Below, one piece after another: positions 1 through 32,985 of a stretch of 32,985 nt of DNA (position 1 is its first letter; every line of letters begins with the position of its first letter). The position numbers and the translations under genes were made by a program. Below the pieces are notes generated by a model. The model saw nothing but the letters and a program-made list of their open reading frames with translations, ran no database searches and was not told the origin of the DNA. Origin of the DNA: a virus; IMG/VR virus record IMGVR_UViG_3300035172_000110, positions 1 to 32,985 of that record. The stretch is one strand, 5' to 3'.

Positions 1-18
1 CCGCGGCCCAGCGACCAT
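1..18 (-). CDS. Possible start of a gene running off the left edge
   Basis: On the minus strand an ATG at 18-16 opens a frame reading M-V-A-G-P-R before the window ends. A G-rich stretch (GGGAGGG) lies 10 to 20 bases upstream. It follows the stop of the preceding minus-strand gene by about 40 bases, as the next gene of the operon would. Six codons are too few to identify anything. Confidence 0.25.
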
Positions 19-57
19 CCTAGCTTTGGACCCTCCCCCCCGGGCCCTTCTTTGAGG

Positions 58-453
58 TCACCATTTGAGTTTATCGAGCATCGCCCGCATACGGGCCCAC
101 AGCAGATCTTCCATTGCCTGTCGCAGGATCGGACGCGTCGACGTCTTCGGTTCGTAATGTGACAGCGCGGCGAGTGTTCGCTTGCTCTTGCTGCCGCGCT
201 TGATGCGTCGCCTCATGCCGCTCTGATACAAGCGCGACCGCTTCACTTCGAACAAGCTATGCGGTCGGATCACAGTCTTGGCTTGACCACGCGAACGAAA
301 GCGCATGGTGAACGGTTTCTTGCGATCGAGGTCCGCGGTCTGCCACTCGCTCAACTCATGACCGATCTCGACGCGCTTCATGTGATCGATCTTGTGCATC
401 ATATCGCTGATGCGCTTTTCGATCTTCGAAGTGTCGACCTCGATGTCGGGCAT
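58..453 (-). CDS. Small basic phage protein, function unknown
   Basis: This predicts 131 residues, highly basic (tracts such as RRRIKRGSKSKR), with a helical heptad-like N-terminus (IEKRISDMMHKIDHM). I chose the ATG at 453 because AGGGA lies about 10 bases upstream; the frame stays open to 606 but the added N-terminal residues look non-coding. The TVIRPHS...YQSG...RP pattern recalls small phage neck or tail-completion proteins, but the match is weak and I do not assign it. It is the last complete gene of the minus-strand early operon, about 200 bases after the DUF6362 gene. Its basic charge would also suit a nucleic-acid-binding protein. Confidence 0.55.
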   Translation of the reverse strand: MPDIEVDTSKIEKRISDMMHKIDHMKRVEIGHELSEWQTADLDRKKPFTMRFRSRGQAKTVIRPHSLFEVKRSRLYQSGMRRRIKRGSKSKRTLAALSHYEPKTSTRPILRQAMEDLLWARMRAMLDKLKW

Positions 454-653
454 GATGCTACGTCCCTGGTCAGCGAACAGGCCAAGCCAAGTGAGGCCAG
501 CCAGGGCCGCCAGAAGGCCGCTGGTGCGTTTTGTTTTTAGGTGAGATGTAGGGTGATATAGGGCAGTGCAAAGACGCATGGGCGAGGCCCTGGCGCGCGT
601 TTCCACTCAAACATGTAAGGGTGGCCCAATTGGTACCATAGGTACTGTTGCTG
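454..653. other. 200-base gap in the minus-strand operon
   Basis: No convincing gene is visible. The downstream frame stays open through much of it, but without a good ribosome site before 453. A short palindrome, GTACC-TAT-GGTAC on the minus strand, lies near 635-650, just downstream of the DUF6362 stop. No U-rich terminator is visible. Confidence 0.4.
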
Positions 654-1139
654 TCAAGTCACAGGTTCGCCCTGCTGCCGCAGCTCCAGCGCGATGACAT
701 GCGCACCGGCGGTGACGTAGCGGTAGAACGTGGTTCGCGACCAACGGCGTTGCGATAACAGCCTGCGCAGTGATCGGCGATAGGCGATCGCGGTCGCCCA
801 CTGGCCGAGGCACAGCCGTTCTTGGGGATGCGGACCCAGGATCGTGCACAACCAGTCGTGAGCAGCTTCCATCCGGGTGATGTCCTCGGACGACACGCTC
901 GAATCGGCGTACTCCCAGGATTGTAGAATCTGCTCGCGGGCATCATCGGCGCGTCCGACCACATCGGCGAACTCGACCACCGTCGAGGGCCATGCGTTGG
1001 TGATGGCGCGTCGCCGCGTCCGCGGCAAGCGGCGCTCGACGCTGTAGGCCTCGATCAGTCTTCGCTGCACCCAGGCGGCGGACCACTGCGCCGGGACGAG
1101 CGGCAGGTCGCTATCGATCGCTATGGTCGACAGGCGCAT
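654..1139 (-). CDS. DUF6362 family phage protein
   Basis: This predicts 161 residues. The order of conserved blocks fits DUF6362: an N-terminal WSAAWVQRRLIEAYSVERRLP block, then WPSTVVEFADVVGRAD, then RMEAAHDWL near the middle, and a C-terminal helix-turn-helix-like RRLLSQRRWSRTTFYRYV around residues 130-147. The family is common in alphaproteobacterial phages near replication or terminase genes; its role is unknown, though the C-terminus looks DNA-binding. The start at 1139 is preceded by GAGGAAG at 8 bases and lies 29 bases inside the upstream gene, implying coupled translation. The longer open frame to 1616 is antisense or overlap noise. Confidence 0.8.
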   Translation of the reverse strand: MRLSTIAIDSDLPLVPAQWSAAWVQRRLIEAYSVERRLPRTRRRAITNAWPSTVVEFADVVGRADDAREQILQSWEYADSSVSSEDITRMEAAHDWLCTILGPHPQERLCLGQWATAIAYRRSLRRLLSQRRWSRTTFYRYVTAGAHVIALELRQQGEPVT

Positions 1140-1797
1140 TTTCGGACTTCCTCGGCATGCGATTGATCGAGCGCAACAGCGACGGCGACGCCAGCGTGCC
1201 ATCGCTCGCATAGACCGGATCGAGGCCGAGCGCGGCATACTCAGCGAGCACTTGCCGGTCGCGCTTTTCGCGCTGGCGCCGATCATCCGCAGCGCGCGCT
1301 TCGTCGCGTTCGAGATCGGCGATGGTTTGGATTCCCCATGTCGCGCCGTACGCGGCTCGCAGCTCGTCGATGTCCGGTCGACCGCTGCGATCGACGATGC
1401 GCGGCGCATTGGCGAGCGCGTTCGCTGTGCGGGCCTCTGCCTCTGCGGCATTGTACGCCGCAAACAGCGGCGTTTCTTCTCGCCCGCACCACCGCGCGAT
1501 GTCGGCGATCGTCGGTTTGAACATGCACTCGCGCACGACGCCGATGACCGGATGAACGCATGCTGCAGCGATTTCGCGAGGGTGCAGCACAAGCGCGCCG
1601 GCGAGTGCGACGACATATTCGCGAGTATCAGCTTGGTTTGTTGCCGGGTACGACTTGAGCATGATCCCCACCAAGTTCAGCGCCTCCGACACGGACAGCC
1701 GCGCCGCTACTCTGGCTCTCAAATCGGCGAGCTTCCTCGGCGAGTTCGTCGGCGACATGGCGCTCGTGCTTGCCGTTGGCGCGTGCTGGTTTGTCAT
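1111..1797 (-). CDS. Conserved phage protein next to the replication initiator
   Basis: This predicts 228 residues. The core, residues 20-110, contains LVGIMLKSYP, ALVLHPREIAAACVHP and FKPTIADIARWC. This arrangement recurs in alphaproteobacterial phage proteins beside replication initiators; I know of no function. The C-terminal half is charged (ADLERDEARAADDRRQREKRDR) and probably a coiled coil. The start is well supported by AGGAG seven bases upstream of the ATG at 1797. That start lies 170 bases inside the upstream initiator gene in another frame, an unusually long overlap. A helicase-loader role would fit the neighbourhood but is a guess. Confidence 0.7.
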   Translation of the reverse strand: MTNQHAPTASTSAMSPTNSPRKLADLRARVAARLSVSEALNLVGIMLKSYPATNQADTREYVVALAGALVLHPREIAAACVHPVIGVVRECMFKPTIADIARWCGREETPLFAAYNAAEAEARTANALANAPRIVDRSGRPDIDELRAAYGATWGIQTIADLERDEARAADDRRQREKRDRQVLAEYAALGLDPVYASDGTLASPSLLRSINRMPRKSENAPVDHSDR

Positions 1798-2527
1798 TCC
1801 ACCGCTCCTGTTCGATCCACGTTTTCGGGTTCATCCAATGGCGATCTTCGGGCTTGGTTTCGCGATAGCAGGCGAGGCCGGCGAGCAGGCCGCGCCAGGA
1901 AACCTTGCCGCCCTTTCGCGCCTCGTCGAGCATCGCGAGCGCTGCGGCCATGCTGACTTTGTGCGGGTAGGCTTCCGCGAATTGCTCGCGGAAATCGCTT
2001 GGCCAATCATCGGTTGAATTCGAAGGGGGGTCCGAACCGACCGAGCCGCTGCCGCGCGCGCGCGCGCGGTTTCGTTTGTTCGACTCCCCTCGACTCCTAT
2101 CGACTCTCTTAAGATCGACTCGACTCGACTCGACTCCGCCGTCGAGGGCTCGTCGAGCGTACTGGCCATTGTTCTTTGGAATGACGCCTGTTTCGTCTGG
2201 AAACTGGTAGCTAGGCCGGTCGATGCGCTGGTGTTTAGCCCACCCGGTGATTTGCAAATACTGTTTTCCATCAACATCATAGAGCTTCACCATTGGTTGC
2301 CCCAACGCATTCGACGACAATTCGTCGAGCATTCGACGAATGTCATCCGAGGAAATGTCGTCTGCGGGGAAGATTTGCTTCTTGAGACGCTTGGTCGAAA
2401 ACGGCATCCGGCCGCCGTCGTCGCAGAATGTCCAGAGCCCCACGAACAGCAGTCGAGCCGGTATCGAGCACTCGGTGACCTGATCACTCACCCAGAATTC
2501 CGGCTTGATGCTGCGGATGCGGGCCAT
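1628..2527 (-). CDS. Phage replication initiator (winged-helix, O/DnaD-like)
   Basis: This predicts 299 residues. Residues 1-110 form the phage replication N-terminal type (MARIRSIKPEFWVSDQV, SIPARLLFVGLWTFCDDGGR, LKKQIFPADD), a winged-helix DNA-binding domain. Residues 125-165 are a basic, low-complexity linker. Residues 170-240 (DFREQFAEAYPHK, HWMNPKTWIEQERW) match the C-terminal region of many phage O-like or DnaD-like initiators, which recruit the host helicase. The linker is encoded by DNA with seven TCGACTC repeats and a (CG)8 tract, so the origin may lie inside the gene, as in lambda O. The last 170 bases overlap the next gene. Confidence 0.82.
   Translation of the reverse strand: MARIRSIKPEFWVSDQVTECSIPARLLFVGLWTFCDDGGRMPFSTKRLKKQIFPADDISSDDIRRMLDELSSNALGQPMVKLYDVDGKQYLQITGWAKHQRIDRPSYQFPDETGVIPKNNGQYARRALDGGVESSRVDLKRVDRSRGESNKRNRARARGSGSVGSDPPSNSTDDWPSDFREQFAEAYPHKVSMAAALAMLDEARKGGKVSWRGLLAGLACYRETKPEDRHWMNPKTWIEQERWNDKPARANGKHERHVADELAEEARRFESQSSGAAVRVGGAELGGDHAQVVPGNKPS
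2053..2068. repeat. (CG)8 alternating tract
   Basis: Eight CG dinucleotides in a row encode the Arg-Ala-Arg-Ala stretch of the initiator linker. Alternating CG of this length is prone to Z-DNA under negative supercoiling. It ends 14 bases before the TCGACTC cluster, so it may belong to a replication origin. It may equally be a by-product of basic-linker coding at high GC. Confidence 0.6.
2081..2136. repeat. Seven TCGACTC iterons with GANTC sites; candidate phage origin
   Basis: On the plus strand GACTC starts at 2082, 2092, 2102, 2117, 2122, 2127 and 2132. All seven are preceded by TC, giving TCGACTC. Spacings are 10, 10, 15, 5, 5 and 5 bases, so every copy lies on the same 5-base lattice. 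Each contains GANTC, the site methylated by the alphaproteobacterial cell-cycle methyltransferase CcrM. Iterons inside a phage initiator gene are known from lambda O; the origin role here is inferred. Confidence 0.65.
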
Positions 2528-2531
2528 GGTT

Positions 2532-2882
2532 TCACGTCCCGTGGTCTGTCGGTTCGAGCCGCCGGTATTCGATCGCGATGCCGTGCTCCTTTGCGCGCTT
2601 GATGCCGACGTCCATGCCGGGTGTGATGCGGCCGCCGCGCGGGATGTAGATCACCATCGCCTCGGCGCTCCCAATCCACGCGTGACCGGCGTCGATGCCC
2701 AGCTCGCGCTCGTCGGGCACGTCGTCGTTCAGGACGCCGCGCTGCGTGTAGAGCAAGTGCGACGCGAGCGGCGCCTCGCCGCGCATCAGGCAATCGCGCA
2801 AGCAGGCGCGCGCAAAACGCACGTTGAGCCAGCGGCGCAACAGGCCGCCTTGATACGGGCTTTCGAGGATGACGCGCTTCAT
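2532..2882 (-). CDS. DUF7768 domain phage protein
   Basis: This predicts 116 residues, nearly all one domain. Recognisable blocks are MKRVILESPYQG at the start, ACLRDCLMRGEAPLASHLLYTQ at residues 26-47, the DERELGIDAGHAW block at 57-69, and GGRITPGMDVGIKRAKEHGI at 83-102. This is the phage DUF7768 type, related to DUF4406-like folds resembling nucleoside 2-deoxyribosyltransferases. A nucleotide-processing role is possible but unproven. It ends five bases before the initiator start and begins 34 bases after the MT-A70 stop, so it lies in the same operon. Confidence 0.8.
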   Translation of the reverse strand: MKRVILESPYQGGLLRRWLNVRFARACLRDCLMRGEAPLASHLLYTQRGVLNDDVPDERELGIDAGHAWIGSAEAMVIYIPRGGRITPGMDVGIKRAKEHGIAIEYRRLEPTDHGT

Positions 2883-2916
2883 GTCTGTTTCTTTCGACGA
2901 GTACGCCGAACCTGGG

Positions 2917-3528
2917 CTATTCTGCCGCCTCCCTCATTGGCTGGTCGAATTTCGTCGCCTCGGCGCCCCAGGTTTTCCACCCCTTGCGCGACGAGCGCGC
3001 GAACAATTCCACATAAGGGCCGGCGCAATACCGCTCGATGCGCTCGTGGATTTCGTCGGGCTTGCGCGAGTGCTCGCGCCGCGGCGAGACGATCAGCTCG
3101 CGCACCTTGGCGCTGCGGCGCTTCGGGCTTCCACGTCGCGCCAATAGGCATAACTCGGTGTTCTTGCGCGTCGTGTAGCCGAGCCCGACGTGCAGATCAC
3201 GCTCGCCGGTGAGCACATGGTCGCGCTTTAGCTTCACCCAGGTGAACGCAATCGCCGAGTATCTGAAACCCCATTCCTGCATCACCTCGAAACTGAATTC
3301 TAGCATCGGGCCGGTGACCCACAAAAACAAATGGCAATCCGGTGCGGCAATATCCTTCACGGGCAGCGCGCAAATCTCGGCCATCGACATCGTTGAGTAG
3401 TGCCGCCGCGGATCGCGGGTGCCCACATCTTCGGTGTGGCAGCGGAAATGCCATGCCGGGTCCGCGAGGATTGCCCTGGCTGATCGCGCCGGCAGGCCGG
3501 CAAACATATGGTCGCGCGGCAGGATCAT
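2917..3528 (-). CDS. MT-A70 family adenine methyltransferase
   Basis: This predicts 203 residues. The pattern fits phage MT-A70-type N6-adenine methyltransferases: ILADPAWHFR at residues 20-29, HYSTMSMAEICALPV, the HLFLWVTGPML block, AFTWVKL, GLGYTTRKNTELCLLARRG, then SPRREHSRKPDEIHERIE and PYVELFARSSRKGW. The usual catalytic DPPW appears as DPAW at 23-26; the remaining motifs look intact. The likely substrate is adenine in phage DNA, giving protection from host restriction or altered regulation. Its ATG overlaps the previous gene by four bases (ATGA). A second, unrelated adenine methyltransferase is encoded two genes upstream. Confidence 0.88.
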   Translation of the reverse strand: MILPRDHMFAGLPARSARAILADPAWHFRCHTEDVGTRDPRRHYSTMSMAEICALPVKDIAAPDCHLFLWVTGPMLEFSFEVMQEWGFRYSAIAFTWVKLKRDHVLTGERDLHVGLGYTTRKNTELCLLARRGSPKRRSAKVRELIVSPRREHSRKPDEIHERIERYCAGPYVELFARSSRKGWKTWGAEATKFDQPMREAAE

Positions 3529-4274
3529 GCGGCTGGCTCCTGCCGTTGTGCGTCAGCATAAAACAGGCCCGGGCGATGATCGGCGCAATACCAAATCATT
3601 TTGTCGGCGCCGTTCTTGTAGCCAAACGTCCCTGGCTTGCCGCAATGACACAGGCAGCGCTCAAAGGGCGATTCGTTGCAGAACTCGATCTTCATCTGCG
3701 GGGCGATGCCGAGCTTTGATTTTTGCTCCCATGGATTGCAGTTCGTAGCAACCGACGGCAGATCGGGAGGCGCAACGAAATCGATTGGTGATTGCTTGAA
3801 AGCGCCAATTGGCCAATAGACAGCGCCATTGCGAAACGTCGTATGAGGATTACGCACGATTTGCGCGTGCATCATCAACTCAGCGAAAGTTTGCCACAAC
3901 AATATCGGCGACGGATCAGCTTTGAACCCGGGCTTGTACTGAATAATATCGAGTTGACCGGGAATACCAGTTTGCTTTTCCACCTCTAAATAGGCGTGCC
4001 AGCTCGGCAAATCGATCCCGTGTTGCCATTGCTGTAGCTTTTGATATTTGTCGCAGTGATCCTTAAATTTCACCTCTACCCAACGCCCACGACCGCTGCG
4101 ATAAACCTGGAAGTCCGGCAACGCGTGCTTTCTGATCAAACCAATCAACATAGGAGCGCCACCGTTCTCGATGGCATGTGTCGGCACGACCCAATCGCCG
4201 GCCCGAACGTGCATCTTCCGCACCGCCTCTTCGGCTAGTCGACCCCACTCCCATGCTGGCCCGGCAAGCGTCAT
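3525..4274 (-). CDS. Putative PD-(D/E)XK nuclease-fold protein with C-terminal Cys cluster
   Basis: This predicts 249 residues from the ATG at 4274, which forms an ATGA overlap with the Dam-type gene. An acidic PDF is followed by WVEVKFKD about 15 residues later, a spacing resembling the D...ExK core of restriction-endonuclease-like folds such as VRR-NUC and phage resolvases. The SWHAYLEVEKQTG segment that follows fits their later strand. The last 40 residues hold FCNE, CLCHCG and YCADH, suggesting a zinc-binding tail. The nuclease call rests on motif spacing only. It sits between two methyltransferases, so a role in DNA processing is plausible. Confidence 0.5.
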   Translation of the reverse strand: MTLAGPAWEWGRLAEEAVRKMHVRAGDWVVPTHAIENGGAPMLIGLIRKHALPDFQVYRSGRGRWVEVKFKDHCDKYQKLQQWQHGIDLPSWHAYLEVEKQTGIPGQLDIIQYKPGFKADPSPILLWQTFAELMMHAQIVRNPHTTFRNGAVYWPIGAFKQSPIDFVAPPDLPSVATNCNPWEQKSKLGIAPQMKIEFCNESPFERCLCHCGKPGTFGYKNGADKMIWYCADHRPGLFYADAQRQEPAA

Positions 4275-5227
4275 GCATCGCCCCCATCGTCGAAGGACCA
4301 CGACGGCACGACGCCAAAACCGATTTTGCAAAACACCGACGCGAACCCGGCAACATCCGGCCCAAAATAAAAGAACGCTTGACCTTGTGTCGGCAGCACC
4401 TCAATTCCGTTTGGTTGGGTGAACCTGATGCGGCCCTTGGTGAAACAGATTGCAGCGCACGATGCCTGCGCCTTGTGAAACCATTCCGTGTCGGTGCAAT
4501 TGTTGGTGAGCATAATTGCGGCCGTCACGCGACCGGCTGTCACTTCCTCGATCATCTTGTCGACGAAGTCCGGCAACAGATCGCGGTGATAGGGCGGATT
4601 GAGCCACACGCGACCATTCCATTCGCGCTCTAGTCCGTTGGTTTCAGAGGTGAAGTAGTGCTCGGCCCTCACGGTCTTCTGCGCGATGTCATTGCTGGCC
4701 GGGTCGAGATCGATAGCTGCGAGCACAAGACGTGCTGCCTCAATGTATTCGGCCGGCGTGTATAACTCGAATTCGCCGGTGCCTTCCGTGCCCCGCACGG
4801 TGCCGTCCTTTACTTGCTCGCAGATGCGTTGACATCGCGCCTGCGCATCCTTCAGGGCCAGCGCCACCTTCGCTCGGTCGAATGCGGTGCCCTTCTTGGT
4901 CTTGGTGCAGAAGCGCTTGCGCCAGCGGTGCGCGACCACGTCGCCAGGGTCGGCGGTGGGGAGGTACGATTTCAGTGCTGAAATCTTACCCCCTTTGCCT
5001 TTTCTTTTGGGCTCGACCTGTTGCGCTGCCACGCCGTCGCGCCACACGACGTATTCGGCCTGCGCCGTGATCTTTGCCTCGATCGCCTTGAACAGTTTGC
5101 TCGGGTCCTTTGCGCGCTTGAAATGTTTCTCGCCGATCTCAGCGACAGCAATCGACGCAAGCCCCTTCTCTGGATCATACAATTCCAGTTGGGACGACTT
5201 ACGCTTTGCGATCGCTCGCTTCGTCAT
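4271..5227 (-). CDS. Phage N6-adenine DNA methyltransferase (Dam family)
   Basis: This predicts 318 residues. The C-terminal half is a phage Dam-type methyltransferase: ELYTPAEYIEAARLVL at 154-169, DLDPASNDIAQ at 173-183, the catalytic NPPY at 210-213 within VWLNPPYHRDLLPDFVDKM, then TAAIMLTNNCTDTEWFHKA and ICFTKGRIRF. It should transfer methyl groups from S-adenosylmethionine to adenine in DNA. Residues 1-150 are an added lysine-rich region I do not recognise. Both ends form ATGA overlaps with the RuvC-like and nuclease-like genes. The target sequence cannot be read from the protein. Confidence 0.88.
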   Translation of the reverse strand: MTKRAIAKRKSSQLELYDPEKGLASIAVAEIGEKHFKRAKDPSKLFKAIEAKITAQAEYVVWRDGVAAQQVEPKRKGKGGKISALKSYLPTADPGDVVAHRWRKRFCTKTKKGTAFDRAKVALALKDAQARCQRICEQVKDGTVRGTEGTGEFELYTPAEYIEAARLVLAAIDLDPASNDIAQKTVRAEHYFTSETNGLEREWNGRVWLNPPYHRDLLPDFVDKMIEEVTAGRVTAAIMLTNNCTDTEWFHKAQASCAAICFTKGRIRFTQPNGIEVLPTQGQAFFYFGPDVAGFASVFCKIGFGVVPSWSFDDGGDA

Positions 5228-5742
5228 GCGGCCCCTCTCATGAACAGCGGAATCCGCGGCACGCTATTCGGCGCCACCTTCCAACACGCGTAGAGCCACT
5301 GCATCGCGGCTTCTGCGGCGTTGTGATCCGGCGCCGACCAGCCGAGCGCGCCGCAGATCGAGATCGCGCGCGCCTTGGCGATCTCCTTCTTGAGCTTGCC
5401 GTCGCCGAGAATGGTTGCGCGCCACGTCTGCACCGGCGCGACCAGGATGGGGATTTGCTTGTTGCGGGCGATGCCACCGAACGCAGAGAAGATTCCGCAC
5501 TGAAGCGTCTTATCGAACTGCGGCACGAGGCCTTCGAGAAGAATCAGGCCAGGGCGGTGATCGAGGATGCGGCGGATGAACCATGTCTGCGCGCGCGCCC
5601 AGATGTCGAACTCATCGTCATGCGGCCGAGCGAAGTTGACGGTTTCGAGAACAGGATCGCTGCCGGGAACGCCTTCGCAGACACCGGTGACCTTCGCTGA
5701 ATCGAGCGCAAGAATGCTGGCACCAGCATCGAGTACAATCAT
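5224..5742 (-). CDS. RuvC-like Holliday junction resolvase
   Basis: This predicts 172 residues. The RNase H-like RuvC pattern is present: ILALDSAKVTG with D14 on the first strand, LILLEG with E70, and SAPDHNAAEAAMQWLYA with D139, H140 and E144 near the C-terminus. WRATILGDGKLKKEIAKARA precedes the last helix, as in phage RuvC relatives. It should cleave four-way or branched DNA during replication, recombination or packaging. GGGGGAGG lies seven to ten bases before the ATG at 5742. The gene overlaps the next by ATGA. Confidence 0.82.
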   Translation of the reverse strand: MIVLDAGASILALDSAKVTGVCEGVPGSDPVLETVNFARPHDDEFDIWARAQTWFIRRILDHRPGLILLEGLVPQFDKTLQCGIFSAFGGIARNKQIPILVAPVQTWRATILGDGKLKKEIAKARAISICGALGWSAPDHNAAEAAMQWLYACWKVAPNSVPRIPLFMRGAA

Positions 5743-5790
5743 CGCGCAGCCTCCCCCGCCTGCGCCTGCGGGGTCGTTCGATGTTTTTGT

Positions 5791-6171
5791 TTAGATGCCG
5801 AGCTGATCTACCGCGTCGTCGCTGCGCGGGCCGTTCGCTCGCTCGCCGGCGAAATCGCCAAACGGGGTTCCGGCGAAGGCCGCGGCAAGAGCTTCATATT
5901 GCGCGCTTTCATCGATGTCGAACTCGCTCGGCAGCGATTCGATCTTGCGTTCGTACTTGCGCCGCTTCACCACCGCTTTGAGCGGCTTGACCTGGATGCC
6001 GTCGTCCTTGGCGGCGCCGAACACGTGCTTGCGCTTATCACGCAGGAACCGGCACCTGCTCATGTACTCGCCCTTTTCGGAATCCAGGTCCTCGTCGATT
6101 TCCTCGATCTGCCTGATGTAGGCTTCCGCTTTCGCGGCGATATCGTTGCCGCCACTTGCCGCTGCGGTCAT
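5791..6171 (-). CDS. GapR-like (DUF2312-type) DNA-binding protein
   Basis: This predicts 126 residues from the ATG at 6171, which has AAGGAG seven bases upstream. Residues 10-45 form a charged coiled coil (YIRQIEEIDEDLDSEKGEYM), followed by VFGAAKDDGIQVKPLKAVVKRR. That arrangement resembles GapR, where a coiled coil precedes an AKANGFD-KALRKVVRLRK segment. GapR is an alphaproteobacterial protein that binds overtwisted DNA and stimulates topoisomerases. The version here is divergent, with an acidic tail ending SDDAVDQLGI. It is the first gene of the minus-strand early operon, so it may act on replicating phage DNA. Confidence 0.6.
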   Translation of the reverse strand: MTAAASGGNDIAAKAEAYIRQIEEIDEDLDSEKGEYMSRCRFLRDKRKHVFGAAKDDGIQVKPLKAVVKRRKYERKIESLPSEFDIDESAQYEALAAAFAGTPFGDFAGERANGPRSDDAVDQLGI

Positions 6172-6191
6172 TCGTCGACTCCTTCGCCGGA

Positions 6192-6201
6192 TGTGGATTT
6201 G
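6192..6201 (+). promoter_or_regulatory. TGTGGATTTG, identical to part of a GGCNN array tail
   Basis: This ten-base string 21 bases upstream of the GapR-like start is the same as in the array tail near 11575. Its complement, CAAATCCACA, shares the ATCCACA core with the DnaA box TTATCCACA. It may be a binding site for the DnaA-domain-IV protein of this phage. A chance match cannot be excluded. Confidence 0.35.
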
Positions 6202-6268
6202 TTCGGTGCTCGACATTGCGACCGGACTTGCGGCAACGTCAAGAGATGACGCCTGTGGAACCCAACCC

Positions 6269-6311
6269 GCAAAATCCGCATCGAAAATTATTTCGATTTG
6301 CAAAATGCGCA
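6269..6311 (+). repeat. Direct repeat GCAAAATSCGCA
   Basis: GCAAAATCCGCA at 6269-6280 and GCAAAATGCGCA at 6300-6311 differ at one base, with start points 31 bases apart (about three helical turns). The inverted repeat at 6280-6297 sits between them. The arrangement suits cooperative binding of a regulator. Confidence 0.5.
6280..6297. promoter_or_regulatory. Inverted repeat ATCGAAA-ATTA-TTTCGAT, possible operator
   Basis: The arms are perfect, seven bases, around a four-base AT spacer. It lies about 110 bases upstream of the GapR-like start, where a leftward promoter would be expected. The cognate protein is unknown. Confidence 0.5.
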
Positions 6312-6372
6312 GACTTTTTTTGCCCAACTATGCGGGTGCATTTGAGATTTCAGAATAGCGCATTATGACGGA

Positions 6373-6397
6373 TGTGCAGACTTTGCACATTTGTGCA
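6373..6397. promoter_or_regulatory. TGTGCA repeats, possible operator
   Basis: TGTGCA-GACTT-TGCACA at 6373-6389 is a perfect inverted repeat with six-base arms. A further TGTGCA follows at about 6391-6397, so three half-sites lie in 25 bases. It sits in the middle of the divergent control region. Confidence 0.5.
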
Positions 6398-6424
6398 TTT
6401 GGCCCGAGCGCGGCCGCTTGAAAA

Positions 6425-6443
6425 AAATTTCAGTCTGAAATTT
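6425..6443. promoter_or_regulatory. Perfect 19-base palindrome AAATTTCAG-T-CTGAAATTT
   Basis: Nine-base arms surround a single central T, a typical repressor operator size. It lies within the spacer of a possible TTGAAA promoter directed at the recombination operon. A half-site, TTTCAGAC, follows at about 6449-6457. Confidence 0.6.
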
Positions 6444-6524
6444 AGTGCTTTTCAGACAACGCCTGTCAAATAAGCGCGGCATACTATGCCAAGACACGAC
6501 AGGATGTGACATGACGAGACACCA

Positions 6525-7472
6525 ATGATCGAGCACTGGCCGATCGACACCTCCACCGAAGCAGGCCGCGCTGCATGGCTGGCACGTCGGAAGGCTTATC
6601 TGAATGGATCGACCATCGGCGCACTGTTCGGCGTCCATCCTTGGCAGACCGTCGGGGGTGTCCATGCCGAGAAGTGCGGCCTGGAGATGCCCGGTCCCGA
6701 TCCCGAGTCCAGCGTCGTTCGCCGCGGCAATGCGCTCGAAACCGTGGTGGCGGCCGAAGTTGGCAAGCTGCGGCCCGAATGGAAAATCGTCAAGGCAAAT
6801 GAGTTTTTGTACGATCAGAAGGCGCGATTAGCAGTCACACCCGATTTCTTCATCGAGGGCGACCCGCGCGGCCGCGGCGTGTTGCAGACCAAAACGATCG
6901 GCTCGTACCGGTTCAAGAAAGAGTGGCTCGGCGAAGACAGCGAGCCGACGCCGCCGCTGTGGATCATCCTGCAGAACGCGACCGAAGTGATGCTCGCGGA
7001 CGCCGCTTTCGGCGTCGTCGGCGTGCTGGTCATCGGCGATTATACGTTCGATGCGCACGTGATCGAGGTGCTGCGCCTCAAGAGTGTGGAGCACAAAATC
7101 CGCGTCGCCGTGCATAGCTTCTGGCAGGCGCTCGACGCCGGCCAAGTGCCGACCGTCGACTACGAGCGCGACGGCGATCTTCTCAAGCTGATGTATCCGA
7201 CCGAAGTCGCAGGCAAAGTGGTCGATCTGCGCGGCGACAACCGCATTGTCGAGCTGTGCGAAATCCGCGAACGCAATGCTGCGATGATCGCAGTGGCCGA
7301 GAAGGCCAAGAAGGCCGCCGAGACTGAAATGCGCGAGAAGCTCGGCGATGCTGAGATCGCGATGGTGCAGGGGTGGCGCGTCACGTTGAAAACCACGCAC
7401 CGACCGGAGGTCGTGCAGAAGGCGGTCGATTACCGCGTGCTGCGAACCAGCAGGATCGAGGAGGACGCATGA
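6525..7472 (+). CDS. YqaJ-type viral exonuclease
   Basis: This predicts 315 residues. The lambda-exonuclease/YqaJ pattern is clear: WLARRKAYLNGSTIGALFG at 18-36, then VVRRGNALETVV with E72, VTPDFFIEG with D107, and LQTKT with Q121 and K123, matching the E...D...(E/Q)xK active site. It should resect duplex ends to give 3' single strands for the RecT annealase two genes downstream, forming a two-component recombination system. The last 80 residues form a charged coiled coil. It is the first gene of the plus-strand operon. The ribosome site is weak (GACGAG). It ends in an ATGA overlap with the next gene. Confidence 0.88.
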   Translation: MIEHWPIDTSTEAGRAAWLARRKAYLNGSTIGALFGVHPWQTVGGVHAEKCGLEMPGPDPESSVVRRGNALETVVAAEVGKLRPEWKIVKANEFLYDQKARLAVTPDFFIEGDPRGRGVLQTKTIGSYRFKKEWLGEDSEPTPPLWIILQNATEVMLADAAFGVVGVLVIGDYTFDAHVIEVLRLKSVEHKIRVAVHSFWQALDAGQVPTVDYERDGDLLKLMYPTEVAGKVVDLRGDNRIVELCEIRERNAAMIAVAEKAKKAAETEMREKLGDAEIAMVQGWRVTLKTTHRPEVVQKAVDYRVLRTSRIEEDA

Positions 7473-7813
7473 CCGAGAACCATCGTAACGCTCTGGCGGC
7501 ACTGGCAGATGAGTTGAGCGAACCCAGGCCACGCTCCTTGGATTGGAGCCGATCCAACTCTGATCCGTCCATCGTGGAAATGGTCGGCGTGAAAACTGAG
7601 GCGCGCCTAGAACACGAAGACCATCGTCGAATGGTCGAGATGCTCACTTCGACGAACCATCGCCAGCGCGCCATCGCAACTATCTTGAATCGAATGTCCT
7701 ATCTCGAGCTTGTCGAGTTCGCCGACGATCTCTTCGGCGATCGGGCATCGATGGAAGCGGCGAGCTTCCCGAATCATCTAGCCCGATGGGCTCGGCAGGC
7801 GAAGCAGATTTGA
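7469..7813 (+). CDS. Small conserved-context protein between exonuclease and RecT
   Basis: This predicts 114 residues, mostly helical and acidic. The ATG at 7469 overlaps the exonuclease stop (ATGA) and has GAGGAGG four to nine bases upstream, so the start is firm. I recognise no domain. Its place in the exonuclease-RecT module suggests an accessory recombination role, but this is positional inference only. It ends nine bases before the first GGCNN array. Confidence 0.65.
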   Translation: MTENHRNALAALADELSEPRPRSLDWSRSNSDPSIVEMVGVKTEARLEHEDHRRMVEMLTSTNHRQRAIATILNRMSYLELVEFADDLFGDRASMEAASFPNHLARWARQAKQI

Positions 7814-7821
7814 TGAATTAT

Positions 7822-7873
7822 GGCGTGGCCTGGCCTGGCAAGGCAAGGCGAGGCAAGGCAGGGCAGGGCAGGG
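7822..7873 (+). repeat. GGCNN pentamer array A (10 units)
   Basis: Ten units fill the gap before recT. The variable dinucleotides in order are GT, CT, CT, AA, AA, GA, AA, AG, AG, AG, closing with GG. Its tail is of the second type: GG followed by six T and five A rather than ATACTTT. The recT ATG is 28 bases further on. Confidence 0.9.
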
Positions 7874-7901
7874 TTTTTTAAAAACGCTCGGAGAGTAAAC
7901 G

Positions 7902-9080
7902 ATGAACACACAACAAGTCACCACCGCTCCGCAAGGTCCGAAGGCCGTTATCGAACAGTTTCGGCGCGATCTGGAAAAGATGGGACCGCAATTCGCGTAT
8001 GCGCTGCCGGCGCATATTCCGTTAGAGCGGTTTAATAGATGTATCATGACGGCACTCCAAAATTCGCCGTCGCTTTTTAAGTGTACGAGGCAATCGCTTT
8101 TCAATGCAGCGATGAAAGCCGCCGCTGACGGCCTGCTGCCGGACGGCAGAGAAGGCGCTATCGTTCCGTTTTCCGAAAACGAGGACGGCCGCAAGAGCGG
8201 CGATCAGGCCGCTTGGATGCCAATGGTTGCCGGCATCCGCAAGAAGGCGCGCAACAGCGGAGAGCTATCCGATCTGTATGCACATGTCGTGCACGAGGGC
8301 GACGCCTTCGAATATCAACTCGGCGACGATCCGCACATTCACCACCGGCCGTCGTTGCGTGGTGGGCGCGGGCGCAAGATCATCGCGGCCTATTCGATTG
8401 CCGTCTTCAAGGACGGCACCAAGGCTTACGAAATTATGTCAATCGAGGAGATCGAGGACATCCGCAAGCGCTATTCGAAATCGAAGAGAGGCCCATGGAG
8501 TGATCCGATCGCTTACCCGGAAATGTGCCGCAAAACCGTGGTGCGCTTGCACTGCAAGTCATTGCCGATGTCAACCGACCTCGATGACGTGGTTAGACGG
8601 GATGATGAATTGTATGATCTCAAAGGCGCGGCCGAGCGCGGCAAGCAGGTGACGAAGCGCCAGCCCGCCAGCGCGATGGCGGCGCTTGAGAAGTGGGCCG
8701 GCAGCAGCACTAGCGATAGCGAAGGCGATCCGCCGCCGCCGAGCGCAGACGACCCGGGCGACCCGCAGCCGGGCGACGACACCGTGATCGAGCACGACGC
8801 CGACACCGGCGAGGCGTCGCGGGCCGATCCCGAGTTGACCGTCGGCGCCCTGATCGGCATGGCGCAGAAACAGCCGCCGAAAGACCCCGAGGTTTTTCGG
8901 ATGTTGACGCGCCAGATCATCGAGGCCGCAAAACGGTCCGGCGGAAAAGCCAGTGGCGATATGCTCGCATGGTGGTCCGGGCCGAACGCGCGGAGCCTGC
9001 GTAATGCCGCAGGAATGACGGCCGATGATACTGCTGCGTTGTCAGCGGAAGTTAAAGCCGCGTTTGATGAGATGAATTAG
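7902..9080 (+). CDS. recT: RecT family single-strand annealing protein
   Basis: This predicts 392 residues. Residues 1-250 match RecT: FRRDLEKMGPQFAYALP near the start, LFNAAMKAAADGLLPDGREG at 66-85, AWMPMVAGIRKKARNSGEL, VVHEGDAFEY, and YPEMCRKTVVRLHCKSLP. It should coat single strands made by the YqaJ exonuclease and pair them with homologous DNA. Residues 265-300 are acidic and proline-rich (DPPPPSADDPGDPQPGDD), and a further helical C-terminal domain follows. This tail is longer than in minimal RecT proteins. GGAGAG lies nine bases before the ATG. GGCNN arrays flank the gene on both sides. Confidence 0.92.
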   Translation: MNTQQVTTAPQGPKAVIEQFRRDLEKMGPQFAYALPAHIPLERFNRCIMTALQNSPSLFKCTRQSLFNAAMKAAADGLLPDGREGAIVPFSENEDGRKSGDQAAWMPMVAGIRKKARNSGELSDLYAHVVHEGDAFEYQLGDDPHIHHRPSLRGGRGRKIIAAYSIAVFKDGTKAYEIMSIEEIEDIRKRYSKSKRGPWSDPIAYPEMCRKTVVRLHCKSLPMSTDLDDVVRRDDELYDLKGAAERGKQVTKRQPASAMAALEKWAGSSTSDSEGDPPPPSADDPGDPQPGDDTVIEHDADTGEASRADPELTVGALIGMAQKQPPKDPEVFRMLTRQIIEAAKRSGGKASGDMLAWWSGPNARSLRNAAGMTADDTAALSAEVKAAFDEMN

Positions 9081-9095
9081 GTGGATTTTGATTAC

Positions 9096-9152
9096 GGCGG
9101 GGCCTGGCACGGCGCGGCATGGCAAGGCGTGGCCCGGCGTGGCGAGGCAGGG
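9096..9152 (+). repeat. GGCNN pentamer array B1 (11 units)
   Basis: The first of two arrays between recT and the 9284 gene. Dinucleotides are GG, CT, AC, GC, AT, AA, GT, CC, GT, GA, AG. The tail GGATACTTTTGTGGATT is among the two best matches to the consensus and contains TGTGGATT. A related GTGGATTTTGATTAC precedes the array. Confidence 0.92.
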
Positions 9153-9178
9153 ATACTTTTGTGGATTGCATGAGTTGC

Positions 9179-9260
9179 GGCGCGGCGGGGCACGGCGAGG
9201 CAAGGCATGGCGAGGCCAGGCGAGGCGTGGCGAGGCAGGGCAGGGCAAGGCAAGGCAGGG
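9179..9260 (+). repeat. GGCNN pentamer array B2 (16 units)
   Basis: Sixteen units follow the B1 tail. Dinucleotides are GC, GG, AC, GA, AA, AT, GA, CA, GA, GT, GA, AG, AG, AA, AA, AG. Its tail is of the second type, GGTCTTAAACAAGGGAG, running directly into the ribosome site of the 9284 gene. Confidence 0.92.
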
Positions 9261-9283
9261 TCTTAAACAAGGGAGAGCACAGC

Positions 9284-9925
9284 ATGTTGGATAAAACGAC
9301 GACGAAACCAAAAGCGAAAGTTTCCATACCGGCGGCGTCAGAACCCGCACTTGGGCCAGCGACGCCAACGATCCGCACAATTCAGATCACCATCGATGGC
9401 ATCAAACCGCTGCTCACTCATAACCCGGAATCCATGGGCGGCGATACGAGCGCCAAGCGCGGCACGAGAATCCCCGAGGCCGAAGTAGAAGCCGAGAACG
9501 GCGTCTATCGCCTTCCGGATGGCACCTGCGCAATCAAGGGCGAAGCCTTTCGCGCCTCGCTGCTTGGCGCCGCCAGTGCCTGGAAGGCCAAGCGTTCGAC
9601 CATGAAGAGCCACCTGGCCCACGTTGTGGTGGCCGAAGAATTGATCCCTCTACAGCGTCGCGATGGCTCGCCGATCAAGGATTATGTGATCGACAGCAGA
9701 CGCGCGATTGTACAGCGCCAGGGCATCATTCGACGCCGACCGCGTTTCGATGAGTGGTCCGCGACCTTTCGAGTTGAATTTGATCCGGTGCTGATCAAAA
9801 CCCCGGAGATCATCGCCGAAATCATGGGCGACGCCGGCAACCGCATGGGCGTCGGCGATTATCGGCCACAAAAAAACGGGCCGTTTGGCCGCTTCGCGGT
9901 GAGATCGTTCACAGTCGAGGATTGA
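9284..9925 (+). CDS. Conserved phage protein of the recombination module
   Basis: This predicts 213 residues from the ATG at 9284, with GGGAGAG seven to eight bases upstream. Conserved blocks are TIRTIQITIDGIKPLLTHN near the N-terminus, AIKGEAFRASLLGAAS in the middle, and RRRPRFDEWSATFRVEFDP followed by GNRMGVGDYRPQKNGPFGRF at the end. This pattern occurs in phage proteins beside recombinases or single-strand-binding genes; no function is established to my knowledge. A single-strand-binding role would fit the context. The frame remains open upstream through array B2 to 9119, but that extension is repeat-derived and I reject it. Confidence 0.75.
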   Translation: MLDKTTTKPKAKVSIPAASEPALGPATPTIRTIQITIDGIKPLLTHNPESMGGDTSAKRGTRIPEAEVEAENGVYRLPDGTCAIKGEAFRASLLGAASAWKAKRSTMKSHLAHVVVAEELIPLQRRDGSPIKDYVIDSRRAIVQRQGIIRRRPRFDEWSATFRVEFDPVLIKTPEIIAEIMGDAGNRMGVGDYRPQKNGPFGRFAVRSFTVED

Positions 9926-9930
9926 GATGC

Positions 9931-10002
9931 GGCGTGGCACGGCCTGGCGAGGCGCGGCCAGGCGAGGCATGGCGGGGCCTGGCCGGGCGAGGCAAGGCAG
10001 GG
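9931..10002 (+). repeat. GGCNN pentamer array C1 (14 units)
   Basis: The first of three arrays between the 9284 gene and the ParB-like gene. Dinucleotides are GT, AC, CT, GA, GC, CA, GA, AT, GG, CT, CG, GA, AA, AG. The tail is GGATACTTTGTCGATTGC. The run GG, CT, CG, GA, AA also occurs near the end of C3, suggesting duplication within this gap. Confidence 0.92.
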
Positions 10003-10024
10003 ATACTTTGTCGATTGCAGTTAC

Positions 10025-10086
10025 GGCGCGGCGAGGCCCGGCGCGGCGCGGCAAGGCGTGGCGGGGCGGGGCGAGGCATGGCAGGG
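10025..10086 (+). repeat. GGCNN pentamer array C2 (12 units)
   Basis: Dinucleotides are GC, GA, CC, GC, GC, AA, GT, GG, GG, GA, AT, AG. The tail is divergent, GGCTGTTTTGGCAATTTCC, but still aligns with the class I tail in its TTTTGG-ATTT part. Confidence 0.9.
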
Positions 10087-10108
10087 CTGTTTTGGCAATT
10101 TCCAATGG

Positions 10109-10200
10109 GGCTGGGCGCGGCTGGGCGAGGCAGGGCGCGGCTTGGCCTGGCGTGGCGTGGCGGGGCCTGGCCGGGCGAGGCAAGGCGGGGCAGGGCAGGG
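10109..10200 (+). repeat. GGCNN pentamer array C3 (18 units)
   Basis: The longest array. Dinucleotides are TG, GC, TG, GA, AG, GC, TT, CT, GT, GT, GG, CT, CG, GA, AA, GG, AG, AG. Its tail is of the second type, GGTTTTGACTAAGGAGG, which includes the ribosome site of the ParB-like gene. Confidence 0.92.
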
Positions 10201-10220
10201 TTTTGACTAAGGAGGAACCG

Positions 10221-10883
10221 ATGAAACTAGCGATCGGCGAAATAGTATTCGACGAGACTATGTATCCAAGAAATGGCGTATCCGAATTCAACATTCAGCG
10301 GCTTGCGCTTGCCGGCGAGGCTGGCGCCAAGTTTCCTCCACTCGTTGTGGAAGTAAAGACGCACCGTCTCGTCGATGGGCGCCACCGTTTGGAAGTTTAC
10401 CGGCGCAAGGGCATAACAAAGGTCGATGTCATCGAGAAAAAGTATGCCAGCGACGCCGACATGTTCGCCGACGCTGTTAGGTTAAATATCGGCCACGGCA
10501 CGCCGCTTGATCAATATACGATCCGTCATTCGGTGCTTCGATTGGAGCAGTATGGCTATACGCGCGAGCAGATTGCCGAGGTGGTTCGTCTGCCTCTCGA
10601 AAGGATTGAGAAGATCGAGCGCGGCTTTGCCAACGCGCCAGACGGCCATCCGATCGCACTCAAAGGCGGCCTGAGCCACCTACACGGCGAAACGCTCAAC
10701 ACAGAACAACAAGCGCTCAATCGCAGATACAGCGGCGGCAAGGCGACGTTTCATCTGCGTCAGCTTTGCGTGCTGATCGAGACCGATATGTGGCCGCGAT
10801 CCGACGGTTTCACACATGAGATGGAAAGGCTGATTTCGCTTTGGGCGAATGTAAAGGCTCAGGCGAAATCGAGTGCGGCTTGA
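10221..10883 (+). CDS. ParB/sulfiredoxin-fold protein
   Basis: This predicts 220 residues. Residues 1-70 form a ParB N-terminal-like domain: FPPLVVEV then HRLVDGRHRLEVYRRKG, with DGRHR at 52-56 as the phosphate-binding signature. Residues 98-135 (QYTIRHSVLRLEQYGYTREQIAEVVRLPLERIEKIERG) suggest a helix-turn-helix. Such phage proteins may be CTP-binding DNA-binding switches, nucleases or transcription regulators; none can be chosen here. The AAGGAGG site six bases upstream of 10221 fixes the start. The frame is open upstream to 9927 through arrays C1-C3, which I regard as an artefact of the stop-free repeats. Confidence 0.8.
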   Translation: MKLAIGEIVFDETMYPRNGVSEFNIQRLALAGEAGAKFPPLVVEVKTHRLVDGRHRLEVYRRKGITKVDVIEKKYASDADMFADAVRLNIGHGTPLDQYTIRHSVLRLEQYGYTREQIAEVVRLPLERIEKIERGFANAPDGHPIALKGGLSHLHGETLNTEQQALNRRYSGGKATFHLRQLCVLIETDMWPRSDGFTHEMERLISLWANVKAQAKSSAA

Positions 10884-10887
10884 GTGC

Positions 10888-10954
10888 GGCGAGGCGGGGC
10901 CAGGCCAGGCTTGGCGTGGCGCGGCGCGGCGGGGCATGGCAGGGCGAGGCATGG
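10888..10954 (+). repeat. GGCNN pentamer array D1 (13 units)
   Basis: The first of two arrays after the ParB-like gene. Dinucleotides are GA, GG, CA, CA, TT, GT, GC, GC, GG, AT, AG, GA, AT. It is the only array whose last unit is not GGCAG. The tail is GGATACTTTGGCGATTTC. Confidence 0.92.
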
Positions 10955-10977
10955 ATACTTTGGCGATTTCCCGATGC

Positions 10978-11044
10978 GGCGAGGCGAGGCGCGGCATGGC
11001 GGGGCGCGGCTTGGCCTGGCCTGGCAAGGCAAGGCGAGGCAGGG
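10978..11044 (+). repeat. GGCNN pentamer array D2 (13 units)
   Basis: Dinucleotides are GA, GA, GC, AT, GG, GC, TT, CT, CT, AA, AA, GA, AG. The shortened tail GGATACTTGGATGATTTA leads into AAGGGGCGGG, the ribosome site of the next gene. Confidence 0.92.
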
Positions 11045-11071
11045 ATACTTGGATGATTTAAGGGGCGGGTA

Positions 11072-11296
11072 ATGCTGAGCAAGAAATCTCACCACACGCC
11101 GGTTTTAGCTATGAGTGTCCCGGAATTTTGCCAGGCGTTCCGCATCTCAGTGCCGTTTTACTACAAACTACGCAGACAGGGACTCGGCCCGCGCGAAATG
11201 AAATTAGGCAGTCGGGCGGTGATCTCAATGGCGGCGGCAAATGAATGGATCACCGAGCGAGAAGGAGGTCCGAAGAATGAGCAGAAAGCGCCTTGA
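11072..11296 (+). CDS. Small AlpA/excisionase-like helix-turn-helix protein
   Basis: This predicts 74 residues. MSVPEFCQAFRISVPFYYKLRRQGLGP at 14-40 followed by KLGSRAVISMAAANEWITER is the MerR-like winged-helix layout of AlpA regulators and phage excisionases. It may act as a transcription regulator or recombination directionality factor for the integrase encoded 2.4 kb away. AAGGGGCGG precedes the ATG. The gene overlaps the next by 20 bases. Confidence 0.78.
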   Translation: MLSKKSHHTPVLAMSVPEFCQAFRISVPFYYKLRRQGLGPREMKLGSRAVISMAAANEWITEREGGPKNEQKAP

Positions 11297-11492
11297 AGAC
11301 TCGCCACTCCCTACGGAGATCGAACTGTTGAAAATTATCAATATCCGCCAGGCCGCCGAGCTGGCCGGCGTCAGCGTGAGAACTTTGCAAAGAGCGCACA
11401 GTGCCCGGATCATCCGCGTCAGCCCCGGCCGCCTGGGCATGCGGGTGCGCGACGCCTTGATGATCGCCGAAGGAAAGCGAGGCGCGTCATGA
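11277..11492 (+). CDS. Small helix-turn-helix protein
   Basis: This predicts 71 residues. INIRQAAELAGVSVRTLQRAHSA around residues 21-43 is a clear helix-turn-helix of the excisionase or MerR type. GAAGGAGG eight bases before the ATG at 11277 fixes the start, inside the preceding gene. The two small HTH genes are probably translated together and may both be regulators. The stop overlaps an ATG at 11489, but that frame only runs through array E and I do not call it a gene. Confidence 0.75.
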   Translation: MSRKRLEDSPLPTEIELLKIINIRQAAELAGVSVRTLQRAHSARIIRVSPGRLGMRVRDALMIAEGKRGAS

Positions 11493-11507
11493 CGGACGCA
11501 GGATTTT

Positions 11508-11564
11508 GGCGCGGCGTGGCCCGGCGCGGCATGGCACGGCGAGGCATGGCGAGGCATGGCAGGG
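11508..11564 (+). repeat. GGCNN pentamer array E1 (11 units)
   Basis: Dinucleotides are GC, GT, CC, GC, AT, AC, GA, AT, GA, AT, AG. The tail GGATACTTTTGTGGATTTG matches the consensus fully and contains TGTGGATTTG, also found upstream of the GapR-like gene. Confidence 0.92.
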
Positions 11565-11587
11565 ATACTTTTGTGGATTTGGGTTGT

Positions 11588-11659
11588 GGCGCGGCGCGGC
11601 GGGGCGCGGCAGGGCGAGGCGTGGCGGGGCCAGGCGTGGCGGGGCAAGGCAGGGCAGGG
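11588..11659 (+). repeat. GGCNN pentamer array E2 (14 units)
   Basis: Dinucleotides are GC, GC, GG, GC, AG, GA, GT, GG, CA, GT, GG, AA, AG, AG. The tail is GGATACCTTTGTCAATTTAG. The 11690 start codon lies 30 bases beyond the array. Confidence 0.92.
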
Positions 11660-11689
11660 ATACCTTTGTCAATTTAGCGGAGAGGCAAC

Positions 11690-11890
11690 ATGAAAACCGA
11701 AACTGAGGTCCATCGCGACCTCAACATCATGCGGGGCATCCTCACGCCCCTCGACGACGATAGTCGAGAGGGCATGCTCGCCGCCATTCTGCTGTGGTTT
11801 CTGACCCATCACGAGGATCGGGATACTGCGTTAGACCACCTGATAGTCCGCATGGAAGAAATCGAAAGCGATGTAGAGCGGAAGGCGTAG
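11690..11890 (+). CDS. Small acidic helical protein
   Basis: This predicts 66 residues, acidic and helical, with no recognised domain. GCGGAGAGG lies four to ten bases upstream of the ATG. The pattern IL-LD...AAILLWFL...D-ALD-LI--MEEIESD resembles the 88-residue protein at 19094-19360, so the two may be distant paralogues. It is followed two bases later by the DnaA-domain gene, with no array between them. Confidence 0.6.
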   Translation: MKTETEVHRDLNIMRGILTPLDDDSREGMLAAILLWFLTHHEDRDTALDHLIVRMEEIESDVERKA

Positions 11891-11892
11891 CA

Positions 11893-12423
11893 ATGAAGGT
11901 CGCACCCGCACAAGTGCCGGATTATTCGAGCGCGGACGAAATGCTGGCGAGGTACCGGTCGATCCACTCGGCATTTTGGCGGCAGCTTATGCCTGCGCCG
12001 CCGCGGCCGCGGCCGCCCGCAGCGCTCTTGCAGCACCTTGCGCGACCCGCTTCGCCATCGTCGCCCGCCGCACTGCCTGAGCGAATCCGCCCACCGACCG
12101 CGCCTCATGCGCCGACGTCAATGGTCGATGAGATCGTGCGGGAAACGTGCCTGTCGTTCGGCTGCTCCAAGACCGAGCTATTTGCCCGCCGGCGCAATCT
12201 CGAGGTCGTCTACCCCCGCGGAATCGCGATGTCGCTATGCTGCAAATTGACGACGCGCAGCACAGTGGAGATCGGCCGCCGTCTCGGCGGCTTCGATCAC
12301 AGCACGGTCTTGAACATCGTCCGCAAGCTGCAGCCCTATCTCGATGCCGCCGCGGACGGAATGCCGGAGGACGCGACGGTGCATCAGTGGATCTGCTCGA
12401 TGCGGTTTCATATGAACATTTGA
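11893..12423 (+). CDS. DnaA domain IV-only DNA-binding protein
   Basis: This predicts 176 residues. Residues 78-150 match the C-terminal DNA-binding domain of DnaA: VRETCLSFGCSKTELFARRR, YPRGIAMSLCCKLTTRSTVEIGRRL, and the signature GGFDHSTVL at 132-140. The AAA+ ATPase and the domains needed to open an origin are absent. Residues 35-75 are a proline- and alanine-rich linker. It should bind DnaA-box-like sequences and could compete with host DnaA, mark a phage origin or regulate genes. Candidate sites are the array tails with TGTGGATT. GGAAGG precedes the start at 11893. Confidence 0.85.
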   Translation: MKVAPAQVPDYSSADEMLARYRSIHSAFWRQLMPAPPRPRPPAALLQHLARPASPSSPAALPERIRPPTAPHAPTSMVDEIVRETCLSFGCSKTELFARRRNLEVVYPRGIAMSLCCKLTTRSTVEIGRRLGGFDHSTVLNIVRKLQPYLDAAADGMPEDATVHQWICSMRFHMNI

Positions 12424-12430
12424 TGGATAT

Positions 12431-12512
12431 GGCCCGGCGAGGCGAGGCGCGGTACGGCCCGGCACGGCCAGGCTGGGTGTGGCCGGGCGTGGCATGGCGA
12501 GGCAAGGCAGGG
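12431..12512 (+). repeat. GGCNN pentamer array F (16 units, two degenerate)
   Basis: Units 5 and 10 read GGTAC and GGTGT, the only departures from GGC that I found in the eleven arrays. The other dinucleotides are CC, GA, GA, GC, CC, AC, CA, TG, CG, GT, AT, GA, AA, AG. The tail is GGATATTTTGGGGATTTG. Confidence 0.9.
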
Positions 12513-12535
12513 ATATTTTGGGGATTTGAAATGTC

Positions 12536-12721
12536 ATGAAAACCCTAGAGGAGCTTGAGCGCATCAGGAGAGCCGGACCCGATCTGCTTGAGGCTTTGGA
12601 GGCTATTGTCGAGGGCTTTCGCGGCGCAAACCCAGCACCCGGCAAAACGCTTACTGCAATGACCAAATACGAAGCCCGCGAGATTGCACGCGCCGCCATC
12701 GAGAAGGTCAAGTCGTGGTGA
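12536..12721 (+). CDS. Small helical protein, function unknown
   Basis: This predicts 61 residues, mostly helical and charged, starting MKTLEELERIRRAGPDLLEALE. This N-terminus is of a kind common in small phage proteins. No strong ribosome site is visible, since the array tail ends only about 18 bases upstream. A second ATG at 12531 is out of frame. Its stop overlaps the next start, so expression is likely coupled. Confidence 0.6.
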   Translation: MKTLEELERIRRAGPDLLEALEAIVEGFRGANPAPGKTLTAMTKYEAREIARAAIEKVKSW

Positions 12722-12900
12722 TCGCAGCCGAGGATAAGCTCAGGGAGATCGAGCGCGAGCTGAAGCTGCGCCGGCGGCTGTACCCGCACTGGATCGAGAT
12801 CGGCAAGATCGAGGCGGGTGACGCCAAGCGGCAGATCGATATCCTGGTCGAGATCGCGGACGACTACGAGAAGCAGGCGCAGTCGGAGCGCCTTTTATGA
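12715..12900 (+). CDS. Small coiled-coil phage protein
   Basis: This predicts 61 residues starting at GTG 12715 (GTG 12718 is the alternative). GAGAAGG lies seven bases upstream of the first. The block LRRRLYPHWIEIGKIEAGDAKRQIDIL recurs in small alphaproteobacterial phage proteins next to recombination or replication genes; no function is known to me. It overlaps both neighbours, by seven bases upstream and by ATGA downstream. Confidence 0.7.
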   Translation: MVIAAEDKLREIERELKLRRRLYPHWIEIGKIEAGDAKRQIDILVEIADDYEKQAQSERLL

Positions 12901-13271
12901 TCGATGCCGAGACAATCCAAATCTTGCTCGACCTTCTCAACCCGTTGCACGGCTCGCTCGATATACAAGTCACCGAGCAGTTCACCGATGAACGAGAATT
13001 GGCCCCTCCAAAGGAACGCGAATACGCCGTCAACGTCACTTGGCAGAATGAGCGCGATTTGACGCAAGCCGTTATGATTCTGGAAAAGAGAAAGGCTGCC
13101 CTCGCGGCGGTCGCCTCGGTGCTGCTCGAATGGCGCGACGCGCGCGCGGCGTTCCTGGCGTGCATCGACACCGCGCCGCACGAGGACCAGACCATCCCGG
13201 CGAATATTGGCCGCCGCTTCGCCGATGCCGAAGAGAAGCTGTTCGAGGTCGCAAAGGCCCTCGGCTCTTGA
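12897..13271 (+). CDS. Hypothetical protein ending the recombination operon
   Basis: This predicts 124 residues starting at ATG 12897, in ATGA overlap with the previous gene. The N-terminal 60 residues are acidic and partly beta (SLDIQVTEQFTDEREL, REYAVNVTW). The C-terminal half is helical (ILEKRKAALAAVASVLLEWRDARAAFLACI). I recognise no family. It is the last gene before a possible promoter and hairpin facing the integrase. Confidence 0.6.
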   Translation: MIDAETIQILLDLLNPLHGSLDIQVTEQFTDERELAPPKEREYAVNVTWQNERDLTQAVMILEKRKAALAAVASVLLEWRDARAAFLACIDTAPHEDQTIPANIGRRFADAEEKLFEVAKALGS

Positions 13272-13313
13272 GAGGGAAAGGCCGGAAAATGACGCTCAGA
13301 GGAGAACGATATA

Positions 13314-13364
13314 CATGCGACAATTAACTATACTTGACTTCCGCCAAGTAATCGCTATTATATA
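13314..13364 (+). CDS. Possible 16-residue leader peptide
   Basis: ATG at 13314 follows AGAGGAG by about 10 bases and opens a frame reading MRQLTILDFRQVIAII before TAG. It overlaps the consensus-like promoter at 13334-13361. A good ribosome site in front of a tiny frame may mean a leader peptide, but it could be a remnant. Confidence 0.25.
13334..13361 (+). promoter_or_regulatory. Sigma70-like promoter TTGACT-16-TATTAT
   Basis: TTGACT at 13334-13339 and TATTAT at 13356-13361 each match the consensus at five of six positions; shifting by one gives ATTATA at a 17-base spacing. This is the best promoter-like sequence I see in the window, inside an unusually AT-rich patch. It points at the gap before the integrase, where no plus-strand gene follows. 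Confidence 0.55.
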
Positions 13365-13367
13365 GTT

Positions 13368-13467
13368 ATCGAGACCGGGACGTTCCCTGGCCCAGACCAG
13401 CAAAATGACGCGGAAGTAGCGGTGTGCCCAACCCTCGATCCACAACCCCGGCCGCTAGGCCGGGGTT
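13368..13467 (+). ncRNA. Possible small RNA between promoter and hairpin
   Basis: A transcript starting seven bases after the -10 would run about 100 bases to the hairpin at 13444-13467. It holds a smaller imperfect stem (CCGGGA-CGT-TCCCTGG) near 13374-13392 and no frame longer than a few codons. It could be a regulatory RNA, or part of the attachment site region beside the integrase. Nothing in it resembles a tRNA. Confidence 0.3.
13444..13467. terminator. Hairpin AACCCCGGCC-GCTA-GGCCGGGGTT
   Basis: Ten-base perfect arms enclose a four-base loop. It lies between the convergent recombination operon and the integrase gene, so it could end transcription from both sides. No U-tract follows on either strand, which weakens an intrinsic terminator call. 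Confidence 0.6.
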
Positions 13468-13480
13468 CTGCGTTTGGGGG

Positions 13481-14719
13481 TTACCTCTTCAGACTAACCA
13501 CGTTGTCGGCGGGCGCCTCGTCCTGCAGCAGGCCGCGGCGGAAAATCTCGTCGCTGTGCGAGGCGATGTCCTTCGCGTAGTGCTTCTCGATCATCACGAC
13601 GCTGGTATCGCTGACCGCCGCCACAATTCGGATCGGCGTGCCGGCCAGTAACTGCCGCGTGATGGCCGAGTGCCGCAGCGCGTACAGCGTAATCCGATCG
13701 GGATCGAGCCCGACCGCCGCGACGACCTCGCGGACCGCCGGGCGATAGAACGAGCACGGGTCATGGCCCCAGGGAAGCCCGCTGGTGCGCTGAACGAGCA
13801 GCGGGGCATGTGTAGCCCTCCCCTCGGCTGCGGCCCTCAGGCGCCGCGCTAGCGAGGCGGTGACGGGCACGGCGACGTGCTCGGCCAAACGGGCGAGTCG
13901 GTCCTTGCTGCCGCCCTTGGCCGACCTCGGCATCATGAGGCGCGGCGGGACGTCCAGCAGATCGGCGATGGTGAGACGCGCCACCTGGACCGGCCTCGCC
14001 CCGGTCGCGGCCAGCACGTCGACGAACAGCCCGAGCTGCGGATCATGCTCATAGGCCGCGCGGACGATTGCCCGCACCTGATCGTCGGTGAGGACCACGT
14101 TGCGCGCCCGTGCCGCCGCCGGCAGCGCCTTGATCTTCAGCTCGCCCAGGTGCGCCCGAACGCGGGCGTCGGTCTCGGCGGCCAGGGCAAACGACGCCAT
14201 CAGGCCTTTCACGAGCCGGTTGACGGTCGCGGCCTGCCGATCGCCGACCAGGCTGTCGCGCCAGCGCCCGAGCTCGCCGCGGGAGAGCAACTGCACAGGC
14301 TTGTCGAGCATGGCCGCCGGCAGTAGCGCGCGCGGCTGCTGCGCGTTGTAGGGTCGGCCGCCGCGGGCTTTCAAATAGGTCTCGTAGCGATCGAGCGCCT
14401 CGCCGGCGGTGACTGGCCGGCTCTCGTCGACCGGCGCCCCCGGCTGCTGACGCGCCAGCTTGCGGGCTTCCTCCTGGGCTTGCCAGAAGGTCAGCACGGC
14501 CGGCGGCGCGGCGGGCTCAAGATCGTCGGCGAGGCCGATGCGCTTCATCCACTCCGCACCATTGCCGCGGACGCGGACGCTCCACGTGCCGGCCCCAGCG
14601 TTGCGGCGATAGCCGAGCGAGATGTTGGGCGCCAGGGCCACCCAGATCGGCTTTTTGGCGATCGGCAGCTTGAGGCGGGCGGTGGCGCTTTCGAGCTTGG
14701 GGGCGCGGGGCTTGGGCAT
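13481..14719 (-). CDS. int: Tyrosine recombinase, phage integrase
   Basis: This predicts 412 residues. The catalytic domain has ATGARPVQVARL with R242, a lysine-containing AKGGSKDR segment near 268-274, YALRHSAITRQLL with R349, and MIEKHYAK with the nucleophile Y381. The first histidine of the usual HxxR box is replaced by tyrosine, and the VSDTSVVMIEKHY ending is typical of alphaproteobacterial phage integrases. Residues 100-190 form the core-binding domain. It should integrate the phage at an attachment site, possibly next to the gene, but I could not locate the core. The exported-protein gene ends four bases upstream. Confidence 0.92.
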   Translation of the reverse strand: MPKPRAPKLESATARLKLPIAKKPIWVALAPNISLGYRRNAGAGTWSVRVRGNGAEWMKRIGLADDLEPAAPPAVLTFWQAQEEARKLARQQPGAPVDESRPVTAGEALDRYETYLKARGGRPYNAQQPRALLPAAMLDKPVQLLSRGELGRWRDSLVGDRQAATVNRLVKGLMASFALAAETDARVRAHLGELKIKALPAAARARNVVLTDDQVRAIVRAAYEHDPQLGLFVDVLAATGARPVQVARLTIADLLDVPPRLMMPRSAKGGSKDRLARLAEHVAVPVTASLARRLRAAAEGRATHAPLLVQRTSGLPWGHDPCSFYRPAVREVVAAVGLDPDRITLYALRHSAITRQLLAGTPIRIVAAVSDTSVVMIEKHYAKDIASHSDEIFRRGLLQDEAPADNVVSLKR

Positions 14720-14722
14720 GAA

Positions 14723-15202
14723 TCACCGGCTGCGTGAAAGCGTCGGCGGCATGCCGAGGACCGCCCAAAAGCACGTCGGCGGCTCGGGTGGCCCTGACTG
14801 CGGTGATGGACTGGCGCCTGGATTCCACCCGTCAGTCATCTCTAAGCAAACGATGCCATCCCAACCTGCAAATATCTTCGCGACCCGATACTTGTGGTTT
14901 GTCAGGAGCGGGCCACAGACATTGCTCCAAAAGGCGGCCACTCCTCCATCGCTGATCCGTCGGTTAGCCGGCAAGTCGTGAGCTTGAACGAAGTCCTCAA
15001 CCGCTGCTGCGCTGTGACCGGACCAGACGTAAATGCGATACGCCTCCTGCGCGTTCTTTAGATCGTAGCACTGGACGTAGTCTCGATCGTAGACGTCCCC
15101 CACGGGCCAACTGATCATTTGGCCGACCTTCAGGTGGGGCGGATCGGCTTTGGCGGGCAGTGCGATGCAGACGAGCGCGAGCATCAAAATCTTGGTCTTC
15201 AT
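14723..15202 (-). CDS. Exported protein co-transcribed with integrase
   Basis: This predicts 159 residues from ATG 15202. Residues 1-18 form a signal peptide (KTK, then ILMLALVCIALPAKA) with a likely cut after AKA. The mature part has four cysteines (YVQC, NVC, IVC, TC) that could form disulfides in the periplasm, and it ends in a proline-rich tail. I recognise no family. Being cotranscribed with the integrase, it may be expressed in lysogens, for example in superinfection exclusion or altered host physiology; this is positional inference. An inverted repeat, TGTAC-GGCT-GTACA, lies 36-49 bases upstream. Confidence 0.65.
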   Translation of the reverse strand: MKTKILMLALVCIALPAKADPPHLKVGQMISWPVGDVYDRDYVQCYDLKNAQEAYRIYVWSGHSAAAVEDFVQAHDLPANRRISDGGVAAFWSNVCGPLLTNHKYRVAKIFAGWDGIVCLEMTDGWNPGASPSPQSGPPEPPTCFWAVLGMPPTLSRSR

Positions 15203-15237
15203 TGTTGGGTGTCCCTCTGGTGTCCCAAATAGCGGAA

Positions 15238-15251
15238 TGTACGGCTGTACA
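15238..15251. promoter_or_regulatory. Inverted repeat TGTAC-GGCT-GTACA
   Basis: Five-base perfect arms lie 36-49 bases upstream of the exported-protein start, where an operator for the leftward integrase transcript would be expected. The arms are short, so chance is possible. Confidence 0.35.
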
Positions 15252-15591
15252 CGCCCATAGAACAACATAGACACTTCCGCTTGTGCCGCAAGGGTTTCTG
15301 CGGCCACCAACTATGCCATGTTAAGACACCAGACACAATAAATTACCCTTGTAGGGTACGTGGCAACAGGCATGCCGGAAGCAAAAGGCTAGCAATATCA
15401 ATGATGTGTTGGAAGTGGTGTCCCAATGGTGTCCCCAACCAGCCAAATCTACGGAAATCGGTCCCGAGTGGACTTGGAGGTGAATAAACAGATGCCGAAA
15501 ACGGGCGCGCGACGCTCATGTAGATGATAAGCGCTCCCAACAATGCGAAGAAGACGCCGGGCGCGGCCTTTAGCTTGGCGGCAACGTCTTT

Positions 15592-15726
15592 ATGCGCGCC
15601 GTACAGCGCAAGGGACTAGGATCCGAAGTTGAGGCGGAACTACTCAAAAAAATAGAAAATCCAGTTGTTTTCAAGCCGCTAACACAGGATCTGGCGCACG
15701 GCTATGATGCCGATGTCTTGGTTTAA
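15592..15726 (+). pseudogene. Fragment resembling a P63C-domain protein
   Basis: The frame reads 44 residues from ATG 15592 and includes LKKIENPVVFKPLTQ and AHGYDADVLV before TAA. That order (a helix, then IENP-FK, then A-GYDA--L) resembles the C-terminal part of phage and plasmid P63C-domain proteins, which normally continue into a further helix. The start lacks a clear ribosome site, and a stop lies six codons upstream. I read it as the remnant of a longer gene, with moderate doubt. Confidence 0.35.
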
Positions 15727-15743
15727 ACTGAGACACGACCGCA

Positions 15744-15953
15744 TCATCCTTTTGGATGACAAGAACTATCCGATAGGATAGAGGCGCACCCGCAAAAATG
15801 CAGATTGACACGCAAGCAGTTGTGGAATGCCCAAAATGGGCATCCCCAGCGGTAGTGTTCCATTAAGGCTGCATTAAAAAGTGACAGAAAATCAATGCGG
15901 TTGCCCTTGTCATCTGCGACCACCTGACGCACGATGTCACTTCTTGGCGACAT
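15744..15953 (-). CDS. Doubtful small frame divergent from the XRE regulator
   Basis: This predicts 69 residues. AGAGG lies about nine bases before the ATG at 15953. The first 35 residues (SDIVRQVVADDKGNRIDFLSLFNAAL) look protein-like, but the second half is cysteine- and tryptophan-rich and encoded across three hairpins, including ATGCCCA-AAA-TGGGCAT at 15827-15843. The start codon lies inside the palindrome at 15946-15963. It could be a real divergent gene under XRE control or a decayed one. Confidence 0.3.
   Translation of the reverse strand: MSPRSDIVRQVVADDKGNRIDFLSLFNAALMEHYRWGCPFWAFHNCLRVNLHFCGCASILSDSSCHPKG
15827..15843. repeat. Inverted repeat ATGCCCA-AAA-TGGGCAT
   Basis: Seven-base perfect arms enclose three A. 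No U-tract follows on either strand. It could be an operator or an RNA hairpin in the leader of a leftward transcript. Confidence 0.45.
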
Positions 15954-15963
15954 TTCTGTCGCC
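15946..15963. promoter_or_regulatory. Operator-like palindrome GGCGACA-TTTC-TGTCGCC
   Basis: Seven-base perfect arms lie about 65 bases upstream of the XRE gene. Related half-sites, AGCGACA near 15969-15975 and AGCGACG near 15983-15989, follow on the same side. Spaced GCGAC half-sites next to a repressor gene suggest self-regulation by the XRE protein. Confidence 0.55.
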
Positions 15964-16025
15964 TCTCTAGCGACACTGGCTAAGCGACGAAAATCATCCT
16001 TCCATTCAAGAAGGGACCGACCGTC

Positions 16026-16283
16026 ATGCCCAGCACGCAGACTCCTCCCCCCCCCCCCCGCGCCTCCACCATAGGACTACGGATTGCTCTTATCCGTAGA
16101 CATCGCGGGATGAAGCAGGCCGAACTCGCTGCCGCGGTCGGCGCGACCCGCGCCATCATCCACAATATTGAGCATGGGCGCACCCGCGTCAGCGCCGAGA
16201 TTATGCCGCGGATCGCCGAGGCGTTGCATTGCTCCGTCGAGGCGCTCTACGCGCCGCCGCGCAGCGGCCACGGTAGGTCGTAA
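16026..16283 (+). CDS. XRE-family regulator with a C13 tract in its coding start
   Basis: This predicts 85 residues. Residues 16-70 form an XRE helix-turn-helix: IGLRIALIRRHRGMKQAELA, then AVGATRAIIHNIEHGRTRVS, then IMPRIAEALHCSVEALY. It is a good candidate for the phage repressor or a Cro-like regulator, though shorter than a full CI and lacking a cleavage domain. Codons 8-12 lie in a run of 13 C bases; gain or loss of one C would abolish the protein, since the next in-frame ATG (codon 29) is inside the DNA-binding domain. AAGAAGGGA precedes the start. The gene heads the plus-strand run of small genes. Confidence 0.82.
   Translation: MPSTQTPPPPPRASTIGLRIALIRRHRGMKQAELAAAVGATRAIIHNIEHGRTRVSAEIMPRIAEALHCSVEALYAPPRSGHGRS
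16047..16059 (+). repeat. Homopolymer run of 13 C
   Basis: The tract encodes the PPPPP stretch near the N-terminus of the XRE regulator. Runs of this length are prone to slippage during replication and are used for phase variation in some bacterial genes. They are also prone to sequencing error. Confidence 0.85.
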
Positions 16284-16313
16284 CCCGAATCAGCAACATG
16301 GGAGCTAAAGGTC

Positions 16314-16502
16314 ATGACCAATCATCAGGAGCAGCAGCAGGGCGAGGTCGAGGCGGCCAGGAGACGCATCGACGAGCTCGTGGCCGAGCTGCTGGTCGCT
16401 GGCGCGCCCGATCTGCTGCGTGCGTATGCGGCCATCGACGACGAAACCGTGCGGCACCGACTGCTGGCCCTCGCCGAGGCCATTGCGGGGATTTCATCAT
16501 GA
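16314..16502 (+). CDS. Small helical protein, function unknown
   Basis: This predicts 62 residues, helical and acidic (EVEAARRRIDELVAELL), with a polar N-terminus. GGGAGCTAAAGG precedes the ATG. It forms an ATGA overlap with the next gene. I recognise no family; it probably belongs to the accessory early set under XRE control. Confidence 0.6.
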   Translation: MTNHQEQQQGEVEAARRRIDELVAELLVAGAPDLLRAYAAIDDETVRHRLLALAEAIAGISS

Positions 16503-16780
16503 GCGAAGTGATCGACGAAATCGCACGCCTAGTCGCAAGCATTGGCCCGATGCTGCGCGGCCATCACCCCGTGACGATCAGCGCAGCCCTCGCCGAGCTG
16601 ACCGCGATGGCGCTCGCCGGCATTCGCGCCGACACCACGGCAGAAACCGAGAGGCTGCGCAACGGAATCCTCGAAAGTCACGTCGAGCTTGTTCGCTGCC
16701 TCATCCCCATGAATGTGCAGATGATCGACGAGCGCGTCGCGCGCGGCGAAATCACCCCCGACGACATCCGGGTGTACTGA
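16499..16780 (+). CDS. Small phage protein, function unknown
   Basis: This predicts 93 residues, helical, starting MSEVIDEIARLVASIG and ending ARGEITPDDIRVY. The ATG at 16499 overlaps the previous stop, and its own stop overlaps the next start (TGATG), so it is translated in a chain. No domain is recognised. Confidence 0.6.
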   Translation: MSEVIDEIARLVASIGPMLRGHHPVTISAALAELTAMALAGIRADTTAETERLRNGILESHVELVRCLIPMNVQMIDERVARGEITPDDIRVY

Positions 16781-17142
16781 TGAAAGGCACCATGCTGGTG
16801 TTCCCGCCGGACGGCCCGACGACGGTGACCGAATTCACGGCGCCGATCGATCTGCCGTCGCTGAAACAGGCGCTCGGCGGCGGCTATCTGGAAACGGTGC
16901 CCTATTTCCACTCGATCATGCACAGAGGTGAATTGCGCCGCTGCGTCGCGTTCTGCGACGAGGACGGCAAGCGCAAGGAGCTGCCGCTGAATGATCTCGC
17001 GTGCGCCGCCTGGGATGCGGCTCTGAGGCGCGAGCCGCTGTTCAAGTATTTGCCCGCGAATAAGCGACCATCCGCGCCCGACTACCTCGTCGGCCCGGTC
17101 GTGGTGGTGTTCGGCGACGACGAATGGATGGCTGAGCTATGA
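16780..17142 (+). CDS. DUF3846-like phage protein
   Basis: This predicts 120 residues. The layout fits DUF3846-type proteins: VFPPDGPTTVTEFTAPIDL, then LKQALGGGYLETVP, then VAFCDEDGKRKELPLN, and YLVGPVVVVFGDDEWM at the end. These small proteins are widespread in phages; their role is unknown. It starts in a TGATG overlap with the previous gene. Confidence 0.65.
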   Translation: MKGTMLVFPPDGPTTVTEFTAPIDLPSLKQALGGGYLETVPYFHSIMHRGELRRCVAFCDEDGKRKELPLNDLACAAWDAALRREPLFKYLPANKRPSAPDYLVGPVVVVFGDDEWMAEL

Positions 17143-17232
17143 CCGCTTGGGGGAGATTTGGGGACAATGCAAACGACCGAATTCAAATGCTCGACATGCG
17201 AGGCCGCATACAATGGAAGTGAAGTGCCTTGA
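17139..17232 (+). CDS. One or two tiny overlapping frames
   Basis: Two tiny frames compete here. ATG 17139 overlaps the previous stop (ATGA) and runs 27 codons to 17222. ATG 17167 opens 21 codons to 17232, reading MQTTEFKCSTCEAAYNGSEVP, with a CxxC pair like those in the following genes and GGGGGAG about 11 bases upstream. The second looks like the first half of a zinc ribbon. Either could be translated; neither is certain. Confidence 0.3.
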
Positions 17233-17554
17233 GATACGCGATGCGATGACGTTTGTGCCGGTGATCTGCATTCGGCCGGTGCCGGTGAACGAAGCGCAGC
17301 GTTACCTGCTTCGACGCGACGGCTACTCCGGGAAGATTGATGAGGAATGCATCATCTACATCAACGCACAATGCCGCGGCGTTGCATACGATTGTTATGA
17401 CTGGCCGGCGAACCCGCGGACCCATCGCGTAGCCCACGACTACATCGCCAGGAATTGGCACATGCTCAAAGACGGAGACGTTGTCGACGTTGAATTCATC
17501 CTTGGGGAAACCGTGGTGATCAAGGTGTCCGAAAAATTCGAGGAGCCGCGGTGA
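17213..17554 (+). CDS. Conserved alphaproteobacterial phage protein
   Basis: This predicts 113 residues from ATG 17213. The start MEVKCLEIRDAMTFVPVICI followed by NEAQRYLLRRDGY, and the ending AHDYIARNWHMLKDGDVVDVEFILGE, make up a pattern I associate with rhizobial phage hypothetical proteins. No function is known to me. The central part with several tyrosines and cysteines is variable. It ends in a GTGA overlap with the next gene. Confidence 0.7.
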   Translation: MEVKCLEIRDAMTFVPVICIRPVPVNEAQRYLLRRDGYSGKIDEECIIYINAQCRGVAYDCYDWPANPRTHRVAHDYIARNWHMLKDGDVVDVEFILGETVVIKVSEKFEEPR

Positions 17555-17751
17555 AGGAGGCGCCTTCAGAGCCTCGCGAATTCGACTGCGTTGATTGCGG
17601 GAGGCATATTGTCTCCTGGGTTGGCTGCGGTGACCGCTGTTCCGTCTGCGCCTGGGTGATCGAAAATATCCCCCCCGAAGAGCATGCCGTTGTGCGCGAA
17701 CGCCTGGGCGTCCCCCTGAAAGCAAGTAATCTGAGCATCGACGGAAACTGA
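17551..17751 (+). CDS. Small zinc-ribbon protein
   Basis: This predicts 66 residues with a GTG start at 17551, six bases after GAGGAG and overlapping the previous stop. CVDCGRHIV and CGDRCSVCAW give two CxxC pairs spaced as in a zinc ribbon. It probably binds zinc and may contact nucleic acid or protein. It is the first of a cluster of small cysteine-pair proteins. Confidence 0.65.
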   Translation: MKEAPSEPREFDCVDCGRHIVSWVGCGDRCSVCAWVIENIPPEEHAVVRERLGVPLKASNLSIDGN

Positions 17752-17753
17752 TC

Positions 17754-17993
17754 ATGCGCGAAACGCTCCTCCTGCTGTGCGTGCGAGTCACGACACCGCT
17801 GATGCTGCCGGACAACCGGGTCGGCGAGTGCCGTTTTTGCGGCATGCGGGTGCAGTTTCGCCCAGACGCACCGAATATCCCCAAGATATGCGCGGAATGC
17901 GCCTGCGATCACGTCGATGAAGCTACCGAGTTTTCGGTGACGCAACGCACGCTGGATGAACTTCGCGACCACCTCAACAAGAGGCGGCACTGA
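17754..17993 (+). CDS. Small zinc-ribbon protein
   Basis: This predicts 79 residues. CRFCGM and CAECAC provide two cysteine pairs about 20 residues apart, a zinc-ribbon layout. The C-terminus is a charged helix (TQRTLDELRDHLNKRRH). The ribosome site is weak (GGAAAC), so translation may depend on the gene just upstream. It ends in a TGATG overlap. Confidence 0.62.
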   Translation: MRETLLLLCVRVTTPLMLPDNRVGECRFCGMRVQFRPDAPNIPKICAECACDHVDEATEFSVTQRTLDELRDHLNKRRH

Positions 17994-18091
17994 TGCGATT
18001 CGATCTCGTGCGCCCCTGCGATAACTGCCCGTTCCGCACCGACTTGGCGGGCGCCGCCTGCATCGAAGCCCACGAAGAGGCATGGCCATGA
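17993..18091 (+). pseudogene. Truncated DUF6283-like protein
   Basis: The 32-residue frame starts MRFDLVRPCDNCPFRTD, the N-terminal signature of DUF6283-type phage proteins, which are normally much longer and carry a later Cys-His pair. Here the frame stops soon after. The start is in TGATG overlap and the stop in ATGA overlap with the next gene, so the short form may still be translated. I read it as a deletion remnant. Confidence 0.5.
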
Positions 18092-18252
18092 TGATCCGCA
18101 GCCTGAAAACCCGCCGGGCATCCGACCTTGCGATGATGATCGCGATCATCACCGACTTGGTTAAGATGACCCGCGCGCAGCTCGCATTGCTGCGCGTGCA
18201 TCAGCTCAATGTGATTCACGAGCGCCGGCGTCGTCGCCAGGAGGATGACTGA
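18088..18252 (+). CDS. Small basic protein
   Basis: This predicts 54 residues from ATG 18088 (MMIRSLKTRR...), with a hydrophobic middle (LAMMIAIITDLV) and a very basic end (ERRRRRQEDD). It is linked by ATGA overlap upstream and TGATG downstream. It may be a short membrane protein or just a helix; no family is recognised. Confidence 0.5.
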   Translation: MMIRSLKTRRASDLAMMIAIITDLVKMTRAQLALLRVHQLNVIHERRRRRQEDD

Positions 18253-18611
18253 TGCGCTCCAAAATCGAGGAAGACAATCCGGAGATCGTCGGCCCGTGCT
18301 GCGCCTGCGGAAAGATGCGGGCGTTGCGCAACATCCTCACGCTGCCGCGCCGCGGCGCGCCCGGCCATGGCTGGGGCTGCGTCATCTGCAAGCTGCCGGC
18401 CGACGGCGCTGTCGCTGCCCTTTGCGACGACTGCTTTGATTTAGGCATCAAACTCAAGTTCGTCTGCGCCGGATACGCCAAAGACCCGGCGCGCATCGCG
18501 CTCGCCGATCTGCCGCCGGAGCCGTTCAAGCACGATCCGAACATCGATCACGAGGCGGACTGCGTCATGCTGGCCTTCCCGCCAACACGCAAATCGAAAG
18601 GCGGCATATGA
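18252..18611 (+). CDS. Zinc-binding conserved phage protein
   Basis: This predicts 119 residues. PCCACGKMRALRNILTLPRR, then GWGCVICKLPADGAVAALCDDC gives three cysteine pairs, followed by a tail including HEADCVMLAFP. I associate this order with hypothetical proteins of alphaproteobacterial phages. It probably coordinates zinc; its role is unknown. The start is in TGATG overlap and the stop in ATGA overlap. Confidence 0.68.
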   Translation: MRSKIEEDNPEIVGPCCACGKMRALRNILTLPRRGAPGHGWGCVICKLPADGAVAALCDDCFDLGIKLKFVCAGYAKDPARIALADLPPEPFKHDPNIDHEADCVMLAFPPTRKSKGGI

Positions 18612-18786
18612 AGGATGCGCCGATGACAAAGCTATTCGCCATTGCGCACGGTTCACATCCTGCGACATGGCTTGCCGCTCTGCCGCTTAAAGCGGCTTCC
18701 CAATAGATTGGCCACCCGGCCACAAATGGGTCAACGAATCTGACGCCGCCGATGCGACCTGCCCGACCTGCAAGGAGCGCGTGTGA
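18608..18786 (+). pseudogene. Probably frameshifted small zinc-ribbon gene
   Basis: ATG 18608 opens 32 codons ending at TAG 18704-18706. In the -1 frame, open from 18691 to TGA 18786, lies a protein-like segment (DWPPGHKWVNESDAAD, then CPTCKERV) with no start of its own. Together they look like one gene split by a frameshift near 18690, at the hairpin GCCGCTT-A-AAGCGGC. A programmed shift is less likely, because I see no good slippery heptamer. Confidence 0.4.
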
Positions 18787-19097
18787 AGAACCGACGCGAA
18801 CGTAGGCGCGAGAAGCGCACCAATCCCAAGCCGGAACAGCTCGGCGATGCACCGATCGAGCCTTCCTACCGCGAGCAAATGAATGCAGTCGCGGCGGCGC
18901 TCGATAAGGCTTTCAACGGCGACGCCCGCGGCCCCGATCGCAAGGTTGGCTTCGTGCTGTTGCTGTTCGAGTACGGCGAGAAGCAAGGTCGCTGCAATTT
19001 CATTTCGAACGGCGCCGACCGCAAAGACATCGTGACCCTGTTCAAGGAAATGATCGCGCGGTTCGAGGGCCAGCCAGAAATGGAGGGCCGCGCATGA
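18783..19097 (+). CDS. Small phage protein, function unknown
   Basis: This predicts 104 residues starting at GTG 18783, with AAGGAG six bases upstream and a GTGA overlap with the preceding remnant. The N-terminus is very basic (KNRRERRREKRTNPK), followed by a compact domain with DRKVGFVLLLFEYGEKQGRCNFISNGADRKDIV. This central pattern resembles small phage proteins of unknown role. It ends in an ATGA overlap with the next gene. Confidence 0.68.
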   Translation: MKNRRERRREKRTNPKPEQLGDAPIEPSYREQMNAVAAALDKAFNGDARGPDRKVGFVLLLFEYGEKQGRCNFISNGADRKDIVTLFKEMIARFEGQPEMEGRA

Positions 19098-19360
19098 ACC
19101 GAGAACCTACTGATGATGATGTAGAGCGCACCAAGCTTGCCCACGACCAGATCGGCCGCGTGCTTGCGATCCTCGATGAGAACGATCACCAGCTTAGAGG
19201 TTTCATCATCGCGAACGTCCTGGCCGCCTGGATTGCGAAATATCCGGTCGATCAGGAGGAGGATGCGCTCGAATCCATTCTACTCAGTGTGCGGGAAATA
19301 GCCGAAGATTTGCGGGAGCAGGAGGAGCGCGACTGGGAGCGCGAGGCGCCGTTTAGGTGA
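19094..19360 (+). CDS. Small acidic helical protein
   Basis: This predicts 88 residues, acidic and helical throughout, with no recognised domain. It may be a distant paralogue of the protein at 11690-11890 (shared IL--LD, A---W-, D-ALE-I, EIAEDL positions). It is the last plus-strand gene of the block, and its 3' end overlaps the convergent endolysin gene by eight bases. No terminator is visible between them. Confidence 0.62.
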   Translation: MNREPTDDDVERTKLAHDQIGRVLAILDENDHQLRGFIIANVLAAWIAKYPVDQEEDALESILLSVREIAEDLREQEERDWEREAPFR

Positions 19361-20435
19361 CCGGCACGCCGTTGACGAGCACGACAACCTCGCCCACCAC
19401 GTCGATGTCGACCCGAACGGTCGCCGGCCGGGCTGGCGGCAGCGGGCGCGGTGGCCGATCGCCGCCTTCCGGTGGCCGCTCCGCCACTTGAGGCGGCCCG
19501 CCGAGCATCTGGGCGATTGCCTCGCAGATCACGTCGAAATTAGCCTCGTAAAGCTCGGCATCCGCCGTGCTGTCGACAAAGCATGTCTCGATCAGCACGG
19601 CCGGCATGTCGGTGCCGTTGAGAAACGCAAGATCTGTCCGTTTCTTTCCGCCCCTGTCGATGAAATCGCCGGCCTCCGCGATCGACGCCGACATTTCGCC
19701 CGCAAGCGCGGCCTGCGTGACGTAGAGCACCTCGGTCCCCATCGGCTTGCTGGTTTCGACGTAGGCATTGAAGTGCACGCTGACGTCCAGCTCGCGGTCC
19801 TGTCGATTGTGCCAATCCACGATCGCGTCCAGATTTTGCGACTGGCTGGTGGATGTATCGTCGTGGAACGTCATCACGTCGACGCCGCGCGCGGCGAGCT
19901 TGTCCGCGACTGCCTCCACAACGCGGCGGGCCTCGTCGACCTCGTCGAGGACTCCGCTGGCGCCGCGCACAAGCTTGCCGTGACCTGAAGAGATGGCAAC
20001 GCGATCGTATGGCATGGCGACTGACTCCCCTTCTGTGATGGGAAAGACGACCTCGATGTCATCGTCGGTCTGGATGCCGAGCGCGTCCATGAGGCCGGGC
20101 GAGATGTCAGCGACGCGCCCGGTGTCGGTATGCGGACCCCAGTCGGCCGGGTCGGCGATGAACGCCTTGCCGGTCTTCGGCGCGCGTACCAGCACCTGGA
20201 CGTCGAGCAAGTCGTCCTTGGACGTGCCAGGAGCGTCATAGTCCCAGCGGCATGCGATGTAGTAGACGGCCGGGTTGAGCCGGCGCGCAAGCCCGGTCGT
20301 GCCGGGCGGCTGCGTCGGCAGGAACAGATGCGGCGCCATGTCGACCGAATAGATGAAGGCGAGCCCTTCGCTGACCGATACGCCCATGTCCTCGGGGCCG
20401 CCGAACCACGAGACCTTGCCGCGCAACTTGGTCAT
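19353..20435 (-). CDS. Endolysin: double-psi beta-barrel plus N-acetylmuramoyl-L-alanine amidase
   Basis: This predicts 360 residues from ATG 20435, with GAGGA six bases upstream. Residues 1-132 form an RlpA-like or double-psi beta-barrel domain (YYIACRWDYD, DTGRVADISPGLMDALGI, DDIEVVFP). Residues 145-315 are an amidase_3 domain with zinc ligands in ISSGHGK (H152), SVHFNA (H221) and VLIETCFVDS (E283). A proline-rich linker and a short beta segment (VRVDIDVVGEVVVLVNG) close the protein. It should cut the peptidoglycan amide bond at lysis. No signal peptide is visible, so a holin is needed; the membrane protein just upstream is a candidate. It is the last gene of the late operon. Confidence 0.87.
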   Translation of the reverse strand: MTKLRGKVSWFGGPEDMGVSVSEGLAFIYSVDMAPHLFLPTQPPGTTGLARRLNPAVYYIACRWDYDAPGTSKDDLLDVQVLVRAPKTGKAFIADPADWGPHTDTGRVADISPGLMDALGIQTDDDIEVVFPITEGESVAMPYDRVAISSGHGKLVRGASGVLDEVDEARRVVEAVADKLAARGVDVMTFHDDTSTSQSQNLDAIVDWHNRQDRELDVSVHFNAYVETSKPMGTEVLYVTQAALAGEMSASIAEAGDFIDRGGKKRTDLAFLNGTDMPAVLIETCFVDSTADAELYEANFDVICEAIAQMLGGPPQVAERPPEGGDRPPRPLPPARPATVRVDIDVVGEVVVLVNGVPVT

Positions 20436-20442
20436 GTTGTCC

Positions 20443-20715
20443 TCACGGTTTCTTGCCAAGCTCCCGCGTCAGCACGTCGACGATCCTTCGAATGCTGCCG
20501 GCGTTCGCCTCGGTCTCTTTCTCAGTGACAGTCAGCCGGTTGTTGATCTCGGCGAGGTGCGGCGAGCCGCGCACTTCGAGCGTGCTCACCCGTGTTTCGA
20601 GCCGCACCATGTAGGCCGTCATCGAGAGCACGGCGGCGCCGATCGCGACGGCTTGTGCGACCAGGAAATAAACCAGCGTCGCGTTCTCTTTGATCCAGCC
20701 TTTAAGCTCGGTCAT
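20443..20715 (-). CDS. Single-span membrane protein, holin or spanin candidate
   Basis: This predicts 90 residues. Residues 12-36 form one transmembrane segment (ATLVYFLVAQAVAIGAAVLS), followed by a coiled coil (VRLETRVSTLEV, NNRLTVTEKETEANAGSIRRI). This layout fits small phage lysis membrane proteins, either a class III-type holin or a spanin-like protein. The place directly before the endolysin supports a lysis role. It starts in an ATGA overlap with the previous gene. Confidence 0.65.
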   Translation of the reverse strand: MTELKGWIKENATLVYFLVAQAVAIGAAVLSMTAYMVRLETRVSTLEVRGSPHLAEINNRLTVTEKETEANAGSIRRIVDVLTRELGKKP

Positions 20716-21050
20716 GGTGGCGCTGCTGCCGCATACGCAATCGAGCGCGACGTCCAGATCGACGAGAGCGCGAACTCGATGTCGCCATCGGACACGTTCG
20801 ATCCGAGCGCGGCGGGATTGCTCTCGATCGTCGCGGCAATGGTTGGGTTCGACGAGATGACATGCGCGGACACGACCTGCGGCTTCTCCTCGCCGCGGAT
20901 CGCCATGCCGGCATAGGCGACGCGTGCATCATGGTCGGCCGTCGCGGCGTCCTCGCTGGCGACCGCCTGCGCTACCTTGAACATGATCATCATAACGCGA
21001 CCGCTGAAGGTCGCATCGGACGCGGTCGCGATCAGATCGAGTGCTGACAT
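20712..21050 (-). CDS. Small protein of the tail-lysis junction
   Basis: This predicts 112 residues from ATG 21050, with GGGAG about nine bases upstream. It is alanine-rich and starts helical (TFSGRVMMIMFKVAQAVASED). I recognise no family, though such proteins are seen between fibre and lysis genes in rhizobial prophages. A structural or lysis accessory role is inferred from position alone. Confidence 0.6.
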   Translation of the reverse strand: MSALDLIATASDATFSGRVMMIMFKVAQAVASEDAATADHDARVAYAGMAIRGEEKPQVVSAHVISSNPTIAATIESNPAALGSNVSDGDIEFALSSIWTSRSIAYAAAAPP

Positions 21051-21051
21051 T

Positions 21052-21282
21052 TCATGCTGCTCCCAGGATTTCTGCGGCGGTCTTTCCGGTGCTCACGCTG
21101 TCGAGCGTTGGAACGACCTTTGGCGGCAGCGGATCAGGCTCGTTGCCGGCGTCGATCCAGTCCTGCACCTGACGCTGCAATTCGCTCTGCTCCGTCATGC
21201 GGATGCCGGACCACTCGACGCCGTCGATGGTGGCTTTGACGATGGTGTTTCCAGCATCGACCCATTGTGCGCTTTTGATCAT
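21052..21282 (-). CDS. Small fibre-associated protein
   Basis: This predicts 76 residues, in TGATG overlap with the collagen-like fibre gene. The N-terminus SAQWVDAGNTIVKATIDGVEWSG and the later LQRQVQDWIDAGNEPDPL, followed by a proline-rich stretch, resemble short phage proteins that accompany tail fibres, some of them XkdW-like. It may be a fibre assembly factor; the evidence is position and general layout. Confidence 0.6.
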   Translation of the reverse strand: MIKSAQWVDAGNTIVKATIDGVEWSGIRMTEQSELQRQVQDWIDAGNEPDPLPPKVVPTLDSVSTGKTAAEILGAA

Positions 21283-23312
21283 CACAGCCTCGCATTTAGC
21301 GCGCACACCACGCCGGTCGCACTGCAGTCGCCGGCCGCGGCAGCTACGACGTTGAAATATCCAGAATTTGACGCAGTGATCGCTACGTTTGGATATCCTG
21401 AAGTCACGTTTGAAATGGTTCCGCCGGACAAGGCTACTGCTGGGCCGAGCCGCATCGACGGAAAATAAATCGGCGTCACGAGGACTGTACCTGAACCAGC
21501 AGAGTAGAACCTGCCGCTCGCAGTTATCTTGTTCCAGTAACGCTGGCACGCGGCCACCTCCTGATCATAGGTCGGAAGCAGAAGCGGCACCTTTTCCTTA
21601 GGCGGCGTTACGGGGCCGGGAACGATGATCACCCCGGTGAAAAGGATGCTGTTGCTCGACGTTCCCGCAAAATTCATCGTGCCGGTTGTTCCGGATTTGT
21701 TGCCCGCCTGCCAACCCGCCGTGCCCTGAAATGTCGAACCCGCGCCAAAACAAAGTAAGAACCACATCCCGATCCCGGTATCTGTCGCCCAAGTTCCGGT
21801 AGTATCGCCGGGTATCGTCACCGAGAACCATTGCCAAGTGGCCGCCGCCGTGATCTGCACGTCGACCAGATACGATCTGGTTTGCCCGCCGTTTTGAATT
21901 CCAACGGTAACAACGCCGCTGCCGAGCGTGCTGCAATAGGCCCAAAATCCGATGCTGATAGGCTGAGCACTGGCGGTTCCCCACCCGAGCCGCGCTAAGC
22001 GCACACCCTCGATGCTTTGGCAAACAAGCTGTTGATCGCCTGCTGCGAGTGTCGATTTTAGTGTATTGCTCGTTATCGCAAGCTGCCACGGAAAACCCGG
22101 CAAAGTCGAGGCGTTTGCTTGCTGGAAACCATTCAGGACAAGACCACTGCCATTCGCAAGAACCTGAAACATATCTAATATATAAAAGCGACTTGGAGCA
22201 GTTACTGCCAGACCCGTTCCGCCGAGTTCCTGGCTGATCGACATCGCACCGTTTACCGACAGGATCGGCGCGATCGATGTGTCGCTCGGATGCACGTGAT
22301 CCTGTCGGGCGAACAGCGTTGAGGTGCCGACCGCGGCCGTACCATCCATGAGCGGGGGCACCGTCGCAGGCGAGCCGGCACCGGGAGCACCCTGCGGCCC
22401 TTGTGGACCTACCAGTGAAGTGCCGGCGGGCCATGCGCCGCTGGCCTTTGGGCCGAAGATGAAAGTCGTCGTCGTGTTGATATAGAAATTGCCGTCGATG
22501 CCCTGGCCTGCGGTCGGATCGGCGGCCCCGTAGAGCACCGTATTGCCGGGATTGCCCTGCGGCCCCGTCGATCCGGTCGCGCCCGCATTTCCCTGCGGTC
22601 CCTGCGCCCCGGTCGCGCCCGTATTCCCTTGCGGCCCCTGCAGCCCTTGTATCCCCTGCGGCCCTTGCGGGCCGATCAGCGATGCGCCTGCGGGCCAAGC
22701 GCCGGCCGCTTTCGGGCCGAACATGAAATGGCTGGTCGTGTTGATGTAGAAGTTGCCGTTGACGCCCGTTGCGGCGACCGGATCGGCCGCGCCATACAGC
22801 ACCGTATTGCCGTCCGCGCCGGTCGGCCCCGGCACCGTGGATGCCGCGCCCTGCGGTCCTTGCGGCCCTGCTGGTCCCGCCGGCCCTGGACCACCGGGCG
22901 CGCCCGTTGCGCCTGTCGGCCCCTGCGCGCCGGGCGATCCCTGCGCTCCGGTCGCTCCTGCCGGCCCCTGTGGCCCTGGAATGGTTGAGGCGGCTCCCTG
23001 CGGGCCTTGCGGGCCGGTCGGCCCCTGCGGCCCCGGTGTCGTCGAGGCCGCTCCCTGCGGCCCCTGCGGCCCCTGCGGCCCTTGAACTCCCTGCGGGCCT
23101 GTTGGTCCTGGCGGACCGCCTGCTGGCCCCGGCGGCCCAGGCGGCCCAGGCGGCCCAGGCGCCCCGCCTGCTGGTCCCGGCGGCCCAGGCGGCCCCTGAT
23201 CGCCGACCGCTATGGTCTCGACATCGTCCGGCGCCGGCACAACGATCGTATCGGGGTCGCCCGCGGCGACGATGAGCGCAGAATAATCAGTGGCTACTTC
23301 AACAAGGCTCAT
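21282..23312 (-). CDS. Collagen-like tail fibre protein
   Basis: This predicts 676 residues from ATG 23312 (ATGA overlap). Residues 1-38 are a short base. From about 38 to 260 come Gly-X-Y collagen repeats ([20 protein letters not shown]), interrupted by an [10 protein letters not shown]...GNFYINTT...FGPKA-GAWPAG module; a second copy lies between later collagen stretches. Next come [26 protein letters not shown], and a large beta-rich C-terminal domain ending with a likely receptor-binding region. Collagen-like fibres form trimers. The longer open frame to 23780 is a shadow of neighbouring genes. Confidence 0.85.
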
Positions 23313-23659
23313 CGGGTCGGGCCTGGATTGTTGGTAAGTGTGCCGCTCCAAATTCGCGTCTTGAGGCCGCCAAGCGTCATGATGTTCGACTGGTCGTAGC
23401 TTCCCGTTGCGAGCTGTTCGAGCACAGACTGCTTGATCGTCAGCGAGAAAAAGCCGTTGGTCGGATCGGTCAGCACAAATTCTCCGGTGTCGGTCGCGAG
23501 CCGCAGCACTGCAGTTTCGTCCGCCGCGTGCCGGCGCAGCATCATTTCCAGCGACGCGCCGGTTATGTTGATCGGAGTGAGAGACGCCGCCATGACATAC
23601 TGAAACATCCTGGCGAAATCGGCGTCGTTCTCGACGGTGATGTTGACGATGGCCGACAC
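23309..23659 (-). CDS. Small tail-fibre accessory protein
   Basis: This predicts 116 residues with a GTG start at 23659; AGAGG lies about seven bases upstream. The body ([56 protein letters not shown]) is mixed alpha and beta, and resembles the N-terminal beta-sandwich of baseplate-upper-type proteins found next to fibres. The exact role is unknown. It is coupled to the collagen-like fibre gene by ATGA. Confidence 0.62.
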
Positions 23660-23671
23660 GTGCAGACCTCT

Positions 23672-24223
23672 TTACGGAAAGACATTCGAGATCGCGGCGA
23701 ACGCCGCATCGATTTCGGCCTTCGTGGTGATGGTGCCGCCGTTGATGCCGTTCAACGTGGTGCTCTCGCAGGTAAAGCAAGCCTGCACGAAGGTCGCAAT
23801 CTCCTGCAGGACATGCGCGAGCTGCGTCTCGTTGAGCTGGGTGAAGGTGCCGTCAGCCAGCTTCCAGTCGGTGATGTGGCCGGGATTGGCCACCGCATAA
23901 TCATGCGCGCTGCCGACCGTGTTGCGCGCCACTGGATCGGTAAAGTACGGCTGGCCCGCGATCGTCACGCCACCGCTGGCATGGTTGTAGCGCACATAGG
24001 CCGCGTAGGCGGCCAGATCGACGAACAGGCTGTAGGGCGTCAGCACCTCTTGCAGCGCGGCGTTTGTCTGGTTTCCCGCGCCGTCGCTCGGCCACACCGT
24101 CGCGACATTTCTCTGGGTCCACGCCACATAATCAGGGTCATTCGTGTCGGAAACAATCTGCTTGGCGCTTCCGTACACCCGCCCATCGTCGGCGAGCCAG
24201 AAATGGTCGAACGGATAGGTCAT
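23672..24223 (-). CDS. DUF4376 tail protein
   Basis: This predicts 183 residues from ATG 24223 (ATGA overlap with the fibre gene upstream). The DUF4376 pattern fills residues 70-165: [20 protein letters not shown], then [36 protein letters not shown] and [18 protein letters not shown]. Such domains occur at the ends of tail-fibre or fibre-assembly proteins. A fibre chaperone or adaptor role is likely. Confidence 0.78.
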
Positions 24224-25245
24224 GAGTATTGTCCTCCGGTGTTTGTCACTCCGGCAATGGTGCCCGGCAGGTAAGTAATGCCGGCACCGGCCGTGTTGAT
24301 AACCCCATTCAACTGAGCGAGATATCGCGTGCCGGTTATGTTTGCCTTGCCGCTCATCGTCGAATAAACCAATTGCGCCGCGCCGGAGGCGTCCGCCTCG
24401 GCAAAGTAAGTGATCGCCTGCGCCGCCGGAATGATCAGCGTCGGCTTTGGAATGCCGCCGGTGTATACCCACGATCCGTTTTGGGCCACGACATGCCGCA
24501 TCCCGTTTCCGCAGATGCGGACGCTGCCGGAAATACTTATCGAACCTTGCGAGGCGTACATATGCGCGTCGGAGCAATTGCCGAACTCGTTAACATTCCA
24601 AATAATGACAGTGGAGCCGGGTGTTGCCCACACGCCGGCTCCTGGCTCGTCGCCCATATTGGTGTCGCTTTCGTAGCGAAAGCCTTGGAGCGCATATGGG
24701 CCGCTGCTGGTCTGAATTGCCGAGCCCTGGTTCGCGTGAATGACGCAATTGGCGGGCACCGAGGTGTTGCCGATCAGGTAGATTGTTCCGGTCCCGTTGA
24801 TCGCCGGCAACACGGTCCTGCCATACACGCCATCGGCCACATTTATGGTGACGCTGAAGCCATTGAGATTGTAGAACGACGCCTGATTGGCCGCTCTCTG
24901 GATGGTCTTGAAAGCCGACGTCGGCGTCAGGCCGTTGTTACTGTCATTGCCTGTTGCGGTGTTGACGTAATAGGTCTTTGGCGCGTTCAGCTTCGTCGAG
25001 TTGAAAATTCCGAAGATCGCCTTTAGCAACTGCGTCAGGTCGGTGTTGGCCGGCGGCTGACAAAGCGCATTCGCAAAATCAGAAAAGCCGTTGTCGGCGG
25101 CGTACTTGATCACCGCGACGATCTCGCGCTGATCGAATTCGATGCCCTCGGCCGGCGGGATCGAGCCCTCAATCCCCACTGCCGTGTTGCCATTCACGTA
25201 GGCCGCATTCGTATCGGTTACCCCGAAAGGTTGGTTGTAGCGAAT
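24220..25245 (-). CDS. Beta-helix tail fibre or spike, probable ATT start
   Basis: With the predicted start this has 341 residues. Residues 17-60 (IPPAEGIEFDQREIVAVIKY) are a typical phage fibre N-terminus. Residues 85-330 have features of a right-handed beta-helix, starting TYYVNTATGNDSNNGLTPTS-FKTIQRA as in pectate-lyase-like phage spikes. AGGAGG lies five bases before an ATT at 25245, where the frame reads IRYNQPFGVTDTNAAYVNGN, like the normal start of this fibre family. The next usual start is GTG 25197, which has no ribosome site and would lose the conserved N-terminus. The GIY-YIG gene lies directly upstream. Confidence 0.75.
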   Translation of the reverse strand: MRYNQPFGVTDTNAAYVNGNTAVGIEGSIPPAEGIEFDQREIVAVIKYAADNGFSDFANALCQPPANTDLTQLLKAIFGIFNSTKLNAPKTYYVNTATGNDSNNGLTPTSAFKTIQRAANQASFYNLNGFSVTINVADGVYGRTVLPAINGTGTIYLIGNTSVPANCVIHANQGSAIQTSSGPYALQGFRYESDTNMGDEPGAGVWATPGSTVIIWNVNEFGNCSDAHMYASQGSISISGSVRICGNGMRHVVAQNGSWVYTGGIPKPTLIIPAAQAITYFAEADASGAAQLVYSTMSGKANITGTRYLAQLNGVINTAGAGITYLPGTIAGVTNTGGQYS

Positions 25246-25246
25246 T

Positions 25247-25888
25247 TTAGCCTCCTATTTGACCGGAGCGCCGCTTGATCCAGCCAATCTTGGCTCCATC
25301 GCTGCGACGTTGCTTCACCAATGGATCAACGGAAATCTGCCCCAACTTTGCTCTGAACTCAGAATCCGCCCATCGCTTTTTTGCCGCATCACTTTTCGCT
25401 TTTGACTTATGGCGCGCCGCATCGGAAAACGTCTTCCTGTATTCAGGACGCGACCAGACGAGTTTCATTCGCTTAGATTGTTCGGCGATCAGTTTCGGAT
25501 CGCTCCAAGTCTGTCGATTTGTTTCGATTATTTTCGCTCGTTGCTCTGCCGATAGGCGATGGCCTCTGCTGGCCCCCTCTCCACCGCTCCAATAATTCCA
25601 AAGCTGGCCTTGCGGCGCGGTAGCAATTTCCGCAATTTCGCGCTGATAAGCTTCCTGATCAGTCAATTGATCAGCGATAACGACTTCTTGAATCTCAGCA
25701 CCGCTGAGCCATGCTTTAGTCAATCGATTGTAAAAATGAGATGCACGAACAGTTTCCCCGACAGCACGCCGACGCGCAATGCTTCTGACGAGTCGCATGT
25801 GAGCACGCACACGCGTCGTCGATCCCTTACCGACATATCGAACGATGCCGTCCACCACGATGTTGTAAACGTATGCGCGTTTCATCAT
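25247..25888 (-). CDS. GIY-YIG homing endonuclease
   Basis: This predicts 213 residues starting at ATG 25888, in ATGA overlap with the baseplate gene. Residues 5-95 form a GIY-YIG domain: YVYNIVVDGIVRYVGKG, then TTRVRAHMR, followed by a helix with QEVVIADQLTDQEAYQREI, where E is the likely metal ligand. LSAEQRAKI, a NUMOD-like DNA-binding helix, and a lysine-rich repeat region follow. It is free-standing, not intron-borne, and sits between baseplate and fibre genes. It probably cuts phages lacking it and spreads by repair of the break. Confidence 0.85.
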   Translation of the reverse strand: MMKRAYVYNIVVDGIVRYVGKGSTTRVRAHMRLVRSIARRRAVGETVRASHFYNRLTKAWLSGAEIQEVVIADQLTDQEAYQREIAEIATAPQGQLWNYWSGGEGASRGHRLSAEQRAKIIETNRQTWSDPKLIAEQSKRMKLVWSRPEYRKTFSDAARHKSKAKSDAAKKRWADSEFRAKLGQISVDPLVKQRRSDGAKIGWIKRRSGQIGG

Positions 25889-26685
25889 GGTGCGCCTTCC
25901 ATCGGATCGCCGGGATGGCTTAGGCTCGTGTAGTCGAAAATGATGTGCGTGTGCGCCGGCTTCCAACGGTTTAGGAGGCATTCTAGATCGGTCGCGCGCC
26001 CGATGCGCAGATGCGGGTCGACGCCGACTTGGCCCTTGGTGACGCGGAACCATGTGAACGCTGGCTGATGAACGTGAACGGTCCAGCAGTAGCGGTTCTC
26101 TGGCGCCCCGATGCCGTAGTTTGGCCATTCCGACAGCTCGCCGCCGGCGACGTTCTGCCCCTGCGGATTTTTGATCGGCTGGCCCCATTCGTTATACATT
26201 GGGTTTGAGCCGTCGCCATAGACACGATTATCCCCGCATCGATCGATGCCGCAGACGAAAACCCGATATTCCGTGATGGTTATCGTGTAGCCGATCATTG
26301 CCGCGATTTCGATGAAGAATTCGCGGCTCTGCGCGCCCTCCATCGTCATCCGCATGACGAGGGCGACCTGGCGCTGGCCTATGGTCTGCGGTTCGGCGTA
26401 GCAAGGGTCTGGCAGCCCCCAGTTGCGCTCCCAGTCAAGCAATAGCTCGATCGTCTGGCGCGGGTCGCTCTCACGCTCCAGGAGGTCCGCAGCGCGCCCG
26501 TCGACAAAGCCCCAATAGTCGCAAAGGCCCACACATATCTGCACAAGCACGCTCTCGGGCGAATGCTTCGGCCAGGCCTGACCTTGCGGCAAAAGTGTCA
26601 AGAAGGCCTGCGTGTAATCCGCCCCCGTCCTGCGAATGTGCCGGTCGACCGGTGGATCTAGCCAAAATCCGAGCGGGGTGAGCAT
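25885..26685 (-). CDS. Mu gp48-like baseplate protein (YmfQ/DUF2313)
   Basis: This predicts 266 residues. The DUF2313 layout is visible: DYTQAFLTLLPQGQAWPKH at 24-42, then LLERESDPRQTIELLLDWERNWGLPDPC, RQVALVMRMTMEGAQSREFFIEIAAMIGYTITIT, and a C-terminal part ending LECLLNRWKPAHTHIIFDY. In Mu-like phages this protein lies at the baseplate edge and joins fibre to baseplate. The start has no strong ribosome site; it lies four bases after the upstream stop, so translation is probably coupled. Confidence 0.85.
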   Translation of the reverse strand: MLTPLGFWLDPPVDRHIRRTGADYTQAFLTLLPQGQAWPKHSPESVLVQICVGLCDYWGFVDGRAADLLERESDPRQTIELLLDWERNWGLPDPCYAEPQTIGQRQVALVMRMTMEGAQSREFFIEIAAMIGYTITITEYRVFVCGIDRCGDNRVYGDGSNPMYNEWGQPIKNPQGQNVAGGELSEWPNYGIGAPENRYCWTVHVHQPAFTWFRVTKGQVGVDPHLRIGRATDLECLLNRWKPAHTHIIFDYTSLSHPGDPMEGAP

Positions 26686-26689
26686 TGTT

Positions 26690-27799
26690 CTACGAGTACA
26701 GAATCGTTTCGAGGACAGCCATGTGACCGAGCGAAGGCATCACATGGTCGGCAGTTGTCGCGAGCTGAAATGATTGAACGCTCGGCGCATTCATGATCGC
26801 GTAGCTGACCCAGGCCGCATAGATCGTCTGCCCCGGCGCGGCCATGGCGAAAAGCATGTCCCGAATGCTCTGCTCGATCTGGGCCTGCGCCTCGGCAGTA
26901 TTCGGCACGAGATTCGCGATCGTAATGTCGAGGAACTCTTTGATCGGCGCCACGATGTAGCAATCTTTCACCGTCACAGGCCGCTTCTTGTCGATGTAGT
27001 CGGCAACCGTTTGAACATCGGCCGGCGTCGGCCAGCCGTCGTCAGAGGCGCGCAGATTGTCCATCAGAAAGCGAACCGTGATGGTGCCAATGCCCTGCTC
27101 GGGCGCCGCCCAGGCGCGGGTGACGCCGGGCACCGCGAGCGCCCACGCGACGTAGTCGGCGACTGCGCCACCCATCGGCGGATTGCGGATACGCTGCAGG
27201 ACACGTGCGCGGAGCTGGTCGTCGGTCTCAATGTCGGTGCCACCCGTCAAGCCGTAAGTGGTCGCCAGCGACGCGACGTTCGGCACCGCGAGCGCGAGCC
27301 CGGAGCCGTCGGGAAGGTTGCCGAAAGAGCCAGGGTCGAGTGCGCGTATATTCCCGGTGACGAGCGTTGACGCCGACGTGGTGATATCCTCAAGCGTTTC
27401 GAAACTTATCGAGGCATTGTGAGACGTAGCATTGAGCGGCAGCGTAAGACCACTGTCGAGCAACGTGTTTGCCGGGATCACGGCGCCGTCGACGAGCCCT
27501 TGAAATGTCGCGGTACCGGTTGCGAGCGTCGCAAGCTTGCGACCCGTGGTGCCGTCCGCATTGACGAGCCAGATTTGTCCGTGCCGGTCAAGCCACTCGG
27601 TCTCGGCGGTATCCGGCAGGAGCTGCAGCGAGAGCCAGTCGACATATTGCAGCGTGAGATGGCAGAGCGCGCCCTGACTGTCCGACATGACGCGCAAGAT
27701 GCTGTTCGGCACATTGGCATCGGCGCCGGGCAAGGATGAGTTGACGGCATCGCGCACGAGCGAGCGCACGTCGCGCAACGTCGGTGTAGACCAGGGCAT
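26690..27799 (-). CDS. Baseplate J-like protein (Mu gp47)
   Basis: This predicts 369 residues. The baseplate J pattern includes LSLQLLPDTAETEWLDRHG at 54-72, GTATFQGLVDGAVIPANTLL, the ETDDQLRARVLQRIRNPPMGG block at 191-211, then YVAWALAVPGVTRAWA and the long ending with LVPNTAEAQAQIEQSI. It forms the wedge of a contractile-tail baseplate, which supports a myovirus-type tail. GGAG lies eight bases before ATG 27799. Confidence 0.9.
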   Translation of the reverse strand: MPWSTPTLRDVRSLVRDAVNSSLPGADANVPNSILRVMSDSQGALCHLTLQYVDWLSLQLLPDTAETEWLDRHGQIWLVNADGTTGRKLATLATGTATFQGLVDGAVIPANTLLDSGLTLPLNATSHNASISFETLEDITTSASTLVTGNIRALDPGSFGNLPDGSGLALAVPNVASLATTYGLTGGTDIETDDQLRARVLQRIRNPPMGGAVADYVAWALAVPGVTRAWAAPEQGIGTITVRFLMDNLRASDDGWPTPADVQTVADYIDKKRPVTVKDCYIVAPIKEFLDITIANLVPNTAEAQAQIEQSIRDMLFAMAAPGQTIYAAWVSYAIMNAPSVQSFQLATTADHVMPSLGHMAVLETILYS

Positions 27800-27802
27800 T
27801 CG

Positions 27803-28315
27803 TTACGACTCCAGGGAATCCCACAGCACCGCGTAGCGCAGCTCGATCGCTGGCAGCGGCCCGCGGTAAATGGTGAGCAGCGCATCGATGCGTTGTTTGT
27901 CGACTCGCGACACTACGATGCTGTAACTCGTGCAAATGCGCCGATCGACGAACGGCTGGATGGCGTCGCGAATGTAGTTTTCAATCACGACCAGGGTCGA
28001 GCCGTCGCGCGACGAAGCCGAGTTGATTTTCGATCGCCGCAAAAGCCAGAGCTTCGAACCGATCGGCCAGCCGTTCCAGATCAGTTCGGCGTCGAGGTCG
28101 CCCCACCAGCCGCAACGATCGGTGCTATCCGGGTCGGGCAGTATGTCATTTTCGCTCGCGATCGCGTTGGTTCCGAGTGCAACGCAGATAGCCGTTGCGA
28201 GGGCCTGCGAATCATCGAGCGTGCCGTCCGGCAAGAGCCGCCAATCGAGGGTGACCGAATAGCGCGGATAGATTGCGTTTTGTACGAGCCGGATATCCGG
28301 GACGGTCGACGCCAC
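27803..28315 (-). CDS. Mu gp46-like baseplate protein
   Basis: This predicts 170 residues with a GTG start at 28315. The pattern VTLDWRLLPDGTLDDSQALATAICVALGT at 20-48, CGWWGD at 68-73, LWLLRRSKI and the DAIQPFVD-R helix match the Mu gp46 family, which contributes to the baseplate wedge. It lies between the gp45- and gp47-like genes, in the expected order. Confidence 0.87.
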   Translation of the reverse strand: MASTVPDIRLVQNAIYPRYSVTLDWRLLPDGTLDDSQALATAICVALGTNAIASENDILPDPDSTDRCGWWGDLDAELIWNGWPIGSKLWLLRRSKINSASSRDGSTLVVIENYIRDAIQPFVDRRICTSYSIVVSRVDKQRIDALLTIYRGPLPAIELRYAVLWDSLES

Positions 28316-28318
28316 CGC

Positions 28319-29134
28319 TCAGCCTTTCTTGCCGAGCGAATTGACGCACGGCCCCGACAGCGTGACGAGATAGTCAAAAGATCCTTTGCCGGCCTCGGCG
28401 CCGACATACACCTTCTTGTCGGAATTGATGTGAAGATAGGTGTTGCCGTCCTGCAGCATGTGATGCACTTGCGCGCCCGACACGCGGGTCTTGTCCTTGG
28501 TCACATCGACGAAGCGGTAGGACTTCTGGCCGTCCTTGTAGACGGCCTCCTGGCCACGTTTTTGCTGCTGCTGGCCACTCTGGCTGCTCGTGCCCCCGCT
28601 GCCGCCGCTGCCCCCACTAGCATCGCGCGCGCTTCCGGTATTGCTCGACGAGCCGCTGCCGCTGCCCGCTTGTTGATGGGTCGCATTGCTCTCGCTGTCC
28701 GACGGCACCAACTGCATGCGCACCGTTTTGTCTTGCGGCGCCGACCAGAAACCGCCGTCCTGCGTCATGTGGAATTGCTGCTTGTCGCCGCGGCCGCGGA
28801 ACATCGCGGTATCGCCCGCCAGGAGCTTGAACAGGCGATGGCGCCGATCGTCCATATTGCCGCTGACGGGGAACGAACGGCTTCCGCCCATGAAACCGAT
28901 AAAGGTTTCGGCGCTTCCGACGATCTTGCCGAGCGCATCCTTTTCCGCATCGAACACGACGCTCGTGAAGCCGTAGTTTTGGGGCGCCTCGATCCCCTTG
29001 CGGGTCTCGTTAGCCATGAAGTTGCCGGCCATCTCCTGCATGAACTTGGTATCGTCGACCTTGTCGACCACGCTGCGGGCGCCGCCCGACGAGTAGGCTC
29101 GCAGCGAAGTGTGGAGCGGTGTTGCGCGGTGCAT
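28319..29134 (-). CDS. Mu gp45-like baseplate spike protein
   Basis: This predicts 271 residues. Residues 20-130 show the gp45/gpV-type pattern: APQNYGFTSVVFDAEKDALG, an SRSFPVSGNMDDRRHRLFKLLAGDTAMFRG block, and DKQQFHMTQDGGFW. A glycine-serine-glutamine-rich linker (residues 155-190) separates this from a C-terminal beta region (YLHINSDKKVYVGAEAGKGSFD). It should form the central spike that pierces the membrane. GAGGAAA precedes ATG 29134. Confidence 0.85.
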   Translation of the reverse strand: MHRATPLHTSLRAYSSGGARSVVDKVDDTKFMQEMAGNFMANETRKGIEAPQNYGFTSVVFDAEKDALGKIVGSAETFIGFMGGSRSFPVSGNMDDRRHRLFKLLAGDTAMFRGRGDKQQFHMTQDGGFWSAPQDKTVRMQLVPSDSESNATHQQAGSGSGSSSNTGSARDASGGSGGSGGTSSQSGQQQQKRGQEAVYKDGQKSYRFVDVTKDKTRVSGAQVHHMLQDGNTYLHINSDKKVYVGAEAGKGSFDYLVTLSGPCVNSLGKKG

Positions 29135-29143
29135 GTCGTTTCC

Positions 29144-30217
29144 TCACGGACCCGGATTGAAGTTGCGCTTGTCCCGCAACAAGCCCGGCATCACGAGATC
29201 AAGCGTCGTGATGGTGCCGGTGTTGCGGTCCTGGCTGAAAGTGCAATTCTGGATCTTCATCGTGTTATTGAGCAGCGCCATTGGCGAGCGGATAAAGACA
29301 TCGTCGCCGGCATTCCAAAGGTTGACGCCGTCGCTGAGCCATCCCTGCACGACGACAGTCGCGGAGATCTCCGTGTAGTCGTGCCAGTCCGCTTCGGTCC
29401 TGGCCCGCTTCGCCAACTCGGCCAAGGTCTTCACAGGCTGCTCGGCCGGTGTGATGAGAAGGCTTTGAGGAATACGCGGAATGATGGTCTCGGCCGTGTT
29501 CGTCATCTCGCTCGCGGCTGAGCCGGCATCGGCATCGGAGGCGGGCTTTTGAGCGTCGACGCGATATTCGGCGTAAATCTGCTCCTGCGTAATCGTACAT
29601 TGGCACGACTTGATATTGACCCCCTCGATAAGCTGGCCGGTGATCGCCGCTTGATGGTCGCCAATGAGCAAAAAATTTCCGTATTGATCCGAGCCCATCA
29701 CAATGCCGCGAACCCGCGCGAGACGTTCAAGGAAATCCCAGATCAGCTCGCCCTTCTGCGCCTGCATCTTGTCGAACGGCGTCGGATCGAGCGTGCCGAC
29801 GATCTTTATGCCGACCGGATACTTGCCGATGACTTCTTGCGCAATTTGCTGGAACGACTTGCCGTCGAACTCCCCAGTTTCGGTGAAGACGCTCGACTTG
29901 GCGACCTTCGAGGTCGCGCTCTTGCCGATCAGCATGACGCCATGCTGGTTCGCGTCATAGGCGACTTGGCGCGTCTCAATCCATCCAGTAACGGCGAGCT
30001 GGCCGGCAAGCATTATGTTGCACCAATCACCGGGCCGGAATTGAAGTTTCTCCCACAACGGAAATTCGTTTCCGAGAAACACCGGATCGCGTTCGGCTGC
30101 GGTGAAACGAAAGTAAGTGAAGGCATCGGCCCATCGTTGCTGGACCCACACCGTTTCCCAATCCTGAAACCGCACCCCGTTGACGTCTAAGATCGCAATC
30201 TCTTGCGGCTTCGGCAT
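29144..30217 (-). CDS. Mu gp44-like baseplate hub protein
   Basis: This predicts 357 residues from ATG 30217. The gpD/gp44 pattern includes GWIETRQVAYDANQHGVML at 75-93, SFQQIAQEVIGKYPVG, PFDKMQAQKGELIWDFLERLARVRGIV and GNFLLIGD in the central portion. It should form the hub at the tail-tube tip. The ribosome site is weak; the start lies five bases after the upstream stop. The frame to 30301 adds a non-homologous extension that I reject. Confidence 0.87.
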   Translation of the reverse strand: MPKPQEIAILDVNGVRFQDWETVWVQQRWADAFTYFRFTAAERDPVFLGNEFPLWEKLQFRPGDWCNIMLAGQLAVTGWIETRQVAYDANQHGVMLIGKSATSKVAKSSVFTETGEFDGKSFQQIAQEVIGKYPVGIKIVGTLDPTPFDKMQAQKGELIWDFLERLARVRGIVMGSDQYGNFLLIGDHQAAITGQLIEGVNIKSCQCTITQEQIYAEYRVDAQKPASDADAGSAASEMTNTAETIIPRIPQSLLITPAEQPVKTLAELAKRARTEADWHDYTEISATVVVQGWLSDGVNLWNAGDDVFIRSPMALLNNTMKIQNCTFSQDRNTGTITTLDLVMPGLLRDKRNFNPGP

Positions 30218-30222
30218 TTTGT

Positions 30223-30891
30223 CTAGTTCGACAATGCTTGGCCGGCTTGCGGACAGAAGGCCGGATGCACGATCTTGTTTTCCTCGCGGACCTCGTCGCA
30301 CCGCGAGGCGTCATCGTAAAGCCGGTACGCGATGACGAGGCTCGGCAGCGGCTCGAAAAACACGAAGTTGAGCATGCGCGGCAACGGCCGGGCCGTTGCG
30401 ATCAAGTGGTTGGTGACCGCGCCATGGAGTGTGATAAGCGCCTGAAACGTCGCTTGATCCATCTCGTCGGCCGCAATCTCCTCGGCGTCACGAAATGGCT
30501 GCAGCAATTGGGCCTTAATAACGTCGACGTCCTGTCGGCTGACGAAAGTCATGCCGGCGATGATGGCCGCCTCGGTCGCGAGGCAAAGCCGGATTCCGGC
30601 ATTCTGCATCAGCACGCCGCCGAGCGTTTTCGGCATCTCCTGCTCGACGCCCTGGCGCACGATATCGAGCGCCTGCATGGTCGTGCCGGCCTGCCGTGCG
30701 AGGTCGAAGCAAGCATCGAGCGGCGGCCCCATCGCGTCCTCGATGCACAACGCATAGGCGTTCGCCCGTGCGTCGCCGATAGCGGTGCGCGCAATCGAAC
30801 CCGGCCGGCCTTGTGCCGGCACCGTGCCGGCGAGGCTCGCGAGCATGCGGTCGACGATCGGCGCCGCTTCGCCTGCATCGCCGCGCTTCAT
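30223..30891 (-). CDS. Tail protein, possibly matching the C-terminal part of Mu gp43
   Basis: This predicts 222 residues from ATG 30891 (ATGA overlap). It is helical and alanine-rich, with LLQPFRDAEEIAADEMDQATFQALITLHGAVTNHLIATARPLPRML and then LPSLVIAYRLYDDA. It lies between the circularization-type gene and the hub gene, where the second half of the Mu DNA-circularization protein would be. I infer that the usual single gene is split in two here; homology is not certain. Confidence 0.6.
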   Translation of the reverse strand: MKRGDAGEAAPIVDRMLASLAGTVPAQGRPGSIARTAIGDARANAYALCIEDAMGPPLDACFDLARQAGTTMQALDIVRQGVEQEMPKTLGGVLMQNAGIRLCLATEAAIIAGMTFVSRQDVDVIKAQLLQPFRDAEEIAADEMDQATFQALITLHGAVTNHLIATARPLPRMLNFVFFEPLPSLVIAYRLYDDASRCDEVREENKIVHPAFCPQAGQALSN

Positions 30892-31484
30892 GGCCCAGCC
30901 TTCACGCCCTGCGCCAACACGCGCATGACTTCGTCGCGCAACGTCTGGCTCGCGCCCGCAACGAGGATGCCGGTCGAGGCCGTGCCGATCTGCTGCGGGT
31001 CGAGTCCGTATTCCTGGAACGTCATGTCGAACACGCAATAGCCGCCGAACCGTTCCTCCTCGGTCAGCCGGTAGCGCGGACAGACAACCATCTGCGGCGG
31101 CTGCGTCGGCAATTGCAGAATGCCAGGGCCTTCCTTTTCGAGCGCCGCAATCAGGAGATCGCGCGGCACTCGGTAGTCGCGCTGCCATAGCGGCGTGTCG
31201 GTGTCGTACATGAACACGATGCAGTAGCCGCGGATAGTGAACTCGCGCGCGTGCCGGCCCATGTCTTCGGCGTAGGGCAAATCCTTTTTCGGGAACTCAT
31301 GCTCGACGATGCGGCGCCCGCTCTCTCGGCTATTCATTTCGCAATGGAAACGTGCGCCCATGAACGACGCTGGCATCATGTCGCCGCGCCACGCCGACGG
31401 CAGATCGAACATGCTCGATCCGCCCACGGGCAGAGTGCGCCGGTCTTCGATGTTGCTGCTTTGCTGCGTTTCGTCGAGGTTCAT
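30888..31484 (-). CDS. DNA circularization protein N-terminal family (Mu gp43-like)
   Basis: This predicts 198 residues. The pattern SAWRGDMMPASFMGARFHCE at 30-49, RESGRRIVEHEFPKKDLPYAEDMGRHAREFTIRGYC, and RDLLIAALEKEGPGILQLP at 108-126, then GGYCVFDMTFQEYGLDP, is characteristic of the DNA-circularization N family. In Mu this is a tail-tip protein. It starts in an ATGA overlap with the tape-measure gene. Confidence 0.87.
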   Translation of the reverse strand: MNLDETQQSSNIEDRRTLPVGGSSMFDLPSAWRGDMMPASFMGARFHCEMNSRESGRRIVEHEFPKKDLPYAEDMGRHAREFTIRGYCIVFMYDTDTPLWQRDYRVPRDLLIAALEKEGPGILQLPTQPPQMVVCPRYRLTEEERFGGYCVFDMTFQEYGLDPQQIGTASTGILVAGASQTLRDEVMRVLAQGVKAGP

Positions 31485-32985
31485 ATGTCGAGCAGCTCGG
31501 TTTGTTTTGCCGGCCCACGGCGCGCCGGCTCCATCTGGGTCTGGCGGTTGATTTCGACGTCCTTAAAGAGGCCGCCGCCCTCGGCCTGCACGCCGGTCCC
31601 CTTCGGCGCATTGACGTCGACACTGATTTTACCGGTGCCCTCGACCTTGGTAGATGAAGATTGCGCCCTATCGATCCATCGGCGTGCTTGAGCCTCGGGA
31701 GAAAACGCATCGATCCCGGGTTGCCCGACAACGCCCTGATCCCAGGGCGAGGCCCTATTGAATAGGTTGCCTTCGCGCTCCTTGCGTATTTGATGCCTGC
31801 CCGCGCCGCGCTCTGCCAATATTCTTTGCCATTCTCGCATGCGGGCCGGACTCTGCGGCTGAGAGCCGCCGGGAAGCCCGACCCAGTTCTTCGAGAGGAT
31901 GCGAGACGCTGTGGCGAAGTCGCCGCGCTTGATGGCTTCCTGCGCCCCAGGATATTTTTGCATGTAGGCGAAGTTTGCGGCTGCTTGCTGGTCGTATGTG
32001 CCGAAGCGAGGATCGGGGAGACCGTGAGCTTTCGCCCAGGCAGCGTCATTGGCATTTTGCCGGAAGAACCCGGTATTGCCCTTTTCGCTTTGTGCCGCTT
32101 GATGCGGATCATTACTGGTTTCGAGATACGAAAGACCCTTCATGAAATTGCGGATGTTGCGCTGCTCGTTGCCGCCGCTGTCCGCGCTTCCCGGCGCGCT
32201 TGGCGTGGCGGGCGTTTTGCCGTCCTGCAGCGCCGACAGATGTTTTGAGCCGAAAAGCGTATCGATCGAAAAATGCCCGGTGTCGGGGTTTTTCCAATGC
32301 TCGCCGCCGCTCATCGCCCACTTCTGCTCAAGCTCATTCAGCTTGTCGGGATTTTTAGAAATCCACTGCTGCACATCGCGATCGACTACATTCCGACTAT
32401 GCTGCGCCCAATCGACGGCGAGGCCCGGCGGATGCTGCGAGGGATTGCCGCGCGAACCGACACCGCCGAGCCCGCGCACGGGTGCGCCGGCCGCGATCAT
32501 GTCGTTGAAAAATCCTCGAAACTGCGCTGCCGCGCGCTTGGCGACCGTGACCTTCTGGCCGTTAGAAAGCGTGATCGTCTCGCTGTCGGCGCTGCCGATC
32601 GGACGGGTGCCGGCCGGCACGTTGAAGCGCCCACCGCTCCCCCGTCCGGTTCCGGTGTTGTCACCCTCCTGGGCCGGTAGGCTCGGCAGACCTGGGCCGG
32701 CAGGGCCGCCAGGAACGCCGCCGCCGCCGCCGCCACCGCCAGAACCCGCGCCAAGGCCGCCAGAGCCACCGCCCATGCCGCCGCCGCCCATGCCACCGCC
32801 AGCACCGCCGCCGAAGGCATAGCGACCGCCGCTGCCCCCTCCGAAACGTCCACCTCCCCCACCGCCACCGCCACCGCCAGGGCCGACGCCCTCGTCACGC
32901 AGCGCGTAGTTCAGCTCGCGGAGCTGCGCAGTGTTATCGCGCAATAAGTCTTGTTCTTTCTGGTCGTCCGTGAAGCTCGCCTTGT
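31481..32985 (-). CDS. Tail tape-measure C-terminus with cell-wall hydrolase domains (partial)
   Basis: The frame is open at the right edge, so only the last 500 residues are visible. After a helical start comes a glycine-rich stretch of about 65 residues. Next is an M15-like peptidase region with SRGNPSQHPPGLAVDW and GEHWKNPDTGHFSI, giving probable zinc ligands H184, D191 and H237. A lysozyme-like region follows (FMKGLSYLETSNDP with E288, then NWVGLPGGSQPQ), resembling GH104-type muramidases. The rest is a linker toward a short C-terminus. Such tails locally open peptidoglycan during DNA entry. The TTG at 32944 is not the true start. Confidence 0.78.
   Translation of the reverse strand, partial: KASFTDDQKEQDLLRDNTAQLRELNYALRDEGVGPGGGGGGGGGGRFGGGSGGRYAFGGGAGGGMGGGGMGGGSGGLGAGSGGGGGGGGVPGGPAGPGLPSLPAQEGDNTGTGRGSGGRFNVPAGTRPIGSADSETITLSNGQKVTVAKRAAAQFRGFFNDMIAAGAPVRGLGGVGSRGNPSQHPPGLAVDWAQHSRNVVDRDVQQWISKNPDKLNELEQKWAMSGGEHWKNPDTGHFSIDTLFGSKHLSALQDGKTPATPSAPGSADSGGNEQRNIRNFMKGLSYLETSNDPHQAAQSEKGNTGFFRQNANDAAWAKAHGLPDPRFGTYDQQAAANFAYMQKYPGAQEAIKRGDFATASRILSKNWVGLPGGSQPQSPARMREWQRILAERGAGRHQIRKEREGNLFNRASPWDQGVVGQPGIDAFSPEAQARRWIDRAQSSSTKVEGTGKISVDVNAPKGTGVQAEGGGLFKDVEINRQTQMEPARRGPAKQTELLDI

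Follow-up and report, generated by a model that had tools for sequence, protein, structure and literature searches.

The stretch of DNA analysed here, referred to as the window, comprises 32,985 nucleotides of a soil phage contig from IMG/VR, and on its minus strand the genes follow the order of a Mu-like baseplate and tail-fibre operon, with the fibre gene downstream of a homologue of Mu gp48. The gp48-family baseplate gene P0001 (25885..26685, minus strand, 266 codons) was recognised by Pfam family PF10076 with E=4.4e-21. In the sequence ATGATGA its stop codon overlaps the ATG of P0002 (25247..25888, minus strand, 213 codons), a GIY-YIG homing-endonuclease-like gene whose domain matched PF22945 with E=8.1e-7 and 29.6 bits, above the curated cut-off of 27, and which carries the residues conserved in an alignment of seven. 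The TAA of this gene (25249-25247) ends one base before a putative ATT (AUU) start codon at 25243..25245, from which the tail-fibre gene (24220..25245, minus strand, 341 codons counted from ATT) reads IRYNQPFG, with the conserved N-terminus IRYNQPFGVTDTNAAYVNGN; the minus-strand junction reads ...CGGTCAAATAGGAGGCTAAA ATT CGC TAC AAC CAA CCT TTC GGG GTA. The Shine-Dalgarno (SD) sequence AGGAGG (25251..25256, minus strand) is separated from the ATT by the five-nucleotide spacer CTAAA. Both are part of a recurrent initiation block, CAAATAGGAGGCTAAAATT (25243..25261, minus strand), whose consensus over other loci is CAAATAGGAGGC-N4-ATT, as given by the base frequencies of 21 distinct ATT/ATC loci. 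An in-frame TAG (25255..25257, minus strand) lies 12 nt upstream of the ATT with only GAG GCT AAA in between, and the first in-frame NTG of the fibre is a GTG at 25195..25197 (minus strand).

An earlier note on this DNA had proposed the ATT as the start of the fibre gene, with AGGAGG five bases before it, the endonuclease gene ending immediately before it, and the GTG 16 codons after it as a fallback lacking a ribosome site. All of these placements were reproduced, and no SD-like sequence was seen before the GTG. In four places of the window GGAGG and an ATH codon are followed by a frame open for 60 codons or more, and the spacings at the three besides the fibre start are 8, 3 and 8 nt; GGAGG at a spacing of 5 before ATH and a long open frame thus occurs within the window at the fibre start only. 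The junction was found again, letter for letter, in four other IMG/VR contigs with other metagenome numbers (L003, L004, L005 and L006), three of which are identical to the window across the whole 4.5-7.7 kb overlap. A random sequencing error is therefore unlikely and is not supported as the origin of the ATT. Judged by their sequences, the four contigs and the window look like one viral population rather than independent events. Note that L006 keeps the junction of the window while its fibre departs internally (residues 1-292 matched in 832 nt), apparently by a length change.

To locate the start by comparison we used a sample of 80 loci that were found via gp48 and not via the fibre, the only sample wholly free of any SD condition and also free of a spacing condition. 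It gave 44 distinct starts (36 ATG, 4 TTG, 3 ATT and 1 GTG) with a pattern that misses fibres with another N-terminus. The related fibres after gp48 begin M-x-Y-N/E-Q-P-Y/F-G, with ATG in most loci, and in the alignment of these loci the ATT of the window stands exactly at the position of the relatives' ATG. That the residues from the ATT form the normal beginning of the family, as had been claimed, is confirmed by this alignment, in which the ATT coincides with ATG, GTG or TTG of the relatives. In the window fibre, AUU thus occupies the start position shared with relatives, no canonical start lies in frame upstream of it, and a strong SD is suitably spaced, as is characteristic of naturally AUU-initiated genes. 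An in-frame stop lies 12-21 nt upstream of the start in 15 of 21 distinct ATT/ATC loci, and no in-frame NTG intervenes between the upstream stop and the ATT or ATC in 20 of the 21. Where the TAG is found 12 nt upstream, the start is confined to GAG-GCN-NNN-ATT, and within these codons ATT is the sole near-cognate codon at a proper distance from the SD. From these sequences we infer initiation of the fibre gene at AUU.

We further studied how often this arrangement recurs. A start-agnostic scan of viral contigs for GGAGGC at a spacing of 5 followed by the fibre N-terminus, with any start codon allowed, returned 40 contigs, 30 with ATT, 9 with TTG, 1 with ATC and none with ATG. A second scan, for ATT, ATC or ATA starts with any GAGG 2-12 nt upstream, left the spacing and the following base free and yielded 35 contigs, of which 34 held real fibres (33 ATT, 1 ATC, 0 ATA). 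GGAGG was located at exactly 5 nt in all 34, and the base 3' of it was T instead of C in three. The combination of SD and ATT is thus more than chance. The position of the ATT start stood as proposed; the ATT is not a private accident of this phage but a recurrent allele. After removal of L251, L252, L256 and L241 as chance matches, GGAGG at 5 nt was counted among 149 distinct starts in 24/24 ATT, 1/1 ATC, 9/9 TTG, 0/106 ATG and 0/9 GTG; note that the ATT set was partly gathered with GGAGG patterns, although the gp48-anchored and spacing-free scans carry no spacing condition. AUU or AUC accounts for 25 of the 149 distinct starts in this collection, which is enriched by the GGAGG patterns, and for 3 of 44 in the gp48-anchored sample. 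In total the family holds 24 distinct AUU sequences and two with AUC, that is, the 25 AUU/AUC rows and the ATC locus L100. One set of loci among the collected fibres had at least 120 entries, and its counts are those of a sample. Every one of the 149 distinct fibre starts has a gp48 match (tblastn, E<=1e-4) before it, at most 150 nt away in 129.

The ATG starts have weaker sites, usually GAGG, at variable spacing. As evidenced by SD-antiSD energies in the gp48-anchored sample, pairing is stronger at non-ATG starts (n=8) than at ATG starts (n=36, median -7.0; p=9e-6), and local RNA structure is slightly weaker at ATT/ATC than at ATG (median -10.6 versus -11.6 kcal/mol, p=0.04). Just upstream of the SD, at -16 to -11, the ATT/ATC loci share the bases CAAATA, which favours the transfer of a block.

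A single ancestral ATT clade is not supported, as the 25 AUU/AUC rows required 23 label changes on a gp48 tree (146 rows) and 22 on a tree of the fibre N-terminus (147 rows), the exact numbers being soft with at most 25 such rows, a quick method and a short fibre alignment. Either a short block would move between phages or the change would recur, and both are compatible with the trees. Every ATT or ATC example is a viral contig derived from a metagenome. Among 265 genomes of the genus Bradyrhizobium no ATT or ATC fibre start was found, the 12 matches being judged chance by their sequences and by control counts, and 397 genomes of the order of Bradyrhizobium likewise gave none. Among 10 matches in genome contigs from 84,980 species, L260, with a TTG start, was the single one recognised as a true relative; it belongs to Bradyrhizobium erythrophlei GAS478 and is the sole relative recognised in a cultured organism. 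L260 and L026 share the sequence from -25 to +60 with the GGAGGCCGAT site, and L026 has an HNH gene there. Bradyrhizobium erythrophlei GAS478 would allow the block to be studied in a cultured host. Annotated phages and plasmids contained distant relatives only.

The junction between gp48 and the fibre is occupied by endonuclease genes of two types, GIY-YIG (PF22945 in the window) and HNH (PF01844/PF14279 in L055 and L026). GIY-YIG genes are present at this one site in several loci and absent in most. As in the window, the endonuclease begins at an ATG overlapping the gp48 stop in L088, L092, L108 and L128, and in L015, L061 and L084 it is the fibre itself that starts at such an ATG. In the gp48-anchored sample, non-ATG starts were found in 5 of 5 loci with an endonuclease or a remnant, versus 3 of 39 without (Fisher p=5e-5). 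When the sample was anchored on the endonuclease instead, with two weak HNH hits (L106, L107) and a truncated locus (L076) left out of the count, 11 of 12 distinct loci with a following fibre were non-ATG: seven ATT (the window, L055, L060 with a remnant, L088, L089, L090, and L102 with a fragment), one ATC (L100), two TTG (L026, L050) and one GTG (L092, without a clear SD). The ATG locus is L091, where a GIY-YIG gene precedes a fibre with a weaker SD.

Among the 24 distinct ATT loci, eight have an apparently whole endonuclease directly upstream (L003, which stands for the window, L055, L088, L089, L090, L108, L128 and L141) and five have remnants (L060, L264, L116, L138 and L102). The remnants are HNH-like in L116, where part of the C-terminal half is left, and in L060 and L264, which keep the N-terminal part; of a GIY-YIG-like protein, L138 retains just the residues at the two ends. 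Note that the HNH identity of L108, L141 and the remnants is based on a reading of residues and not on a family search. No recognisable endonuclease was found in the other 11 of the 24, nor in the ATC locus L133. The earlier suggestion that the insertion may have altered the start is supported in the association of endonuclease and start; an insertion that must remain in place to act is rejected as the cause, given these 11 loci. The comparison with endonuclease-free relatives that the note had called for was divided: 36 of 39 such loci in the gp48-anchored sample have ATG, yet those 11 ATT loci show no recognisable endonuclease either.

Several loci depart from this scheme. L133 has an open frame of about 36 codons with a hydrophobic stretch in place of the endonuclease, 126 nt before its ATC, and in L051, L065 and L158, which retain ATG, another small gene (MAIVNITCENDADF...) separates the fibre from gp48. 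In L102 and L126 a second fibre copy with ATG and a short GIY-YIG fragment lie between gp48 and the ATT fibre. L262 has tandem fibre paralogues, with 1391 nt inserted between gp48 and the fibre at 6777; in the first paralogue the frame reads EAPIRYV..., with an ATT-like position after GAG GCT CCG, and both copies may start at ATT.

Two near-isogenic pairs of contigs differ in the start codon. From the start codon on, L116 (ATT, with an HNH-like remnant) and its ATG counterpart L211 have 2 differences in 3206 positions, one of them at the codon's third base, and the 3.0 kb leading to the end of gp48 are 98.1% identical. In the second pair, L060 (ATT, likewise with an HNH-like remnant) and L155 (ATG), identity upstream is 99.2% over 2.7 kb, and 4 of the 2932 positions from the start codon on are mismatched, again including its third base. 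Around the fibre start the differences in both pairs extend only from the end of gp48 through this third base: several mismatches fall within the final 20-30 bases of gp48, and the intergenic tract differs over its entire length. Within each pair both fibre frames are intact and equally long, with 437 and 437 codons in one and 378 and 378 in the other. In both, the ATG/ATT switch coincides with a decayed HNH-like gene and not with a GIY-YIG gene. Co-conversion of flanking sequence has been described for homing of the T4 type (PMC2988022), and the pattern in the pairs is the one expected from co-conversion during homing, the start codon marking its right-hand edge and the direction of the change being unpolarised.

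On this basis we propose that the fibre is translated from the AUU at 25245, which initiator tRNA would decode with the aid of a perfect SD at the fixed spacing of 5 nt, and that AUU and SD would be the right-hand end of a replacement tract arriving with a GIY-YIG or HNH homing endonuclease gene. The endonuclease gene would take over the former initiation site of the fibre at the gp48 junction, and the fibre would be re-equipped with AGGAGGC-N4-AUU from the tract. With later decay or deletion of the endonuclease the block would be left as a scar, and the fibre would keep using AUU. A strong SD with a weak codon would then substitute for a weak SD with AUG, so that initiation can stay in a workable range. 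The position of the ATT, the fixed spacing, the selection on the downstream codons described below, the near-isogenic pairs and the endonuclease remnants are observations; transfer by homing and a similar net initiation rate are what they suggest. We consider the reading as a whole, an AUU-started fibre whose block was brought by an endonuclease and outlives it as a scar, to be probable. Delivery by an endonuclease is suggested most directly by the loci with such a gene or remnant and would be conjectural for the 11 ATT loci without a recognisable one, and for L133.

Those 11 loci are in line with a different explanation, in which the ATT is a true start that arose by ordinary compensation between SD and start codon, with endonucleases merely inserting before loci that already have the block. 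The TTG starts, with GGAGG at 5 nt in 9 of 9, also fit it, and in prokaryotes non-AUG starts accompany stronger SDs, GUG and UUG being balanced in this way (PMC5622118). Nevertheless, compensation leaves unaccounted for the association of endonucleases with non-ATG starts in the gp48-anchored sample, the remnants in ATT loci without a whole endonuclease, the coincidence of the switch with an HNH-like remnant in both near-isogenic pairs, and the common bases beyond the SD, and we regard it as unlikely.

The remaining explanations deny a functional AUU start. GTG is a usual start codon and in the window the first NTG in frame, and the AGGAGG-ATT could be a fossil upstream of it, or of another NTG. 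However, codons 3-8 show a pN/pS of 0.16 in the 21 ATT/ATC loci, close to 0.18 in 9 TTG and 0.18 in 106 ATG loci, and both wrong frames of the same codons are without a pattern of purifying selection, which indicates that the residues right after the ATT belong to the translated, conserved part of the protein. Starting at the GTG, which has no SD before it, would remove this conserved N-terminus. Moreover, the first in-frame NTG downstream is scattered from codon 3 to 69 across the 21 distinct loci, whereas the spacing between SD and ATT is fixed in 34 of 34, and initiation at the GTG is in our view very improbable. We give equally little credit to production of the fibre as a fusion to the upstream gene product, through frameshifting or stop readthrough stimulated by AGGAGG. 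Internal SD-like sequences can indeed stimulate frameshifting, but the upstream frame varies by locus (gp48, GIY-YIG or HNH), the distance from the gp48 stop to the ATT is 15, 17 or 18 nt, which puts that stop in different frames, and no common slippery site was noticed in an unsystematic inspection. That the ATT alleles belong to decaying genes whose start codon was lost is hardly credible, in spite of the weakness of AUU elsewhere (in S. aureus reporters in poor medium, AUU and AUA yielded about 10% of the AUG level; PMC13009471), given long intact frames under purifying selection, 99.9% identity to ATG sisters over 2.9-3.2 kb and 24 distinct ATT sequences. By analogy with those reporters, reduced expression from the AUU fibre start would be expected.

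Within the proposed delivery of the block by endonucleases, the use of AUU instead of AUG would have one of two reasons. Either AUG behind so strong an SD would be too much, as none of the 106 ATG starts has such an SD, or AUG would be avoided as part of the cut site, as 11 of the 12 endonuclease-anchored loci have one of four other codons in its place (ATT, ATC, TTG and GTG). L091, with its endonuclease and ATG, speaks against strict avoidance of AUG, and L092, with an endonuclease and GTG but no clear SD, against a pure rule of expression. A possible elaboration, which we put forward tentatively and with more doubt than conviction, is that the start codon is a mark of immunity: ATG would belong to the endonuclease target, the ATT, ATC, TTG or GTG would be the uncuttable replacement, and the perfect SD would be there so that a needed fibre survives. 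If this were true, the ATT scar would persist, once the endonuclease was gone, as an allele resistant to it, and mobile endonucleases would be a natural engine that turns AUG genes into AUU genes.

Among known systems, pcnB of E. coli is an AUU-initiated gene. The same start is found in infC of E. coli, encoding IF3 and controlled by it (PMC5472188), and in cvfC1 of S. aureus, where cvfC1, ccpN and infC have a strong or extended SD (PMC13009471). The window fibre resembles infC, pcnB and cvfC1 in its AUU start, and the S. aureus genes in its strong SD, but it differs from them in being a phage structural gene, one allele among ATG, GTG and TTG, and linked to endonucleases. By analogy with infC, control of the AUU fibre start by IF3 is possible. 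In gene 26 of T4, Nivinskas et al. reportedly described an internal AUU start of a baseplate gene product. Initiation at AUU in a baseplate and tail operon of a phage, here predicted, is common to both, although in T4 it is an internal second start and here the main one, and we know of no endonuclease link in that case. The free-standing homing endonucleases of the T-even phages (seg, mob) are encoded outside introns and move with co-converted flanks (PMC2988022). The endonuclease gene of the window, known here from its sequence, likewise lies outside introns; unlike in seg and mob, the tract would include the ribosome site and start codon of the next gene and leave a non-ATG start. An ancestral reconstruction counted 1 AUG-to-AUU switch among 61,358 ancestral AUG starts (PMC5622118), and relative to that work the fibre family carries the general SD compensation of GUG and UUG over to AUU. 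In the titles and abstract openings listed by our literature searches we found no description of AUU starts of phage fibres linked to an endonuclease.

Only a few genes are known to start with AUU, a codon that gene finders usually ignore, and AUU-start fibres may be annotated with a truncated N-terminus. The contigs described here provide natural ATG/ATT allele pairs in near-identical phages, with homing endonucleases as a plausible switching agent, and make the fibre family a ready system for measuring how SD strength buys back a weak start codon. They suggest that the insertion of an endonuclease can remodel the site at which translation of the adjacent gene begins.
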